This document shows, one piece after another, positions 1 to 64,000 of a stretch of DNA of 64,000 nucleotides. The stretch is from Thermanaeromonas sp. C210 (GTDB lineage Bacteria; Bacillota; DSM-521; Neomoorellales; Neomoorellaceae), in NCBI RefSeq assembly GCF_013167955.1, contig NZ_BLWF01000002.1, positions 124,001-188,000 of the forward strand, read 5' to 3'. Every line of letters begins with the position of its first letter. Position 1 is the stretch's first letter. Both the position numbers and the translations under genes were made by a program. The notes below the pieces were generated by a model. That model was given only the letters and a program-made list of their open reading frames with translations. It was not told the DNA's origin and searched no databases.

Positions 1-641
1 TCGGCCCGGGAAAAGGTACTCCCTTCCGCCGTGCCCTGGACTTCCACTAGCTGGCCGCCTCCGGTCATGACCACGTTCATATCCACCTGGGCCATGGCAT
101 CCTCCTCAAAGGCCAGGTCTAGAAGGAGCTCTCCTCCCACTATGCCCACACTAGTAGCGGCCAGAAAATCCCGGACCGGCAGGTGGGGAATTACGCCGGC
201 TTCTTGGAGCCCATGCAGGGCCCCCACCAAGGCCACAAATCCCCCGGTAATGGCCGCGGTCCTGGTGCCCCCATCGGCTTGAAGCACATCGCAGTCCACC
301 CAAATGGTCCTCTCCCCTAAAAGGCCTAGGTCGACCACACTTCGAAGGGCGCGGCCGATGAGGCGCTGGATTTCATGGGTCCGGCCGCTAACCCTCCCCT
401 TGGCCGCTTCGCGGACCGTCCTTTCCTTAGTGGACCGGGGCAGGAGGGAATATTCGGCTGTTATCCATCCCCTTCCCGAACCCTTTAGGAAGGGCGGCAC
501 TTTTTCTTCTACGCTGGCACTGCACAAAACCCAGGTTTCTCCCAGGGTGATTAGAGCCGAACCCTCTGCGTATTTGAGGTAGCCGGGTTCGATGTTCACC
601 GGTCGCAGTTCCCGGGCTCCCCGGCCGTCCCTTCTAATCAT
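1..641 (-). CDS. rph: Ribonuclease PH, 3' end cut by the window edge
   Basis: Phosphorolytic 3'-to-5' exoribonuclease that trims tRNA 3' ends. Translation from an ATG at 641 begins [20 protein letters not shown], the typical RNase PH start, and continues with the family blocks [49 protein letters not shown] and [20 protein letters not shown]. About 213 codons are visible of the usual 240-250; the C-terminus lies off the window. An AAAGGTGATG ribosome site precedes the ATG. It lies 27 bp downstream of murI on the same strand, so the two are probably co-transcribed. The family assignment is secure. Confidence 0.95.
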
Positions 642-668
642 GCCCCCTCATCACCTTTCTCCTGCAGG

Positions 669-1478
669 TCAGTCCAGGAGCTTGACGCGGCGCGCAGCCT
701 TGAGCTCCGGCCAGCCCACCAGTTTTTGAGCCACCTGGCGAAAACTTTCTGCCGAACCGCTCACTAAAAAGGTATGGGCCTGGGAGCCGTGAACACAGCG
801 CAGGCCACCGTGCCGCTCGAGGAGGTCACCCAGTTCCCGGGCGGTACTCGCCGCCGGATCTACTAAAGTTACCCCTTCTCCCGCCACCTCATGGATTACC
901 GGTGCTAAAAAGGGATAATGGGTGCACCCCAAAAGGAGCGTATCGATACCCTCCTTCACCAGGGGCTCTACATATTCGGCCACCGCCTGGCGAGCCTCCG
1001 GCCCCTCCACTCTCCCCGCTTCCACCAGGGGTACCAGGCGGGGACACGCCTGGGGATAAACCTTCAGGCGGGGTTCCAGGGATTGAAGCAATCGGGCATG
1101 GATGCCACTGGCAATGGTAGCTTCCGTGGCCAGCACGCCGATACGGCCGCTACGGGTCACTGCCAGGGCTTCCCGGACCCCGGGTTCAATGACCCCGATA
1201 ATGGGGACGCTATATTTATTTTTTAGATAGTCTAAGGCTATAGCAGAAGTAGTATTGCAAGCATCAACTATCGCTTTAACCCCTTGCTCCACCAGATAGG
1301 ACACAATGGCATCGGCATAGGCTATCAGCTCCTCTACCTTTTTGGAGCCGTACGGTACGTGAGCCGTGTCACCGTAGTAAATGATAGTTTCTGCAGGAAG
1401 CTGGCGAACTATTTCCCGGACTACAGTTAACCCGCCGACCCCGGAATCAAACACACCCACCGGCTGTTCTGGCAGCAC
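669..1478 (-). CDS. murI: Glutamate racemase
   Basis: Cytoplasmic cofactor-independent racemase that makes D-glutamate for peptidoglycan. The 269-residue product has the family length. It carries the N-terminal GVFDSGVGGLTV block, the first catalytic cysteine in DACNTTSA (Cys74) and the second in LLLGCTHYP (Cys185). The start is GTG at 1478: a GGAG motif lies ten bases upstream, while the nearby ATG is out of frame. rph follows after 27 bp, which suggests a two-gene transcript. All catalytic residues are present. Confidence 0.96.
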   Translation of the reverse strand: MLPEQPVGVFDSGVGGLTVVREIVRQLPAETIIYYGDTAHVPYGSKKVEELIAYADAIVSYLVEQGVKAIVDACNTTSAIALDYLKNKYSVPIIGVIEPGVREALAVTRSGRIGVLATEATIASGIHARLLQSLEPRLKVYPQACPRLVPLVEAGRVEGPEARQAVAEYVEPLVKEGIDTLLLGCTHYPFLAPVIHEVAGEGVTLVDPAASTARELGDLLERHGGLRCVHGSQAHTFLVSGSAESFRQVAQKLVGWPELKAARRVKLLD

Positions 1479-1694
1479 CCTTGTTCATCTCCTTCGTAAG
1501 ATACACCCCTTCTACGACGACTGGTGTTAAATCTTTTACTATATATGTAAGTATTGCCGTCCGTAGCACCCGTTCACCGGTGCACCTAAGCCATTCTAGC
1601 AGAGAAAACAAAGGCTGACAAGGAAGCTGCCAGGTGAGGCATCTGCGTTGTGGCCGATTTTTTAGAAGGCCTTGACATAATCTTACAGAAGCAA

Positions 1695-1711
1695 CCCTAT
1701 AATTAATAGGG
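1695..1711. repeat. Short palindrome in the murI-IS intergenic gap
   Basis: CCCTAT, a 5-nt centre and ATAGGG form a perfect 6-bp inverted repeat that includes the sequence TATAAT (1698-1703). A TTGACA lies upstream at 1672-1677, but the gap between the two hexamers is 20 nt, longer than a normal promoter. The palindrome could be an operator or a weak hairpin. Nothing else is recognisable between murI and the IS element. Confidence 0.3.
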
Positions 1712-1826
1712 TAGGCGCCTCAGGAATATAAAAAGCCTTAAGGAGATGGCAAGCGTTGGTAAAATAACCCCAAAAAGGGTATATTACTTCTTCTACCACC
1801 CTTTATGGTAGTATCTACCACTTAAT

Positions 1827-3155
1827 TTAGGCTGCCTTTACTAAACTGCGTAGGTTTTCTCCTTTCTTTTCTCGTATCCTCCCTAGCGCCATGGCCAGCA
1901 TCACCGCTAACGCTAGAGCGCATGTTAAACTCATCTTCTTTAATCCTCGAATAAAGTGTTGCTCAAAACCAAAACTCTGGTCTAATCGGCTGTTTACTCG
2001 CTCCACCGCTGTACGCTTCTTGTAAAGTTCCTCCCAGCGGTAGCTGGAACGTGCTAGCGGCGTGAACACCCTCCGGTCTTCCTTAAGGGGTATCCGAATA
2101 CTGCTCTTAACCGGACATTTATCTATTCCCTTGCATCTTAACCCATAATGCCTGGCCGGACAGCGGTATTTTAATGTTTCCCGGTCCTTCTCAAATCCTC
2201 CATAGGCCATCTCCCTCTTTATCCCCGTCTCCGGACAGTAACAGTATACTTTCCCCTTATAGTCGTATACTACGCTCTCCTGCCCCGCTATTAGTTTAGT
2301 TTCTTCCCCGTCTTTCCATTGGTTCCTTATGTCTATGACCGGCTTTATTTGATACTCTTCCCATAGCTCGATGATTAGTTCTGTGGAGTCGTAGGCCTTG
2401 TCTGCTGTAAGATATTTAATCCTTTCAAAGGTCCCCGGTGCCTTCTCTTTTACCCTCTCCAGAAGCTTGGGCGCCTCTTTTACTTCGCTCGCCGACGCCT
2501 TGGTAACTTTAAACCCTAGAGGCAGTTCGTATAGGGCATCTACTATTAGGTGCAGCCGAAATCCAAACCATTTCACTACTTTTTCCCACTGGCTGCCGTC
2601 TTCCCTCTTACCCCGGTAAACCTTACACCCCCAGTCTGCATCTTGTTCCCGCCGACCGTCAGGTCTAAGCTCCCCCACTTTTTCCTTCTTCCTCCCACGA
2701 CTTAAGCTCGCCAAGGCTTTGCCGTCTATGGCCGCTACTTCTCCAAAACCCGGTAGTTCCTCCCTTAGCTCCTCTACCAGCCGGTAAAATATTTCTTCGA
2801 CCTTCTCTTCTTTCTTAAGCAGTTTCCCCAAAAACCGGCTGTATACCCATGACGGCGGTACGGCTTTTTCTCCCTTCGTTAGGTCAAATCCGCATAGCTC
2901 TCGTAATTGGGCATTACGCCAAAGTTCCCGCCTTAAACTTTCTATCGAAGGATGTTGGTATACTATCCCTGCCAGTACAGAGTTCCATACGGCCCTTATG
3001 GGATAGTCATCCCGCCCATTCGCCCGTTCCTTCTCCAGTTCCACCATCAATTCTTCGTCCGGCATGTATTCAAGTACTAGCCTAAGTCGTTCGAGCTCCC
3101 CTAAATTTTCGATTTCCCTCCACCCAAAAAGCCTCTGTTGTGGTATAATAGCCAT
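1827..3155 (-). CDS. IS transposase, DDE (IS4/IS1182-like) family
   Basis: 442-residue transposase, apparently intact. The N-terminal part resembles the helical DUF772-type region. The catalytic core shows the first Asp in VAAIDGKALASLS, the second in LTADKAYDS, and the C-terminal glutamate block YKKRTAVERVNSRLDQ, which fits the Y-(2)-R-(3)-E-(6)-K/R signature of IS4-type enzymes. A cysteine-rich stretch (CYCPETG, CPARHYGLRC, CPVKSS) may bind zinc. The ATG at 3155 has a near-perfect ribosome site, AAAGGAGGG, which lies inside one arm of a 14-bp inverted repeat (3156-3222). Exact IS family is inferred, not checked against ISfinder. Confidence 0.85.
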   Translation of the reverse strand: MAIIPQQRLFGWREIENLGELERLRLVLEYMPDEELMVELEKERANGRDDYPIRAVWNSVLAGIVYQHPSIESLRRELWRNAQLRELCGFDLTKGEKAVPPSWVYSRFLGKLLKKEEKVEEIFYRLVEELREELPGFGEVAAIDGKALASLSRGRKKEKVGELRPDGRREQDADWGCKVYRGKREDGSQWEKVVKWFGFRLHLIVDALYELPLGFKVTKASASEVKEAPKLLERVKEKAPGTFERIKYLTADKAYDSTELIIELWEEYQIKPVIDIRNQWKDGEETKLIAGQESVVYDYKGKVYCYCPETGIKREMAYGGFEKDRETLKYRCPARHYGLRCKGIDKCPVKSSIRIPLKEDRRVFTPLARSSYRWEELYKKRTAVERVNSRLDQSFGFEQHFIRGLKKMSLTCALALAVMLAMALGRIREKKGENLRSLVKAA

Positions 3156-3222
3156 GGATGACCCTCCTTTGTTTGGTTGGTTTGGTCTTACTTAACAGAT
3201 TCGCTCTGAAGGAGGGTCATCC
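3156..3222 (-). promoter_or_regulatory. Inverted repeat masking the transposase ribosome site
   Basis: GGATGACCCTCCTT at 3156-3169 and its exact complement AAGGAGGGTCATCC at 3209-3222 form a perfect 14-bp stem with a 39-nt loop. On the transposase mRNA the inner arm contains the Shine-Dalgarno and ends directly at the ATG. A transcript entering from outside the IS carries both arms and would hide the ribosome site; a transcript starting inside the loop would lack the outer arm. This fits the known protection of IS elements from read-through expression. Confidence 0.65.
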
Positions 3223-3376
3223 TCTTTTTTGGGGTCAATTTTTTAATTCCTTAAACCCAATCCCCCTCAACCCCAACCAAATTCATGCCTTTCCCGGGGT
3301 AAAATTTTTTCCCCCAATCCCTTCATACCTTCACCTTTCTTATTTCCGCGTCAGCGCAGATGGCTCCAGGTAAGGG

Positions 3377-5257
3377 TTATGAATTAAAGTATCTCCTCAA
3401 TCCTTCTAAGATGCCGGCCGCCGCCTTGGCTTGGAAAGCCGGGTCCTTTAATAATTTCTCTTCCCGGGGGTTAGAGATAAAGGCTACTTCCACCAGGGCC
3501 GAAGGCATTTTGGTGTTGCGCAGGACGGAAAAATTAGCTTCCAAAACCCCAATGTCGCGGAGGCCCAGAGCAGCCACCAGGGCATTTTGAATACTGCGGC
3601 CCAGGCGCAGCCGTTCCTCCCTCTGCTGGCCGAGTTCCGTACCGGGTGGAGCATAAACATAGGTGGAAGTCCCTCCTACCTCGGAACTGACAGAGGCATT
3701 GGAGTGGATGCTCAAGAAGACGTCCGCTCCGAGGTCGTTGGCGTAAAAAGCCCGTTCGGCCAGCCTGTAGGGAGTTGATTCGCCTTCGCGCGTGAGGTAT
3801 ACTTTGGCTCCCTCCGACCTTAAGAGATCGGCAAGCTTTAGGGCGATGGCCAGGTTGATGTCCTTTTCTTGAGTGCCCCCCGGCCCGATGGCCCCCGGAT
3901 CCCGCCCCTCAGGGTCGGTACCGTGGCCGGGGTCTAGAACGATCACGGCATTCTTCAAGGAAGGTTGCTCCAGGAAAAACAGCCTTCCTTTGCCTTGCGG
4001 CGCCTCTCCTACCGAAAACTTCAAAGAAGTAGTTAGATCGGCTACTACCCGCACCGTATCGGAGGTAAACTGGCTCATTCTTATCCGGGCCACACCCTTC
4101 GCCCCCACGGGGACCTCGCGCTCATCAAGAGGCACGTCCAGCACGGCGCCCGGAATATCCCATACCAGTCTTTCAGGGTTATACAGCCGCAGGGTCTTGT
4201 AGGTGAAGGCCTGGGTCCCCTGAACCCACAGCTGCAATCCCTCCGCTGTTGTCTTTACTTCTACCCCGGTGATGCGGAGAGACCCTCCGTCGCCCTCCTC
4301 TTCTCCTTTATCACCTTCCCAAGGCTTAAGGGTAACCAGACTGGCCGGTACCCAGCCCTTCAGGCCTGTCTCCAGCTGTACTTGTATCCAGCCCTGCTGC
4401 TCTTCTACCACCCGCAGTTGAGAACCCGCCGGAGCCGTGGCGACCTGGCGGTAAATGGGCCCAGGCCCGGCCAAAACGGCCACCGGTTTGGAGCCTACTA
4501 CGGCAACGTAACTCGTCGGCTTTTCCTCTTGTCCTCCGCTCCCTCCGTCCGAGGGCGGTGGAGTACCCACGGGTTCCACCCAGTCGGCGCTGATCCAGCC
4601 GCGTCCCCCGTCGGAGAGCTGGACTTGATACCAGCCGGGAACCTTACCCAAAACGGGGAGCACCGTGCCTTCTTTAACGGTAAGTAGAGGAGGATCGTAG
4701 GCTGTACTCGGACCGGGACGGATATTCACGTAACTTCCCCGTACTCGCACTTGCTTCACGCTCGTCTGTTCCGGCAGCCAGATCCGCACACTCGAAGAAG
4801 AGGCATCCCAATCCACCTGGGCGCCGAAATTCTCTGCAATAACCCGCACCGGCACCATGGTGGTACCCTGGTGAAGCACCGGCGCCGTGTCCATGGCCAA
4901 GGTCCGGCCGTCCAGCCTGGCCGTCTTCTTACCTATCCACATCTCCAAAACTGTATTACCGTATTCAATTCGGACCTTTTGTTCGCCGGCCACCCAGCCA
5001 ACCTTGGCCTTCATGGCCTCCATGATTATGCGGATGGGTACCATGGTCCGGCCGGCGGTGTCGACATAAGGCGCCACGGCCGGATTAAGTAGCGTTCCGT
5101 TAAAGTACAATTTGACGGTACGGGTGGCTGCTGAAGCCGGCCCCCCGGCGAAAACACCGGCCACCAGCAGAAAGAATAGACTCCACGTCAAAAGGTGCTT
5201 CCAACCTAATCTGACCGGCTGGCGGCAGCCTCCCCTGCTCCGCCCCCGTACAACCAC
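3377..5257 (-). CDS. Secreted N-acetylmuramoyl-L-alanine amidase with CuAO, SH3 and AMIN domains
   Basis: Cell-wall hydrolase cleaving the bond between MurNAc and L-alanine. The 626 residues comprise a signal peptide (about residues 18-43, LTWSLFFLLVAGVFAGGPAS); a copper-amine-oxidase-N-like stalk (about 45-160, repeated TMVPIRII / TMVPVRVI); two bacterial SH3 domains (about 168-232 and 250-315); an AMIN domain (about 325-430); and a C-terminal Amidase_3 domain. Zinc ligands and catalytic Glu are visible as LDPGHG, QEKDINLA, SIHSNAS and SALVEVAFISN. The start is GTG at 5257 behind AAAGGGGAG. A terminator separates it from gerM upstream, so it probably has its own promoter. Could serve sporulation or vegetative wall turnover. 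Confidence 0.93.
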   Translation of the reverse strand: MVVRGRSRGGCRQPVRLGWKHLLTWSLFFLLVAGVFAGGPASAATRTVKLYFNGTLLNPAVAPYVDTAGRTMVPIRIIMEAMKAKVGWVAGEQKVRIEYGNTVLEMWIGKKTARLDGRTLAMDTAPVLHQGTTMVPVRVIAENFGAQVDWDASSSSVRIWLPEQTSVKQVRVRGSYVNIRPGPSTAYDPPLLTVKEGTVLPVLGKVPGWYQVQLSDGGRGWISADWVEPVGTPPPSDGGSGGQEEKPTSYVAVVGSKPVAVLAGPGPIYRQVATAPAGSQLRVVEEQQGWIQVQLETGLKGWVPASLVTLKPWEGDKGEEEGDGGSLRITGVEVKTTAEGLQLWVQGTQAFTYKTLRLYNPERLVWDIPGAVLDVPLDEREVPVGAKGVARIRMSQFTSDTVRVVADLTTSLKFSVGEAPQGKGRLFFLEQPSLKNAVIVLDPGHGTDPEGRDPGAIGPGGTQEKDINLAIALKLADLLRSEGAKVYLTREGESTPYRLAERAFYANDLGADVFLSIHSNASVSSEVGGTSTYVYAPPGTELGQQREERLRLGRSIQNALVAALGLRDIGVLEANFSVLRNTKMPSALVEVAFISNPREEKLLKDPAFQAKAAAGILEGLRRYFNS

Positions 5258-5343
5258 TCCCCTCTCCCCTTTCTGGCAAAACTGGCAACACCAAACTAAT
5301 TCGCTATTTATGTCGACTTTCCTTCCCCCACCAAAATTTATGT

Positions 5344-5374
5344 CAAAAGAAAAAAGAGTGCCTGGGCACTCTTT
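5344..5374 (-). terminator. Rho-independent terminator after the GerM gene
   Basis: On the minus strand AAAGAGTGCC and GGCACTCTTT form a 10-bp stem around a 2-nt loop, followed by a T-rich run. It lies 45 bp past the stop of the GerM-domain gene and upstream of the amidase gene. Confidence 0.85.
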
Positions 5375-5418
5375 CCAGATATTCCCCTATTCCTTTGGCA
5401 AGGCATACGCCCTTTAAA

Positions 5419-6018
5419 TTAATCTGTCTTAATTATGGCCTCATTGCGGGTCATAGCCGAAGATACATCCAGGTGGCCGGCGATGGTCTCTACGTACTGT
5501 CCCTCCACCAGGATTTGCACTTGTTTCACCGTAGGAAACTGGGTCAAAGTGTTGACGATGGAATAAACCGTCAGGCTCTCCCCCAAGGAACCCCCACTGT
5601 GGTTTTCCACCAGCTCCTTGCTGAAATCCACCCTGGCCAGGCCGTCGGGCCGGATGTTGATATCTTTAAGGACGGTCCCTTCAGGAATGGTAGGCAGGAG
5701 TTGAGAACCCGGCGCCGGTCCCTTGATCAATTCCTCTACCGTGGCCCGAGCAATTCCTTCCACTTTAGGAATGAGGCGTTCCTCGGCCACCAGCTTCTGC
5801 CCCGTGGGATCGCTAAAATAAAGTACTACCTTGACGGTGTCCTGGTTTTCCGTCACCTGAGGGCTTTCCGGCTGGCCGAGCTCTTCCTGGGGTGTTTGCA
5901 ACTGAACCTGGGAATCCGGTTGGTCAGCCGTGTCTTTAGATAAGCCGCAACCACTAGATAAAGCCGCCAGAAAGGCACAGAGGAGGCCCGCCGCCAAAGC
6001 TTGAACCTTTCCCCGCAA
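5419..6018 (-). CDS. GerMN-domain lipoprotein (sporulation/germination type)
   Basis: 199-residue lipoprotein. A lipobox LSSGC follows a hydrophobic signal (VQALAAGLLCAFLAAL). After a linker rich in Gln, Asp and Glu, a GerMN domain covers about residues 60-185, with typical blocks VVLYFSDPTGQKLVAEER, RATVEELIKGP and RVDFSKELVENHSGG. GerM-type proteins in Bacillus act in sporulation and germination, probably at the spore envelope; here that role is inferred from the domain. The start is TTG at 6018 with GGAGG upstream. It ends at a strong terminator and lies about 70 bp downstream of hisC. Confidence 0.85.
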   Translation of the reverse strand: MRGKVQALAAGLLCAFLAALSSGCGLSKDTADQPDSQVQLQTPQEELGQPESPQVTENQDTVKVVLYFSDPTGQKLVAEERLIPKVEGIARATVEELIKGPAPGSQLLPTIPEGTVLKDINIRPDGLARVDFSKELVENHSGGSLGESLTVYSIVNTLTQFPTVKQVQILVEGQYVETIAGHLDVSSAMTRNEAIIKTD

Positions 6019-6087
6019 AGAAATCCCTCCTTCCTGCTTCTGCTATTTCATTCATATCCGTGAAAGGAGGGATATATTACTAATTTT

Positions 6088-7206
6088 TTAAGGCACCTCG
6101 GACAAAACCTCCCGCAGGGCGTCAATCAATCGTTGGTTCTGCCGGCGGGTACCGATGGTAATACGGAGGAAGGTTGGGTATCCAAAAATATCTCCGGTAC
6201 GGACGATAACCCCTTTGGCGAGCATTTTCTTAAAAACCTCCCGGCTATCGCGGCCAATATCCACAAAAATGAAGTTGGATTCCGTGGGTACATATTTGAG
6301 GCCTAAGGCCCGGAATTGCTCATAGAGGAATTCCTTGCCTTCGTTGTTGACCTCCCTGCTCTTGCCCACATGATACTCATCCTGGAGGGCGGCCCTGGCC
6401 GCTACCTGGGCCAGAGAATTAACATTAAAGGGCTCCCTAACGCGGTTCAAAGCCTTAATAACTTCCGGGTGAGCGATGCCATACCCCACCCGCAGGCCCG
6501 CCAGGCCGTAAATCTTGGAAAAGGTCCGCAGGACGATGACGTTGGGCCGCCCGTCCCGTACGTAGGCCAGGCTATCGGGATAGGCAGGCGAGGTCACATA
6601 TTCGTAGTAGGCCTCATCCAGTACTACCAGTACATGGGAGGGCACACGGTTCAGAAACACATCCACTTCTTCCTGCGATACAATGGTTCCGGTAGGATTG
6701 TTGGGGTTGCAAAGGAAAACCAGGCGGGTCCGCGGGCCAACGGCCCCTGCCATGGCTTCCAGGTCAAGGCGGAAATCCCGGCAGGGAACCTTCACCGCCC
6801 TCCCTCCCATCACCTGGGCCGCAAATTCATATTCGGAAAAGGTGGGATCGCCTACTATAACTTCGTCCCCGGGATCTACAAAGGCTTCGCCCAGCATTTT
6901 GAGGATTTCATCGGTGCCGTTACCTATAATGAGCTGCTCCTCCGATACCTCCAGCTTGGCCGCCAGGGCTTGCTTCAGGTAATAACAGCTGCCGTCCGGG
7001 TAAAGGTAGATCTTTTCGGCAGCCTCCCGCAGGGCCATAACCGCATCGGGCGAAGGGCCCAAAGGGTTTTCGTTGGAGGCCAGCTTGATCACGTCCTTAA
7101 TGCCCAGCTCTCGCTGCACTTCTTCAATGGGCTTGCCCGGAACATAGGGTTTGATATCCAGGATGGCTTCCCGGCAGGCAGGGTAAGACTTGACCATAAG
7201 GCCCAT
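6088..7206 (-). CDS. hisC: Histidinol-phosphate / aromatic aminotransferase (HisC family)
   Basis: PLP-dependent class I/II aminotransferase. The body opens with IKPYVPGKPIEEVQRELG and has the PLP-lysine block RTFSKIYGLAGLRVGYG, the cofactor motif NPNNPTGT and DEAYYEY, all standard for HisC. An upstream ATG at 7245 lies inside the preceding gene, so the start is placed at the ATG at 7206 behind GGAG, giving 372 residues, the usual length. A further in-frame ATG lies at 7197. It is the last gene of a paaK-ACT-hisC operon without other his genes. HisC homologues often transaminate aromatic amino acids, so an aromatic substrate is at least as likely as histidinol phosphate. Confidence 0.9.
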   Translation of the reverse strand: MGLMVKSYPACREAILDIKPYVPGKPIEEVQRELGIKDVIKLASNENPLGPSPDAVMALREAAEKIYLYPDGSCYYLKQALAAKLEVSEEQLIIGNGTDEILKMLGEAFVDPGDEVIVGDPTFSEYEFAAQVMGGRAVKVPCRDFRLDLEAMAGAVGPRTRLVFLCNPNNPTGTIVSQEEVDVFLNRVPSHVLVVLDEAYYEYVTSPAYPDSLAYVRDGRPNVIVLRTFSKIYGLAGLRVGYGIAHPEVIKALNRVREPFNVNSLAQVAARAALQDEYHVGKSREVNNEGKEFLYEQFRALGLKYVPTESNFIFVDIGRDSREVFKKMLAKGVIVRTGDIFGYPTFLRITIGTRRQNQRLIDALREVLSEVP

Positions 7207-7228
7207 CACTCCCGTCTCCAATTTGCTT

Positions 7229-7660
7229 TTATAATGCGTAGACATTTTCGGCGCTTACCAGTTTAACACCCTTGGCCGATAAGATCTCAATGGCCTTATC
7301 CAGATCTTCTACGCGGAAGATTACCAGGGCGCCGTTTTCGCCTTTGCCGAGAAAGGCGTACAAGTACTCAATATTGATACCCGCTTCCTCCAGGTGGGTC
7401 AGAACACTGCTCAGCCCGCCGGGACGGTCCGGCATCTCTACCCCCAGAACCTCAGTCAAACTTACCGTGAAGCCCCCCTCCCTCAAGGTCCGGTAAGCGG
7501 CCTGAGGATCGTTTACAATGAGGCGCAGGATGCCGAAATCCGACGTATCGGCAATAGATAGGGCCCGAATGTTAATGCCCTTGGAAGCCAGCAGCCTGGT
7601 GACGGCGGCCAGGCGTCCCGATTTGTTCTCCAGGAATACGGACAGTTGTTTGATTTTCAT
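7229..7660 (-). CDS. Tandem ACT-domain protein, amino-acid sensing
   Basis: 143-residue protein made of two ACT domains (about 1-70 and 72-143) and nothing else. The first begins MKIKQLSVFLENKSGRLAAV and the second GVEMPDRPGGLSSVLTHLEE, both with the classic Gly-rich turn that binds amino acids. Such stand-alone proteins accompany phenylacetate-CoA ligase and indolepyruvate oxidoreductase genes in many anaerobes. It sits 11 bp after paaK and 22 bp before hisC, so the three are co-expressed. Its ligand is unknown; an aromatic amino acid is inferred from the neighbours. Confidence 0.9.
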   Translation of the reverse strand: MKIKQLSVFLENKSGRLAAVTRLLASKGINIRALSIADTSDFGILRLIVNDPQAAYRTLREGGFTVSLTEVLGVEMPDRPGGLSSVLTHLEEAGINIEYLYAFLGKGENGALVIFRVEDLDKAIEILSAKGVKLVSAENVYAL

Positions 7661-7671
7661 CTCCGGCCCCC

Positions 7672-8970
7672 CTAAAGTTTTCGCCTATCGATGACCCGTT
7701 TGGCCTTCCCTTCGCTGCGAGCAATGGTTTTAGGTTCCACCAGGGTAACCTTAACGCTGATGCCCAGGGTGCTCTCCAGCTCCTGGCGGAGCCGGTGTTC
7801 CAGGTCCTCCAGCCGGCGTACTTCATCGGAAAACAGGCTTTCGGAAACTTCCACCTGGACTTCCAGGGTATCCAGGCTGCCCTCCCGGTCCACGATGAGC
7901 TGGTAATGGGGCTCCGTTCCCCCTATCTCCAGCAGTACGCTTTCCACCTGGGAGGGGAAAACATTCACCCCGCGGATGATGAGCATATCGTCAGTGCGGC
8001 CGGTAATGCGGGCGATGCGTACCCCCGTTCGCCCACAAGGGCAGTCCCCCGGTAAAAGGGCAGTCACATCCCTGGTGCGGTAACGGATGACGGGTAAAGC
8101 CTCCTTGGTGAGGGAGGTCAGGACCAGTTCCCCCACCTGGCCGGGGCCCAGGGGTTCCCCGGTGGCCGGGTCGATTACTTCGGCTAAGAAGTGATCGCCG
8201 AAGATGTGCAGCCCGTTCTTCTCCTGGCATTCGATGGCCACCCCGGGCCCGATTACTTCGCTAAGCCCGTAGATATCGACTGCACTGATCCCCAGCCGCC
8301 TTTCGATTTCCCGCCGCATACTCTCCGACCAGGGTTCGGCCCCGAAAATTCCGGCCTTCAGCTTGAGTTCCGCGGGATCTATCCCCATTTCCCCTATGAC
8401 CTCGGCAATATGAAGGGCATAGGAAGGAGTGCAGGTTAAAATGGTGCTGCCAAAATCTCGCATAATCATAACCTGGCGTTTAGTGTTGCCGCCCGATATG
8501 GGTATGACCGAAGCACCCAGGCGTTCGGCGCCGTAATGCACACCCAGACCGCCGGTAAACAGGCCGTATCCGTAGGCATTATGGATAATGTCGTTGCGGG
8601 TGGCACCGCCGCACACCAAGGCCCGGGCCATGAGCTCCGCCCACACATCAATATCCCTCCGGGTATAGCCCACCACGGTGGGCTTTCCCGTAGTCCCGGA
8701 AGAAGAATGGATGCGGACGATTTCGCTCATGGGCACGGCAAACATGCCAAAGGGATAGTTTTCCCGCAAATCATCCTTAGTAGTAAAGGGGAGCTTGCGC
8801 AAATCCTCCAGAGTCCTGATATCTCCAGGCTCCAAGCCCTTGGCTTGAAAAGCCCGCCGGTAGTGGGGGACGTTAAGAAAGGCCCTCTCCACCGTTGCCT
8901 TTAGCCTCTCCAGCTGCAACTGCTGCAACTCTTCGGCGGATAAACACTCGTATTTCGGATTCCAGTACAC
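7672..8970 (-). CDS. paaK: Phenylacetate-CoA ligase
   Basis: AMP-forming ligase of the ANL superfamily that activates phenylacetate or another aryl acid to its CoA thioester. Seen: the P-loop-like [16 protein letters not shown], the A5-type motif [16 protein letters not shown], the hinge [17 protein letters not shown] and the C-terminal lysine region [16 protein letters not shown]. The open frame reaches 9030, but a GTG at 8970 behind GGTGGAGG gives the usual N-terminus ([15 protein letters not shown]) and 432 residues, the family length. It heads an operon with an ACT protein and an aminotransferase, consistent with catabolism of aromatic amino acids via aryl acids. The precise aryl substrate is not certain. 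Confidence 0.92.
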
Positions 8971-8986
8971 CTTCGGCCCTCCACCA

Positions 8987-9163
8987 CTAACCAATCTCAG
9001 ACGTTCGACTTCTGGTTTTATTAGTTCCACACCCGCGGGCAGTTTCCTGCCGGCTCATAGGTGGACTCCCAAAAATCATGCAAAGGGAAAAAGGTGGCCC
9101 CCAACTCCCCGGGATGAAGGAGAAAACAAGCCAATTATAGAGAGAACGGTTATTAATCTTCAT
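8987..9163 (-). CDS. Possible leader peptide upstream of paaK
   Basis: A 58-codon frame starts at an ATG at 9163 directly behind a very strong ribosome site, GAGGAGGGATTT, and ends 16 bp before the paaK start. The early part contains [17 protein letters not shown], unusually rich in Trp, Tyr and Phe. No homologue is recognised. It could be a real small gene, a leader peptide that couples translation to paaK expression, or chance. A GAAA-capped hairpin (GGCAG/CTGCC) lies within its second half. Confidence 0.3.
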
Positions 9164-9195
9164 AAATCCCTCCTCAGGCGACCACCCGAGGCCTT

Positions 9196-9209
9196 GGGGG
9201 AATTCCCCC
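9196..9209. repeat. Perfect 14-bp GC palindrome between divergent genes
   Basis: GGGGGAATTCCCCC is fully palindromic. It sits between the start of the paaK leader and the divergent secreted-protein gene at 9288. It might be an operator shared by the two directions. No function is known. Confidence 0.35.
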
Positions 9210-9287
9210 CTACCGACCTCATCGGGTAGATTTAAGGAAGGTTGCCGGCTTACCGTTAACCTTGCCGATTTAAGGAGCTGATGGAAC

Positions 9288-10985
9288 TTGAGGACAGCCG
9301 AAGTCAGACCGCGTTTTCGCTCCTCGCAACCTTTCCTGGCACCCGCGCTATTATTCCTCATCCTAGTTTTGACCGCGGGACTCCCTTTGCCGGCCTGGGC
9401 CGGGTCCGGCCAGATTATCTTTTCCGCCTCCACAGAGGAAATATGGGTGGACGGACGGCCAGAAAAACTGCCCGCCCCGCCCTTCTTCCACGGCGACTAC
9501 ATTATGGTTCCCCTCCGGCCGCTGGCCAAGCTTTTAGGAGGCGAAGTGCACTGGGAGGCAGGAGAGCCGGATACCATAAAGGTTATCCTGGGCGGCAGAC
9601 ACGCGGTCACCCACCCGGGAAGCAGGACGGTTGTCCTGGAGGGTGAGGAGACCGAAACCCAGATCCTGCCCGTTCCGGTACAAGAGGCGCGGGGCATCCT
9701 GTTCGTACCGGCCGTATTTTTCCACCGCGTCTTTGAGGTGCCCTACGCCCGGTGGGCAGAAGGAAACGCCTATCTTCTGGGCAGTTCCAACCGGCCGCCA
9801 CTGGCCCATTTCGTAGTATCCCAGCCGGTGTACGCCGGGCAACCCGTTCGCTACACCGTCAAAGCCGAGGACCCGGAGGGCGACCCCATCGCGGAGGAGA
9901 GGTGGGAGGGGCGCCAGGATATCTTCTCCCAACCCGGAAGTTACACCGTTACCCTGCAGGTTAAGGATGCTCGCGGCAGCTGGAGCAAACCCTTATCGCG
10001 GCTGATCCATGTCCTACCCGACCCGGCCAATCCTCAGCCCGGCGACCTTTGGGCCGGAGGGGAACTATCTCCCACCTTAACCTACGAACCCCCCGTCCGG
10101 CGCACCGGTCCTCCTCTTCTTTTTAGCAACAGCCCCGAGTACATAAAGGAGCCGGGAATTCTCTACCAAGACGAGGTGGAAGAAAGGGCGCGGCTCTACT
10201 TCTGGCACGCCATCGAACACCCCGAAACCTTTAAGGTTTATGTACTGGCCGTGAACCGCAGCCGCGAAGAAGTAGAGCTGACCGTGGAGCGCGAGGGATA
10301 CGGCGGCCCCTCCACCAACGTCTTTCTGGTGGCCCGACAAGCCCTGGCCCAATACTTTATGGAAGCTCAACCTCGCACCCTTACCCTTAAACCCGGCGAG
10401 GCGGCGGTGTTAAATCGCATCCAGCCTTCCGCCTGCCGTCACCAGGTTCTCCACGGCATTCTGGACGTCAAGGCCACAGGTAAGGTGGACATCCTCTTTG
10501 TAGCCGCGTTAGCCTCCCAGAAAGTCTTAAGGGAATACTCCCGGCTTCCTTATCTTCCAGCTGACGGCGTTCACGCCCGGGGCACCTTCGGGCCTGCCGA
10601 CATAGAGGTGGAGCTTTCCTTATCCGGCCAGGAGACAGGAGAATTACGCCTGGCTGACGGCATAACAGATCAATTCCTGCCCTCGCTGAAGCCCGGCGCT
10701 TCCGCGCCCTCATTGAAGGGCAATTATGGGGCGGTCTACCGAATACGGGTTGTGCCTCAGCAGGATACCGAAGCCTTCCTGGTGCCGGTGTCCGGTCTCT
10801 TCGCTGGAACGGTGCTCGTGGACGGCCGCCTCGTTAATGTACCGCGCGAGGGATTCGTAAGGCAGGGAGGCCAGCCCGTTTACCTGGGAAGGTTAAAGGC
10901 CAAACAGGCCGCCGAAATAGTATTGGTGCCGCCGGGAGGCTCCTATCTGCCGGTGAAGCTGGTCTTTGACCCCCGGGAGAAATAG
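9288..10985 (+). CDS. Secreted protein with copper-amine-oxidase N-like and PKD-like domains
   Basis: 565-residue exported protein of unknown role. A signal peptide (LFLILVLTAGLPLPAWAG) is followed by a CuAO-N-like stalk domain (about 45-150, with DYIMVPLRPLAKLLGG and the WVDGRP strand) and a PKD/Ig-like module (about 165-245, PVRYTVKAEDPEGD and GSYTVTLQVKDARGSW). The C-terminal 300 residues match no family I recognise. The TTG start at 9288 lies ten bases after AAGGAG; an ATG at 9281 is out of frame. Probably an envelope protein. Enzymatic activity is not implied: the CuAO-N fold is a non-catalytic module. Confidence 0.75.
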   Translation: MRTAEVRPRFRSSQPFLAPALLFLILVLTAGLPLPAWAGSGQIIFSASTEEIWVDGRPEKLPAPPFFHGDYIMVPLRPLAKLLGGEVHWEAGEPDTIKVILGGRHAVTHPGSRTVVLEGEETETQILPVPVQEARGILFVPAVFFHRVFEVPYARWAEGNAYLLGSSNRPPLAHFVVSQPVYAGQPVRYTVKAEDPEGDPIAEERWEGRQDIFSQPGSYTVTLQVKDARGSWSKPLSRLIHVLPDPANPQPGDLWAGGELSPTLTYEPPVRRTGPPLLFSNSPEYIKEPGILYQDEVEERARLYFWHAIEHPETFKVYVLAVNRSREEVELTVEREGYGGPSTNVFLVARQALAQYFMEAQPRTLTLKPGEAAVLNRIQPSACRHQVLHGILDVKATGKVDILFVAALASQKVLREYSRLPYLPADGVHARGTFGPADIEVELSLSGQETGELRLADGITDQFLPSLKPGASAPSLKGNYGAVYRIRVVPQQDTEAFLVPVSGLFAGTVLVDGRLVNVPREGFVRQGGQPVYLGRLKAKQAAEIVLVPPGGSYLPVKLVFDPREK

Positions 10986-11052
10986 GGAGCCTGGTTTCTC
11001 TTCAAAGGAATTCCCGAGGCCGTTGCAACCCTGTCCCCCTCGAGGAGGGTAA

Positions 11053-11086
11053 GATAACCCCCGCCCCAACGGAGGTGGGGGTTATC
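11053..11086 (+). terminator. Strong hairpin after the secreted-protein gene
   Basis: GATAACCCCC and GGGGGTTATC form a perfect 10-bp stem with a 14-nt loop about 70 bp past the stop codon. No T-run follows, so it may be a weak terminator or an mRNA-stabilising structure. Confidence 0.5.
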
Positions 11087-11236
11087 TGGCTGCCGGAGAC
11101 CTGGACGCGCCCCCCCAATCCGCCGGCTGGAGGAAAATGTTTAAGCCGATAAACTGGGAAATATATAACAGGGCTTCTGCGAGAGGAAAGCACCAGAAAA
11201 AATCGAATTATTATAGTCAGGGACTCAAACAATAAT

Positions 11237-11629
11237 GTGCGGGGGATGGACGTGGGCTATAAGTATGAGTTTACCTGGCTTATACGCCTGCCGGTAGATG
11301 AGCTGCCCCAGGAACCGGGGGAGAAAAAAGGCGACGGCGAAAACCTGCTCTTGTGGAAGCGGAGCTGCGGTAATATCATCCTGGGGTTTTTCCGCCAGGG
11401 ACATAAGCTAGCCCATCCCGTAGGTTTAGAGGCTTTCATCGTCAATAAGAGCGAAGAAGTATTGGGCTACGGGAGAGTTGTTAAATCCGAAATTTACCAG
11501 CTGCCCGATGGTTCTATTACTACCGTAGTGGAATTCTGTGTTACCCGGCTCTTTAACGAAGAAGAGAAGAGCATTATAACTAGAGTTTTCCGGGAAATGT
11601 ATGGTAGCGAAAGGCATTCTGAGGTATAA
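11237..11629 (+). CDS. Hypothetical protein, 130 residues
   Basis: I do not recognise the family. The product is soluble and mixed alpha/beta, with an N-terminal block YEFTWLIRLPVDELPQ, a central NIILGFFRQGHKLAHPVG and a C-terminal FNEEEKSIITRVFREMYGS. The stop overlaps the first base of the next upstream ATG of the phosphoglucose isomerase frame (11629), which suggests co-transcription. The start is uncertain: GTG at 11237 or ATG at 11246, neither with a strong ribosome site. Confidence 0.6.
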   Translation: MRGMDVGYKYEFTWLIRLPVDELPQEPGEKKGDGENLLLWKRSCGNIILGFFRQGHKLAHPVGLEAFIVNKSEEVLGYGRVVKSEIYQLPDGSITTVVEFCVTRLFNEEEKSIITRVFREMYGSERHSEV

Positions 11630-11661
11630 TGGAGCCGATATTATTAGGGGAGGTTTCCTCC

Positions 11662-12399
11662 ATGTTGGCGGGTAAAGATTTTTCCTTTAAGAGTGACGGA
11701 CTACTGGAATTCGGCCCTGGCATTATCGCCCCCGAGCCGGACGTCCGCCGGTTGGAAGATGCCCTGCCGGTCCTCTATGCCCCCAGCGTGACACCCAGCG
11801 ACCGCCCCCTTTACTATATGTACCGGGGGGTATGCTTCGCCCAGGACAAGGAAATCTTTGACAAGAATGATATACGTTACGACATAACGGTTATTTTACC
11901 GGGAACCATCGAAGGAGAGTACATCAAGACCGTGGGCCATTTCCATCCCCTCAAGCCTCACTCTTCCGAGACATACCCCGAATATTACGAGGTCCTGGAG
12001 GGAGAAGCCCTTTACCTGCTGCAAAAGAACAACCGCAGCGGCGACGTGGAAGAGATTATTGCCGTGGAGGCCAAGAAGGGGGACAAGGTTTACATCCCCC
12101 CTGGTTACGGTCATGTAACCATCAACCCTGGGAATACCTCCCTGGTCATGGCCAACTTGGTGGAGAGCAATTTTTCGTCCCTTTACGGCCCCTTCCGGGA
12201 TAAGCGCGGTGCAGCCTATTATTACATCCAGGGCCAGGGGGCCAAAGGAGAGTTCGTTAAGAATTCCCACTACCAAAATTCGGTGGCCCTTAAACTCATG
12301 GCTGCCCCCAATCTCCTCCAACCTACGGCTGCCGTCAAGAACAAGTCCCTATACGAAGCTTTTGTGGCCGATCCGGAAGCCTTCAGGTTTTTGAAGTAA
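11662..12399 (+). CDS. Cupin-type glucose-6-phosphate isomerase
   Basis: Metal-dependent isomerase interconverting glucose-6-phosphate and fructose-6-phosphate, of the small cupin (archaeal) type rather than the large Pgi fold. Cupin motif 1 appears as TVGHFHPLKPHSS...PEYYEVLEGE, with His/His/Glu metal ligands; motif 2 as YIPPGYGHVTINPG. The frame also opens at an ATG at 11629, but the ATG at 11662 has an excellent AGGGGAGG eight bases upstream and gives 245 residues. The preceding unknown gene is probably in the same transcript. A bidirectional terminator follows. Confidence 0.85.
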   Translation: MLAGKDFSFKSDGLLEFGPGIIAPEPDVRRLEDALPVLYAPSVTPSDRPLYYMYRGVCFAQDKEIFDKNDIRYDITVILPGTIEGEYIKTVGHFHPLKPHSSETYPEYYEVLEGEALYLLQKNNRSGDVEEIIAVEAKKGDKVYIPPGYGHVTINPGNTSLVMANLVESNFSSLYGPFRDKRGAAYYYIQGQGAKGEFVKNSHYQNSVALKLMAAPNLLQPTAAVKNKSLYEAFVADPEAFRFLK

Positions 12400-12419
12400 A
12401 GGGTGAGCCTTCGGAAGCA

Positions 12420-12461
12420 GGGAAGCCCTTGGCCTCCCCGCACGCGGGCCAAGGGCTTCCC
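12420..12461. terminator. Bidirectional terminator between convergent genes
   Basis: GGGAAGCCCTTGGCC and its exact complement form a 15-bp stem with a 12-nt loop, filling the gap between the isomerase gene and the convergent queG. A TTT run follows on the plus side. Confidence 0.8.
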
Positions 12462-12462
12462 T

Positions 12463-13554
12463 TTACCCTTCGCCGGCCAAAGCCCTCTCTACTTCCTCTC
12501 TGACAAAGGGGTCCTGTTCCCTCTCGTAGGCCGTTTCCAGCGCTCGGCGTCCTTCGGGCAACCCCAGCTTCCCCAGGGCCCAGGCCGCATGACCACGCAG
12601 GACGGGAGAAGGACCAGAGAGGAGCTTCTGCAATGCCTTGATGGCCTCCTCTCCCTTATACCCGGTATTAGCCAGGGCAATGACAGCATTGCGCTGCAAG
12701 AGGGATTTCCCCCGCCAAGCCAGGGCCGTGGACCCGAAAAGTTCCCGGAATCGGCGGCCATCCATGGTCAAAACCCGGACCAACCCCGGATGGATAAAGG
12801 GTGTGCCGACTAAGGTTAACCCTTCATTTTCTGGGCAGACGTCCTGGCAAACATCACACCCGAAAAGCCTCTGCCCCAGGTACGGCCGCAGACTCGGGGG
12901 GAGGAAGCCTCGCTTCTGAGTGAGGTAAGAAAGACAGCGCCCGGGATGCAGTGTATAGGGCGCCACCAGGGCTCCCGTGGGGCACGCGCGTAGACAGCGG
13001 CCGCACTCCCGGCACTTTAACTCCTTGAGAGGCGGGGTGGCCTCCAGCTTGAGGTCCGTAATAATCAATCCCAGGGCCACCCGGGATCCCATGCCGGGCA
13101 CCATTAGAGAGCAATTGTAACCGTAGTAGCCCAGCCCGGCCACAAAAGCCGCTTCCCGCTCGATAAGGGGCCCTTTATCCACCTGAACAACCGCCCAGGC
13201 CGCTCCCCGCTCCTTCAACCACTCCGCCAAGGGCTCCAGAAGGCGCTCCAGCACCCGGTGATAATCTTCTCCCCGACAGCTCATGGCCACCAGGCCCTCT
13301 CCTGGCCCCGGAGGCCGCCCAGCCGGAAAATACCAGGGATGGGCAACGACTATCACCGTCTGCGCCCCGGGAAAAAGCACGTCGGGGCGGCACCGTGCTT
13401 CGATGCTGCTCCCGACAAAGGGCGTTTCCCATTTTTCTTTTTCCCTGTGTCGCAACGCGTCGAGGCCGCGCCTGAAAACCGTTGTCGCCGGAACAGCTCC
13501 AAGCCTCAACCCTAACCTGCTCGCTTCTTGTTGGAGTTCTTCAATTAAAGCCAT
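12463..13554 (-). CDS. queG: Epoxyqueuosine reductase
   Basis: Cobalamin- and Fe-S-dependent enzyme for the last step of queuosine synthesis in tRNA. The 363 residues hold the N-terminal reductase region, then two 4Fe-4S motifs (CRECGRCLRACPTGAL and CDVCQDVCPENEG), and a C-terminal HEAT-like region of about 75 residues (ALANTGYKGEEAIKALQKLL and AAWALGKLGLPEGRRAL), the arrangement of the longer QueG proteins. ATG start at 13554. Convergent with the isomerase gene, downstream of the HD-GYP gene and its terminator. The tRNA queuosine genes themselves are not in the window. Confidence 0.93.
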   Translation of the reverse strand: MALIEELQQEASRLGLRLGAVPATTVFRRGLDALRHREKEKWETPFVGSSIEARCRPDVLFPGAQTVIVVAHPWYFPAGRPPGPGEGLVAMSCRGEDYHRVLERLLEPLAEWLKERGAAWAVVQVDKGPLIEREAAFVAGLGYYGYNCSLMVPGMGSRVALGLIITDLKLEATPPLKELKCRECGRCLRACPTGALVAPYTLHPGRCLSYLTQKRGFLPPSLRPYLGQRLFGCDVCQDVCPENEGLTLVGTPFIHPGLVRVLTMDGRRFRELFGSTALAWRGKSLLQRNAVIALANTGYKGEEAIKALQKLLSGPSPVLRGHAAWALGKLGLPEGRRALETAYEREQDPFVREEVERALAGEG

Positions 13555-13580
13555 ATCCTTTTACCCTTCCCGACGGCCAT

Positions 13581-13612
13581 AAAAAAGCCACCGGCTAACA
13601 GGCCTGGTGGCT
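13581..13612 (-). terminator. Terminator whose loop contains the HD-GYP stop codon
   Basis: On the minus strand AGCCACC and GGTGGCT pair around a 13-nt loop and are followed by six T residues. The TAG stop of the HD-GYP gene falls inside the loop, so the last codons of that gene double as terminator stem. Confidence 0.8.
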
Positions 13613-14173
13613 ATTTCTTTTGAGTATCTCGGGCATTATCTCAAAGAAGACCTTGACCAGCCGCGGATCGAATTGGGTGCCCGCACCTTCCTCCAGTTCT
13701 CGGATGCCGTCCCGCAAGTCTTTAGAGTACTTATAAGCCCGGGAAGAGGTCATGGCATCAAAGGCATCCGCCAGGGCAATAATCCTGGCTCCTAAGGGAA
13801 TTTCCTCTCCCCCCAGGCCGTGGTACCCCTTACCATCCCACCGCTCGTGGTGGTAAGTTATCAGGGGACAAAGAACCTGCAGCCTCGCCCTGGTAGATAC
13901 GATCTCGACACCGAAATCGGGGTGCCGCCGCATAATTTCCCATTCCTGGGGGGTTAGCCGGGCGGCTTTGTGTAAAATAGAGGGGCGTATCCTCATTTTA
14001 CCGATGTCGTGAAGAAGCCCGGCCAGGGCAATGGAGGCTACTTCCTGGCCATGGAGTCCCAGGCCGATGCCCAAAGCCCGGCAAAGATTACTTACATTGT
14101 AACAGTGCTGGTAAGTAGATGCGCTGTGTCGGCGCAATCTCCTGAGAAGAACGGCTACCTCCGGGAATAGCAC
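13595..14173 (-). CDS. HD-GYP domain cyclic-di-GMP phosphodiesterase
   Basis: 192-residue stand-alone HD-GYP protein without a receiver or membrane domain. Motifs: HDIGKMRIRPSILHK, then HHERWDGKGYHG and ARIIALADAFDAMTSSRAY, with the GYP residues as GKGYHG. The family hydrolyses cyclic di-GMP at a bi- or tri-metal site. The start is GTG at 14173 with GGGAGAGGG upstream. The gene follows the inverted-repeat element at 14245-14505 on the same strand and is not in an obvious operon. How its activity is controlled is not visible, because no sensor domain is attached. Confidence 0.88.
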   Translation of the reverse strand: MLFPEVAVLLRRLRRHSASTYQHCYNVSNLCRALGIGLGLHGQEVASIALAGLLHDIGKMRIRPSILHKAARLTPQEWEIMRRHPDFGVEIVSTRARLQVLCPLITYHHERWDGKGYHGLGGEEIPLGARIIALADAFDAMTSSRAYKYSKDLRDGIRELEEGAGTQFDPRLVKVFFEIMPEILKRNSHQAC

Positions 14174-14244
14174 CGGCCCTCTCCCTTCTACCCCTCCACG
14201 ACTATTTTACCGCAACTTTCGATAAATCTCAAGGTTAAGGTCAG

Positions 14245-14505
14245 CTGGCGCATCCCCACTTTTAGCCGGGCGTGATTTAGCCCCCCTCGCACCAATAACC
14301 TCGCGGACCAATATTGATGCTCCATTTTCGGCCTCCGCCGGGTTTCCCGGCTCATTCCGCTTCTGTGCCTCAGGAGCCGGCCGCAGGCCTCTTTCGGGCC
14401 TCGGTCCCGCCTCCGTCCTCAATTTCGCCAGAGATTGTCTTCCGCTCAGGCCACGTCGCTCGCTTACGAGCTAAATCACCCTCACCAAAGCAGGGGATAC
14501 GCCAG
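14245..14505 (-). repeat. 261-nt element bounded by nested inverted repeats (MITE or structured RNA)
   Basis: The outer arms CTGGCGCATCCCC (14245-14257) and GGGGATACGCCAG (14493-14505) pair over 13 bp with one G-U wobble. The inner arms GTGATTTAGC (14272-14281) and GCTAAATCAC (14470-14479) pair perfectly over 10 bp. The ends together form an imperfect terminal repeat of about 37 nt. Inside on the minus strand are compact hairpins such as GCTCG-TAAG-CGAGC and GCCGGG-AAA-CCCGGC. Short frames cross the element but none has a convincing start or family. It could be a miniature transposable element or a structured non-coding RNA read toward the HD-GYP gene. Confidence 0.55.
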
Positions 14506-14700
14506 AAGGGGCAGGCCGGCTTGTACCCGGGCCGCGGTAATGAAAACCTGCCCAAAGGTGGGGAGAGCCCTTTAGGGGCAGGCCGCCGGCCGCTACCTGA
14601 ATGGGGGCCGGACCGGCACGTCCCCCCCACCGGGCTAGGCCCCCAAAGCAAAGGAAACAAGGCCGGGCCGAACCTACGCCGCAGTCAGATGCAGGAAGGT
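14506..14700. other. GC-rich intergenic stretch, no gene recognised
   Basis: Lies between the inverted-repeat element and the end of pstB. It contains at least two strong inverted repeats: CCTGCCC with GGGCAGG (about 14547-14584), and runs of GGGGGCC pairing with GGCCCCC further right. One of these may terminate the pst transcript. There is no phoU here, where many pst operons place it. Confidence 0.4.
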
Positions 14701-15459
14701 CTAGCCGAAGCGCCCGGTAATGTAATCTTCGGTTCGCTTGTCTTTGGGACGGGTAAAGATTTCGGCGGTGGGACCGAACTCCACCAGTTCCCCATCCAGG
14801 AGAAAGGCCGTATAATCGGCCACCCTGGCCGCCTGCTGCATACTGTGAGTCACGATAACGATGGTATAATTTTCCTTAAGTTGCAGGATGAGATCCTCGA
14901 TCTTCAACGTGGCAGCCGGATCCAGGGCTGAACAGGGTTCGTCCATGAGCAGCACTTCCGGTTCCACGGCCAGGGCCCTGGCAATGCACAGCCTTTGCTG
15001 CTGTCCACCCGAGAGGCTGGCCCCCGAGGTATAGAGGCGATCGGCCACTTCCTCCCACAGGGCCGCCATGCGCAAACTTCTTTCCACTACCCCTTCCAAG
15101 GTCTGACCCGGCTTCAGCCCGTGAAGGCGCAGGCCCACGGCCACATTATCGAAGATAGACATGGTAGGAAAGGGATTGGGCTTCTGGAACACCATGCCAA
15201 TCTTGTGGCGTACTTCGGTAGGATCTGTACCAGGGGCGTACAGGTCACGCCCGTCCACCAGAACCTTTCCCCTCACCCTGGCTCCGGGAATCAACTCGTG
15301 GAGACGGTTCAGACACCGGATCAAGGTGGACTTGCCACAGCCCGAAGGCCCGATAATGGCCGTAACCCGGTGGCTCTCAATGGCAAGGTTTACACCCTTT
15401 ACTACTTCTTTGGCACCGTACCAAGCACTTAAACCCTCTACCTGAATCTTAACTGCCAA
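14701..15459 (-). CDS. pstB: Phosphate ABC transporter ATP-binding protein
   Basis: Cytoplasmic ATPase of the high-affinity phosphate importer. The 252 residues show Walker [10 protein letters not shown], the signature [16 protein letters not shown] and Walker [14 protein letters not shown], with the PstB C-terminal [18 protein letters not shown]. It ends the pstS-C-A-B set and lies 3 bp after pstA. Expression should follow the Pho box at 18666-18704. Confidence 0.95.
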
Positions 15460-15462
15460 ACC

Positions 15463-16308
15463 TCACCGACCTCCGTTTAGCCGCCGGGCAGCCATCCGGG
15501 CCGCTATGCTGGTGGCCAGCACCATGACCACCAACACCAAGGCCGCGCCCCAGGCCAGACGGTGGAGTTCTTCGTAGGGCGTCGTAGAATAGGTAAAAAT
15601 ATAAACCGGTAAAGAAGCTATGTGATCCGTAAGGCCTCCCGGCCAATACCGGCTGTTGAGGGCGGTGAAAAGGAGAGGTGCCGTTTCCCCAGCAATCCGG
15701 GCAGTAGCCAGCATCACCCCGGTAATAATACCCCCCATGGCACTCCGGAGCACTACACTCCTCACGGTCCTGGCCCGCGTAGCCCCCAGGGCCAGAGAAG
15801 CCTCCCGCAAGCTCTGAGGTACCAACCTCAAAATCTCTTCCGTTGTCCGGGCCACCATGGGCAACATGATAACGGCCAGGGCTATTCCACCGGCCAGCGC
15901 CGAAAAGCGCTTCATGGTCAAAACCACCGTACTGTACACCACAATACCTACAATAATAGAAGGCACGCCGGTAAGGACATCGCACAGGAAGCGCACCGTC
16001 CAGGCCAAGCGCCCCCTGCCAAATTCGGCCAGGTAAATCCCCGTCAGAATCCCCAGGGGAACGGCCATGGCCCCGGCCAGCAAAACAAGGATAATGGTCC
16101 CCAGAATGGCATTCGCCAGTCCCCCACCCGGTTCACCTACGGCAGCAGGCAGTTTGGTGAAGAAATCTAAATTTAGGGCCGGCAAACCCCTCACCGCCAC
16201 GTAATAGAGGATGCTACCCAGCGGGACGAGGGCGACGGCGGTAGCCACCACCGTTAGGGTCAACATAAACCTGTTCCATAGCTTGCGCTTGACCTTGCGG
16301 GCCACCAT
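15463..16308 (-). CDS. pstA: Phosphate ABC transporter permease PstA
   Basis: Inner-membrane permease of the phosphate importer, 281 residues with six predicted membrane spans. The ABC permease cytoplasmic loop appears as EASLALGATRARTVRSVVLRS, and the family block LTGVPSIIVGIVVY precedes it. Its start overlaps the pstC stop by one base, so the two are translationally coupled and form a PstC-PstA heterodimer. Confidence 0.95.
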   Translation of the reverse strand: MVARKVKRKLWNRFMLTLTVVATAVALVPLGSILYYVAVRGLPALNLDFFTKLPAAVGEPGGGLANAILGTIILVLLAGAMAVPLGILTGIYLAEFGRGRLAWTVRFLCDVLTGVPSIIVGIVVYSTVVLTMKRFSALAGGIALAVIMLPMVARTTEEILRLVPQSLREASLALGATRARTVRSVVLRSAMGGIITGVMLATARIAGETAPLLFTALNSRYWPGGLTDHIASLPVYIFTYSTTPYEELHRLAWGAALVLVVMVLATSIAARMAARRLNGGR

Positions 16309-17249
16309 TACTCCCGGCTCACTCCCTGGGTAACTTTGTTCATCCGCCAGACCAGCAACCTGGCCAAAACATTTACCAGCAGGGTAATAACGAACAACAG
16401 CAGTGCAGAAGCTAACAGGGCCGAAAGGTGCAACTCGTTAAAGCCCTCGGTAAACTCATTGGCTATAACGCTGGCGATGGTCTGGCCCGGATGGAAGAGG
16501 GACGGAGATACCTGAGGCCGATTACCTATGACCATGGTAACGGCCATGGTTTCTCCCAGGGCTCGACCCAGACCTAAGATAATGGCCCCTATGATGCCGG
16601 ACCGGCCATAGGGTAGAACGGCCATCCTTATGGCTTCCCACCGGGTGGCCCCGAGGGCAAGCATTGCTTCCCTCTGGGAGAGGGGAACTGCCAAGAGAAC
16701 TTCGCGAGACAGGGAGGTGATGATAGGCAAAATCATAATGGCCAAAACCAGCCCTGCCGCCAGCATGCCCATCCCCAAAGGCGGCCCCTGAAATAAAGGT
16801 AGGAAGCCCAGAGTATTTCCCAGAAAAGGCTGCACGCTGGTGCGCAGCCAGGGCACCAATACAAAAAGGCCCCACAGCCCGTAGACTACACTGGGAATAG
16901 CGGCCAGCAATTCCACTAGGAAAGCCAGGGGATCGCGGAGCCACGAAGGGGCCAACTCGGCCAAGTAGATAGCTATGCCCAAACTCAGGGGCACGGCCAG
17001 GCAAAGGGCAATAAAGGAAGAAACCAGGGTCCCGTAAATCAAAGGCCAGGCGCCGAATTTTTCATGGACCGGGTCCCACCGGGTCCCGGTTAAAAAATCC
17101 CAGCCGAAACGGGCCAGGGCCGGCCCCGCTCCTTCGATTAGTTCATAAAGCATTACAATTATAATGAAAACAATACTTAGGGCCGCCAGGCCGCTAATAC
17201 CGGCAAAGAGGGTGTCTTTGATTTTTCCCCGACCCGCCTTACCGACCAT
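16308..17249 (-). CDS. pstC: Phosphate ABC transporter permease PstC
   Basis: Partner permease of PstA. The frame opens at 17288, but the ATG at 17249 lies seven bases behind GGAGG and gives 313 residues starting MVGKAGRGKIKDTLF. Six membrane spans are visible; the conserved blocks are VELLAAIPSVVYGLWG, the EAMLALGATRWEAIR loop and LGRALGETMAVTMVIGN. A 225-bp gap without a recognised feature separates it from pstS. Confidence 0.94.
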   Translation of the reverse strand: MVGKAGRGKIKDTLFAGISGLAALSIVFIIIVMLYELIEGAGPALARFGWDFLTGTRWDPVHEKFGAWPLIYGTLVSSFIALCLAVPLSLGIAIYLAELAPSWLRDPLAFLVELLAAIPSVVYGLWGLFVLVPWLRTSVQPFLGNTLGFLPLFQGPPLGMGMLAAGLVLAIMILPIITSLSREVLLAVPLSQREAMLALGATRWEAIRMAVLPYGRSGIIGAIILGLGRALGETMAVTMVIGNRPQVSPSLFHPGQTIASVIANEFTEGFNELHLSALLASALLLFVITLLVNVLARLLVWRMNKVTQGVSRE

Positions 17250-17474
17250 TTTATAACCTCCAACCAAGCCGGCATTGCCGCTATTCAAGGTCTTAATATT
17301 AGCTCACAACAGCACAAAAAACTTCGCCGGGGGCCTCGCATACCAGCAATTTCCCCAACGTATCCCCCTTTTGCAGTTTGACCGTCCCTCAGGTTTAGTC
17401 CCGCTTTTAAACTAAGGCACGCCTCTCCCGCCGAAGGTGGGGATAACTCGAGGGATTACACCACCCTGCTCCGC

Positions 17475-18590
17475 CTACTCGATAAAGCGTTGTCCTTTAT
17501 AATTAATCTCTCTAATCTTGGCTTCGGCCATTTTAACTACGTTGTCGGGAAGAGGGGCATAAAACATCTCCCGGGCATATTGCTGACCCTCATGGAGGGC
17601 CCACCACAAAAACTCGGCCAGGGCTTCGCCCCTCCTTTTATTCTGCTGGTCCCGATAGACCAGCAGGTAAGTATACCCTGCAATGGGATAGGAGCCCTCC
17701 CCTGGGGCATCGGTGAGGGAAACCCGCATATCTTCCGGCATGTGGGCAGCCGCACCGGCTGCCGCCGCCGTAGTGGCCTTCAGGGTGGGTTCCACAAACC
17801 TGCCGGCTCTGTTTTGAATTAAGGCCCGGGGGAGGCCATTCTGGGCGGCATAGGCCATCTCCACATACCCGATGGAGCCAGGAATCTGTTTAATCGTACC
17901 TGACACTCCCTCATTGCCCTTGCCGCCGATGCCTGTGGGCCACTCCACCGCAGTACCGGTACCAACCCTTTCTGCCCACACAGGGCTAACCTTGCTCAAG
18001 TAATCGGTGAAAATATTCGTAGTACCGCTGCCGTCGGAGCGGTGAACGACCGCAATATCCAGATCGGGCAGGTTAAGGTCGGGATTGAGGGAAACAAGCC
18101 GCTCGTCGCGCCACTTAGTGATGTTGCCCAAGAAAATATCAGCCAGCACCTGCGGGCTTAATTTCAGACCCTTGTCCACCCCAGGAAGGTTGTAGGTAAT
18201 GGCTACGGCCCCTGCTACGGAAGGAATATGGAAAATCGGGCTCCGGGCCTGGGAGAGTTGCTCATCCTTCATAGGTGCATCGCTACCGGCAAAGTCTACC
18301 GTTCCCTTTAATATATTATTGATACCGCCGCTACTGCCTATGGACTGATAATCGATATTTACGTTGGGGTTGAGCTTCCTGTATTCCTCAATCCATTTGC
18401 TGTAAAGGGGATAAGGGAAAGAAGCCCCCACCCCGATAAGGTACGCAGCAGGTTTTCCGCCGTGCTCATTCCGGCGGGCCTCGCCCCGGGGGCCGCAGGC
18501 CACCGCAATCAATAGGAGCCCCGCCACCAGGATACCCAAGATAACCGTCACCCGTCGAGCCAAACTCCGGCCCGCCTTTCCACGGTTCAT
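17475..18590 (-). CDS. pstS: Phosphate-binding lipoprotein PstS
   Basis: Extracellular phosphate receptor of the PstSCAB importer. A lipobox IAVACG follows the membrane anchor VILGILVAGLLL. Phosphate-binding blocks are visible: GASFPYPLYSKW, SIGSSGGINNILKG, DFAGSDAPMK and VVHRSDGSGTTNIFTDYL. The open frame begins at a GTG at 18620, but the ATG at 18590 (MNRGKAGRS) has GGGGGAAGG upstream and gives 371 residues. First gene of the pst operon, driven by the Pho box promoter directly upstream. Confidence 0.94.
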   Translation of the reverse strand: MNRGKAGRSLARRVTVILGILVAGLLLIAVACGPRGEARRNEHGGKPAAYLIGVGASFPYPLYSKWIEEYRKLNPNVNIDYQSIGSSGGINNILKGTVDFAGSDAPMKDEQLSQARSPIFHIPSVAGAVAITYNLPGVDKGLKLSPQVLADIFLGNITKWRDERLVSLNPDLNLPDLDIAVVHRSDGSGTTNIFTDYLSKVSPVWAERVGTGTAVEWPTGIGGKGNEGVSGTIKQIPGSIGYVEMAYAAQNGLPRALIQNRAGRFVEPTLKATTAAAAGAAAHMPEDMRVSLTDAPGEGSYPIAGYTYLLVYRDQQNKRRGEALAEFLWWALHEGQQYAREMFYAPLPDNVVKMAEAKIREINYKGQRFIE

Positions 18591-18650
18591 CTCTGCTCTT
18601 ACCCTTCCCCCTGTTTTCACTTGCAGCGGGTTATAGACTACCCCTTAAAA

Positions 18651-18704
18651 ATTATATAATCCTTCTGTTAACTATCCATTAGGTGCAGGTTAATGTTTCG
18701 TTAA
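18651..18704 (-). promoter_or_regulatory. Pho box and -10 element of the pst operon
   Basis: On the minus strand four hexamers similar to TTAACA start exactly 11 bp apart: TTAACG (18699-18704), TTAACC (18688-18693), CTAATG (18677-18682) and TTAACA (18666-18671). A TATAAT -10 (18651-18656) follows after 9 bp. This matches the PhoP-binding architecture of Gram-positive Pho promoters, where repeats at 11-bp pitch replace the -35 box. Phosphate-starvation control of pstSCAB is therefore likely. Confidence 0.85.
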
Positions 18705-18872
18705 CAGCAGGGTTATACCTGGCTACGGGCCACCTTAACCCCCCAAATATCCCGACACGGAGCAATCCTTACGCCCTAAAGGAGACTGCCAGCCGGCCCG
18801 GCCGGGGATTGGTCCTATCTTGCTTTCCCCCGGGTAAAGGTGTAGCATATTGGCTGTCTGGAGGTGGAAAAG

Positions 18873-20078
18873 GTGAAGGTGTTGCGCCTGACTCCTCAAA
18901 CCAGCCTGGATCTCTTGCCCGATTATCTCTGGGATGGTGAAAGTCCGGCGCTTAGTTCCCGGATGGTAGTCTGCCTCCGGCAGGGCCGTATAGACCGGGT
19001 GGTACCCCGAGCTTCCTATAGCCCTGACGGTTCCCAGCAGTTATATCTCCCTCATTTAACCCTCTTGCCCGGCCTCGTCGACGCCCACGTACATCTAGCC
19101 CTGGACGGCCTTGACTTTAAAGCCGCTGTGGCCCGCTGGCAGGACCCTGAGGCCATGATCCATTGCATCAAAAAAGAACTGGAAGCCAACCTGGAGCACG
19201 GAATTCTGGCCATCAGGGACGGCGGTGACGCATCCGGCTGGAACCTCTGGGCGCGGGACCGTGCACCTCATGAGGGGCCGGTACCCCGTATCGTGGCTAC
19301 GGGCCGGGCGGTTCACAAGAAGGGGTTCTACGGATCCTTCCTCGGCCCTCCCCTAACACCCCCCTTCGACTGGCAGCGCACAGTGAAGGACCTGGCGGCA
19401 GGCGGGAGTGATCAAATAAAAGTAATAGTTTCCGGACTGGTTACCTTTAAGAATTGGGGCGAGGTCGGCCCTGTGCAGTTCGATTTTAACGAGCTCCGGC
19501 TCCTGGTGGAGGCGGCCCATGGGCGGGGTCTTAAGGTCATGGCCCATGCCAATTCCGATGGGGCTGTGCGGCAGGCCGTCGAGGCCGGGGTAGATTCCGT
19601 GGAACACGGATATTTTGTGTCCGACGAAACCCTGCATAAAATGGCCGAGCGGGGCACCTACTGGGCCCCTACTGTAGCAGCCGTGGCCAACCGGCTCCAA
19701 GTGGCCAAGGCCCGGGAGTACAACCCCAGGGAACAGGATATCATCAGGCGCACCGTAGAACTACAGCTAAAAAAAATAGCCCACGCCCATAAAACGGGCG
19801 TGAGGCTCATTGTGGGAACCGATGCCGGTGCGCCGGGGGTCTATCATGGCCGGAGCTACGGAGATGAGCTGTCCTTTTTCCTTGCCGCCGGAATCCCGTC
19901 CCGGGCCGTCCTCCGGGCCGCTACCAGCATAGGAGCCGGTGCGCTGGGTTTGGAATCCGAACTGGGCAGCATTACGCCGGGTAAGCTGCCCTATCTCATC
20001 GCCATCGCTGGCAACCCCCTGGAAGATCTCTCTGCTTTGCAGCGCTTGGAGGTCGTCATCATCCCAGAAAAGGGCTAA
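18873..20078 (+). CDS. Metal-dependent amidohydrolase (imidazolonepropionase-like)
   Basis: TIM-barrel amidohydrolase, 401 residues. Metal-ligand motifs appear in order: GLVDAHVHLAL (HxH after beta-1), IKVIVSG with a Lys near the second site, KVMAHANS, SVEHGYFVSD and the Asp in LIVGTDAGAPGV, as in the imidazolonepropionase/prolidase-like group. The GTG at 18873 lies eight bases after GGAGG (an upstream GTG at 18864 overlaps that site). Substrate unknown; candidates are cyclic amides or amino-acid derivatives. Convergent with lgt, the two stops overlapping by 3-4 bp. Confidence 0.8.
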   Translation: MKVLRLTPQTSLDLLPDYLWDGESPALSSRMVVCLRQGRIDRVVPRASYSPDGSQQLYLPHLTLLPGLVDAHVHLALDGLDFKAAVARWQDPEAMIHCIKKELEANLEHGILAIRDGGDASGWNLWARDRAPHEGPVPRIVATGRAVHKKGFYGSFLGPPLTPPFDWQRTVKDLAAGGSDQIKVIVSGLVTFKNWGEVGPVQFDFNELRLLVEAAHGRGLKVMAHANSDGAVRQAVEAGVDSVEHGYFVSDETLHKMAERGTYWAPTVAAVANRLQVAKAREYNPREQDIIRRTVELQLKKIAHAHKTGVRLIVGTDAGAPGVYHGRSYGDELSFFLAAGIPSRAVLRAATSIGAGALGLESELGSITPGKLPYLIAIAGNPLEDLSALQRLEVVIIPEKG

Positions 20079-20884
20079 GGCTTGGGCCGGGGAAAGAGGG
20101 TTAGGCGGTAAGATCCTCCGCGTGAAGGGCCTTTAAGCCGGGCTTTACGCATAAAGTAATAGGCCAGGAGCATGATCAGAGGTGTGGTTAGCTGAGCCAG
20201 GGTAAAGAAGCCGAGCCCCCAGTGGGGTACCACATATCCCCACGCCTCGAGGGGATTTTCCCGCACCGTTTCCTCTATCAACCCGCGCAGGAGCTGATGG
20301 TAAAAAATAAACGACCAGAACTGGTATCCCGACGGAGGGTCCTTCCGCTCAAGGTAAAAATACCGCAACAACAATACCAGCCCGATAAGGGTACCTATGG
20401 GCTGAGCCGGCCAACGCCCAAACCAGAAATCGGTAGGTCGGCCCAGGACTTCCTGGTTGAAAACGTTGGCAATGCGTATCATAGCATAGCCCAGGGCCAG
20501 GCCCGGAACTGCTAGGTCGGCCAGCACGTTAAATTCCTTCTTATGAAGACGGACGTACCACCACCCGGCCAGAACACCCCCCAGGAGTCCTCCGTGCCAG
20601 GCCAGGCCGCCTTCGTAAATCTTTAACACTTGCACGGGCTCGCGCACGAACCACTCCGGGTAGTTGGCCAGCACAAACAGCAGCCGCGCCCCGGCCACGC
20701 CGGCCACCACCACGATCATGGCCAGGTTCAGGAGGAAATCCTCCGCTACCCCCCTCCGCAGACCCTCCCGGTAGAGGTACCACGCCCCTAACAGGAAGGA
20801 TATGGCCATAAAAATACCGTACCATCGCACCGCTAAAGGCCCAATATGAAAGGCAACCGGGTTAAGGTCGAGCAGCAAATACAT
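20075..20884 (-). CDS. lgt: Prolipoprotein diacylglyceryl transferase
   Basis: Membrane enzyme that transfers diacylglycerol to the lipobox cysteine of prolipoproteins, such as the PstS and GerM lipoproteins here. The 269 residues have about seven membrane spans. The Lgt signature is visible as GGLAWHGGLLGGVLAGWWYV and GNVFNQEVLGRPTD-type sequence (IANVFNQEVLGRPTDFWFG). The ATG at 20884 lies very close to GGGGAGG; the TTG two codons later has better spacing, so the true start may be there. Confidence 0.93.
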   Translation of the reverse strand: MYLLLDLNPVAFHIGPLAVRWYGIFMAISFLLGAWYLYREGLRRGVAEDFLLNLAMIVVVAGVAGARLLFVLANYPEWFVREPVQVLKIYEGGLAWHGGLLGGVLAGWWYVRLHKKEFNVLADLAVPGLALGYAMIRIANVFNQEVLGRPTDFWFGRWPAQPIGTLIGLVLLLRYFYLERKDPPSGYQFWSFIFYHQLLRGLIEETVRENPLEAWGYVVPHWGLGFFTLAQLTTPLIMLLAYYFMRKARLKGPSRGGSYRLTLFPRPKP

Positions 20885-21096
20885 TCCTCCCCATCGTAAT
20901 GTGTTTTTCTATCCCGTATTCTTTCAACTTTACTTCCTTTAAAACCTCCCCGGACCGTGCCGGCATGATGAATTTTCAGGGTCGGTTGTAAAGGATTTAC
21001 TTGCCCGGTGTCGAATCTAGCACCGTTGAAGTGAAACAACCCCTATCCTTTCAGGGAAGGTCGAAAAAGCCAGGCAATTATCCGGAGGTGTTCCCC

Positions 21097-21897
21097 TTGG
21101 ATGTAATGGTTTTCCTCGGTATGGCCATCGGTTTCGGCTGCCTGCTGCTAGCCTTTGCCTTGGAAGGAGGTGAAATGGTTGCCCTTCTGGGAGTATCTCC
21201 CTTCCTCATAGTCATCGGTGGGACGGTAGGCGCCACCATGATAGGGCTCTCCGCGGACGAACTGCGGTCCATCCCCGGTCTGCTGAAGGTAGCCCTCACC
21301 AACAGGAGATATCATCTCCGGGAAACCATCGACCTCTTGGCTAACTATGCCATGATAGCCCGCAAAGAGGGCCTGGCCGGCCTAGAGAAAGAGTTAAGCG
21401 ACATCAAGGATAACTTCCTGCGGACCGCCCTCCAGCTGGTGGCGGATGCCACGGACCCCGAGCAAACCCGCCTCACCTTGGAACAATATATTTATGCCAC
21501 TTCCGAACGCCATGCTGCCGGCATAAGAATCTTTGAAGCAGCGGGTGGCTACGCACCCACTATGGGCATTATAGGAACGGTCATGGGACTCATTCACGTA
21601 CTGAGCAACATTAGCTCGCCCGACCAACTCGGGCCGTCCATAGCCTTGGCCTTCGTAGCCACCCTCTACGGCGTCGTGACCGCTAACCTCATATGGCTGC
21701 CCCTGGCTACCAAGCTCAAAAACAAGTCGGAAAAGGAACGCCTTTACCAGGAATTAATCCTGGAAGGGGCTCTGGCCATTCAGGCCGGCAAAAGTCCAAC
21801 GCTGTTGCGGAGTACCCTTCTAGCCTTTGTGCCTCCGTCCCAGCAACAGGAGTTCGACCGCTCGACGGAGAAGGGAGGGAGGAGCAAAGGTGCTTAA
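21097..21897 (+). CDS. motA: Flagellar motor stator protein MotA
   Basis: Proton- or sodium-channel subunit of the flagellar stator. A TTG at 21097 sits eight bases behind GGAGG and gives 266 residues (LDVMVFLGMAIGFGCLLLAF), rather than the longer frame from 21001. Four membrane spans are seen, two near the N-terminus and two in the conserved block GGYAPTMGIIGTVMGLIHVL and ALAFVATLYGVVTANLIWLP. The cytoplasmic loop with RKEGLAGLEKELSDI is typical. Overlaps motB by 8 bp. Confidence 0.93.
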   Translation: MDVMVFLGMAIGFGCLLLAFALEGGEMVALLGVSPFLIVIGGTVGATMIGLSADELRSIPGLLKVALTNRRYHLRETIDLLANYAMIARKEGLAGLEKELSDIKDNFLRTALQLVADATDPEQTRLTLEQYIYATSERHAAGIRIFEAAGGYAPTMGIIGTVMGLIHVLSNISSPDQLGPSIALAFVATLYGVVTANLIWLPLATKLKNKSEKERLYQELILEGALAIQAGKSPTLLRSTLLAFVPPSQQQEFDRSTEKGGRSKGA

Positions 21898-22642
21898 GAG
21901 GGGCAGGGAAGAAAACCACGATAATAAAGAGCGCTGGCTTCTGACTTATGCAGATCTCATCACCCTTCTCATGATCTTTTTTGTAGTCATGTACGCCATC
22001 AGCGACACCAACATGAAAAAGTTAAGCGCCCTGGCCCAATCCCTCAGCCAGGCTTTGACCGGGACACCAGGCGGCCTTTTCACCGAAGCGGGGCCCAGCA
22101 TGATTCCCGGCCTCTCCGGCGGTCCCGCCCTGCCGCAGGCCGCAAGTGAAGGCCAGGAAAGCTCCCCCCTGGATCAGATATACACCCAACTTAACGAATA
22201 CATAGCAGCTTCCGGCCTCCAGCAGGAGATCATCCTGACAAAAGAAGAGAGGGGCCTGGTGGTGGGCATGGTCGAAACCGTTCTTTTCCCTAGAGGTTCG
22301 GACCAGCTCACACCCCGGGCCCGGGAAATAATCACCAGGGTCGGCAAAATGCTGGCTCCCCTGCCCAACTACCTCCGCATTGAAGGCCACACCGACAATC
22401 TGCCCATTCAGACCGAGCGCTTCCCATCCAATTGGGAATTGGCATCTGCGCGGGCTCTGAACGTCCTGCACGTTCTAATAACCGAGGCCGGCATAAGCCC
22501 TGAGCGGCTTTCGGCTACCAGTTACGGTGAATATCGTCCCCTGGTCCCCAACGATACTGAAGAGAACATGGCCCGGAACCGCCGGGTGGATATAGTCGTG
22601 CTAAAGGAAACCTTCAACGTCGTGGAGCCGCACCTTGAATAG
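21890..22642 (+). CDS. motB: Flagellar motor stator protein MotB
   Basis: Stator partner of MotA. The GTG at 21890 follows GGAGG and overlaps the motA end, giving 250 residues. A single membrane helix WLLTYADLITLLMIFFVVMY carries the essential plug-side Asp (YAD). The C-terminal OmpA-like peptidoglycan-binding domain shows RIEGHTDNLPIQTERFPSNW and MARNRRVDIVVL. No other flagellar genes lie in the window. Confidence 0.93.
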   Translation: MLKRGREENHDNKERWLLTYADLITLLMIFFVVMYAISDTNMKKLSALAQSLSQALTGTPGGLFTEAGPSMIPGLSGGPALPQAASEGQESSPLDQIYTQLNEYIAASGLQQEIILTKEERGLVVGMVETVLFPRGSDQLTPRAREIITRVGKMLAPLPNYLRIEGHTDNLPIQTERFPSNWELASARALNVLHVLITEAGISPERLSATSYGEYRPLVPNDTEENMARNRRVDIVVLKETFNVVEPHLE

Positions 22643-22683
22643 AAACCGGCGGCCGGCTCACCCGGGATATAGGGAGCCCCCCA

Positions 22684-23124
22684 TCAGGGCGCCGGCTCCA
22701 CCGGACTGCGGCGCCCGTTAATCTCATAGCAATACGATATGGGCGCAGCCTTCTTCACCGTGTTAACCATGGCGCAGTATTTACCCAGAGAAAGTTCGAT
22801 GGCATGTTTCACCTGCTCTTCCGCCAAATCAGGCCCGGTCAAGCGGTAAATTAATGTAGCAGAGGTGAAAACCCGCGGATGTTCGTCAGCCCGTTCGGCT
22901 TCCACATCCACCGCGAAAGATTCTACTTTAACCCTCTTCTTGCCCAGGATGGATAACACGTCGAGGGCCGTACACCCGGCCATACCCATCAAGAAAACTT
23001 CTGAGGGACGGGCGCCTTCATTACGGCCGCCGTGTTCCGGCGCCGCGTCCATAGTTACTTCCTGCCCGGACTCTCCTTGCCCCACCAGCCGCATTCCGCC
23101 CTGCCAGGAGACCGTAACGCGCAT
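22684..23124 (-). CDS. OsmC family protein
   Basis: OsmC/Ohr-fold thiol peroxidase-like protein of 146 residues. The two reactive cysteines are present in MAGCTALDVLSILGK and SLGKYCAMVNTVKK. The open frame is longer, but the ATG at 23124 with GAGGTG upstream gives the usual length (MRVTVSWQGGMRL). It follows the aminomutase gene by 67 bp on the same strand. OsmC proteins are often osmotically or oxidatively induced; here co-transcription behind a c-di-AMP riboswitch fits an osmostress role. Confidence 0.88.
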   Translation of the reverse strand: MRVTVSWQGGMRLVGQGESGQEVTMDAAPEHGGRNEGARPSEVFLMGMAGCTALDVLSILGKKRVKVESFAVDVEAERADEHPRVFTSATLIYRLTGPDLAEEQVKHAIELSLGKYCAMVNTVKKAAPISYCYEINGRRSPVEPAP

Positions 23125-23191
23125 CCTATTTCCCACCTCATTTTGGTTATTTTCGCTATCATTATACTCCCGGCCGAAAACAAAGGCAAGG

Positions 23192-24463
23192 TTACGGTGA
23201 GGAATGACCGCCCAGATCCGGGTAAAACAGGTAGCGCCGCTCCCAGGTGCGCAAGACGACCTGACCTTCTCCCCGGGCCACCACGTACTGGGGTAGTACC
23301 GGCGTCTTCCCGTAGCCGTTGGGCGCATTAATGATATAGGTGGGAACGGCTAACCCGGAAGTATAGCCGCGCAGTTGTTCCATAATCTCTATTCCTTCTT
23401 TTATAGACGTTATAAAATGGGTGGTACCCCTCACGGGCTTAGCGTGGAATAAATAGTAGGGCCGAACCCGGATTTTCAAAAGCTCCTGGTTGAGCTTGCG
23501 CATGATAAAGGGATGATCGTTTACCCCCCGCAGCAGCACCGCCTGGTTGCCCAGTACCACACCCGCCTGGACCAGCCTGTCGCAGGCTTCTTTAGCCTCT
23601 TCGGTAATCTCCCGCGGGTGATTAAACTGGGTGTTGAGATAAAGGGGCGGATGCTTGGCTAGTACGGCGCACAGTTCGGCCGTAATACGCTGGGGCAGCG
23701 TCACCGGCACCCTGGTACCAAGCCTCTTGATTTCCACATGGGGGATACGATCAAGTTCCGTCAGAAGCCAATCCAGCACCCGGTCGCTTAACATCAAGGC
23801 GTCTCCACCGGTAATGAGTACATCCCTGATTTCGGGATTGGCCCGAATGTACTCCAGGGCCTGTTCCAGCTCCTGCCGGCTACGGGCCTTGTCAACTTCG
23901 CCGATATTGCGCCGGCGCTGGCAGTGGCGGCAGTACATAGCGCACTGGTTGGTCACATTAATGATCAGGCGGTCGGGATAGCGCCGGGTAATACAGGGAG
24001 CCGGCGAAGTAAGCTCTTCCGCCATGGGGTCGGGAATGCCGAGTTTATCTTCCAATTCCATACGGCAGGGCAGGGCCTGCCTTCTCACGGCGCAATCAGG
24101 AGTATCCGACATGAGACTCAGGTAATAGGGGGAAACCGCCCAGCGGTAAACCTTCTGCACGGCCTCTATATCTTCTGCTTCCTTCGCCGTCAGGGGAATA
24201 AGGTCCCGTAGGACTTTTACGTCCGTAATGCGGTGTTGCAGCTGCCAGCGCCAGTCCTGCCATTCCTTTTCCGTAACCCCGAAATAGGCCATAATCTTTT
24301 GCCGGCGGGCGGCTATCTCCTCTTTTGCCTCGCGACCCGAGGGAAGGGTTTCTTTGGCTTCTAGGTATTCTTTTATCCGCTCCTTCAACTCGGCGGCCCG
24401 TCTTAAAGCGATTGCCCTCTTCTCCTCTTCGTTCCACTCCTGCCGGGTGAAATCAATGCTCAT
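23192..24463 (-). CDS. eam: Glutamate 2,3-aminomutase (radical SAM, PLP)
   Basis: Radical-SAM aminomutase of the KamA family, 423 residues. The Fe-S motif CAMYCRHC places cysteines at 174, 178 and 181; the PLP lysine lies in APNGYGKTPVLP (Lys386). In lysine 2,3-aminomutase two aspartates bind the substrate side chain; here those positions are Lys342 (FHAKPVRG) and Asn379 (IINAPNG), the pair described for Clostridium glutamate 2,3-aminomutase. The likely reaction is L-glutamate to beta-glutamate, a compatible solute. ATG start at 24463. Preceded by a c-di-AMP riboswitch and terminator, followed by osmC. The substrate is inferred from two residues plus context. Confidence 0.85.
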   Translation of the reverse strand: MSIDFTRQEWNEEEKRAIALRRAAELKERIKEYLEAKETLPSGREAKEEIAARRQKIMAYFGVTEKEWQDWRWQLQHRITDVKVLRDLIPLTAKEAEDIEAVQKVYRWAVSPYYLSLMSDTPDCAVRRQALPCRMELEDKLGIPDPMAEELTSPAPCITRRYPDRLIINVTNQCAMYCRHCQRRRNIGEVDKARSRQELEQALEYIRANPEIRDVLITGGDALMLSDRVLDWLLTELDRIPHVEIKRLGTRVPVTLPQRITAELCAVLAKHPPLYLNTQFNHPREITEEAKEACDRLVQAGVVLGNQAVLLRGVNDHPFIMRKLNQELLKIRVRPYYLFHAKPVRGTTHFITSIKEGIEIMEQLRGYTSGLAVPTYIINAPNGYGKTPVLPQYVVARGEGQVVLRTWERRYLFYPDLGGHSSP

Positions 24464-24498
24464 GGTTTATCCCCCCTTTAAGGTTAAAGTAAAGTAAA

Positions 24499-24525
24499 CA
24501 AAAAACCCCGTCTGACCCGGGGTTT
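24499..24525 (-). terminator. Intrinsic terminator of the c-di-AMP riboswitch
   Basis: On the minus strand AAACCCCG and CGGGGTTT pair around GGTCAGA-type loop sequence, followed by a run of T. It lies between the aptamer and the aminomutase start, the expected place for a transcription-OFF expression platform. Confidence 0.85.
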
Positions 24526-24579
24526 GGAGTATACTTCGCCGCCCTCAAAAGGGCACAATAATCCTTCTTGCTTTCGCAC

Positions 24580-24705
24580 TTTCCACGCTTACGAGGTTAG
24601 CTGACGGGTTCGGGTCGAAAGCTAACCCTACCTGTATCCGTCCGGTATACAGGATTCACCCCGAAGTTTGGTTCCCCCGCTCCCCTACGGATTCAGCGTT
24701 CCCTT
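24580..24705 (-). promoter_or_regulatory. c-di-AMP riboswitch (ydaO-yuaA class)
   Basis: On the minus strand the conserved pieces of the ydaO aptamer occur in order: CGCTGAATCC, AGCGGGGGAACCA, GGGGTGAATCC, then GGTAGGGTTAGC, ACCCGAACCCGTCAGC and TAACCTCGTAAGCGT. The first and last pieces form the closing stem (ACGCT/AGCGT). A terminator follows before the aminomutase gene. In this class c-di-AMP binding stops transcription, so expression should rise when c-di-AMP falls, as after hyperosmotic shock. A TATAAT-like -10 (24712-24717) lies just upstream. Confidence 0.9.
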
Positions 24706-24812
24706 TATTCAATTATAAGTGTTTCACTCTATTTTATTATAAAATAAGCCCCGCCCGAAGGCAATGTAAATTTTTAGACCGCCGGGGGCCCTTTTACCCT
24801 CTACCGGAAGGG

Positions 24813-24977
24813 ATGTTTATTGCAACTAAGCTCACTCCTGCCATCCGCCTCACCAACCTGGGTATTCGGCAGGTACCCCAGGACATTATCGAGGCGGCCG
24901 GGGCTTTTGGTTCCACCAGTAGACAGCTTGTGACTAAGGTGCAACTTCCCATGGCCTTGCCGACCGTAATCCTTTGC
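24813..24977 (+). pseudogene. Fragment of a glycine-betaine/proline ABC permease (OpuAB/ProW-like)
   Basis: About 45 codons read [20 protein letters not shown], then [22 protein letters not shown], which is the conserved cytoplasmic coupling segment of ProW/OpuAB permeases. Upstream and downstream sequence does not continue the family: the N-terminal spans and the rest of the permease are missing, and the frame runs into unrelated sequence. No binding protein or ATPase gene remains. It is a remnant of an osmoprotectant importer beside the osmostress operon. Confidence 0.75.
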
Positions 24978-25017
24978 CGAGGATATGGGCAAAGGGGAAA
25001 AAATAGGTTTAATATAA

Positions 25018-25043
25018 TTATATAGACGCTTAATATAGACGCT
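25018..25043. repeat. Tandem 12-bp repeat
   Basis: TATAGACGCTTA occurs twice with one base between copies, directly after the permease fragment. Function unknown; perhaps a scar of rearrangement. Confidence 0.5.
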
Positions 25044-25229
25044 TACAAAAAACCTGGGCGAAGGCGTGTCGCCGGGTAAAGGGAATGCCGGCCGCCGCGG
25101 CATGGCCCGGATGGGGGAAAACCGCCACCGGCGGGCAGGGGGCAGCGGTGCGGGGGCCGGGGTGCGACGCGTACCCGGCGAGGAGAGCCCGCCAGAAATA
25201 CCTTAATGGGAAGGGGGAAGAACTGAAGT

Positions 25230-25790
25230 ATGACGGAAACTAAATTAGGGGGAACCAGGCTGGCCTTGCTCCAGGGCGATATCACCGTACAGGATACCGA
25301 AGCAATCGTTAACGCCGCCAACGAAGGCCTTTGGGGAGGCGGGGGCGTGGACGGCGCCGTCCACCGCGCAGGAGGGCCCGTCATCGCCGAAGAGTGCCGC
25401 CGCATCCGGGAGGAAAAAGGCGGGTGCCCCACGGGACAAGCCGTGATAACTTCCGGGGGCAACCTGAAGGCCCGCTACGTGATCCATACCGTGGGCCCCG
25501 TCTGGTCGGGAGGGGCCAAGGGGGAGGACGAACTCCTGGCCAGCGCTTACCGCAACAGCCTGGATCTGGCACGGGAGCGCGGCATTAAGACTTTAGCCTT
25601 CCCCTCTATCAGCACCGGAGCCTATCGCTTCCCGTTGGAAAGGGCCGCCCGGATTGCCCTCCGCACGGTCACTTCTTACCTCCAAGAACACCCCGGGACC
25701 TTCGAAGAGGTGCGCTTCGTTTTATTCTCTCCTTCCATACTGGAGGCCTACGAAAAGGCCCTTAAGGATTTGCTGGGCGAAGGCCCGTGA
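25230..25790 (+). CDS. Macrodomain protein, O-acetyl-ADP-ribose deacetylase type
   Basis: 186-residue stand-alone macrodomain (MacroD/YmdB-like). ADP-ribose-binding motifs: QGDITVQDTEAIVNAANEGL, the GGGGVDGAVHRAGG loop with its catalytic-type Asp, and FPSISTGAYRFP. The family removes acetyl or ADP-ribosyl groups from ADP-ribose esters. ATG start at 25230 with GGGGGAAG upstream. Stands alone on the plus strand and converges on the glycosyltransferase gene. Confidence 0.9.
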   Translation: MTETKLGGTRLALLQGDITVQDTEAIVNAANEGLWGGGGVDGAVHRAGGPVIAEECRRIREEKGGCPTGQAVITSGGNLKARYVIHTVGPVWSGGAKGEDELLASAYRNSLDLARERGIKTLAFPSISTGAYRFPLERAARIALRTVTSYLQEHPGTFEEVRFVLFSPSILEAYEKALKDLLGEGP

Positions 25791-25795
25791 GGGCC

Positions 25796-26458
25796 TCACA
25801 ATGAAGTGCGGGAATATCTATGTCTCTTAAGCCCGGCCCGCCAGAAGAACCAGGCTATATCTTTATACATTCCCATACGGGCTATTATACCCCGGGCAAA
25901 GCCCCTTTTCTCCTCCTTCATGACGTGGGTCATGTTGAAAAGGGGCACTTTTTTTACCCGCCATCCCCTGCGCCGGGCAACAGTTGATAACATAACCTCT
26001 ACTTCAAAACGGCTGTCTTCTATGCCCGCCCCTAAGAAAAGGGCTCGGGGCATGGCCCGTTGGCCCGACAGGTGGGGAGCGATAACCTGAGCCCAGTCGG
26101 TAAGGCAGCGACCCCGGGCGAAGACCCCGATGGTCATCTCGGCTTCCCCCTGGAGGACGGGGTTCAGTAAATTTTCCACATGCTCGGGAGTTAGTCCCTC
26201 TAAGTCGGCATCTAGAAAGATAAGTACCTCACCCCGGGCCTCCCGGGCGCCTCTGACCATGGCCACACCCTTGCCGCAATTTTCGGCCAGCTCGATTACC
26301 CTCGCTCCCTGTTTGCGGGCCACCTCGGCCGTGGCGTCCTCCGAACCGTCGCTAACCACAATAATCTCGTCTACAAGGGGTACACGGCGTAAAACTTCGA
26401 TAACCGATCCGATGGTCGCCGCTTCGTTGTACGCCGGGATCACCGCTGTGACCTTCAT
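25796..26458 (-). CDS. Family 2 glycosyltransferase
   Basis: GT-A fold glycosyltransferase, 220 residues from the ATG at 26458, which follows AAAAGGAG (the longer frame to 26521 lacks such a site). Seen: VTAVIPAYNEAATIGSVIE, EIIVVSDGSEDAT, and the DxD-type metal motif in LIFLDADLEGLTPEH. It resembles glucosyl-3-phosphoglycerate synthase or dolichyl-phosphate-type transferases but lacks membrane helices. The acceptor cannot be told from sequence. It lies 85 bp downstream of the large ATPase-PglZ gene and might be part of that transcript. Confidence 0.85.
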   Translation of the reverse strand: MKVTAVIPAYNEAATIGSVIEVLRRVPLVDEIIVVSDGSEDATAEVARKQGARVIELAENCGKGVAMVRGAREARGEVLIFLDADLEGLTPEHVENLLNPVLQGEAEMTIGVFARGRCLTDWAQVIAPHLSGQRAMPRALFLGAGIEDSRFEVEVMLSTVARRRGWRVKKVPLFNMTHVMKEEKRGFARGIIARMGMYKDIAWFFWRAGLKRHRYSRTSL

Positions 26459-26543
26459 GGGCAGACTCCTTTTTATCATTATGTGTTTTGCACCATCACG
26501 CTTCCCCAATATTATAACCAAAATTATCCTTGTCTGCTAAACC

Positions 26544-29500
26544 TTAAAGGGAAAAACGCCCGGCCGCCCTCCTATCACCTCCCCCGGTTCCGCCCCCGTA
26601 AAAAGGTTCAAAGTCCAACTGGCCGGAGGCCGGTGGTCGATTGCCCACCTTCCAAAGGATCACCCAGGGCACCAGGACTTCCTGGGGGGAAACCCCTCCG
26701 TGGAGGTAGCGAGGGGAATGCTCCTCATCTTCGGGACGGAAACCATGATTCACCGCATAACCGTGATCCCCGGCTATCAGGATAAGGGAACGGGCCGGGA
26801 AGGCAGATACCAGCGGCAGGAGCTGGCGGCGGAATCCCAAGGCCAGCTCGGCCAGGAAGGTGGCATAGTCCGCCGTAGAGGTATGAACCTTCTCATCTAC
26901 CAGGTTGAGCCGCAGGACCGGCTTGGGGTCCCCCGGGGCCAGGCGGTTCCCCTGCCGGGCCACCTCGGCCGGGTCGCCGGGAGGAAGGCCGATCTCCAGA
27001 AAGCGCAGGGCCTTTCCTGCCCCTTCAAGGCGTGCCAGTTGGGTGGCGGTGACGGTGGGAACGGGGCACCACAGGAGGCCCCGGGCCACTTCCTCATATA
27101 AGACCCCGGAGCGACCCAGCTCGGCCACCATCACTTCACAGGCATCCCACCGTAGCCCGTCCGCCCAGATAAAATACAGGGCCTCCGGGCGCCAGCGCTG
27201 GCGGTAGCGCTCCAGCCGGGACAAAAGCTCTTCGAGGGTAAGGCCGGGAGCGCTGCTCCTCTCCCCGTAAAACCGGCGGAAGGCGTCGGCGTAGCCAGCC
27301 AGAAGCCGCCGCACCTCCCCTTCCACCTGCGTTAAGGGAAAATCTCCGGCCAGGCCTAACAGGGAAAGCCGCTGCTCCAGGTGGGCATACAGGCTCTCTA
27401 GGGTGCCCAGGTGGGAGCTGTAAACCTTCTCCCAGTCCGGCCCTTTAAAGCCCTCCGGATCGGCCGCGCCCAAGGCCTTTAAGGAATAGACTAGCCTGGT
27501 GGCCAGGCGGCACGCGTCCAGCCAGGCGGCCGGCTCGGATCCTTCCCAGGCCGGGCCGGGCGGGGCGGCGGAGACCGCGTCCAACCGGGCTACGGCGGCG
27601 GCCAACTCTGGGCCGTCCGCCCCCTCCAGCCATTCCAGGTACCGGACGGTGGCCCGGCGTAGAAGGACGGGGAAAATGTTCTCCCGGGCCAAGACTGGAA
27701 GGAGGTCCGGACCCGGTATATCCTCCCGGGGGGCTAAGACCTGCCAGTAGGCTTCCTCCGCCTGGCCGTCCAGGCTCTCCCGGGCTGCCATGACGGCGGC
27801 CGGGATCACTTCCTCCGGGCCGGCCTGTAGCTCGAATACCTGTCGGGCCAATTCCAGGAGGCTGCTCAGGGCGGCGGGCGGCACCTCCGGCAGCGAACAC
27901 AGGCGGGCCACCATGCGGGCGTCGCGGCCGTGGATCTTCAGCCACCATATGGTGGTGAGCACCAAGAGAAAGCGCGACCCGCCCCACTGGTTCCAGTAGG
28001 GCACCAATTCAGGATACGTCTCCGCCAGCCAGGTATACACGTTCCCCGGGGAATGGCTGTAGAAAGCCTTCTTCTCAACCAGGCAATCGGCCGTTCCCTT
28101 TACCCCGCTACCTATCACCCGTATGTGGGCGCCGGGTTCCACTTCTTCCTTATCCGGCCCGGTCATCCAGCGCCGTACCACGTCTAGGAGCTGATCCGGC
28201 CGGAATATGCGATTTACGAGGAGGTCGTAAAGGTCGTCCAGGTTGCGGTCCAGCACCAGGACCTGGCCCGCCAGGGCCTGGTTGATGAGGTCTACAGCGG
28301 CCCGGTTCAAAACGGATTTCAGCCTGGTTAGAAGGCCAGGTGAATCCACGTCCAGATCTAGAAGTCGCCGAACCCGCGCAGCTTCCTGGGCCCGGCCCAC
28401 CTTTTCCAGCCCGGCCAGGAAGCCCTGCACCTTTTCCCGGTAAAGGGGCTCCTTAAGGGCCTGGAGGTAATCCCGGAGGCCCTGCTCTATGGCCGCCTGG
28501 ATGGCGGCCGTAGAGGGCAGTTCGTCCTTTACCCCCAGCACCAGGCCGCACGGGCAGGCCGGCTGGAGGGCCAGCTTCTCCTCCGGGTTTTCCGCACACT
28601 GGCGGGCCAGGGCGGTTACCAGAAGCTGGTTAATCCGCCTCAAGGAATCCGGAGCAGCCACCTGCTTCAATTGGCTGAGGAGACTGAGGAGCTGGTAAGC
28701 CTCTCCCTCCCGCAGGGCATGATAGGGCTGAAAACGTTCCGGCGAGCGCAGTCTCCGGTGCTCGGCAGTATACTGTTCTATATAATCCCGCTGGAAACGA
28801 GCAAAGGCCGAAGCCGCCTGCTGGTAGAGGTCCTCCTGGTAGAACAAATCGGGCGTCTGGAGGAGGCCCAATAATTTATCCCTTGCCTCCCGCAGTCCTT
28901 GATAGGCAGGACTATCGGGCAGGGACAGTTGGGGCGCCGTAAGATAGCCGTACATAAAGAGAAAATGATTAAGGTGCTGCTCCAGAAAGGCCCCTAGTTT
29001 TTGGGTGCGTTCCCAAGCCAGCTCCCATAAGGGGTCGGCCTGGTAGGCCGCAAGGAAGCGCTCCAGACCCTCCCGTGGCCCGTAGGATACTTTTATTTCT
29101 TCCAGCAAAGCGGCCACCCTGCGGAGATCGGCCCGGGCCGTCTCCCAGGGCAGCGCCGCCAGGGCCGGGTAATCGGCCACACTTTCCAGGAGATGTTCCA
29201 CCCTCTGGAGGTGCGTACCAGCTTCGCGGCGGAACCGTACCAGGTAGTCCCAGATCTCCTGCTGCCGGGCCGGAGTGAAAGTACCCTGCCGCCAGGCGGG
29301 GGGCAAAAACTTAACTCCTGCCAGGATCTCCTGAAAGGAGGCGGGTAAGGTTTCGGCCAAGGCCAGCTTGTCGATCTTCTGGAAATTGTAGGGTCCTATC
29401 TGCCTCAGGTTTAACCGGCGGCCGGAAGCATAGGGTACGACGAGGCCCGCCCCCACCAGGGCCAGTACCAGAAGTTGAAACCCGGTTTCGCTCAACCCAA

Positions 29501-32081
29501 AGGGGCTCTTGCGCAATTTCCAGCTTAACGTCTCCAGTTCTGCCGGGCCTTCCTTGAGGTGTTCCAAGCAGGCGGCCACCAGGGGATTCTTTTCGGGCGA
29601 AATCTCCAGGAAGTATCCTTCTCGGGTTTTCTTGACTACCCCCAGGGGATGGAAAAAGTTTTCCAGGCCCATTTTGAGGTTGGCATCGGGCTTGCCTTTT
29701 AATTCCCCCGGTATCAGCAACTCGTTTATCACCCGCTGGAGCAGGGGGGGCAGGATAACTCCTCCCCGGGGAGCCACCTTGGCATGCCGGGGATAGCGCC
29801 GGCCCAGAACTACGGCCGCCAACCTCTCTACCAGGCCTTTAAAGGATTCATAAGCCGGGTTGGTGGGCCAAGGCACCTCCTCGCCTTCCCCATCTATCAG
29901 CCGCCCCGAGAGGTAGGCCCGGCGGAAAATATCCTGTACCCGGCCCTTAACCTCCTCCCAGATTCCGTCCAGGTATGCACGCACCCTCTGCCCGGTAGGG
30001 CTGGCATCCCCGGCATACTCCTCCCGCAAGAGCTCATAAGCCAGGGCCTGGGTAAGGAACTCCTCCTCTTCGGAAAGGTCGGAAGGCAGCCAGAACAGGA
30101 AGGCACGGCCCGCCGGGCCGGTCAGGGCCGGTAGAAGCCGCTCCTCCAGGTGCCGGTGCTGCCGCTCTGTGTCGCCGGCCCATCCCAGCACGAGGATGAA
30201 ATCCACGTCGGTGGTGAGGCTTTCGCGGGCCAACTCTTGCACGCTTTCAGGGCTTAGATCTTCCAAATCCTTCAGCAGGATCAAGCCCTCCCGCCGGGTC
30301 TGCTGCCAGGATACCTCTAAGGGGGTGCGGGTTTCGGCCAGGAGGGAGGCCAGGGGCAAACGGGCGTCGGTAAGATGCCTCCCCAGGGTCGTAAAAATCC
30401 GCCGGTCTCCGGGGAAAAACCCCTTCTTGAGGTATTCCACCCGCCGGCGTACCAAGAGCTGCACGTCGGCCTGGAGATCCACGTAAAAGGCCGTATCCAG
30501 GGGCGAGGACCCTTCGTGGCAGCCGATATAGGCTCCGCCCCGGTACAGGCGCTGGAGGATATCGGCTATATATTCGTAATTCAAGTGCCATTCCAGCCGG
30601 GTAAGGGGGCAGAGGAGGAGATGGGTGAGATCGCGCACCGTAAGGGGCTTGGCCGAGGCGCCCAGGGCCGCAAGGATGAGAACTTTAAGGAGCCTGAATC
30701 CCAGTTCCTGCTCCCGCGGTTCCGGGAGGAGCCGGGGCATCTCCTCCTGGTAGTAATTGAAGACCTGTTGCACATAGGGGTTGGTTTCCGGTAGGGCCCG
30801 GATGCGGTCCTGGAAATGATCGAAAATGAGGTCGGGGCCGAGAAGGGTGTCTGCCGGTCGGTCCAAGAGGCCCGGTATCTGCCGGGCCGGGTCCCCGGTC
30901 AGGCGCGAGTATATAAAGTCCACCACCCCCCGGTGCTGGGAGAAAAGGGGGCGCAGGCGCTCCAGAAACGCCACCGTCAGGGGATGCACCGGATAAAGAT
31001 CATAAAATTCTTCTTGACTAAAGGGCAGTTCGTGAAAGGCCCCCTTGAGCTCCCCGTAAAGCTCGGCCAGATACTCCCGCGCAGGAGGCCGGTGGACGAT
31101 GAGGCGGCGGCTGATGATTTCTCGCAGGTGCTCGCCGGTGAGCCGGAAGCAGACGGGGTACCGGTCCTTTATTTTGTTAAAGGCTTCCGGCGGAATATCC
31201 CCTGTGGCCTCGATCTGCTCCTGAAGGGTGGCCACCACCCACAAGGGCATGCGCCGGGATATCTCTGCCAGGTACTGGAGGAAGCGTATATCCTCGTTAA
31301 AACTGCGGCTGTCGGGCTTGGAGCGCAAGAACTCCGACAGTTCGTCTATTAAAATTACCGCTCCTCCCGCCGCGCCGCCGTCGAGGAGGCTTTCCAGCTC
31401 GGCCATGACCTCCTGCCGGCGGTACCCCCAACGGAAGGGCATGCCCACCTGCCTTAACAGGGCCTGCAAAAGGTGGATATTCGCCGGGGCGAAAAGCTCC
31501 TCTTCGGTGGTTCCCCTCTGGGCCAGGAACTCCTCTAGGACTTCCGGGTAGCGGTCGGTCAGGATCGCCCTGGCCTGGGCGACATACTGCTCCCGCGTGG
31601 CCAGTCCCAAAGCCCTGCCGAAATTGGCCTGGGCGGCTTCATCCAGTGCCGCCAGCACAATATCCTCCAATTCTTCATGGTGGCTGTGCTCCACCAGAGA
31701 CACCGCAGCCACCAGGTAGCGCCGGCCTCCCACCCTTTCTAAAAGAGCCTGCCACCCCTCCGGCCAGGCGGCGGCGACCCTCTCCTTGGCGGCCATCACC
31801 TCCCGCTTTTCAGGAGAAGTGAGGAGGAGATGGAGGACCGCCAGGAGGTGGGACTTGCCGGAGCCGTAAGGCCCCAGGAGAAAGAAGCCCTGCCCCTCGT
31901 CCCGGGCTATGGCGCTCAGTACGGCCCCCAGGGCCCTCTCGGCTTCCCCGGTCAGGACGAAGCTCTGCACGAGGTGCTCTTGCAAATCGGGATCGCGGGC
32001 ATCCTGCAGCTGGATTACCGTACGGACCGCCGGTACCTCTATGAGATGGCCGATGGTGGGCTGGGAATTTTGCGGCCGCAT
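26544..32081 (-). CDS. Giant BrxC/PglY-like ATPase fused to a C-terminal PglZ-like domain
   Basis: 1845-residue cytoplasmic protein. The N-terminal P-loop ATPase (about 1-420) has Walker [12 protein letters not shown] (70-80), Walker [13 protein letters not shown] (241-252) and a sensor-like [11 protein letters not shown], matching the large ATPases of BREX/Pgl phage-defence systems. A long helical middle includes a small Cys motif ACPCG. The C-terminal 210 residues are PglZ-like (alkaline-phosphatase superfamily): [13 protein letters not shown] (Asp near 1640), [26 protein letters not shown] (near 1771) and [19 protein letters not shown]. In BREX these are separate proteins. ATG start behind AGGAGGG; a TPR gene lies 26 bp upstream. 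Defence is inferred from domains; no adenine methyltransferase, BrxA, BrxB or BrxL is nearby. Confidence 0.8.
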
Positions 32082-32107
32082 TGTGACCCTCCTTTAGCCT
32101 GGTCTGG

Positions 32108-33124
32108 TCATTGTTCCGGGTCTGCGGTGCCGGTTTCCCGCTCCAGTTTACGGGCCAGTCCCCAGAGCTTCTGGGCCCCGGCCTCCCGCCCGGCTATGGA
32201 CCGCAGGAACTCCGCCCCTTCCTGCTGGCGACCCAACCTCCGGTAAAGGGTCAGCAGGGTCCGGCAAATATGTACATCAGTAGGCCGTTTTTCCAGGGCC
32301 TGTTCCAGGACCTCTAAGGCTTCGGCCTCCCGGTTAAGGCGGTATAGGCAGAAACCCAGGTGGGCCAGGAAATACGGGTCGCCGGGCGCCAGCTCCAGGG
32401 CCCGGCGGTAGGCAGCGGCGGCCTCCTCATACCGCCCCTGCCGGTAAAGCTCCCGGCCTTTTACGGCATGGAGATGGGGATTCTGGGCCCTCTTCTCCAC
32501 CTTTAAAAAGGCATCTATTTCCCGCAAAAGGCCCGGGCCCTCCTGTTTATCTCCTCCGGCCGCCAGCTTAACATAACGAGCCTGTATAAAGGCATCCTCC
32601 GGGCTCCGGTTCAGGACCTCCCGGTAGGCCTGGGCAGCTCCGTTAGAATCTCCCAATTTCTCCAAGGCCAGGCCCAGTTTCTTCCAGAGCTCTACCTGGT
32701 CGGGGTCTAAGCTGAGTTGCCCCCGGCAGAAGTCAGCCGCCTTTTCCGCCCGGCCGGCGTTGATATAGGCCTGGGCGAGGCGGGCCGCTATATAAGGAGT
32801 GCGCTCTTCGGTAAAGGCCGCCTCCAGGTATTCCACGGCCGCAAGGTGGTCGTCCCGCCGGGCGGCCACCCGCCCTTTAAGGAACAGGGCCCGGGAATGC
32901 CGCGGATTATGCTCCAGTACCCTGTCCGCCAGCCAATCGGCTTCCGGGTACTTCCCCAGTCGAATATAGAGGCTCGCCAGGCTTAAAAGAAGGGCCGGAT
33001 CGTCAGGCCTGCTCTCCAGGGCTGCCTCGAGCTCGGCCGCGGCCGCCTCCCAATCCCCGGCCCTTTTAAGGTATGTCACCCGTTGCCACACCGTGGTGAA
33101 GCCCTCGGCCTTGCCGGTAGCCAT
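32108..33124 (-). CDS. Tetratricopeptide-repeat protein, partner of the ATPase-PglZ fusion
   Basis: 338 residues made almost wholly of TPR-like helix pairs, for example YLKRAGDWEAAAAELEAALE, LASLYIRLGKYPEADWLADR, LYRQGRYEEAAAAYRRALEL and LLTLYRRLGRQQEGAEFLRS. No signal peptide or membrane helix is seen, so it is probably a cytoplasmic scaffold. The ATG at 33124 lies behind GGAGGGG and is preferred over the longer frame to 33181. It is 26 bp from the giant ATPase-PglZ gene and must be co-expressed. A -10-like TATAAT on the minus strand (33270-33275) may be the operon promoter. Function unknown. Confidence 0.8.
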   Translation of the reverse strand: MATGKAEGFTTVWQRVTYLKRAGDWEAAAAELEAALESRPDDPALLLSLASLYIRLGKYPEADWLADRVLEHNPRHSRALFLKGRVAARRDDHLAAVEYLEAAFTEERTPYIAARLAQAYINAGRAEKAADFCRGQLSLDPDQVELWKKLGLALEKLGDSNGAAQAYREVLNRSPEDAFIQARYVKLAAGGDKQEGPGLLREIDAFLKVEKRAQNPHLHAVKGRELYRQGRYEEAAAAYRRALELAPGDPYFLAHLGFCLYRLNREAEALEVLEQALEKRPTDVHICRTLLTLYRRLGRQQEGAEFLRSIAGREAGAQKLWGLARKLERETGTADPEQ

Positions 33125-33371
33125 GGGATTACCCCCTCCGGGAAACGCCGTTGTCCCGACGGGTCCGGTAGATACTTCCATAAGGCAGGTTCTCGCCCCT
33201 GTCCATGTCTAGGCCCGCCGGCAGTACGCCTTTTTTAGATCACTTTACCGACCCTTCTTACGCTATTTAATTATATCATGTTTGTCCCTCTACAAGATAC
33301 GCCCGCGGACGTTGCCGCAGTCCTAGTGGCGTGATAAAGTAAGGACTAGAAGGGAACAAAGGGGGTAGGCT

Positions 33372-34604
33372 ATGTACCACTTTAATCTATCCGAACTGAT
33401 CCAAGCCGGAAGCCTTAAGGAGCTGCTCTCCGCCTTTAACCGCTTTACCGGCCTGGTGGTGAAAGGGGTGGGTTACAAAGGGCAGGTGGTTCTGCAGCCG
33501 GAAGGGCAGCAGGAGGCGCCCTATTGCCAGCTGATCTGCAGCACCCCTGCGGGTGAAGCGCGCTGCCGGCGAGCTTACGCCCGGGCCGGGCAGGAGGCCA
33601 GGAAATTCGGTGGACCCTATCTCTTTCGGTGCCACGCCGGCCTTTTAGGCTGGGCCCTGCCGGTAGCCATAGATCCGGAAGTAGGCCTCACCGTGGTCTG
33701 TGGTGAGGCCCACCTGAGCCCGCCGGATAAAGAATTCCCCTCCATGGTACTAGCCGTGGCCCAGGACCTACACCTGGACCCGGACCGGCTTCTTGCGGCT
33801 TCCCGGCAATTAAAACTGATCTCACCCCAGAAGGCCCAGAGCAGTGTGGAAATGCTCTACCTGATGGCCAACTACCTTGCCCGGGGACAGCGCACCGCCA
33901 TGGCAGCCATAGTTAAAGGGGAATGGCCGTCGCGGAGGGCAGTCCTTATGGAGCGGGAGCAGGAGCTACTGCTCCGGGTAAGGTCCCGCGACCACGCCGG
34001 AGCCAAGGAAATCCTCCAATCCCTCCTGAACGACCTGCAGGATCAGGAAAGCGTCGACATCCACCGCTTCCGTTCCCAGGTGATAAACCTCATCGTACTT
34101 TTGAGCCGGGCTGCAGCCGATCTGCCCGGCGAAGACCTCAGCCGGGTGTTCACCCTTAACGCCCAGCTCATCTGGCAGGCCAGCCAGGCCCCGGCAGAGG
34201 TCCTGCGGCAGCTTCCCTGGCAGGCCCTGGAAACCTTCTGCCCGCCCAAAGGGGAAGAAGAAGTAGGCCCCATTCTGGGCCGCGCCCTCCACTTTATCTA
34301 CGAGAATTACCACCAGCCCCACCTCACGGTAGAGGACATCGCCCGGGCGGCCTATGTAAGCCCCTCCTATTTGAGCCACCTCTTTCGCCGGAGCATGGGA
34401 GAAAGCATCATAGCCTATGTGACCCGTCTTCGCGTGGAAATGGCCAAAAAGCTCCTGCGGGAGGGATCCTTGGGCATCCGGGAAATAGGTAGGCGGGTCG
34501 GCTATCCCAACCCCAGCTATTTCACCCGGGTCTTTAAGAAAATAGTTCAGCTCTCTCCGCGGGAGTATCAGGAACAATATTATGCGGCGAAAAAGACCGA
34601 ATAG
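33372..34604 (+). CDS. AraC-family regulator with PocR sensory domain
   Basis: 410-residue transcription activator. The N-terminal PocR-type ligand domain (about 1-170) carries YCQLICSTPAGEARCRRAYA and PYLFRCHAGLLGWALPV, with conserved cysteines and His. The C-terminal AraC HTH (about 310-405) reads TVEDIARAAYVSPSYLSHLF and IREIGRRVGYPNPSYFTRVF. PocR domains sense small organic molecules such as propanediol and occur with corrinoid-dependent pathways. It stands directly upstream of the ECF/methyltransferase cluster on the same strand and is its likely activator. ATG at 33372 with AAAGGGGG. It could also act on the divergent TPR/PglZ operon, but that is less likely. Confidence 0.88.
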   Translation: MYHFNLSELIQAGSLKELLSAFNRFTGLVVKGVGYKGQVVLQPEGQQEAPYCQLICSTPAGEARCRRAYARAGQEARKFGGPYLFRCHAGLLGWALPVAIDPEVGLTVVCGEAHLSPPDKEFPSMVLAVAQDLHLDPDRLLAASRQLKLISPQKAQSSVEMLYLMANYLARGQRTAMAAIVKGEWPSRRAVLMEREQELLLRVRSRDHAGAKEILQSLLNDLQDQESVDIHRFRSQVINLIVLLSRAAADLPGEDLSRVFTLNAQLIWQASQAPAEVLRQLPWQALETFCPPKGEEEVGPILGRALHFIYENYHQPHLTVEDIARAAYVSPSYLSHLFRRSMGESIIAYVTRLRVEMAKKLLREGSLGIREIGRRVGYPNPSYFTRVFKKIVQLSPREYQEQYYAAKKTE

Positions 34605-34910
34605 TTACATTAGAAAGCAGAATCTTGTCAAGGAATCCGCGCGCAAACTGCGAAATCCTTTTTAACTTTCTAAGTAGACTTAGTCCGAGGAGGTGGTATT
34701 GGACCAGAAGGGTGACTAAAAGCGCATCTGGAGTCAAAAGGGAATGGCTCGGAGGACCCGGCTCCGGGCACCTTCGGTCGCCATCCCCGGGGGCTGGGAC
34801 CGAGGGATAAAGGCCATCGCCGTACGGGGCCGGTCGTGGGAGTGATGGGACCGGCATGCAGGCAGAATGCGCGAGGGGAAATAACCCGTAAGGAAAAGGA
34901 GGGAAAAAGC
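34605..34910 (+). promoter_or_regulatory. Long structured leader upstream of the ECF/methyltransferase cluster
   Basis: 306 bp without a gene between the regulator stop and the ECF S-component start. Several inverted repeats follow in order: GACT...AGTC, CCCGG/CCGGG, CGGTC...GACCG, and GCCGGTC...GACCGGC near the end. The density of stems suggests a folded RNA leader, perhaps a ligand-sensing one. It lacks the diagnostic B12-box of cobalamin riboswitches and matches no class I know. An activator site for the PocR/AraC protein may also lie here. Confidence 0.4.
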
Positions 34911-35552
34911 ATGGTGGACGTGAAGGAGCCCCAATATACTCTGGCATGGAATCCCAATCCCCCGTTGACCATGACCCAATACGCCGTTTATGCCATTGCC
35001 ATCGGCGTATCCATTATCGTGTCCTGGCTGGGCGTCTTCGCCGTGCCCATCGGCTTCGCAGGTGTTTCGGCCCTCTATGTGGCCTCGGCCTTTTATAATG
35101 TGATGACGCTGTGGTTCGGCGGATGGGGTATCCTGGCTTCATACATCGGGTGTCTTGTGGGGGCGGGCTGGCTGAGCGGCTTGCCGGTGCTCTTTTCCAT
35201 CCCCTGGTCTATTGCTGACATATTGGAGCCTTTGGTTCCCTTCATCATAATCCGCCTGGTAGGCCCGCGCATCGGTTTCGATCCCTTGGGAAGGAATGTC
35301 CTGAAATCCTTCAAAAATTACCTCTTCTACTTCTTCTTCGGTGCCCTTATCCCCACCATCATCAGCGGGCTCTTCGGTACCGCTTTGCTGGTCTTAGGGG
35401 GCATAGTGCCGCCCAACGCCTTCTACCCCACATGGGTGGCCTGGTTTGTAGGGGGCACCATCGTCATTGCCATCATCGGGCCCATACTGTTGACCACCCT
35501 GTCTCCTGTTATCGAAAGATTCGGCTTGACTACCCGGGGCATCTGGTCTTAA
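34911..35552 (+). CDS. ECF transporter substrate-binding (S) component, unknown substrate
   Basis: 213-residue membrane protein with about six spans (QYAVYAIAIGVSIIVSWLGV, GFAGVSALYVASAFYNVMTL, ILASYIGCLVGAGWLSG and onward). Position before EcfT and EcfA genes identifies it as the S component of an energy-coupling-factor importer. The ATG at 34911 sits behind GGAGGG. The S subunit sets specificity; sequence alone does not reveal the ligand. The downstream corrinoid methyltransferases suggest a methylated amine or related compound. ATPase and T subunits are supplied by the two next genes. Confidence 0.78.
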   Translation: MVDVKEPQYTLAWNPNPPLTMTQYAVYAIAIGVSIIVSWLGVFAVPIGFAGVSALYVASAFYNVMTLWFGGWGILASYIGCLVGAGWLSGLPVLFSIPWSIADILEPLVPFIIIRLVGPRIGFDPLGRNVLKSFKNYLFYFFFGALIPTIISGLFGTALLVLGGIVPPNAFYPTWVAWFVGGTIVIAIIGPILLTTLSPVIERFGLTTRGIWS

Positions 35553-35620
35553 GGGAATAAGAACCCTTGGGAACCCGGGGACCGGACCCGGAACGGTACC
35601 GCAACAAAGGAGATGAAAGG

Positions 35621-36676
35621 ATGCCGGATACCGCCAGTGCCAATAAACAATACGTAAGGACGCTGCTGTTCTCCATGCGGGCCGACACGGCCCTGGCCCG
35701 GATTCACCTCGTGACCAAACTGGCGGCTACCCTTCTCCTGTCCCTGGTGCTGGTGAGGGGTATGGATATGGGCAGCCCGGACCCGGCAATGGTGATGGTA
35801 CTACTCCTTTTATCCCTTCTACCCCATATCTGGGCCGGGACTCTCCAGTGGGTCTTTCGCTCTTACCTGGTGTTGATCTTTTTTATGCTGCTGACCCTGT
35901 TCATCAACTGGATCGTTTTCAATCCAGACCCCGGCAGCCGGGTATTCTACCGGTGGGAAGTTTACCACGGATATATTCCCATCGGCATCTCCCTGTCCCT
36001 CGTAGCCTTCGTGGTGGCCGGCCTGGTGACCTTCTGGTTTACCAAAGGTATTTTTTCCGCCCTGATGGCCGGGCTGGCCGCCCTGGCTCTGGTAGAGCTC
36101 ACCGGTTTGGACTACAGCTGGATCGGGGCCAAAATCGATTTTTTCCACCCCCTGTATATTTACCTGTCCGACAAAAACATCCTGGTTGCGGTCACCAAGG
36201 TCGGCGGTTATGCCGCCATGGTTTTTCTCACTCTAATGTTAGTTATGACGGTACGGGAGTTCGAATTCGTGGGAGTCCTCTGCCAGTTGGGCCTGCCCTT
36301 CCGCCTTAGCTTCTTTATTTCCCTAGCATTAAGGAGTATGAGCACCGCCATGTTAGACTACGAAACCATCGTGCAGGCTCAAAAGGCCAAGGGTATCGGG
36401 CTGCAGAAGCGCCCCATATGGCAGCAACTTAAAGAATTCGCCTTTCTTGCCGTACCCCTTGTGGCCACCATGTTCCGCCGGGCCAGTGAAGTAGGACCGG
36501 CCCTGCTGGCCCGGGGTTTCCACCGGGCCCGAAAGCCCACCCCCTTTCATGAAACAATGCCCTTCCGGCCTGCGGACTGGGCCGTGATAATCCTATGCCT
36601 GGCGCTGGTGCTCCTCGTATACGCCGGCAACTTTAACCTTACCCGCGCCCTGGGATGGTGGGTGAACTTATTATGA
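35621..36676 (+). CDS. ECF transporter transmembrane subunit EcfT
   Basis: 351-residue coupling subunit with five to six membrane spans. The EcfT signature with the Ala-Arg-Gly motif appears as ASEVGPALLARGFHRARKP, preceded by QAQKAKGIGLQKRP. The ATG at 35621 lies behind AAAGGAG. Its stop overlaps the start of the ATPase gene in an ATGA. Longer than housekeeping EcfT (about 265) owing to extra N-terminal sequence. Couples the S component to the fused ATPase. Confidence 0.88.
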   Translation: MPDTASANKQYVRTLLFSMRADTALARIHLVTKLAATLLLSLVLVRGMDMGSPDPAMVMVLLLLSLLPHIWAGTLQWVFRSYLVLIFFMLLTLFINWIVFNPDPGSRVFYRWEVYHGYIPIGISLSLVAFVVAGLVTFWFTKGIFSALMAGLAALALVELTGLDYSWIGAKIDFFHPLYIYLSDKNILVAVTKVGGYAAMVFLTLMLVMTVREFEFVGVLCQLGLPFRLSFFISLALRSMSTAMLDYETIVQAQKAKGIGLQKRPIWQQLKEFAFLAVPLVATMFRRASEVGPALLARGFHRARKPTPFHETMPFRPADWAVIILCLALVLLVYAGNFNLTRALGWWVNLL

Positions 36677-38475
36677 AGCCGGCAATTATACTTCGCGATC
36701 TCTGGTGGCGCTACCCCGCCTTTACTGGGAAGTTAAACCCCTGGGCTCTTCAGGGGGTAGACCTGGAGATTGAAGCGGGCGAGTTTGTGGCCCTTACCGG
36801 GCCCAGCGGTGCGGGCAAGACCACCTTGTGCAGCATCATCGCCGGAATTATACCCCACGCCATCAAGGTGCCCTACGGCCAGGTGAACAACTACTGGCGA
36901 GGCTCCGTGGAGGTCTTAGGGGAACCGGTAACTTACCTGGAAGGTGAGGGTTCTCAAGCCGCCATCCGCGGGCGGGGCGTCCTCTCGCCCCGGGTAGGCC
37001 TCGTTATGCAGGATCCGGAAAACCAATTCCTGCGGATGAGCGTCCTCCATGAGGTGGCCCTGGGGATGCAGATCCTCCAGCTGCCCGCTTCCGAAATCGA
37101 AGCCCGCGCCCGGGAAGCATTAAAAATGGTCAATCTCGAACATTTGTGGCCGCGGGCGTCCCTTACCCACCCGGCCGACCTGTCCGGCGGGCAGAAACAG
37201 CGGGTGGCCCTGGCGTCCTTCCTGGCCATGCGGCCCGAAATCCTGGTTTTAGACGAGCCTACCAGCGACCTGGACCCGGTGGGTAAGAGGGAAGTCATGG
37301 CCGCGGTAAAGAGCCTTAAGGAGCAATACGGCCTTACCGTAATCCTGGTGGAGCATAATCCCGAGGTCATTATGGAGTTTGCCGACCGGGTTATCCTCCT
37401 GGACGAAGGCCGTATTCATTACACCGCTCCGCCGGCCGTTTTTTACAACCGCGTAGACGAATTAGAACGCCACGGCGTTATGGTTCCCGAAGCCATCAGG
37501 GTGCTCCATGCGGCCGGGTGCTCCCTGGAAGACCATGCCCCGGTCACCGTGCAGGGGGCTGCCGCCCGCCTGGCCCCCCGCTTGCAATCCATGCCCGTGC
37601 CCCGTCCCGATCCTCCGCCCCCCAGGGGGGAAGCCGTCATTAGGGTGGAGGAAGTGGAGCAGAGCTACCCCGACGGGACCGTGGCCCTTAAGGGCGTCAC
37701 TCTCCAAATATACCGGGGTGAGTTCCTGGCCTTATTGGGGGCCAACGGCAGCGGCAAGACCACCCTGTCCAAAGTCCTTTGCGGCATATATCCCCTTTCC
37801 AAAGGAAAGGCCGAGGTTTTAGGGCTGGACATACGGTCCAAAAAGGTCCGCTCCCAGCTTCCCCGGTACGTAGGCTATGTGTTTCAAAACCCCGAACACC
37901 AGATTTTCACCCGCAGCGTCTTCGATGACGTAGCTTACGGGTTGCGCCACATGGGACTGCCAGAGGAAGAAATCAAGAGAAGGGTCGCCCGGGCTTTGGA
38001 GATAGTGGGGCTTTCGGAATTGGCGGAAGAGGACCCCCTTTTCCTAGGGAAGGGGCAGAAACAACGGCTGGCGGTGGCCAGTATTGTGGCCATGGAGCCG
38101 GAAATCCTCATTGTGGACGAGCCGACCACGGGCCAGGATTATCGCATGTCCGCCAACATCATGACCCTCCTCCAGGAGCTGAACCTCCAAGGGACCACCT
38201 TAATCGTCATTACCCACGATATGAGTCTGGTGACTACCTACTGCCCCCGCTCGGTGGTTCTCCGGGAAGGCCGGGTTGTTTTCGATGGGGACACCAGGGA
38301 CCTTTTCAGCAGCCCGGATCTGGTGGAAGAGGCCCTGCTCTATCCGCCCCAGGCGGTTCAGCTCACCTGGGAGATACAGAAACTTAAGCCGGAATGGCCG
38401 TCCTTAATAAGCGTAAAAGAGTGGGAACAAGTTTTGAGCAGTGGGGAGGCGAAGCTCAATGAAAACCGGTCATGA
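36673..38475 (+). CDS. Fused double ATPase of the ECF transporter (EcfA-EcfA')
   Basis: 600 residues with two ABC ATPase domains in one chain. Domain 1: Walker A GPSGAGKTT, signature LSGGQKQRVALASFLA, Walker B ILVLDEPTSDLDP. Domain 2: Walker A GANGSGKTT, a non-canonical signature LGKGQKQRLAVASIVA, Walker B ILIVDEPTTGQD. In most Firmicutes the two ATPases are separate proteins. The ATG at 36673 is coupled to the EcfT stop. Its 3' end overlaps the corrinoid-protein gene by 17 bp, so all belong to one operon. Confidence 0.92.
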   Translation: MKPAIILRDLWWRYPAFTGKLNPWALQGVDLEIEAGEFVALTGPSGAGKTTLCSIIAGIIPHAIKVPYGQVNNYWRGSVEVLGEPVTYLEGEGSQAAIRGRGVLSPRVGLVMQDPENQFLRMSVLHEVALGMQILQLPASEIEARAREALKMVNLEHLWPRASLTHPADLSGGQKQRVALASFLAMRPEILVLDEPTSDLDPVGKREVMAAVKSLKEQYGLTVILVEHNPEVIMEFADRVILLDEGRIHYTAPPAVFYNRVDELERHGVMVPEAIRVLHAAGCSLEDHAPVTVQGAAARLAPRLQSMPVPRPDPPPPRGEAVIRVEEVEQSYPDGTVALKGVTLQIYRGEFLALLGANGSGKTTLSKVLCGIYPLSKGKAEVLGLDIRSKKVRSQLPRYVGYVFQNPEHQIFTRSVFDDVAYGLRHMGLPEEEIKRRVARALEIVGLSELAEEDPLFLGKGQKQRLAVASIVAMEPEILIVDEPTTGQDYRMSANIMTLLQELNLQGTTLIVITHDMSLVTTYCPRSVVLREGRVVFDGDTRDLFSSPDLVEEALLYPPQAVQLTWEIQKLKPEWPSLISVKEWEQVLSSGEAKLNENRS

Positions 38476-39127
38476 TCCCATAGAGGCTGCCCGCCAGGCG
38501 GTAATAGACGGCGACAGCCAGGCTGCTCTAAAGGCCGTGCAGGACGGTCTGGCCCAAGAGCTAGATCCGCAGGCAATTCTGGATCAGGGGCTTATTGCCG
38601 GGGCTCAGGTGGTAGGACAAAAGTTCGAGGCCGGCGAGTATTTTCTGGCCGACCTGATGCTGGCCGGTAACGCCTTAAAGGCTGCCCTGGAAATTCTGCA
38701 GCCCGAACTGCAGCGCCAGTGCACTGGTTATCAGTCCCGGGGTAAGGTGCTGATAGCTACGGTAGAAACCGACATCCACGACATCGGCAAAAACATAGTA
38801 AGCTCCATGTTGGTGGCGGCCGGTTTTGAGGTTGTAGACCTGGGGGTGGACGTACCCGCCGGCAAAATCTTAGAGGCCGCCCTCAAGGAGCAGCCTCAAG
38901 TCGTAGCCCTTTCGTCGCTCCTGACCACTTCGCGGCCGTATTTGCGGGATGTTATAAATCTTTTCCAGGAAAAGGGCCAGCGGGAAAACTATCGGATAAT
39001 CATCGGCGGAGCTGCCGTTAATGCCGAATATGCGCGGGAAATAAAGGCCGACGGTTACGCGGAGAATGCCCTGGAAGCCGTTCATTTAGTCCGCCGGCTG
39101 ATAGGAGGCGAATCCCAGGATGCTTAG
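38459..39127 (+). CDS. Corrinoid protein of a methyltransferase system (MtmC/MttC-like)
   Basis: 222-residue methyl carrier. An N-terminal helical cap (about 1-85, LIAGAQVVGQKFEAGEYFLA) precedes a B12-binding Rossmann domain with the base-off motif TDIHDIGKNIV (axial His107), the ALSSLLTTS strand and the IIIGGAAVN loop. It accepts a methyl group from the adjacent MtmB-like enzyme and passes it to a pterin methyltransferase. The ATG at 38459 has GGGGAGG upstream and overlaps the ATPase gene; its end overlaps the next gene by 8 bp. Confidence 0.92.
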   Translation: MKTGHDPIEAARQAVIDGDSQAALKAVQDGLAQELDPQAILDQGLIAGAQVVGQKFEAGEYFLADLMLAGNALKAALEILQPELQRQCTGYQSRGKVLIATVETDIHDIGKNIVSSMLVAAGFEVVDLGVDVPAGKILEAALKEQPQVVALSSLLTTSRPYLRDVINLFQEKGQRENYRIIIGGAAVNAEYAREIKADGYAENALEAVHLVRRLIGGESQDA

Positions 39128-40481
39128 CTTTGTAGAAATAATGGAACGGGCCGAAACAGGGCCTTACATGGCCGAAGCCGATTTCGATCTGCAGCTCGTA
39201 GCCGCAACGGCCCGGCGTCTGGCCCGTGAATACGGCCTGCGCTTCCGGCCGGAAGAAGTAGTACCCGAGGACGAAAAACAGGCTGATGCCCTTTATGCCG
39301 CCGGCCTGGACATGGCCGTGGCCGTAGGCTTGTACTGCCGTTCGACCAGCAGAGTCATGCAGTTCACCAGGGAAGAGATCGAAGGGGCCCTCCATATGGC
39401 CCCCCGGGAAATAACGGTGGGCCAGGGCCGCGACAGCCGCCTCCTTTTCGCCCGGAGGCCGGACGATTCGCGGTATCCGGTGGTCTTCGGCGGCAACGCG
39501 GGCGCCCCCATCCCGGAAGAATTATACCTGGCCACCGTGCTATCTTATGCTCGGGAGCCCCTCATAGACGGCCTGGACCACGGGGCCATTGTGATGGTGG
39601 ACGGCCGGGAGGTACGGACCGGAAGCCCCCTGGAAATCACCGCCACCCGACGGGAGCTGAGTTTCCTGCGTCAGGGTATTACCCGCTGCGGCCGCCCGGG
39701 TATGCCCCTTATCGCCGCCGAAAGCAGCGGTACTTCCCTAGGCGACCTGGCAGTAGCCCACCCCGATTACCTGCGGACCTGCGATATCCACTTGGTGCCT
39801 ATCTTAAGCGAACTTAAAACGGATTACCACAACCTGGCCAAGGTGGCCAATTTCGTGGAATACGGGGGATATAACGGCAACCTGCCCAACCCCATGGTAG
39901 GCGGTTACGCCGGAGGACCGGAAGCCACGGCCGTGGCTACCATGGCCGCCTTCATGCTGGGAGTCCTGGTTAACCAGGCCCACCTCCACCTCTGCCACCC
40001 CGTCCACATCCGTTACACCTCCACCAGCACCCCTGAAGTCATGTGGGTCATCAATCTGGTCGGCCGCGCCTTTGCCCGCCACAGTCCCCTCATTCTCCTG
40101 GGCGACATCTTCGCCACTAACGGCGCGGGCACGGAAGAGCTTCTGTGGGAGGTGGCGGCCAACGCCATTGCCAATGTAAAGGGCGGTATGCACCTTTTAG
40201 GCGTAGCGGCTACCAACGGTAAGACCCATAACGCCAGCGGCCTGGAGACCCGCCTGATGGCCGAAGTCGGACGGGCCGTGGTGGACAAGGGCTTAACCTA
40301 CGGCCAGGCCAACGAACTTATCTCCCGGCTGCTGCCCCTCTACCAGCATACCTTCGCCCAACCCCTCTTCGGCCGGCCCTTCAATGAAGTCTACGATTTG
40401 GTTCGCATAGAGCCGGTGGAGGAATGGCGGAGGACTTACGAAGAAGTGAAAGAAAAGCTGGCCGCCATGGGGCTGTTCTAA
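39120..40481 (+). CDS. MtmB-like amine:corrinoid methyltransferase without pyrrolysine
   Basis: 453 residues resembling methanogen monomethylamine methyltransferase MtmB from end to end: MERAETGPYMAEADFDLQLV, CGRPGMPLIAAESSG, LVPILSELKTDYHNLAKVAN, PMVGGYAGGPEATAVATMAA, HPVHIRYTSTSTPEV and LETRLMAEVGRAVV. MtmB of methanogens needs pyrrolysine encoded by an in-frame UAG; here the frame runs through with no UAG. By analogy with pyrrolysine-free MttB relatives that demethylate glycine betaine, carnitine or proline betaine, it should move a methyl group from an unknown substrate to the preceding corrinoid protein. ATG start behind GGAGG, overlapping the corrinoid gene. Confidence 0.82.
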   Translation: MLSFVEIMERAETGPYMAEADFDLQLVAATARRLAREYGLRFRPEEVVPEDEKQADALYAAGLDMAVAVGLYCRSTSRVMQFTREEIEGALHMAPREITVGQGRDSRLLFARRPDDSRYPVVFGGNAGAPIPEELYLATVLSYAREPLIDGLDHGAIVMVDGREVRTGSPLEITATRRELSFLRQGITRCGRPGMPLIAAESSGTSLGDLAVAHPDYLRTCDIHLVPILSELKTDYHNLAKVANFVEYGGYNGNLPNPMVGGYAGGPEATAVATMAAFMLGVLVNQAHLHLCHPVHIRYTSTSTPEVMWVINLVGRAFARHSPLILLGDIFATNGAGTEELLWEVAANAIANVKGGMHLLGVAATNGKTHNASGLETRLMAEVGRAVVDKGLTYGQANELISRLLPLYQHTFAQPLFGRPFNEVYDLVRIEPVEEWRRTYEEVKEKLAAMGLF

Positions 40482-40518
40482 GTTTTGTAGAGTTTGCCCT
40501 AACGGGAGGTTTTCCTGC

Positions 40519-41394
40519 GTGTCACGCTACAACCTGCACCAGACTACCGTACCATCCGCCTCAACCGGGCCGGCCGGCCACCGGCCCACGGTGATGATAG
40601 GTAGCATTTTCTTCCGGGGCCAAAGGCTCGTGCTCGACGCAGAACAAGGCCTCTTCGACGCCCGGGCAGCCCGCGACCTCCTCCAGCAGGAGGAGGAGCT
40701 CGCCCGGACCTACTCCCTGCCGCGCATTATCGATGTTATCGGAGAAACCCCCCTGGCCTTGCGCAGGTACTTGGATTTTGTCGCCGAAAACTCCCAGGAG
40801 CCCCTCATGCTGGATGCCGTGAACCGGCCCGTAAGGATGCAGGTGCTGAAGGAACTGAAGGGGTCTCCTTTGATCCAGCGGATCATTTATAATTCTTTAG
40901 ATGAGCGTATGACCGAGGAGGAGCTAGCTCTCCTGGAGGAGTGCGGCGTCCGGAGGGTGGTGGTTCTAGCCCTGGGCAACACAGCCGTGCGGCCCCGGGA
41001 CCGCCTGGATCTCCTGGATGGCCCCAACGGGCTACTGGCCAAACTCCAGGCCCGCGGTTTCGATATAATGATCGATGCCGGCGTCCTCGACCTTACCAGC
41101 ATCGGCTGGGCGGCCCTGACCATAGCCCGGGCCAAGGAAAGGTGGAATCTACCCGTGGGGTGTGCACCCTGCAACGGCTTTTATCTCTGGATGCGAGAGA
41201 ACCGGCCTTCAGAGGCGGTACGCATAGCCACGGCCACAGCCGCCCTAACCCTACCCCTGGCCTGGGGGGCGGATTTTCTCTTCTACGGCTCCCTGGCCAA
41301 TGCGCCCTGGGTGTATCCTGCCGTCCAGGCCGCCGGCAGCATGTTGGCTTATGCCGACAGAGAGATGACCCGGGAGAAACGAAGGGCCTTTTGA
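40519..41394 (+). CDS. MtrH-family methyltransferase (corrinoid to tetrahydrofolate)
   Basis: 291-residue TIM-barrel protein of the MtrH family. In acetogens and related anaerobes such proteins (MtgA type) move the methyl group from the corrinoid protein to tetrahydrofolate. Seen: MIGSIFFRGQRLVLDAEQGL, PRIIDVIGETPLALRRYL, EPLMLDAVNRPVRMQVLKEL, DIMIDAGVLDLTSIGWAALT and PVGCAPCNGFYLWM. The GTG at 40519 follows GGGAGG. Last gene of the ECF/methyltransferase operon, ended by a bidirectional terminator. It completes the route from the external methyl donor to the Wood-Ljungdahl pool. Confidence 0.88.
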   Translation: MSRYNLHQTTVPSASTGPAGHRPTVMIGSIFFRGQRLVLDAEQGLFDARAARDLLQQEEELARTYSLPRIIDVIGETPLALRRYLDFVAENSQEPLMLDAVNRPVRMQVLKELKGSPLIQRIIYNSLDERMTEEELALLEECGVRRVVVLALGNTAVRPRDRLDLLDGPNGLLAKLQARGFDIMIDAGVLDLTSIGWAALTIARAKERWNLPVGCAPCNGFYLWMRENRPSEAVRIATATAALTLPLAWGADFLFYGSLANAPWVYPAVQAAGSMLAYADREMTREKRRAF

Positions 41395-41477
41395 CGAAGC
41401 GCCGGGGGGCCTCGCCCCCTGCCGGGAGGCGAAGGAGCCTGCCGCGGCCGGGGAGAATTCGCTCCTAAGGCCGAAGG

Positions 41478-41513
41478 GGGCTAAAAGGCCGGTTTGCTCC
41501 CGGCCTTTAGCCC
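41478..41513. terminator. Bidirectional terminator
   Basis: GGGCTAAAAGGCCGG pairs with CCGGCCTTTAGCCC around a 7-nt loop. It closes the methyltransferase operon and overlaps the last codons of the convergent thioredoxin-like gene. Confidence 0.8.
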
Positions 41514-41749
41514 ATTTCCTCTTCTATCCACTTCTTGATCTCGGCTTTATCCGGCACCCGGCCGGAAACCTTGACCTTGCCGTTGATTACCAGCCCCGGG
41601 GTCATCACGACCCCGTAGTCAAGTATTTTGTTGATGTCCGTGACCTTTTCCACGTCCGCCGCCACCCCCATTTCGGCCAAGGCGTTAATGACGTTCCTCT
41701 CCAGCGCATTACAGCGGGCGCACCCCGTGCCCAAAACTTTAATTTCCAT
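41507..41749 (-). CDS. Small thioredoxin-like redox protein
   Basis: 80-residue glutaredoxin/thioredoxin-fold protein of the small redox-active-disulfide group. The active site is GTGCARCNALE (CxxC near residue 10), with the cis-proline block VVMTPGLVINGKV. Such proteins accompany DUF318-type permeases and ArsR regulators. Third gene of the arsR-permease-thioredoxin operon. It may reduce the transported species or the permease. Confidence 0.87.
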   Translation of the reverse strand: MEIKVLGTGCARCNALERNVINALAEMGVAADVEKVTDINKILDYGVVMTPGLVINGKVKVSGRVPDKAEIKKWIEEEMG

Positions 41750-41817
41750 TTACGGTCTCCCCTTTCTCTATAAAGTGTATGAGGCTCTCGCCAGCGGCCT
41801 AAAAGGAGTTTTCCCCT

Positions 41818-42987
41818 TCAACTAACCAGGGCTCCATACAAGGTTCCCGTCAGGGTGGACATTATGACCACCAGGATAACATAGACCAAGGTCTTCTTGA
41901 AGCCCAGGACGCTGTTGATGACCAGCATACTGGGAAGGCTCAAAGCCGGACCCGCCAGGAGAAGGGCCAAGGCGGGTCCCTGGCCCATGCCGGAACCCAG
42001 AAGCCCCTGGACGATGGGCACCTCCGTCAGGGTAGCAAAGTACATGAAGACGCCGAAGATAGAAGCCGCGAAATTGGCCAGAAGCCCGTTGCCTCCCACC
42101 ACCATGGATATATACTCGGCCGGGATTATCCCCGCATCCACACCGGGTCTCCCCATGAGGAATCCGGCCGCCAGTACCCCTCCGAAGAGGAGGGGTAAAA
42201 TCTTAAGGCTGAAATCCAGGGTAGAATCCACCCACGCCTTTAGTTCTTCCCGCGTAAACCAGGCCCGCAATACCAGGGCGAGGGCGATAACGAGCCCGGC
42301 GACCAGATACCACTTAATGCTGTAGACGCCGTACCAGAAACCCGCCTTCTCCGCAGGTTGACCCCAGGCGGCAAAGACAAGAATCAAGATCAAAAGAAGG
42401 AAAAACAGCACGGTCTGACCTAAGGTCCGCCCGGTTTCCCCTCCTTCCGGCATTACCAACCATTTAGCCCTCTCCTGCTCTTCTCCTCTAAAGAGTAAGG
42501 CCATGCTGAGGCCTATAATCACCGAAAACATGACCGCTCCCAAGGCCCGGGCCAGTCCCATTTGCCATCCTAGAACCCGGGCCGAAAGGATAATGGCCAA
42601 AACGTTTATTGCTGGGCCGGAATAAAGAAAAGCTATGGCCGGTCCTAAGCCTGCTCCCCGTTTGTATATGCCCATGAACAAGGGTAGGACAGTGCAAGAG
42701 CACACGGCGAGAACGGCCCCGGAAACAGCCCCTATCCCATAGGCCGCGGCCTTAGGGCTATCCGGTCCGAAATACTTCATCACGGACTGGGAGGAAAGAA
42801 AATTGCTCATGGCCCCAGCGATAAACAGGGCGGGAATCAGGCAGAACAGGACGTGTTCCCGGGCGTAATCGTGGAGCATGTAGAGAGCTTCTAAAATAGC
42901 CCCCTGTATCCTGGGGTGGTGGAAGGGTAGAAAATAGGCGGCCAGGAATACGGCTGCCACGAGCATCAATTTGCCTTGTCTTCCCAT
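41818..42987 (-). CDS. Permease of the ArsP/DUF318 family
   Basis: About 389 residues with ten or so membrane spans. The family-defining double motif appears as SGAVLAVCSCTVLPLFMGIY (first half) and the second-half ATLTEVPIVQGLLGSGMGQGPALALLLAGPALSLPSML region. Relatives export trivalent organoarsenicals or act as uncharacterised metal/metalloid permeases. Start uncertain: ATG at 42987 (12 bp after GGAG) or 42999, which abuts that site. Behind an ArsR regulator, so probably induced by a metal or metalloid; the substrate is not known. Confidence 0.85.
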   Translation of the reverse strand: MGRQGKLMLVAAVFLAAYFLPFHHPRIQGAILEALYMLHDYAREHVLFCLIPALFIAGAMSNFLSSQSVMKYFGPDSPKAAAYGIGAVSGAVLAVCSCTVLPLFMGIYKRGAGLGPAIAFLYSGPAINVLAIILSARVLGWQMGLARALGAVMFSVIIGLSMALLFRGEEQERAKWLVMPEGGETGRTLGQTVLFFLLLILILVFAAWGQPAEKAGFWYGVYSIKWYLVAGLVIALALVLRAWFTREELKAWVDSTLDFSLKILPLLFGGVLAAGFLMGRPGVDAGIIPAEYISMVVGGNGLLANFAASIFGVFMYFATLTEVPIVQGLLGSGMGQGPALALLLAGPALSLPSMLVINSVLGFKKTLVYVILVVIMSTLTGTLYGALVS

Positions 42988-43050
42988 GGAACTGCGCATC
43001 TCCTTCTCAAAACCGGGCTGGTTGCAGTGCCTGCCGGGTGTTGTTCGCCC

Positions 43051-43419
43051 TTACATTTCCCTTACGCCCGGGCAGGAATCCAGCACTTTCCCGTCGGCAA
43101 CGAGGTTTTGATACCGCTCCCACTCTTCTTTCATGGAGGGGATATCCTTGGGGGGTGTGGCCAAAAATCCCTCTAATTCCCTCTGCCATCCGGCCAACAC
43201 TGCTCTATTTAACCGGTAGCGGACCCGCTGCCCTTCTTTCTTTTCTTCCGCCAATCCCACAGCCTTCAACCTTCTAAGGTGCTGGGAGACGGTGGGTTGG
43301 GCCATATTCATAACTGCTACCAGTTCACACACATACATATCTCTCTCCAAGAGAAATTTAATGATTTTCATGCGGGTGGGATCCGCCAAAACCTTGAGGC
43401 ATTCAATTAATCCTTCCAT
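43051..43419 (-). CDS. ArsR-family metalloregulator
   Basis: 122-residue winged-helix repressor. The HTH reads MYVCELVAVMNMAQPTVSQHL and the wing KKEGQRVRYRLN. A Cys in the recognition region (YVCELV) resembles the ELCVCDL metal-binding helix of ArsR, though only one Cys is present there; a second Cys lies near the C-terminus (DSCPG). The ATG at 43419 follows GGAGGTG. First gene of the operon with the permease and thioredoxin, probably autorepressing through the AT-rich site downstream of its promoter. Confidence 0.9.
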   Translation of the reverse strand: MEGLIECLKVLADPTRMKIIKFLLERDMYVCELVAVMNMAQPTVSQHLRRLKAVGLAEEKKEGQRVRYRLNRAVLAGWQRELEGFLATPPKDIPSMKEEWERYQNLVADGKVLDSCPGVREM

Positions 43420-43460
43420 AATTTTCACCTCCTGCAACCGGCGGCGTGAAAATCGAGGTC

Positions 43461-43522
43461 GGTTTCTATATTTGTATATTTCTATGTAACTATATAATAG
43501 CCCAAGGTTTACTTCGCGTCAA
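43461..43522 (-). promoter_or_regulatory. Promoter and operator region of the arsR operon
   Basis: On the minus strand TTGACG (43517-43522), a 17-bp spacer and TATTAT (43494-43499) form a good sigma-A promoter. Just downstream lies AT-rich imperfect dyad sequence, ATATACAAATATAG, a plausible ArsR operator placed to block transcription. Confidence 0.65.
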
Positions 43523-43593
43523 CTACATTCCTAGGAACTCCCACTAGGCGATCACCGGAGGAAACAAGCTTCTCCCATATTGTCTCTACCGAA

Positions 43594-44043
43594 TTATCTT
43601 GCCAAGTGACCTATGCCTGCATTGGAGTCTCTTTTGGGCATTTTTACCTGGACCGGCCGGCAGCGGTAGCGGCCGCTCACCGCTTCCAGGCAGAGGCAGG
43701 CGATCATCTGCGGTGTGCCGGAGGAGATATTTAAAAGTATTTCCGCCTCCGGGTGGCGAGCGGCAATCTCTCCCAACGACCTTTTCATGATCTCGTTAAA
43801 AGCGTCAAAATCGCTAGCGTCTTCTATGCCCGTGTATATCTTTTCCACGCGGCAGTTGGGCGATATGAGCTTTATGAGCCGGCCATAGATGTCATGCTCG
43901 CGGTCCCTCTCTTCAAAGCGCTTATTAATAAAAAGTTATACTGTCTTGGGCTGGTAATACCTGACAATATGGAGCACAGAGCCGTCGAAATCGTACCTTA
44001 CAGGATCAGTATCGCCTATCGGAGCAAATAGGACGCGCTCCAA
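43594..44043 (-). pseudogene. csm6: Truncated, stop-interrupted csm6 (CARF domain only)
   Basis: From a TTG at 44043 behind GGAGGG the frame reads ERVLFAPIGDTDPVRYDFDG, then SVLHIVRYYQPKTV and an in-frame TAA (43936-43938, codon 36). After the stop it resumes LFINKRFEERDREHDIYGRL and ends with the CARF hallmark ILLNISSGTPQMIACLCLEA and RPVQVKMPKRDSN. This is the cyclic-oligoadenylate-sensing domain of type III CRISPR ribonuclease Csm6. The HEPN nuclease half is missing: after about 150 codons the frame stops in unrelated sequence. The TAA could have arisen from a Tyr codon. Not functional. Confidence 0.82.
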
Positions 44044-44283
44044 CCTCTATCCCTCCCCGTCCTAGAGCGGTTTTTATCCGGGGAAGCCTCAGCTCAGCTA
44101 GTTCTATCTTAAATTTGTTGAGGATTAACTCTACCTGGAACTACTTTCCTCCTCAGACTTAATTGCCAGGAGATGCCAGAAAACTCCATGCCGCTCTTCT
44201 TCATTGAGCTTGCCCTTATTCCCTTTATTCCGACACTTTTTCCTCGGCACCCGCTCCCTTTACCGCGCGCTTGACGGCCCTGT

Positions 44284-44535
44284 CTAGCTCTTCCCTTCTT
44301 TGCCGGTGGAGGCCTTGATAACTGCGATTAGGAAACCGATTCCCAGGCCGAATACCAGCAGTCCCACAAGGTAAGCAAGCCAAGTATCAATACGTAAAAG
44401 CCTATTGCCAACATAGGAAAGCCCGCTGCCCAACACGATGAAAACTATTATCGTCAAGCAGATCCGCACCGCTCGCCGCCTGGCTATTTGCCTTGCCCCT
44501 GCGCCAGCTTTGCCTATCTGCACGGGCACCAGCAT
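44284..44535 (-). CDS. Small two-helix membrane protein, unknown
   Basis: 83 residues with two predicted membrane helices, VRICLTIIVFIVLGSGLSYV and WLAYLVGLLVFGLGIGFLIA. The layout is similar to AtpZ/AtpI-like accessory proteins, but no diagnostic residue supports that name and no ATP synthase gene is near. An excellent ribosome site (GGAGGTAG before the ATG) argues that it is translated. It stands alone in a decayed region. Confidence 0.55.
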   Translation of the reverse strand: MLVPVQIGKAGAGARQIARRRAVRICLTIIVFIVLGSGLSYVGNRLLRIDTWLAYLVGLLVFGLGIGFLIAVIKASTGKEGKS

Positions 44536-45017
44536 CTACCTCCATAAACCGTGCTTCGTAGCCCGGTAATGCTGAATATTCAAAATACCAGCTAACCGCC
44601 CCGTTAGCCGCCTACGTCCCGCTCTGGCCCCAACCCGGTGATTCCTGGCGTACCCGGCCCTATAGCACAAGGCGCTACAGCTTAGGTGATCACCATACTT
44701 TGCGCGCCACTTCGAGGGCGCGGCCGCCTAACTTGTACCCCGGGATGATAGCTCAACAGTAAATTGCTGGGCCCTTATTAAATTAAAGCCCTGCCCTTGT
44801 TAAGCCCCTCGCCCTGGGTCGTTAAAGGTGAGGTTACCCCTTAATGATTAATTATTCTACTATTTCCTTAATATTCCTGCCCCGCAGAAGCTTAAAACCC
44901 GCGGGTGTTTTATTCCCGGAGCTTTATGAGGTACACATTGTAGCCCCGCCGCCTTAGTTCATTCGCCAGGGCCTCGGAGCTCTCTCGTTGGGGCAGGGGG
45001 GACCGCCCCGCTGTCAA
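44536..45017. other. Degenerate intergenic region with one terminator-like hairpin
   Basis: No intact gene is seen. A run of about 30 minus-strand codons ending at 44910 (ESSEALANELRRRGYNVYLI) resembles the end of a SPOR-like repeat, without a start. A hairpin at about 44893-44910 (AAAACCC with GGGTGTTTT) could terminate it. The rest looks like decayed accessory DNA. Confidence 0.4.
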
Positions 45018-45180
45018 ATACGAAAGGACTAGCACTCGGGTCAAAACGGAAATCAATGAGCCCGCTTGACCGTCTCCTGCTAGCGTTTCCGTCCCCTATT
45101 AGTCGGGTCAAAACTGCTAAACGCCAAACGGGCTAAGTTGTTTGAGATCTGTTTCCGTCCCCTATTAGTCGGGTCAAAAC
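45018..45180. CRISPR. CRISPR remnant: two intact and one degenerate repeat
   Basis: Two identical 30-nt repeats (45085-45114 and 45151-45180) begin GTTTCCGTCC and end GGGTCAAAAC, separated by a 36-nt spacer. A third copy at 45018-45047 keeps only its last 12 bases exact, with a 37-nt spacer to the next repeat. The degenerate copy marks the trailer end, so the array ran from the right. No adaptation or effector gene is intact nearby; the csm6 fragment is 1 kb away. Confidence 0.85.
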
Positions 45181-45232
45181 CATTGCGAATCTATCGGGGC
45201 GCAAGGGCTTGCGGGTACTGGAGCAAACTTTT

Positions 45233-45280
45233 TTGTCGTCAATCCCCAGTACTGCAATAAACCCCGGGGATCGACGACAA
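45233..45280. repeat. 15-bp inverted repeat beside the CRISPR remnant
   Basis: TTGTCGTCAATCCCC and GGGGATCGACGACAA pair with one mismatch around an 18-nt loop. A second, overlapping pair (GTACTGG near 45214 and CCAGTAC near 45245) would compete with it. It may be a terminator, the end of a lost mobile element, or a folded RNA. Confidence 0.45.
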
Positions 45281-45413
45281 CCTCGCCCTCCACAATCCTG
45301 CCCAGGCTAAGCTATAAATAAAAAGGCCAATCCCTCTTCTCCTGTTTTGTTTTTGGCAACTAAGGAGCCAGCACTACTACAGTTAGCCTCCCCGTGCCAA
45401 ACGATGTAAGGCT

Positions 45414-45776
45414 TCAAGGGATGGGGTTTATCTTTCTAATGCGGATGTGGTTGCGGGTAATGACGGTAAAGGCACCTGTAATTTCCGTAAGGTGCTTCTC
45501 AATAGCTAGAGCCACTAACCTGGCTTTAACCTCTTGCGGCAGGCCCGAAAGTCTTACCAAGACAACACCTTCAGTAACGCGCTACTGTCTGAAGACAATT
45601 TCTCCAAAGTCCTTGTCCGCTGTTATCAGTATCGCCTTCTCTTTATTGGCCAAATCCAAAAGTGCGTCGTCTGAGATACCTGGGTCCATCTCTGCCACAT
45701 AGGTAACCTAGCACCCGCGCTTTCTAAGCTCGACAACAATCTCGCGGTCTACGTTCTCATCGGCCAGAAATCTCAT
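45414..45776 (-). pseudogene. DUF5615 PIN-like toxin gene with two in-frame amber codons
   Basis: The minus-strand frame starts MRFLADENVDREIVVELRKR at 45776, within an ATGA overlap of the antitoxin stop. It continues VTYVAEMDPGISDDALLDLA, KAILITADKDFGEIVFRQ and TEGVVLVRLSGLPQEVKARL to a TGA at 45414, a full-length DUF5615/Mut7-C-like PIN nuclease of 121 codons. Two UAG codons interrupt it, at codon 23 (45708-45710) and codon 65 (45582-45584), both in conserved stretches. Everything else, including the acidic residues of LADEN and ITADKDFGE, is kept. Most simply a recent pseudogene; UAG readthrough cannot be excluded. Confidence 0.75.
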
Positions 45777-46036
45777 TCAGCCACCTCTTGCACTGGATAA
45801 ATTACATCAGCCCGAATAGCTTTTGCGGCGAATGCCACAGCTGCCCGGATTCCTTCTTCAGTGAGGCGCGGGTAGGCCTGCATAATTTGTTCCACCGTCT
45901 CGCCGGCCGCAAGCTTCTCAAGAATAAGCTCTACGGGTATCCTGGTCCCGGCAATCACGGGTTTCCCCATAAGGACCTTAGGATCGGATTTAATCAAACC
46001 ATCTGCCACTGTACGCTTTCCCCCTTTGGCAAACAT
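45773..46036 (-). CDS. DUF433 antitoxin (VapB-like)
   Basis: About 87-residue DNA-binding antitoxin of the DUF433 family. The conserved core is KSDPKVLMGKPVIAGTRIPV, then VEQIMQAYPRLTEEGIRAAV. These proteins pair with DUF5615 PIN-like toxins, and the stop here overlaps the toxin start. The start is unclear: TTG at 46057, ATG at 46036 or GTG at 46009 (the last has GGGGGAAAG upstream). Intact, although its toxin is interrupted. Confidence 0.8.
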   Translation of the reverse strand: MFAKGGKRTVADGLIKSDPKVLMGKPVIAGTRIPVELILEKLAAGETVEQIMQAYPRLTEEGIRAAVAFAAKAIRADVIYPVQEVAE

Positions 46037-46308
46037 CCTGCTTCCTGTGATCAACAATTAAGAAATGCTCGGCAGCGAGCTTTGAACCTGTATTCCGGAG
46101 CAAGCCTCTTTAAATCCATTTACAACTCCTGCATTTTGCTGGCTGTAGCCTTTTAGGACTGAGTCCTGATTTACTCCTGTCAATATTATATCCGGCAAAG
46201 ACATGTCTTCTCCAGCACTCCCAGAAAATATTTGAAGGCCGGGTTGCCCCGGCCCGTCTCCCCGGGGCGGCCACGCGGACGGCAGGGAGGGGGCTCTCGG
46301 CCAGGACG

Positions 46309-47099
46309 GTGCCCTACATACACGCCGTGCTCCGTCAGGCCCTGGAGCAGGCGGTCAGAGAAGACCTCGTCTACCGCAACGTGGCCGAGGCGGTCAGCCC
46401 GCCGAGGCAGAAGCGTAAGGAGATAAGACCCCTGACCGCCGATGAGCTGAACCGGTTCCTGGCCGCGGCGAGGGACGGCAGGCTCTTCCCAGCGTTCCTC
46501 TTTGAGGGGGCGACAGGCCTCCGCCGCGGCGAGCTCCTCGGCCTCAAGTGGGAGGACGTAGACCTGGAGAGGGGTACAGTCACCGTGAGGCGCTCCCTGA
46601 TAAGGACTAGGCACGAGTTGGCGTTCATGGAGCCGAAGTCTGAGAAGTCGAGGCGGACGATACCGCTGCCGAAGGAAGTGGTGGCCGGGCTCAGGACCCA
46701 CAAAAAGCGGCAGGCCGGGGAGAGGTTGTCCCGGGGGCCCGCGTACTGCGACCACGGTCTGGTCTTCTGCACCGAGGAGGGCAGGCCGCTCGACCCCCGC
46801 AACTTCGTCCGCAAGTTTGAGGGCCTGCTGAGGACGGGCGGGCCGCCCAACGTGAGCTTCCACCACATGCGGCACAGCCATGCGACCCTGCTCCTGCTCC
46901 TCGGGGAGCATCCCAAGGTCGTCCAGGAGAGGCTGGGCCACAGCACCATAACCGTCACGTTGACACGTACAGCCACCTCGTGCCTGGCCTCCAGGAGAGG
47001 GCCACGGAGAAGCTGAGCTCGGTGCTCGACTTAGGGGAAGGGAAAGGGGAAAAAGGGGGCGGCCCGCCGCTGAATGCGGGACCGCCCGCATTGCCGTAA
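46309..47099 (+). pseudogene. Tyrosine-type integrase, N-terminally truncated and frameshifted
   Basis: Phage-type integrase remnant. The core-binding part begins at LSARTVPYIHAVLRQALEQA without the N-terminal arm domain. The catalytic Arg (GATGLRRGELLGLKW) and HxxR (FHHMRHSHATLLL) are present. At about 46962 one base is missing: the current frame reads VTLTRTATSC, while the +1 frame continues DTYSHLVPGLQERATEKLSS to a stop at 47099 and contains the nucleophilic Tyr. So the catalytic Tyr is lost. Arg is mostly AGG, unlike neighbouring genes, which suggests foreign origin. It ends 60 bp from a tRNA-Ala gene, a classic integration site. Confidence 0.85.
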
Positions 47100-47124
47100 G
47101 ATTATCGTAAACCGTCATATTTTT

Positions 47125-47157
47125 AAGGCCCCCCGATCCCGGGAGGCCTTTCTTTTT
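47125..47157 (+). terminator. Terminator after the integrase remnant
   Basis: AAGGCC...GGCCTT with an inner CCCG/CGGG stem, followed by TTTCTTTTTC. It stops plus-strand transcription just before the antisense tRNA gene. Confidence 0.75.
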
Positions 47158-47159
47158 CT

Positions 47160-47235
<76 letters not shown>

Positions 47236-47248
47236 ACGCGCAGCATTT

Positions 47249-47278
47249 ATTATATCCCCTACTTTTCCCCTTTGTCAA
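47249..47278 (-). promoter_or_regulatory. Promoter of the tRNA-Ala gene
   Basis: On the minus strand TTGACA (47273-47278), an 18-bp spacer and TATAAT (47249-47254) lie 14 bp before the tRNA 5' end: a consensus sigma-A promoter. Confidence 0.85.
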
Positions 47279-47523
47279 GAGCTAGTTCAACACCCTGTGT
47301 AGATAGGCCAGAGTTTCGTTCACAGTACTTTGATGATAACAACAACTTAAAGCTTTGGGAAGTCGCGGGGTACCGGTTCGGTTCCAATTAAAGGATTTCA
47401 GTTTGGATAAACTTTCGTAACAAAGTTTGCTCTCCGCAGCATACTTAAAGAGGTTTTTGCGCCCGGCCGGCGAAATTTATTTTAGGCTGGAAGTCCATAG
47501 CCAACTTCTACAGGAGGGCGGCC

Positions 47524-48666
47524 ATGAAGCGTATCGTCATAGCTCCCGACTCTTTTAAGGAGAGCCTCGAGGCACCCGAAGTAGCAGCGGCCATTGCGGC
47601 GGGTGTCAAAAGGGTTCTGCCCGCAGCAGAAACAATAGAGGTGCCCCTGGCGGACGGCGGTGAGGGGCTGATCTCCACTCTGGTAGCCGCCACGGGCGGT
47701 CGAGTGGAAGCGGCCACCGTTACCGGTCCCCTGGGGGAGCCGGTGAGGGCTTGCTGGGGCGTCCTGGGTGACGGCCGGACCGCGGTAATAGAAATGGCCC
47801 AGGCCTCCGGCCTGCCGCTGGTACCAAAAGACCGGCGCAATCCCCTCATTACCACTACTTACGGCACCGGAGAACTCATCCGTCATGCCCTGGATGCCGG
47901 CTGTCGCCGTCTTATCGTGGGCATCGGGGGTAGCGCAACTAATGATGGAGGAGCAGGTATGGCCCAGGCCCTGGGCGTGCGCCTGCTGGACCAGGATGGT
48001 GAGGAAATCCCCCGCGGGGCCGCCGGGCTGGAGCGGCTGCACCGCATTGATAGTCAAAGCCTCGATCCCCGGATACGGGAAGCGGAGATAATGGTGGCCT
48101 GCGACGTGGATAATCCCTTATGCGGGCCGCGGGGCGCCTCGGCGGTCTACGGCCCCCAGAAGGGGGCCACCCCGGAAATGGTGCCTCGCCTGGACGCGGC
48201 CCTGGCGCGCCTGGCCGACATCATCGTCCGCGACTTGGGGAAGGAAGTGCGAAACCTTCCGGGCGCCGGCGCCGCCGGGGGCCTGGGGGCCGGCCTGGTG
48301 GCTTTCCTGGGCGCCACCTTGCGCCCCGGAATCGAGCTGGTCATGGAAGCTGTAAACCTGGAAAAAATACTGGCCCAGGGGGCCGACCTGGTCATTACTG
48401 GGGAAGGGGAGATCAACAGCCAGACCGTCCATGGTAAAGTACCGGTCGGAGTGGCCCGGTTGGCCGGCAAGTACGGTATTCCCGTAGTGGCCTTAGTGGG
48501 TTCCATCGGGGAAGGAGCCAACGCCGTGTTAGAACAAGGTATTAAAGGTTTTATGAGCATCGTGCCCCGACCGGTTCCCCTTTCCTTCTGCCTGGAAAAC
48601 GCGGCTGAGCTGCTGGCCGACGCTGCGGAGCGCCTGGTGCTCCTCCTTACGGCTTTGAAGAGATGA
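47524..48666 (+). CDS. Glycerate kinase
   Basis: ATP-dependent kinase of the GarK/GlxK family (PF02595-type), 380 residues, converting glycerate to phosphoglycerate. Typical blocks: MKRIVIAPDSFKESLEAPEV, VPLADGGEGLISTLVAATGG, GIGGSATNDGGAGMAQALGV, CDVDNPLCGPRGASAVYGPQ and DLVITGEGEINSQTVHGKVP. ATG start at 47524 behind AGGAGGG. First of a plus-strand series with a small unknown gene, a thioesterase and an MBL hydrolase. An imperfect dyad AAACTTT...CAAAGTTT lies about 110 bp upstream. Confidence 0.94.
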   Translation: MKRIVIAPDSFKESLEAPEVAAAIAAGVKRVLPAAETIEVPLADGGEGLISTLVAATGGRVEAATVTGPLGEPVRACWGVLGDGRTAVIEMAQASGLPLVPKDRRNPLITTTYGTGELIRHALDAGCRRLIVGIGGSATNDGGAGMAQALGVRLLDQDGEEIPRGAAGLERLHRIDSQSLDPRIREAEIMVACDVDNPLCGPRGASAVYGPQKGATPEMVPRLDAALARLADIIVRDLGKEVRNLPGAGAAGGLGAGLVAFLGATLRPGIELVMEAVNLEKILAQGADLVITGEGEINSQTVHGKVPVGVARLAGKYGIPVVALVGSIGEGANAVLEQGIKGFMSIVPRPVPLSFCLENAAELLADAAERLVLLLTALKR

Positions 48667-48736
48667 GATTCCGTAGTTAAAACGGGCTCCTTCCGGCCAT
48701 ACTAAGGACACCAAAGGTACAGAGGGAGGAGCACCG

Positions 48737-48985
48737 ATGCCTGACATCCACCTGTGGATAGGACCGGTCGTTACTCCCAAGGACCGGGACAAGGTCCTGG
48801 ATGCCCTTTCCCGGCTGCAAAGGGGCGACCACCTCACCATTTCCCTGGAGGCCGCCGATGCCCATCAAGCCGAACCCATCATAGAGCTCCTGGAAGATTG
48901 GGGATTAGACTATCAAAGCCGGGGAGACGGCGACGGCCAGACCTATCATATTGTTGCCTCTAAGCCCCAAGAGGAGGGGGACTGA
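48737..48985 (+). CDS. Small hypothetical protein, 82 residues
   Basis: Not recognised. A small soluble alpha/beta protein (MPDIHLWIGPVVTPKDRDKV, EAADAHQAEPIIELLEDWG) that could adopt a ferredoxin-like fold. A strong GGGAGGAG ribosome site precedes its ATG. It lies between the glycerate kinase and thioesterase genes on the same strand. Confidence 0.65.
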   Translation: MPDIHLWIGPVVTPKDRDKVLDALSRLQRGDHLTISLEAADAHQAEPIIELLEDWGLDYQSRGDGDGQTYHIVASKPQEEGD

Positions 48986-49021
48986 AGACCTTTTTATCTT
49001 AATAATGGGAGAGAGAAACCA

Positions 49022-49423
49022 TTGGAGGCTTGGGAAGACCTTCGGCAAAAATTCCACGAGGATGCCTTCCCCCGTTACCTGGGGGTGGAATTGCTGGAAG
49101 TGGCCCCCGGTTATGCCCGGGTAGCCATGACTTTAACGGACAATATGTTGAATTTTCACGGTATCGGCCACGGCGGGGCCATTTTCACCCTCGCGGATAC
49201 CGCCCTGGGGCTGGCCAGCAACTCCCGGGGAGAAAAGTCGGTAGCCTTAACGGTAACCATTAATTACCTTGCCTCGGCCCTGGCGGGCCAAAGGCTGGTG
49301 GCCACCGCCCGGGAGCACCACGCCACCCGGCGTACCGGCATTTACGACGTGACCATAGAAGAGGAAGGAAGCGGCAAGGTCATCGCCATAGCTAGGGGCA
49401 CGTCCTTCCGGCCGCAAGTTTAG
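49022..49423 (+). CDS. PaaI-type hotdog thioesterase
   Basis: 133-residue hotdog-fold acyl-CoA thioesterase. The PaaI signature NFHGIGHGGAIFTLADTALG includes the conserved HGG-x-D region, followed by VALTVTINYLASALAGQRLV. It probably hydrolyses aryl- or short acyl-CoA esters in the cytoplasm, a fit with the paaK enzyme elsewhere in the window. TTG start at 49022 with GGGAGAGAG upstream. Confidence 0.9.
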   Translation: MEAWEDLRQKFHEDAFPRYLGVELLEVAPGYARVAMTLTDNMLNFHGIGHGGAIFTLADTALGLASNSRGEKSVALTVTINYLASALAGQRLVATAREHHATRRTGIYDVTIEEEGSGKVIAIARGTSFRPQV

Positions 49424-49476
49424 AATAGAAGGAGCGGGCTAATATATAGCGGGGACATGCGAAAGGAGTGAGGCCT

Positions 49477-50211
49477 ATGCGTTTGACCATCCTGGGGTGT
49501 TATACGCCCTATCCTCCTCCCGGCGGGGCCTGTTTAGGATATCTCCTGGAAGGTGAAGGTACCCGGCTGGTGCTGGAGTTCGGCAGCGGCATCATGGCCC
49601 GGCTGCAGGAATATGTCCCCTTTTGGGAAGTAGACGGGATCTTCCTTTCCCACCTGCACGGAGACCATATGAGCGACCTTTGGGTTTACCGCTATGCCGT
49701 GGATCAGGCCGTGGCCGAAGGGAAAAGAAAGCAGCCGGTACCCGTATGGGCGCCCAGCCATCCGGAGGATGTTTTTCGCACTCTTACTTACAAGGAAGCC
49801 CTGGAGGCCGAACCCCTGGAGCCGGGCCGGGAAGTGACCGTCGGGGATTTCAGCCTCCGCTTTATGCCCACCCGTCACGCCCTGCCGTCCCTGGCCATGC
49901 GTATTTCCCGGGGTGCCAAAACTCTAGTCTACACCGGTGATGCCGAGTATTCCGAGGAACTGGCTTCCTTTGCCCAAGGAGCCGACCTGCTCCTGGCGGA
50001 AGCAACGTATTTAAGGAGCGACCTTGAAGCCGGGGCTACCGGCCACATGTCGGCCGGTCAGGCCGCCCACCTGGCCCGGCTTGCCGGGGTCAAGAGGCTG
50101 GTCCTAACCCATCTCCGGTCCTGGTACCGGCCCCAGGAATTGCTCGCCGAAGCCCGGACGGTCTTTCCCGCCTCGCAAATAGCCGTAGAGCGCTCGGTGT
50201 TGGAAATTTAA
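49477..50211 (+). CDS. MBL-fold metal-dependent hydrolase
   Basis: 244-residue metallo-beta-lactamase-fold protein related to RNase Z/cyclic phosphodiesterases. The metal motif HxHxDH is SHLHGDHMSDLW; further ligands are in FMPTRHALPSLAMRI, VYTGDAEYS and LVLTHLRSWY. The ATG at 49477, behind AAAGGAG, is preferred over 49468. Substrate unknown. Convergent with the sigma-54 regulator gene. Confidence 0.88.
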   Translation: MRLTILGCYTPYPPPGGACLGYLLEGEGTRLVLEFGSGIMARLQEYVPFWEVDGIFLSHLHGDHMSDLWVYRYAVDQAVAEGKRKQPVPVWAPSHPEDVFRTLTYKEALEAEPLEPGREVTVGDFSLRFMPTRHALPSLAMRISRGAKTLVYTGDAEYSEELASFAQGADLLLAEATYLRSDLEAGATGHMSAGQAAHLARLAGVKRLVLTHLRSWYRPQELLAEARTVFPASQIAVERSVLEI

Positions 50212-50243
50212 GCCGCCCGGCTGCCGGAAAACCCCGTGGCGGG

Positions 50244-51221
50244 TTAGAAGCAGATATTATGGATTTTCAAACGCCGGTAAAGGGTAGCCAGGCTTATCCC
50301 CAGTTCGCGGGCGGCTTTCTTTTTCCCTTCTACCGTCCAGCCGTGCTTATTTAACACCCTTAAGATCTGTAATTTTTCTTCATAATCGTTATAACCATTA
50401 CACTTTTCCGGTTTATTCCTTTCCTGCCATTCCCTTGCTACTTCTTTAAGGGGGTGAGGCAGGCTGTCCAGGTCTATCCGTCCCCCGTCTTCAAGGCTAA
50501 CGGCAAATTCTATACAGTTGGCAAGCTCCCTTACGTTTCCAGGCCAATTGTAGGAAAGGAAAAACCTCTTCAGCCGATTAGTAAATCCGGCGAATTTTTT
50601 GCCGCTTTTTCCTTCATAGTACCGTAAGAAATATTCCCCCAGGTACAAGATGTCATCCGGCCTATCCCTTAAGGGCGGTACCAATATGGGTATAACGCTT
50701 AAACGATAATAAAGATCCCGCCTGAAGGCGCCCTTCTCTACCATAGAGGCCAAATCCCTGTTGGTCGCGGCCACCACCCTCACATCTACCTGTCGTCGCC
50801 GGTGTCCCCCGACGCGCGTCACCTCTTTTTCCTGGAGCACTCGCAGGAGCTTGGCCTGCAGGGGCCAGGGTATTTCCGCCACTTCGTCGAGGAACAAGGT
50901 TCCCATGTGGGCCCTCTCTACGATCCCGGCCTTACCCTTCCTGCATGCCCCTGTAAAAGCTCCCTCTTCATAGCCGAAAAATTCACTTTCCCACAGGCCG
51001 TCCGGAACGGCGGCACAGTTAACGGCCACAAATTCACCGGGTCGCCCGCTCTCGTTGTGCAGGGCAGAGGCAATCAATTCCTTTCCCACACCGCTCTCAC
51101 CTATGATAAGTACGGTAGCTTCAGAGGGGGCGACTCGCTGTATCATCGCCTTAATCTTCTGCATATCGGGGTTTACCGTCTTGATATCCTCTAAAAAATA
51201 CTTGGCCTGCCGCACTGCCAA
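50244..51221 (-). CDS. Sigma-54-dependent activator lacking a sensor domain
   Basis: 325-residue bacterial enhancer-binding protein. The AAA+ domain (about 20-250) has Walker A GESGVGKE, the sigma-54-contact loop GAFTGACRKGKAG, Walker B GTLFLDEVAEIP and YNWPGNVRELANCIE. The C-terminal Fis-type HTH reads GKKKAARELGISLATLYRRL. No N-terminal PAS, GAF or receiver domain is present, so control must come from expression or a partner, as with PspF. TTG start at 51221 behind GAGGTG. Last gene of the minus-strand catabolic locus. I saw no clear -24/-12 promoter in the locus. Confidence 0.92.
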   Translation of the reverse strand: MAVRQAKYFLEDIKTVNPDMQKIKAMIQRVAPSEATVLIIGESGVGKELIASALHNESGRPGEFVAVNCAAVPDGLWESEFFGYEEGAFTGACRKGKAGIVERAHMGTLFLDEVAEIPWPLQAKLLRVLQEKEVTRVGGHRRRQVDVRVVAATNRDLASMVEKGAFRRDLYYRLSVIPILVPPLRDRPDDILYLGEYFLRYYEGKSGKKFAGFTNRLKRFFLSYNWPGNVRELANCIEFAVSLEDGGRIDLDSLPHPLKEVAREWQERNKPEKCNGYNDYEEKLQILRVLNKHGWTVEGKKKAARELGISLATLYRRLKIHNICF

Positions 51222-51305
51222 GGGTCTTCACCTCTATTATTGGCATAGGCATGGCTTTCCGGAATGTACAGCAAGGCGCGCCGGTCGGCAGCCTTCGGGC
51301 TCCCT

Positions 51306-52073
51306 TCATACTTCGGTGTCCGCCTGCCTGTCTCCCCTCCATGTCTCCCTCCCTTCGGCGCCACCCCTATTGTCCTCTTCTTCCGGATAGTGCTCCCTCA
51401 CATCGTCTATCATGGTCTCAATATGTTCTGCCATTATTTCCGCCGCCCTTTGGGGATCCCGGGCCGCTATGGCCTCTAAAATCAGGGGGTGGTAATATAA
51501 GCCGTCTTTACTCCCGCGAAAGGCAACAATCTCCTTCATATGGTGCCGCAGGATATCCTTGGTAATTTGGGCCACCTTAAGTATCAGGGAGTTCTTCGCA
51601 GCCCTGGCCACCTCCAGGTGAAAATTGAGGTCCTCTACGGAAAACAGGGAGAGATCCTCCTTAACCTGGCGCATGCGCTCCATAATAGCTTCCAGCCGCT
51701 CCAGGTCCTTTTCCGTGCGACGCATGGCGGCCAGCCGGGCATTTTCAACTTCGTAAACCCTCCTGAACTCGAGGATCTCCAGCAGGTCATGTTTGCCCAG
51801 GGCCAGGGCCGGGATCAGGGGATTCAAATAAACATCCACCGTGACGTCAGTTACAAAAGTGCCCCCACCCTGCCGGCTCTGGACCAGTCCCAAGGTGTTA
51901 AGCTTTTGTAACGCCGCCCGCACGGAGATGCGGCTTACCCCCAACATCCTGGCCAGCTCGTTTTCCGAAGGTAGACGGCTACCCGGAGGCCAGTTCCCGC
52001 TGAATATCTGGTCCCTCAATTGTTCGAAGACGGCCTGGCTGACACTAACCTTGGGAATACGCCTGATCGCCAT
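51306..52073 (-). CDS. GntR-family regulator (FadR/FCD type)
   Basis: 255-residue repressor. The N-terminal winged helix has PPGSRLPSENELARMLGVSR and ISVRAALQKLNTLGLVQSRQ. The C-terminal FCD ligand domain (about 95-235) is all-helical, with the metal-ligand pattern LNFHLEVARAAKN and HHMKEIVAFRGSKDGLYYH. FCD-type regulators often sense sugar acids. It follows the first FGGY kinase gene and probably binds the palindrome just upstream of its own start (52127-52141). Confidence 0.92.
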   Translation of the reverse strand: MAIRRIPKVSVSQAVFEQLRDQIFSGNWPPGSRLPSENELARMLGVSRISVRAALQKLNTLGLVQSRQGGGTFVTDVTVDVYLNPLIPALALGKHDLLEILEFRRVYEVENARLAAMRRTEKDLERLEAIMERMRQVKEDLSLFSVEDLNFHLEVARAAKNSLILKVAQITKDILRHHMKEIVAFRGSKDGLYYHPLILEAIAARDPQRAAEIMAEHIETMIDDVREHYPEEEDNRGGAEGRETWRGDRQADTEV

Positions 52074-52126
52074 CCTTCCATCTCTCCGTACCCTCTGTTT
52101 AGGCCAGCTTAAGGCCCAAGATGGTA

Positions 52127-52141
52127 AGTTGTATTACAACT
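52127..52141. promoter_or_regulatory. Palindromic operator, likely for the GntR regulator
   Basis: AGTTGTATTACAACT is a perfect 15-bp palindrome with a central T. It contains TTGTA/TACAA, as in operators of FadR-type GntR proteins, and lies 54 bp upstream of the gntR start. Confidence 0.6.
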
Positions 52142-52218
52142 ACTTGGAAGATATATTCGTCGTCTGGGCGCAAATTCCTGCCTATTTTCACAAATTTCTC
52201 TTTCTAAGTTCAACCGCC

Positions 52219-53721
52219 TTAACAGGGCTCTCTCCCCTGAAGCGAAAGGGTTTCTCCCCGCCCGAACAAATCCTTATTGGCCGTATAAAGGTGGCGATAC
52301 GTGGCAAAGAGCTCATCGTAAAAGGCCTTGTGCTCCTCCCGCGGCCAAACCTGGAAGGATATCCCCCGGTGGAGGAGCTCCTCCAGGCTGCACCTGCCCT
52401 CCCCGGTACCCTTTCCCGCCAGCCAGGCCGCGCCGAGGGGTTCTGTCTCCGGATTCTTAAGCACAAATAGGGGCCTACCCAAGACCGAGGCCAGAATAGT
52501 CAGCCAGACGGAGCTTGCCGCTCCCCCGCCGTTTACGTAAAGGCCGGATTCGGGGGAAGGCTCCCGGTCCCGGGCCATTATCTCCAGGTTGTGCCTTATA
52601 GCCATGGAGATACCTTCCAGCACCGCCCGGTAGAGGTGGGCCCGGGTATGGTGCAGCCTCAGGCCGAAGAAAATACCCCGGGCCTGGACATCCCATATAG
52701 GAGATTTCTCGCCCCCCAGGTACGGGAGAAAGATTAGGCCCTCCCGGCCCGCTTCTACTGCGGCCGCTTCTTCGTTTAAAGCGCCGTAATCCCCGCCTAC
52801 CAGGTCCCGGTACCACCGCAGGCAGGCTCCCGCCGTGTTTATGAGGGCGATGCTCAGCCATGTGTCCTCTACGCCGTGGTGGCAATTGAGGAATTCGGGC
52901 CTCCACTTACCTTCGTCGGTGACCGCAGATACTCTCCCCACCGTGCCCAGGGTTATTAGGGTTTGGGCTTTGGCGGCAATGCCCGCCCCCAACATGGCGG
53001 CTACGGTGTCCATACAGCCTGCCACCACCGGGGTCCCGGCCTTCAGTCCCGTCTGCTCGGCTACTTCCGGCCTTACCCCCCCTACCACCTCCCAGGGTGG
53101 ATGGATTTCCGGCAGCTCCTCGAGGCTTATGCCGAGGTCGCCCATGAGTTGGGCATCCCAACACTTTTGGCGGTAATCGAACAACAGCATGGTAGCCGCC
53201 CGAGAATAATCGACGGTGCGGCGGCCGGTCAGCTTAAACACAATAAAACCGGTGGGCACCAAAAAGGTGTGCTTCTCGGCCTCTAAGGCCGATATATTTC
53301 TCCTCATCCATAAGATGGCGGGCAGGGAAAAGGTGCCGGCGGCTATACGGTTGCCGGTAATTTCGAACACCTTAGTGAAGCCTATTCTTTGCTCTATTTC
53401 TTCGGCCATTTTAACGGAGCGCAGGTCCAGTTGCATAATGGCGGGGTAAAGGGGTTCCCCCCTTTGGTCCACGACCAGGGTGGCATTGGTACCGCTTACT
53501 CCTATGCCCGCTACCTCACCGGAACAACGGCTTAACACTTCCTTTATTCCCAAAAGACAGCTCTCCCACCATTCCTGGGGGTCCGCTTCCACCAGACCGC
53601 CGCCCCGGAAAGCCAGGGGGGTTTCCCGGTAGCTCGCAGCCACCGGACGGCCCTCCCGGTCGTAGAGGGATACCTTGCACCCCGACCCGCCCACATCCAC
53701 GCCTAGGAGGTATTTTTCCAT
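52219..53721 (-). CDS. FGGY-family carbohydrate kinase
   Basis: 500-residue ATP-dependent sugar kinase close to xylulokinase. Seen: YLLGVDVGGSGCKVSLYDRE (phosphate 1 loop), GIGVSGTNATLVVDQRGEPL, TPVVAGCMDTVAAMLGAGIA and the FGGY signature region YVNGGGAASSVWLTILASVL. The substrate is unknown; ketoses, sugar alcohols and sugar acids are all used by the family. One of two paralogous FGGY kinases in the locus. ATG at 53721. Confidence 0.9.
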   Translation of the reverse strand: MEKYLLGVDVGGSGCKVSLYDREGRPVAASYRETPLAFRGGGLVEADPQEWWESCLLGIKEVLSRCSGEVAGIGVSGTNATLVVDQRGEPLYPAIMQLDLRSVKMAEEIEQRIGFTKVFEITGNRIAAGTFSLPAILWMRRNISALEAEKHTFLVPTGFIVFKLTGRRTVDYSRAATMLLFDYRQKCWDAQLMGDLGISLEELPEIHPPWEVVGGVRPEVAEQTGLKAGTPVVAGCMDTVAAMLGAGIAAKAQTLITLGTVGRVSAVTDEGKWRPEFLNCHHGVEDTWLSIALINTAGACLRWYRDLVGGDYGALNEEAAAVEAGREGLIFLPYLGGEKSPIWDVQARGIFFGLRLHHTRAHLYRAVLEGISMAIRHNLEIMARDREPSPESGLYVNGGGAASSVWLTILASVLGRPLFVLKNPETEPLGAAWLAGKGTGEGRCSLEELLHRGISFQVWPREEHKAFYDELFATYRHLYTANKDLFGRGETLSLQGREPC

Positions 53722-53815
53722 GGGGCCTTCTCCCTTATCTTCCCTTGTCGTTGGGGCTCCCCGTTAACATACCTCTAAACAAGTCACCGGAAACACAACG
53801 GGGGTTCTGCCAAGG

Positions 53816-54841
53816 TTAAGGCTTTAGGAGGGTTTTCAGCCCGGCATAATCCTGTTTCATCTGGAAGGCCCGGGCCCAGTCTTCCAAGTCCAAAATGTGG
53901 CCTATAGTGCTCTTGATATCGATGAAATTCCGGGCTGCCAGCCTTAGGACCGTGGCTAAATTTCCGGGCGTGGAGGCCGAAGAACCTATGAGGTCTACTT
54001 CTCTGTAGTGGATTTCATTGGGATCTATCTCGGCCGTACTCCCGGCCGGGCAGCCGGCAAAAAGCACACACGTCCCGCCTTTTTTGGCGAGGCTCACGGC
54101 TTCCCTGATTATGGCGGGTATTCCCACGTCGATGAATACTACGTCAACTCCCGCTCCGCCGGTGACTTCACCCACCGCTGCCTTTACTTCCTCGGGTGCC
54201 ACCGCCACCGTGGCGCCGAACCTTAAGGCAAGATTCCTTCTTTCTTCCTGGGGTTCCGAAACAATAACCTGCCGGGCGCCGCGCCAGAAGGCTAACTGCA
54301 GGTGATAGAGGCCTATGGGACCCGCGCCCATAATGCAGACGTCCTGCCCGGGAGAAAGCCGGGACCGCCGAATCCCGTGGAAGGCCGCGGCTACGGGTTC
54401 GGCGGCCGCCGCTTCCTCCAGGGAGACTTCCGGCGGCAGGGGTATCACGTGACCTTGCCCCACGGCTTCTCGCGGTACTTTTACGTACTCCGCAAAGGCC
54501 CCGTCCAGTTCGTAACCGATGGTGGTGCGGTTAAGGCATATGTTGGGCCGGCCGCTCCGGCAAGCGTAACACGTACCGCAGGGTATAACGGGATAGACGG
54601 TTACCCGGGAGCCGACCTCCCAGCCTTCCACCCCCGGACCTACCTCGGCAATGGTTCCCGAAAATTCATGGCCGATTATCCGCGGCGCGGGAATGGCTTT
54701 GGTTCCACGGTAGATCCGCACATCCGTGCCGCACACCCCGGCGTAGGCTACCTTCACTATCAATTCGCCCGGGCCCGCCTCGGGCTTCTCCACCTCGCGC
54801 AGCTCCAGTTGCCCGGGGCTCAAGAAATAAAGGGCTTTCAC
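53816..54841 (-). CDS. Zinc-dependent alcohol/polyol dehydrogenase (MDR family)
   Basis: 341-residue medium-chain NAD(P)-dependent dehydrogenase related to sorbitol and threonine dehydrogenases. Catalytic zinc site: GVCGTDVRIYRG and IIGHEFSGTIAEVG. The structural zinc cluster is PCGTCYACRSGRPNIC, and the Rossmann motif is GAGPIGLYHLQLA. It probably oxidises a polyol or sugar acid in the locus. ATG at 54841; the aldolase gene lies 27 bp upstream. Confidence 0.92.
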   Translation of the reverse strand: MKALYFLSPGQLELREVEKPEAGPGELIVKVAYAGVCGTDVRIYRGTKAIPAPRIIGHEFSGTIAEVGPGVEGWEVGSRVTVYPVIPCGTCYACRSGRPNICLNRTTIGYELDGAFAEYVKVPREAVGQGHVIPLPPEVSLEEAAAAEPVAAAFHGIRRSRLSPGQDVCIMGAGPIGLYHLQLAFWRGARQVIVSEPQEERRNLALRFGATVAVAPEEVKAAVGEVTGGAGVDVVFIDVGIPAIIREAVSLAKKGGTCVLFAGCPAGSTAEIDPNEIHYREVDLIGSSASTPGNLATVLRLAARNFIDIKSTIGHILDLEDWARAFQMKQDYAGLKTLLKP

Positions 54842-54868
54842 GTCCTTGGCTCCTTTCTCCCGGAATTT

Positions 54869-55450
54869 TTAACTCAGGGAACGATAATCTCGACCCAACA
54901 AGAGATAAAGGTGGGCGTTCTCTTCGATTTCTTCTAAGAGAATTAGGGCATACCTTAAATCTTTCGCCACCACCGTGACGCCGTGGTTCTGCATGAGGAC
55001 GGCATGGTGGTCGCGCAGCACATCCTCAACGCTCCGGGCCAGGTCTTCGGTCCCCGGAGGCGCGTAGGGGACCGCCGGAAGCTTTCCTACTCGGACGAGA
55101 TAACCCGGTGTAAGGGCCGGCATGGCATCGGCAAGCTCTAGATCCTTTCTGCAGGATACGGCCACGGCATAGGTGGGGTGGGCGTGGATTACGGCGTTGA
55201 CGTCCTCCCGCAGCTTCAGGAGGCTAGTATGGAACCGCCATTCCTTCGAAGGCCGGCCCCCGCTTAAGACGTTGCCCTCAAGGTCCATCTCCACTATGTC
55301 GTCTCTGGTTAGTTCCCCCAGGGAATAGCCGGTAGGCGTGATGTAAAGTCCCCTTTCCGTCCTTACGCTCACGTTCCCGCCGGTGCTGCTTACCAGTTTC
55401 CGTTGATAGAGCAGATGGCATACTTCGACCAGTTGATCTTTTAAGTCCAT
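54869..55450 (-). CDS. Class II aldolase / decarboxylase (OtnC/FucA-like)
   Basis: 193-residue zinc enzyme of the AraD/FucA fold. Seen: STGGNVSVRTERGLYITPTG, the acid residue in KEWRFHTSLLKLRED, zinc histidines in VIHAHPTYAVAVS and MQNHGVTVVAKDL. Members cleave ketose-1-phosphates or decarboxylate 3-oxo-tetronate 4-phosphates (OtnC). With a DUF1537 kinase in the same locus the decarboxylase role is plausible. The ATG at 55450 is preferred over the longer frame because of AGGGGG upstream. Confidence 0.85.
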   Translation of the reverse strand: MDLKDQLVEVCHLLYQRKLVSSTGGNVSVRTERGLYITPTGYSLGELTRDDIVEMDLEGNVLSGGRPSKEWRFHTSLLKLREDVNAVIHAHPTYAVAVSCRKDLELADAMPALTPGYLVRVGKLPAVPYAPPGTEDLARSVEDVLRDHHAVLMQNHGVTVVAKDLRYALILLEEIEENAHLYLLLGRDYRSLS

Positions 55451-55547
55451 AGAAATTCCCCCTAGGTTAAAGCTTCTAGAGTCCACCATTTCCCATCTTG
55501 GCACTACGCCGGAGTAAAATCAACCCCCACCCAATTCCCCGCAAGGT

Positions 55548-56669
55548 CTAGGGAGCCGGACCGGCCGGGCACCGTAAATCTTTCTCCGGCGGGCCACCGC
55601 AACCGCGCCTGCGAATAGCCAGGTCTGCGGCGGCAAGCAGTGCGGCCTTGAAATTATCGGCCCTGGCCCGATTTTGCCAGGCGATGTCGAAGGCCGTACC
55701 GTGCCCCACGGAGGTACGGATAATCCCGATACCCAGCATAAGGGTCACGACGGAGCCGAATCCCATGAGCTTGGCCGCGATATTGGCCTGGTCGTGATAA
55801 AGGCTGAGTACCAGATCAAACAAGGCCTCATCCCTTGCTTTTAAGAAAATGCTGTCCGCCGGGAAGGGCCCAGAAACGTTAAGGCCTTCCGCGCGGGCTT
55901 GGTTTACGGCCGGTACAATTTCATCTATTTCCTCCCGGCCGAACAGCCCGTTCTCCCCTGCGTGAGGATTAAGGGCGGCCACGCCGATGCGGGGAGCCTT
56001 TATACCGAAACCCTCCAGCGATTTATGAGCTAAATGTAATGCCCTTAAGATCCGGTCCTTTTTTACCTGCCGGCAGGCCTCCATAAGGGACATGTGGGTG
56101 GTGAGCATCATAATGCGCACGTGCCTTAATGTAAGGATCATGGAATATTCCGAGGCGCCGGTGGCTTCTGCCAGTATTTGGGCCTGCCCCTCGTAAGTGT
56201 AACCTGCCAGCCTCATTGCCTCCTTGTTTACAGGAGCGGAAACGACGGCATCGATTTTCCCTTCCATTGCCATGCTGGCAGCCGCTTTAGTGTAAAAAAC
56301 CGCCGCCCTCCCTGCGACAGGATTGGCCACGCCGTCCGGTACCTGGTCCATCTCAATGTTATCGTAGTCGATAAGATCGATTATGCCGGGCCGTCCTAGG
56401 GCCTGGGCAGGGTTGACCACCTTGTTTATTCTAAGGTCCGGGTCGACCATCTGACGGGCCCTTTCCAAGACCTTGGCATCGCCCAGTACGACGGGTACAC
56501 ACTTGTCGTAGACCTCTGGAGAACCCAAGACCTTTACTATGATTTCCGGCCCTATCCCCGACGCGTCCCCCATGGTTATTCCTATTAGCGGGCGTAATTC
56601 GCCCGGTATACTTTCCCCAGGCGGCCTATCCCCGGTAGTCAAGGACATCCGCCAATATTCGCGGACCAC
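55548..56669 (-). CDS. PdxA2-like 4-phospho-threonate/erythronate dehydrogenase
   Basis: 373-residue metal- and NAD-dependent dehydrogenase of the PdxA family. Conserved blocks: PLIGITMGDASGIGPEIIVK, VSAPVNKEAMRLAGYTYEGQ, the metal ligand region LNPHAGENGLFGREE, and LYHDQANIAAKLMGF with FDIAWQNRARADNF. PdxA2-type enzymes oxidatively decarboxylate 4-phospho-D-threonate or -erythronate to dihydroxyacetone phosphate. The GTG start at 56669 has AAGGGGGG eight bases upstream and overlaps the DUF1537 kinase gene by 44 bp. This pairing is the known signature of the D-threonate pathway, so a vitamin B6 role is unlikely. Confidence 0.88.
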   Translation of the reverse strand: MVREYWRMSLTTGDRPPGESIPGELRPLIGITMGDASGIGPEIIVKVLGSPEVYDKCVPVVLGDAKVLERARQMVDPDLRINKVVNPAQALGRPGIIDLIDYDNIEMDQVPDGVANPVAGRAAVFYTKAAASMAMEGKIDAVVSAPVNKEAMRLAGYTYEGQAQILAEATGASEYSMILTLRHVRIMMLTTHMSLMEACRQVKKDRILRALHLAHKSLEGFGIKAPRIGVAALNPHAGENGLFGREEIDEIVPAVNQARAEGLNVSGPFPADSIFLKARDEALFDLVLSLYHDQANIAAKLMGFGSVVTLMLGIGIIRTSVGHGTAFDIAWQNRARADNFKAALLAAADLAIRRRGCGGPPEKDLRCPAGPAP

Positions 56670-57879
56670 CGACGGAGCCCCCCTTTAGCCACAGCTGCAA
56701 TCCCGACCGCGGCCCCTTTATCACCCGACCGCGACTAACTACTGTATGCATAACGCCTTCCAGCTCCAGTTCTACAACCCCTAAAGTTTGGCACACGTGA
56801 TAAGCCGTATCCCCGCCCAGGATTATAAGATCTTCGAAGGACGCCCTTTCCCCTATAGCCTTGGTGACCCGGGCCAGGTAATCGGCCGCCAAGCTGCCGG
56901 CCGCCGTGATTTCCCCTACCTGTTCGGCCCTCAGGACCACCATATTTCCGCCCCTCAAGGCGGCGGCAATGTCTTCAAGTAAAAATTCATCCGGCCCCGG
57001 CGGAGTTATCTCGAGGGAGAAAGTCTTTACACCCTCCACCCCTCTCAAACACTCGACCTGCTGTACCGAGGCCCGGTGCCTGCTGCCGCAGACGACCAGG
57101 GTTCCCCCCCGGGCACCCCTCCCCGGGGTCTGGGCTCCATGTATGGGCCCGTGTCCGGTACCCCTTGCTCCAACAAGGTACCGGGAAATGGCAGCCGTAA
57201 GGCCCAGAGAACCAACAAAAAGGAAGGAAAGGCCATCAGAAAGTAAACTGTATACCGTCCGATCTATATCTTCGTTGCTGGCGGCATCGAAAACGATTAT
57301 CCTAAACCCGGCTTTCAAGGCCTGCTCTACAGCCGGCCTTATTTCCTTTACTTTGCGAACCACATTTAAGGGTACATTCCCCACGGGCAGTCGCGTACTA
57401 CGGCTTATCAGTTCTGTGACTTTTGACGTGCGCAACTTATACGTTGGATCCTCTGCAAAGAATTCGTGAATGGGTCTGCCTTCAAGTAGTTGAACACCGT
57501 TGACGGTTGTTCTCCCCAGGTCGGGAATAGAAGGTATTACCACCGCAGCCTTCAAACCCAAACTATCTAAGAGCCGTTCTATTTCAATGCCTACATTGCC
57601 GCGAAAGGCGGTATCTATCTTTTTGATCAAAATGGTTCTTACGCCACTCACCCTCAAAAGATGCCCTGCCGCTCTGCAAATCTCTCCTGCCGAATGAGGG
57701 GAGAGATCCCTAGTCTGGGTGTTCAGGGAAATCACCCTGTACGAACGCAGGTCCCGGGAAATCTCGGACGGCACCTCCGTCCAAACCTTTATGGGGCGTA
57801 TTTGAGGAAGGAATTGGGCAGCGGCGTCGCAGGCTCCGGTTAGGTCGTCGGCTATTATTACGACCGGTAAGATAGTCAC
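56626..57879 (-). CDS. Four-carbon acid sugar kinase (DUF1537 family)
   Basis: 417-residue kinase with the DUF1537 N- and C-terminal domains. Seen: VIIADDLTGACDAAAQFLPQ, IDTAFRGNVGIEIERLLDSL, VVVIPSIPDLGRTTVNGVQL and the nucleotide-binding GGDTAYHVCQTLGV. The family phosphorylates D-threonate, L-threonate or D-erythronate at C4. It immediately precedes and overlaps the pdxA2-like gene, the next enzyme of the pathway. GTG or ATG start near 57879. A family call with good context. Confidence 0.9.
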   Translation of the reverse strand: MTILPVVIIADDLTGACDAAAQFLPQIRPIKVWTEVPSEISRDLRSYRVISLNTQTRDLSPHSAGEICRAAGHLLRVSGVRTILIKKIDTAFRGNVGIEIERLLDSLGLKAAVVIPSIPDLGRTTVNGVQLLEGRPIHEFFAEDPTYKLRTSKVTELISRSTRLPVGNVPLNVVRKVKEIRPAVEQALKAGFRIIVFDAASNEDIDRTVYSLLSDGLSFLFVGSLGLTAAISRYLVGARGTGHGPIHGAQTPGRGARGGTLVVCGSRHRASVQQVECLRGVEGVKTFSLEITPPGPDEFLLEDIAAALRGGNMVVLRAEQVGEITAAGSLAADYLARVTKAIGERASFEDLIILGGDTAYHVCQTLGVVELELEGVMHTVVSRGRVIKGPRSGLQLWLKGGSVGGPRILADVLDYRG

Positions 57880-57915
57880 GGCCCGCCCACCCCTCCCTCG
57901 GCTTACTACGTCCCT

Positions 57916-59184
57916 TTAAACCAGATTCCCCTCCGCGTCGAATTGCAGTTCTACCGGGCCTTCCAGGACGACTATATCCGAGCGTCCCTTGAGTTCCTCC
58001 AGGCAGGCCTCGGAAACGTACATATCGCTCAGTTCCAAGGTATTCTTTATCCGGATCACCTTGGCCTCCCGGCCGTCTATCGGCCCTATCCACAGGAAGG
58101 CCGTCTTGATGGCCAGTTCATCGGTATCCATGGTGACCGGTACTTTTCCCCTCTCCGGAAAGGTGGAGGTTATGCAGTTGGCATACATTTGCTCGAAATC
58201 TATTTTGTTTACCAGCCTCCTGGTGGTAAGGTCCGCCAGGCCTATGCCTACGGCATTACCGTGGCTCTCCTCGGTAAGGTCCAACACTACTACCACCTGT
58301 ATATCCGGTCTTTCGGGATCCGGCACCCCTTTAATCTTGATCCTCCCTATCACATTGGTATCCATGCCGCAACCGCTCACGTTTTTCCCCATCTCGTCTA
58401 CTATGAGCACGTCTATCTTGTCCACAGGCAACGAAGGCATTAGCTCCCGCTGCTTCTTAAGCAACTCCTTCTCTCTCTCTTCTATGTCCCGCGGTTCCAT
58501 GGCTTCTATGATGGCCGTGTGGTCGTAGGCATCCTCTACTATACCTATGCCTAAGGCCACCGGCCCTTTCTCTATCATTACCCGGGCCACTTCGGGAATG
58601 TGTTCCTTCAAGCCCCACGCCCCGTACCGGTGTATGTTGGCCGCTCCCTTGTGCTTACCTAGCCCTATGGCCAAAAGCTTCAACACCCCGCTCTCGATCT
58701 CGCCGCGGAAGTCCGTGTGCAGCTTTATGCGGTTGATGGCCACAATGGCGTCGGCACCGTAAGCCTCCTTATCCATAAACACTTCGACACCTTTGGCCGT
58801 CTTGCCCAGGGACACCACTTCCATGGAAGAAACTATCGGAGCCCCGGTGTATTCTTCGGTAATACCGTAGCTCTCCAGCACCTCCCTTTGACCTTCGGCC
58901 GTGGCCCCGCCGTGACTGCCCATGGCCGGGAGTATGAAGGGCTTGCCCCCGTATCTCTTTATCTCTTCTACCACGGTCTTGACTATAAGGGCGATATTGT
59001 TAATCCCCCGGCTCCCCACGGCTACGGCCACCCTTTTACCCCCGGCCACTCTATTGCGAAACCCCGTCCGGGCTATTTCCTCCCTGACCTTCCCCGGTAC
59101 ATCCCGGAGGGCCAGATCGGGAAAGGTCTGCTTAATGCGATACATCCGGGGCAAAACTACCCCTTCCAATCCTTCTATGCGCAT
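57916..59184 (-). CDS. LarA-like (DUF2088, lactate racemase family) protein
   Basis: 422 residues from the ATG at 59184 behind GGGGG. Related to the nickel-pincer lactate racemase LarA: the first histidine block is PAMGSHGGATAEGQ, then INRIKLHTDFRGEIESGVLK with the likely cofactor-bearing Lys, and GLGKHKGAANIHRYG. Homologues racemise or epimerise 2-hydroxy acids. In this sugar-acid locus it could epimerise an aldonate or tetronate. The maturation genes larB, larC and larE are not in the window, so cofactor supply is unproven. Confidence 0.82.
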   Translation of the reverse strand: MRIEGLEGVVLPRMYRIKQTFPDLALRDVPGKVREEIARTGFRNRVAGGKRVAVAVGSRGINNIALIVKTVVEEIKRYGGKPFILPAMGSHGGATAEGQREVLESYGITEEYTGAPIVSSMEVVSLGKTAKGVEVFMDKEAYGADAIVAINRIKLHTDFRGEIESGVLKLLAIGLGKHKGAANIHRYGAWGLKEHIPEVARVMIEKGPVALGIGIVEDAYDHTAIIEAMEPRDIEEREKELLKKQRELMPSLPVDKIDVLIVDEMGKNVSGCGMDTNVIGRIKIKGVPDPERPDIQVVVVLDLTEESHGNAVGIGLADLTTRRLVNKIDFEQMYANCITSTFPERGKVPVTMDTDELAIKTAFLWIGPIDGREAKVIRIKNTLELSDMYVSEACLEELKGRSDIVVLEGPVELQFDAEGNLV

Positions 59185-59297
59185 CCGTAAACCCCCATTC
59201 CCATGGAACATGAAGGAGGGAGTTAATGTCACCGCCCTCGCAGGCCGTTAACATTAACCCCCTTGCACCCCCCTTAAGGTAATCCCTGCCTGGAACC

Positions 59298-60743
59298 CTA
59301 CTTGATCAGGCCGAACTGCTGCATGATGGAGATCACGGCCATACCCAGCAGGAAGAGGCCGGAGAGGATAACACAGGTGGTGAGGACGGGACCCATGTGG
59401 TATTCTTTGGGAAGAACCTTCCTCTCCGTCCATACCTGGGCCAGGCACCAGATCCCGCAGGTCAGGCTGCCGCCTATCATGGTCGCGTAGGTTACCATAG
59501 TGGTAAAGGTCAGGCCCAACCAGTTGTAGGCCAGCCCGGCCAGGACCATGTAGGCCCATACCCACTTGGCTATTCCGTCTTTACCGGCATCGCGGATAAC
59601 TTTGAAGGCCGGAGCAAAGGATTCGTAGGTAGTGGCCGGATACAGCTCGAAAACACTGTAGATGGTCCCCCAAAGGGCGCACCATATACCGACGTAGTAC
59701 AGGTAAAGGAGGGAAGGATGAAGCTGGGTTAGGAACAAAGCCTGGTGTTCCATGAGCTGGGTGCCCGCCGGCACGAGCTGGGCGGGATGGAGCAAGGTAG
59801 CGCCCAGGATGGTAACCGCCGCCGTGATTATCAGCAGGGCGCCGAAGCTCACCACGGCGTCCGTCGCCGGGGCCCTGAGCCAGGTCCGGGCCTTCTTCAC
59901 CTCTTCTTCTTCCACGGGCAGGGCGAATTTTGCCTTGGGATCGGCAGCCAATAGTTTCTCCTGGATTTCCGCCAGGTTGGGCAGGCCCAGGGCTCCCCAC
60001 CCCTTATTGCGGTAGAGTCCCACATATCCGATGTAGTCATAAGTGCCGCCGCCTATGGCCCCCACGTAACCCACCAGCTCTATCCACAGCTTGCGGTTGG
60101 CCACGTCGGGATACTTTTCGATGACCCACGGCTCATAGCCGGAGGGGATGGTGGGGAAAAGCCCCAGGAAGGCCTGGACCCAATCCGGCCTGGCCGCAAA
60201 AACCCCTACCAGAAAGGCTACTACCATGGTGACGACAATGGTGGTCTGGGCCTTCTCCACCCAGTTGTAGCTGCCTATAACCGCAATAATTAAAGTCCCT
60301 ATGATATAGATGGTCGCCCACCACTTAATACCCAGGACACCCGTCCACTTGGTAGTAATATCCCCCAATAAGTTGGCGAGCCCGCCCACCCAGGAGGGGA
60401 AACAAATTATGGTCAATATGCCCATCATAACGGGAAACCAGTTCTTGGGGCCGGGAAAGATCTGACCCCAGCGCGTCATGGGGTGCTCGCCCGTTAAGAC
60501 CACATAACGAGTACCGCTAATGGCCATGAACCCTTTGGAGAGGGCGCCCAGTAGGAGGCACCAGAGTACGGCGTAGCCGAAAAGGGCGCCCCCGCGGGGA
60601 GCGAAAAAGACCTCGCCGCTTCCTACGGTCGCCGAAGCCAGGATGAAGCCCGGTCCGAGGAAGGCCAGAAGCCCTTTCCATCCCATCTTGAGCCGCGGAT
60701 CGGGCTCCGGATACTTAAACAGGCTATTGGCCAATTCGTGCAC
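59298..60743 (-). CDS. Nramp-fold transporter lacking the metal-binding motif
   Basis: 481-residue membrane protein with about eleven or twelve spans and the overall Nramp (LeuT-fold) pattern. TM1 reads LGPGFILASATVGSGEVFFA, so the metal-coordinating DPGN of true Nramp transporters is absent. TM6 reads GAIGGGTYDYIGYVG instead of the MPHN-type motif. It therefore probably does not carry divalent metals. Its place in a sugar-acid/polyol operon suggests an organic solute as cargo. ATG at 60743 behind AGGAGG. About 110 bp separate it from the LarA-like gene. Confidence 0.82.
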   Translation of the reverse strand: MHELANSLFKYPEPDPRLKMGWKGLLAFLGPGFILASATVGSGEVFFAPRGGALFGYAVLWCLLLGALSKGFMAISGTRYVVLTGEHPMTRWGQIFPGPKNWFPVMMGILTIICFPSWVGGLANLLGDITTKWTGVLGIKWWATIYIIGTLIIAVIGSYNWVEKAQTTIVVTMVVAFLVGVFAARPDWVQAFLGLFPTIPSGYEPWVIEKYPDVANRKLWIELVGYVGAIGGGTYDYIGYVGLYRNKGWGALGLPNLAEIQEKLLAADPKAKFALPVEEEEVKKARTWLRAPATDAVVSFGALLIITAAVTILGATLLHPAQLVPAGTQLMEHQALFLTQLHPSLLYLYYVGIWCALWGTIYSVFELYPATTYESFAPAFKVIRDAGKDGIAKWVWAYMVLAGLAYNWLGLTFTTMVTYATMIGGSLTCGIWCLAQVWTERKVLPKEYHMGPVLTTCVILSGLFLLGMAVISIMQQFGLIK

Positions 60744-60970
60744 CTCCTAAAATTTGGCTTTTTACTTTTTTAGTTTTAAATCAGACATCGGAGGACCACT
60801 TCCCGTTAGTTTCATCGCGATCCCCTACGGCGCTGCCATCACCTCCTTTGCCCCAATACGTAAGGAACCACCCCCCTCCTCTCTTTTGGCCCCTTAAGGC
60901 CTTTGGCCTGGCCGCCGACCCCGGTCCCTCGGTCCCCGCCTATAACCGCCGTTTTGCGGTGGGAGACCCG

Positions 60971-61438
60971 CTACGTTTCTCCGGCCCGGCCCACCGTTCC
61001 TTCGATGAGGCTGACCGCCTTCCGGCACCTTAAGAAAGCGTAAGTAGCGTAACTCACCAGGGCCAGAATTATCAGGATAAAAGGCGTCCGGAAAAAGGCG
61101 GCCATCAGCCCGGTTACCACCCAGCCGGCGATGGCGATGTTCCTCCACCCCTTTTCCAGACGGCGGTAGTAGGCGAGCATCTCGGCCAGCTCGGCCTTGG
61201 CCGCAGCGGGATAAAGGCTACCGGTCCGGACCCGCGCCTCGGTTTGCGGAGCAGGCCCACCGTCGCGCTGCCGGAGGAGCTTATTCAGGTAGTACAGCGA
61301 TAGCAAGGCGAAAAGGGCGGCCAGGAAGTAGTTACCCTCCATGAGGGTGCTCAGGGCTAAGCCGGCAAAGCCTGCCAGGGCTATCCCCCGGGCCAGGAGC
61401 AATCCCCGTGGCTTCTGGCTAGTAGTACTGCGCCTCAA
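60971..61438 (-). CDS. Small membrane protein, unknown
   Basis: 155 residues with two pairs of membrane helices (GIALAGFAGLALSTLMEGNY, FLAALFALLSLYYLNKLL, IAIAGWVVTGLMAAFFRTPF, ILIILALVSYATYAFL) around a soluble loop. No family recognised. The TTG start at 61438 overlaps the FGGY kinase end by 20 bp, suggesting translational coupling, but its ribosome site is weak. Could be an accessory subunit of the downstream transporter; speculative. Confidence 0.6.
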   Translation of the reverse strand: MRRSTTSQKPRGLLLARGIALAGFAGLALSTLMEGNYFLAALFALLSLYYLNKLLRQRDGGPAPQTEARVRTGSLYPAAAKAELAEMLAYYRRLEKGWRNIAIAGWVVTGLMAAFFRTPFILIILALVSYATYAFLRCRKAVSLIEGTVGRAGET

Positions 61439-62963
61439 TTTCCTTCAACTCCCGGAAACAGTCTTTAAGGCGCGGATATAAGCTTTTATATAACTTATAA
61501 GCAGCCTTATATATATCCTTATTCTGGTAATTAGGAAAATATGATTTGTATCCCTTTACCGCCGCCCGCAGGGCGTCTTTATAGTCACCGTACACGCTGG
61601 CGGCCATCCCTCCCAGCATGGCGGCGCCAAGGACGGCCGTCTCGTGGAATTCCAACACCCTTATCTCCTTGCCGGTGATATCCGCCCTCAGTTGAGCCCA
61701 AAAATCGTTCTTACCTCCCTTTCCCACCACTGCAATGGTTTTCACTTCCCTCCCCAACAGTTCTTCCGCCACTTCCAAGTTAGCCTTTAAGCCGTAGCTC
61801 CCGCCTTCGAGAACCGCCCGGATAAGGTCGTTCTTAGTGGTTTTGAGGTGAAGCCCGAAGAATATTCCCCTGGCATGAGGGTCCCAGATGGGGCTTCTCT
61901 CACCCGACATATAGGGGAGGAATACTACCCCCCGGGCCCCCGGCCGCGAACGGGCGGCTTCCGCGCACAGCACGTCGTAGGCGTCCAGCCCGCTCAATTC
62001 GGCCACGTGTTTTTCCGTGGAACCCAGGACATCCCTCGCCCACCGGAAGGCCGCGCCTACCGCCACCATGGCTCCCATGCCCAGCCACCTCCCAGGAACT
62101 ACGTGGCACCGGTTGAGAAACCGCGCTTCGAAAAGGGGCTTGGCAAAACATACGGCCAGGACGTCTGAAGTGCCTGAAGTCTCAAAGACGTCCCCTTCTT
62201 CTGTAATTCCTGCGGCAAAGGCAGAACAGGCGCTGTCCGCTCCTCCCATGGCCACCGGTATACCCGTGGGCAACCCCAGTATCTCGGCGCCCCTTTCGTC
62301 TAGTCGGCCTACCCTTTCGTGGGAGGGGATAAGTTCGGGCAACTTGGTCATTTCTACCTCGTAGGCTTCGCAAAGGGTCGGGGACCACTTCAAGGTAGTT
62401 CGCTGGTTGAAGAGGCCGGTGAGGGAAGCATTGGAATAATCTATCCCGAACCTTCCTGTCAGGGCTCCTGCCAGGTAGGTATTGGCGTGTCCAAAGAACC
62501 TGGTTGACCGGTAAACTTCCGGCTCGTGCTCCTTCAGCCAGCGAATACTGGTACCGGATATGGTACCCGCCGCCACCCTATTCCCGCTCTCTTGGAGAAA
62601 CCACTCCAGGGGCCTGCGTTCTTGAATGGCAGAAGCTTCCTGCCAGGACCGGGTATCCAGGTAGAGGATGGCGGGACGCAGGGGCTCACCGGCGTCATTT
62701 AGGGCCACCAGGGAAGGGCACATGTTGCTTAGACCTATGCCTACGACTTCGCGGTCGCGGATTTTCTCCTTTATTCTGTCCATGCAGATTCGTATTTTTT
62801 CCAGCCAGTCCCCGGGGTGGGATTCGGCCCACCCCGGGCCGGGGAAGGAGAGGTCCAGGGGCTCCGTAGCCAGGGCCACGAGCCGGCCGTCAAGGTTAAA
62901 AGCTCCTACCTTGACGCCTCCGCCACCCACGTCTATACCGAGGAGAAGTTCCCGCGCCTCCAC
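61419..62963 (-). CDS. FGGY-family carbohydrate kinase, second copy
   Basis: 514-residue paralogue of the kinase at 52219-53721. Seen: LLLGIDVGGGGVKVGAFNLD, GIGLSNMCPSLVALNDAGEP, IPVAMGGADSACSAFAAGIT and YMSGERSPIWDPHARGIFFG. It lies between the DhnA-type aldolase gene (16 bp upstream) and the small membrane protein. A kinase-aldolase pair fits phosphorylation of a ketose or polyol followed by cleavage. The substrate is unknown. Confidence 0.9.
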   Translation of the reverse strand: MEARELLLGIDVGGGGVKVGAFNLDGRLVALATEPLDLSFPGPGWAESHPGDWLEKIRICMDRIKEKIRDREVVGIGLSNMCPSLVALNDAGEPLRPAILYLDTRSWQEASAIQERRPLEWFLQESGNRVAAGTISGTSIRWLKEHEPEVYRSTRFFGHANTYLAGALTGRFGIDYSNASLTGLFNQRTTLKWSPTLCEAYEVEMTKLPELIPSHERVGRLDERGAEILGLPTGIPVAMGGADSACSAFAAGITEEGDVFETSGTSDVLAVCFAKPLFEARFLNRCHVVPGRWLGMGAMVAVGAAFRWARDVLGSTEKHVAELSGLDAYDVLCAEAARSRPGARGVVFLPYMSGERSPIWDPHARGIFFGLHLKTTKNDLIRAVLEGGSYGLKANLEVAEELLGREVKTIAVVGKGGKNDFWAQLRADITGKEIRVLEFHETAVLGAAMLGGMAASVYGDYKDALRAAVKGYKSYFPNYQNKDIYKAAYKLYKSLYPRLKDCFRELKEIEAQYY

Positions 62964-62979
62964 TTAGTTCACTTCCCCT

Positions 62980-63780
62980 TTATTTTTCTTCCAGTAGGGC
63001 TACGGCTTCTTCCGGCGTCTTCCCTTCGTGAATTATGCTTTGCAAGGCCCGTACGATGCCAGGGATGTTGTCGTGCTGCCAGATGTTGCGGCCGTAGGTG
63101 ACGCCGGCCGCGCCCGCCCTTAGGGCATCGTAGGTCATCTGGAATAGTTCCCGCGCACTATCCATTTTGGGCCCTCCCGCCACTACCACCCTGGCGGGGC
63201 AGGCCTCCACCACCCGGGCAAAGGTTTCGGGAGATCCCGTGTACCAGGTCTTGATAATATCTACTCCCAGCTCGGCGCCAACCCGGGCGCAGTAGCTTAT
63301 ATGCTCGACTTTGTAACGCTCTTCTTCGGGTATGAGGTTGCCCCCGGGGTAGATATGGGCTATCAGGGGAAGGCCCAGGCTGGCGGCTTCTTTAGATATG
63401 CGTCCCAGTTCCTTTAACATTTCGGGCTGTCTTTCGTCGCCCAGCATGACCCCCACCGATATGGCATCGGCCCCTAACCTTATGGCCTCCTCCGCGTCGG
63501 CGTAGGTGACGTCATAGTTCTTGTGAAAGGGCGAAAACCCCGAAGCCTTCATTATGAGGGCCACCCTCCCGGCATAGGGGTGAAACAGCCGCGCGGCTAT
63601 GCCCTTGTTCAGGGTTACGGCATCCACCCCCGCCTCCACCACTGCTTTAAGCTTTGCGCCGACATTCTCTATCCCCGGCAGCACTCCCCTGTTCACGCCG
63701 TGGTCAAAGGCCACTACGAATATTCGTTTAGACCTGCTATTCAGCAGCCGTTCCAGGCGAATCTGTTTTCCTAATTCCAT
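62980..63780 (-). CDS. DhnA/LsrF-family class I aldolase
   Basis: 266-residue Schiff-base aldolase. Seen: IFVVAFDHGVNRGVLPGIEN, VTLNKGIAARLF, the active-site lysine in DIIKTWYTGSPETF and the phosphate loop VVVAGGPKMDSARELF with GAAGVTYGRNIWQHDN. The family includes archaeal fructose-bisphosphate aldolase, LsrF and ADH synthase. Next to an FGGY kinase and an MDR dehydrogenase it probably cleaves a ketose phosphate to dihydroxyacetone phosphate plus an aldehyde. ATG at 63780. Confidence 0.9.
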   Translation of the reverse strand: MELGKQIRLERLLNSRSKRIFVVAFDHGVNRGVLPGIENVGAKLKAVVEAGVDAVTLNKGIAARLFHPYAGRVALIMKASGFSPFHKNYDVTYADAEEAIRLGADAISVGVMLGDERQPEMLKELGRISKEAASLGLPLIAHIYPGGNLIPEEERYKVEHISYCARVGAELGVDIIKTWYTGSPETFARVVEACPARVVVAGGPKMDSARELFQMTYDALRAGAAGVTYGRNIWQHDNIPGIVRALQSIIHEGKTPEEAVALLEEK

Positions 63781-63793
63781 GGACCCTTCCTCC

Positions 63794-64000
63794 TTAGCGG
63801 GGTTCGATTATTACTTTAAGGCCCTCCCCCGAACGCGCCACTTCCAGGGCTTGAGCTATGTCCTTCAGGGCAAACCGGTGGGATATAAGCTGCTTTAAGT
63901 CTATCCGCCCGGCCTTTACCAGGTGCATGGCCTGGATAAAGTCCTGGCGAGTCGAGGCGCTGGCCCCCGTAACCAATATTTCGTTGTAGTGGATGGTGTT
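63794..64000 (-). CDS. Zinc-type alcohol dehydrogenase, 5' end outside the window
   Basis: Only the last 68 codons are present: [20 protein letters not shown], then [20 protein letters not shown] and [20 protein letters not shown]. This matches the C-terminus of MDR polyol or threonine dehydrogenases. It lies 13 bp upstream of the DhnA aldolase gene, so it is the first visible gene of the long catabolic operon, which may extend past the window edge. Confidence 0.8.

Follow-up and report, generated by a model that had tools for sequence, protein, structure and literature searches.

The window is the whole 64,000-nucleotide stretch of Thermanaeromonas sp. C210 DNA that was analyzed. Its positions 33372-41394 hold seven open, co-directional genes on the plus strand, at the coordinates given in the first-pass annotation, so the block described there is real. 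All of the components named in that annotation were found, namely a regulator, an ECF importer (S, T, and fused ATPases), a corrinoid carrier, an MtmB homologue, and an MtrH-like methyltransferase; they were recognized with Pfam models, except for the S component, which was assigned from its size and the context of its homologues. The features are as follows:

33372..34604, plus strand: regulator with a PocR sensory domain (PF10114, 106.9 bits) and an AraC-type HTH (PF12833, 77.8 bits), 410 aa
34605..34910, plus strand: 306-bp leader between the regulator and the S gene, without a known riboswitch
34911..35552, plus strand: predicted ECF S component of an unnamed family, 213 aa, with homologues that adjoin T and A genes
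35621..36676, plus strand: ECF T component, CbiQ-like (PF02361, 51.9 bits), 351 aa
36655..38475, plus strand: fused double ECF ATPase with two ABC_tran stretches (TIGR04521/TIGR04520, over cut-off), 606 aa
38459..39127, plus strand: corrinoid protein of the MtmC/MtbC/MtgC type (PF02310, 98 bits; PF02607, 72 bits), 222 aa
39120..40481, plus strand: MtmB-superfamily methyltransferase without pyrrolysine (PF05369, 347 bits), 453 aa
40519..41394, plus strand: MtrH/MtgA-type corrinoid:tetrahydrofolate methyltransferase (PF02007, 152 bits), 291 aa

Starts were improved for the S gene (34911, an ATG preceded by AAGGAGGG), the T gene (35621), and the corrinoid gene (38459), and the fused ATPase gene has an alternative start at an inner ATG at 36673. 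The overlapping stops and starts that were said to tie the genes together are present between T and ATPase (22 bp at most), ATPase and corrinoid (17 bp), and corrinoid and MtmB (8 bp); a gap of 37 bp separates MtmB from MtrH. A link to organoarsenicals through a neighboring ArsP-type permease was considered and rejected: this gene lies on the opposite strand and comes with its own ArsR, and no such permease was seen at the two related loci described below (DCMF and G198); its proximity was therefore judged to be due to chance.

The MtmB homologue matches PF05369 with 346.9 bits (cut-off 25) over profile positions 3-450 of 450, and its gene is the sole copy of this family in the host genome. 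The claim that it lacks a UAG codon holds, as the frame has no internal stop of any kind. The protein shares its superfamily, its fold, and a paired corrinoid protein with the MtmB/MtmC/MtbA system of Methanosarcina barkeri and aligns to the MtmB structures (PDB 1L2Q/1NTH) with an E-value of 5e-71; however, it is only ~30% identical to that MtmB and has no UAG codon, its active-site residues are changed, and the second methyltransferase of the window is MtrH/MtgA-like rather than MtbA. Pyl202 of MtmB aligns with Ile198, and Glu229, Glu259, Gln333, and Tyr335, which are kept in every pyrrolysine-containing (Pyl) row of the alignment, correspond to Leu225, Leu255, Asp329, and Phe331; judged from the alignment, neither pyrrolysine nor any of its four active-site partners is retained. 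A structure model of the window protein matches 1TV2/1L2Q/1NTH with a TM score of 0.73; this is a low-confidence model, built from four sequences, and cannot be relied on over residues 124-263, a stretch that takes in part of the active site. In the phylogeny of the MtmB homologue, a check that the first-pass annotation had suggested, the Pyl rows form a single group with support of 100/100, and the window protein falls outside it. Its own clade has three known members, from the window, from Candidatus Formimonas warabiya DCMF, and from the genome G198 (MtmB 46% identical; clade support 100/99). An additional search of the class and a second search of the phylum, the latter with a sample apparently largely identical to the first, yielded only G198 as a further member.

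The nearest relative of the operon is the DCMF locus L002, where MtmB is 63%, the corrinoid protein 59%, and MtrH 41% identical to the window proteins, and the counterpart of the PocR-AraC regulator (L002:6432-7772) is 35% identical. Both loci have the order PocR-transporter-corrinoid-MtmB-MtrH; in DCMF, however, the transporter slot is occupied by an NCS1 permease (PF02133, 144 bits) instead of an ECF importer, an adenine deaminase (TIGR01178, 625 bits, cut-off 472) lies directly downstream, followed by PucR, and a second corrinoid-MtmB-methyltransferase set is also found downstream. The DCMF locus sits downstream of carA-carB-pyrF-pyrE. At the G198 locus, PucR is adjacent, and the FAD subunit of a xanthine dehydrogenase lies ~12 kb away. 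Both related loci have a purine gene within 6 kb, and the window operon has none within this distance. None of the three loci showed an amine or betaine transporter.

The corrinoid protein contains the DxHxxG motif as DIHDIG and both Pfam B12-binding domains (PF02607 and PF02310), and it scores below the curated cut-off of TIGR02370 (194 bits versus 215). Similarly, the MtrH-type protein matches PF02007 and scores below the curated cut-off of the MtgA model NF047990 (256 bits versus 550). These two proteins are related to their counterparts in the MtgB-MtgC-MtgA glycine betaine system and other MttB systems without pyrrolysine, with which the window also shares a three-component logic; the first methyltransferase of those systems, however, belongs to PF06253 (MttB), which is absent from the host genome.

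The importer has the hallmarks of the ECF type: a T component with the CbiQ domain and paired ATPases that exceed the TIGR04521 and TIGR04520 cut-offs. The S protein matched no Pfam family over cut-off (MASE1 appeared only below threshold), and a profile search of the PDB with its family returned no relative. We call it an S component because of its size, the helices predicted in a low-confidence single-sequence AlphaFold model (pTM 0.27), and its homologues, which share 26-33% identity with it over most of the protein and adjoin ECF T and A genes wherever enough flanking sequence is available. At one locus (L084), an S-T-A-A set adjoins ygeX, ygeY, ygeW, and carbamate kinase genes, all over cut-off; at another (L081), an S relative adjoins a dihydropyrimidinase-family enzyme, also over cut-off; and at a third (L079), S, T, and two ATPase genes adjoin a corrinoid-MtmB pair. 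MtmB is found in 6 of the 10 genomes with an S homologue versus 21 of the 388 others. The anaerobic reductive uric acid pathway comprises XdhD, YgfK/UacX, SsnA, HyuA, YgeW, YgeY, and YgeX (PMC12507026), and related genes are present near S relatives and at several loci of MtmB homologues without pyrrolysine (non-Pyl MtmBs); the pathway as described, however, includes no methyltransferase (PMC12507026).

The importer might instead supply a cofactor or metal (cobalt, a corrinoid or its precursor, or another vitamin) to the corrinoid enzymes, with the methyl donor entering by other means. Vitamins and metals are the usual cargo of ECF importers, the T component matches CbiQ, and the operon requires a corrinoid. 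However, no vitamin riboswitch was matched in the leader by cmscan of 34560-34960 at E<=1, and a scan of the whole window at gathering cut-offs placed no cobalamin, TPP, or other riboswitch there; the NCS1 permease fills the corresponding slot in DCMF; S relatives adjoin dihydropyrimidinase, racemase-like, and uric-acid genes; and the S family matches no Pfam vitamin S family. We consider this explanation quite unlikely.

Gene context around MtmB and MttB was surveyed in 398 genomes of the phylum plus the DCMF class. The purine markers were 8-oxoguanine/adenine-deaminase-type amidohydrolases, the xanthine-dehydrogenase (XDH) family, PnrA/BMP lipoproteins, PucR, NCS1, and NCS2, each counted only within 6 kb and only when matched by a protein from another genome. 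At least one marker was present at 23 of 42 non-Pyl MtmB loci, compared with 0 of 12 Pyl MtmB loci and 1 of 40 MttB loci (Fisher p 5e-4 and 7e-8, respectively), and at least two at 18 of 42, 0 of 12, and 0 of 40; the markers were picked after the loci had been seen, and some loci come from sister genomes. The difference from MttB persisted within the same genomes (11/16 versus 1/40, p 3e-7) and after collapse at 70% identity (13/26 versus 1/40, p 5e-6). Among the markers, 8-oxoguanine deaminase and XdhA were over cut-off, and Bmp, PucR, and Xan_ur_permease were also identified.

The absence of markers from 19 of the 42 non-Pyl loci means that the family is not uniformly purine-linked. It also favors the alternative that the purine link holds for other non-Pyl MtmBs but not for the window clade and that the window enzyme resembles MtqB of Methanococcoides methylutens Q3c, demethylating choline, tetramethylammonium, or methylamine. 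MtqB is the sole biochemically tested non-Pyl MtmB, active on tetramethylammonium and choline with low activity on methylamine (PMC13044021); since its activity was shown in 2026, the earlier remark that such proteins are far less explored is now partly dated. The MtqB/MtqC pair likewise consists of a non-Pyl MtmB homologue and an adjacent corrinoid protein, but by its description it is archaeal, uses CoM as the acceptor, and comes with no mention of an ECF importer or purine context (PMC13044021). Against this alternative stand the nucleobase-type transporter of DCMF next to adenine deaminase, the lack of a visible amine or betaine transporter at any locus of the clade, the separate MttB-type betaine systems reported in strain DCMF (PMC9768040), and the loss of the MtmB residues surrounding pyrrolysine; we regard it as unlikely.

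A related proposal is that the substrate is an N-methylated ring other than a purine, for example 1-methylhydantoin (from creatinine) or a methylated pyrimidine. Hydantoin and pyrimidine carriers belong to NCS1, the S relatives at L081 and L084 adjoin dihydropyrimidinase/hydantoinase-type enzymes, and carA-carB-pyrF-pyrE lie upstream of the DCMF locus. These pyr genes, however, resemble an ordinary biosynthetic operon, the adenine deaminase with PucR at DCMF and the PucR with an XDH subunit at G198 are of the purine type, and so are the 8-oxoguanine deaminase and XDH at many other loci, so that this proposal appears rather improbable. Gene context itself cannot separate an N-methyl purine from another compound co-metabolized with purines.

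We moderately favor, as somewhat better than an even bet, a route in which the ECF importer takes up an N-methylated purine or a ring derived from one, corrinoid-dependent enzymes demethylate it, and the methyl group is transferred to tetrahydrofolate, the substrate being suggested by context. A single import-plus-demethylation module, as the first-pass annotation predicted, is supported by the gene overlaps, the DCMF order with an unrelated transporter, the riboswitch-free leader, and the independent ECF genes beside corrinoid-MtmB at L079. Its "unknown methylated compound" can be narrowed by context to N-methylated purines or purine-derived rings; the candidates that it listed (methylamine, betaines, N-methyl amino acids, and aromatic methyl ethers) are not those to which the context points. 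The PocR-AraC protein would sense a small molecule and turn the operon on; the importer (S, T, and fused ATPase) and the MtmB homologue would have a common substrate, probably a methylated purine-type compound, which the former would take up and from which the latter would transfer the N-methyl group to Co(I) of the corrinoid protein. In the proposed direction of flow, the MtrH/MtgA-type enzyme would pass the methyl group from the corrinoid to tetrahydrofolate and so to the Wood-Ljungdahl pathway, and the demethylated ring would enter purine catabolism of the host.

One observation that a purine substrate does not predict is the induction of the DCMF orthologue on dichloromethane. Ga0180325_111810 showed the greatest increase of any protein in dichloromethane-grown DCMF (log2 fold change +11.87; PMC9768040); apart from this induction, no function is reported for it. 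By sequence comparison, this protein is very probably the 63% orthologue of the window MtmB, because its reported identity to WP_089610783.1 (30.32%; PMC9768040) agrees with that of L002:10001-11365 to a non-Pyl MtmB of G406, taken as D. formicoaceticum (30.323%), and interpolation of gene numbers agrees too. The module could handle a C1 unit from dichloromethane or a derived compound, with PocR as the sensor of a small molecule, either halogenated or a hydrocarbon; a proposal that PocR domains bind dichloromethane or other small hydrocarbons is cited in PMC9768040. However, the authors attribute dechlorination to the mec cassette, which encodes enzymes of other families, and they report no homologue of Ga0180325_111810 in Candidatus Dichloromethanomonas elyunquensis; the induction was measured against glycine-betaine-grown mixed cultures, and the main text is silent on the operon partners (PMC9768040). 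Such a role also fits poorly with NCS1 and adenine deaminase, and we find it distinctly improbable.

Demethylation of a purine-type compound, if true, would have wider consequences. We know of no function for non-Pyl MtmBs outside the MtqB branch, and to our knowledge methylated purines are not known as a methyl source for MtmB-family enzymes; a literature search of limited coverage and queries found no link between corrinoid methyltransferases and methylated purines. The proposed substrate class would provide a testable role for many non-Pyl MtmBs, join nucleic-acid turnover to the Wood-Ljungdahl pathway, and add a new methyl donor to the cargo of ECF importers, none of which is known to carry such cargo. 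It is possible, at slightly less than even chances, that several non-Pyl MtmB clades constitute an N-demethylation route for methylated purines (e.g., bases from RNA turnover) in anaerobic Bacillota, which in this lineage has an ECF importer of its own with an S component from a new family. Non-Pyl MtmBs are numerous, and one published tree contains 1,061 MtmB sequences, both Pyl and non-Pyl (PMC13044021).

The host has the Wood-Ljungdahl pathway, with CODH/ACS over cut-off, and two corrinoid activators of the RACo type. It also has a purine-type island with three XDH-family proteins, three amidohydrolases (family names that are used loosely, most of these host proteins scoring below NCBIfam cut-offs), two BMP lipoproteins, and an ABC importer.

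The seven-gene block claimed by the first-pass annotation is real and lies entirely on the plus strand:

33372-41394 (+): PocR-AraC regulator, S component, T component and fused ATPase of an ECF importer, corrinoid protein, MtmB homologue, MtrH homologue

The gene overlaps proposed there were confirmed, with T/ATPase, ATPase/corrinoid and corrinoid/mtmB each sharing 8-22 bp, and ribosome-binding sequences precede the S, T and MtmB starts. The 306 bp between the regulator and S matched no Rfam family, even at E<=1. As had also been stated, the MtmB homologue lacks UAG: its frame contains no stop of any kind. It is the sole PF05369 gene in the host genome, where MttB, another methyltransferase family, had no match at the threshold used. 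A convergent cluster directly after the MtrH gene was considered and set aside as unrelated:

41507-43437 (-): thioredoxin, ArsP-type permease, ArsR-type regulator

The MtmB homologue and M. barkeri MtmB (1L2Q) match along their whole lengths (E 5e-71), and the only confident matches of an AlphaFold model (four sequences) were MtmB structures (TM 0.73), residues 124-263 being unreliable. In the 57-row alignment used for active-site comparison, the residues surrounding pyrrolysine (Pyl, in-frame UAG) are conserved in every Pyl protein and lost in the window MtmB (Pyl202 to Ile198, Glu229 to Leu225, Glu259 to Leu255, Gln333 to Asp329, Tyr335 to Phe331). This loss makes it very unlikely, judging from the alignment, that the protein would act on methylamine by the pyrrolysine mechanism. 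In the tree, the MtmBs of the window, Candidatus Formimonas warabiya DCMF and genome G198 form one clade (support 100/99) separate from the Pyl MtmB clade (100/100); the deeper branching order has no resolution. The three-component corrinoid logic was already known, and MtqB has been known since 2026 as a non-Pyl MtmB with a function (PMC13044021); the literature searched contained no mention of the purine association, of the ECF importer or of the S family.

The purine association emerged from a survey of MtmB neighborhoods. The survey covered PF05369 in 398 genomes sampled evenly across the phylum (27 positive) and, through relatives of the window MtmB, the 43 genomes of DCMF's class. DNA was taken around 42 non-Pyl and 12 Pyl MtmB regions; 40 MttB regions from seven genomes also carrying MtmB served as a second control. 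Neighbor clustering first found purine genes at non-Pyl loci only. With markers counted only when a protein from another genome matched them, at least one lay within 6 kb at 23/42 non-Pyl, 0/12 Pyl and 1/40 MttB loci (p 7e-8 versus MttB, 5e-4 versus Pyl), with the markers chosen after looking at the loci and the sample including sister genomes. At least two were present at 18/42, 0/12 and 0/40 loci, respectively. The same-genome comparison gave 11/16 non-Pyl MtmB versus 1/40 MttB loci with at least one marker, and collapse at 70% identity (26 clusters) gave 13/26 versus 1/40. The markers were 8-oxoguanine/adenine-deaminase-type amidohydrolases (15 loci), PucR (11), BMP/PnrA lipoproteins (11), the XDH molybdenum (10) and FAD (4) subunits, NCS1 (3), YgeW (2), YgeY (2) and NCS2 (1). 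None lies within 6 kb of the window MtmB locus. Separately, in a member of the host's family (G401, L041:8764-11542), a single corrinoid gene precedes a tandem pair of distinct non-Pyl MtmB genes and then a multi-spanning transporter-like protein; purine markers are absent from the vicinity.

A scan of the genomes of 84,980 species for exact short patterns turned up a single close relative, in DCMF (MtmB 63%, corrinoid 59%, MtrH 41% and PocR 35% identity). Its order is PocR, NCS1-family permease (PF02133), corrinoid, MtmB, MtrH, adenine deaminase (TIGR01178, over cut-off), PucR regulator, second corrinoid, second MtmB and pterin-binding methyltransferase; thus, the transporter slot holds an unrelated carrier rather than ECF, from a family whose name refers to cytosine/purines, uracil, thiamine and allantoin. 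Of the eight MtmB genes in DCMF, one contains UAG, and three related non-Pyl copies (L002:17060-18460 and at L092 and L094) cluster with XDH, NCS2, BMP, YgeW/YgeY-like or PucR genes. In G198, the MtmB (46%) adjoins PucR, a xanthine-dehydrogenase FAD subunit lies ~12 kb away, and glycine-cleavage-like genes, read from sequence, are nearby.

The 63% DCMF orthologue (L002:10001-11365) is very probably Ga0180325_111810, a non-Pyl MtmB reported as the most increased protein on dichloromethane (log2 +11.87; PMC9768040), an induction to which no published function is attached. Its computed identity to a D. formicoaceticum protein, 30.323%, agrees exactly with the reported 30.32%; the paper's other value, 28.26%, differs from the 27.35% computed here, and a rough gene-number interpolation from other loci in that paper also puts the protein at L002 (PMC9768040). 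A purine-type reading leaves the cause of this induction unexplained; a dichloromethane-linked role of the module is kept as a rival.

The importer bears on the proposed reading of the substrate as an N-methylated purine or purine-derived ring. The S protein matched no named family, and relatives (~30% identity) occur in nine other genomes of 299, together with T and ATPase genes at L079, L080, L081, L083, L084 and L086. At L084, the neighbors of S include diaminopropionate ammonia-lyase (YgeX), YgeY, YgeW and carbamate kinase, each scoring above its curated cut-off and each of a type belonging to the reductive uric acid pathway (PMC12507026); at L081, it adjoins a dihydropyrimidinase-family enzyme (over cut-off) and a racemase-like protein. 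At L079, S, T and two ATPase genes lie beside a corrinoid-MtmB pair whose MtmB belongs to a different clade from the window's, which is an independent ECF-MtmB link. MtmB is present in 6/10 genomes with an S relative versus 21/388 others (p 1e-5, kinship ignored, two samples of different size). The S relatives at L080, L088 and L089 (G047, G076, G153) adjoin a TRZ/ATZ-type amidohydrolase, a dehydrogenase and a protein resembling Ftr (formylmethanofuran:H4MPT formyltransferase).

The host genome encodes a CODH/ACS alpha/beta protein, which scores over cut-off, together with two RACo-type corrinoid activators. Of its seven XDH-family molybdenum proteins, three lie inside a purine-type island:

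G000:C1:118001-140000 (L175, L176): three XDH-family proteins, three SsnA/8-oxoguanine-deaminase-like amidohydrolases, two BMP lipoproteins, ABC importer, PreA/dihydroorotate-dehydrogenase-like protein

The host could use both a methyl group on tetrahydrofolate and a demethylated purine. The substrate would be imported by ECF, its N-methyl passed to Co(I) by MtmB-type transfer and then to tetrahydrofolate by MtrH/MtgA-type transfer, with RACo, encoded elsewhere in the genome, presumably reactivating the corrinoid. On general chemical grounds, an amine is a poorer leaving group than a purine ring nitrogen, and several methylated purine nucleosides carry a positive charge, like quaternary amines, so pyrrolysine need not be required.

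Two further features were observed in the window, the first possibly a fused phage-defence protein:

26544-32081 (-): 1845-aa protein with BrxC/PglY/SspC-like ATPase N-terminus (DUF6079) and weak PglZ-like stretch at the C-terminus
24570-24708 (-): c-di-AMP riboswitch (ydaO/yuaA), 102.5 bits
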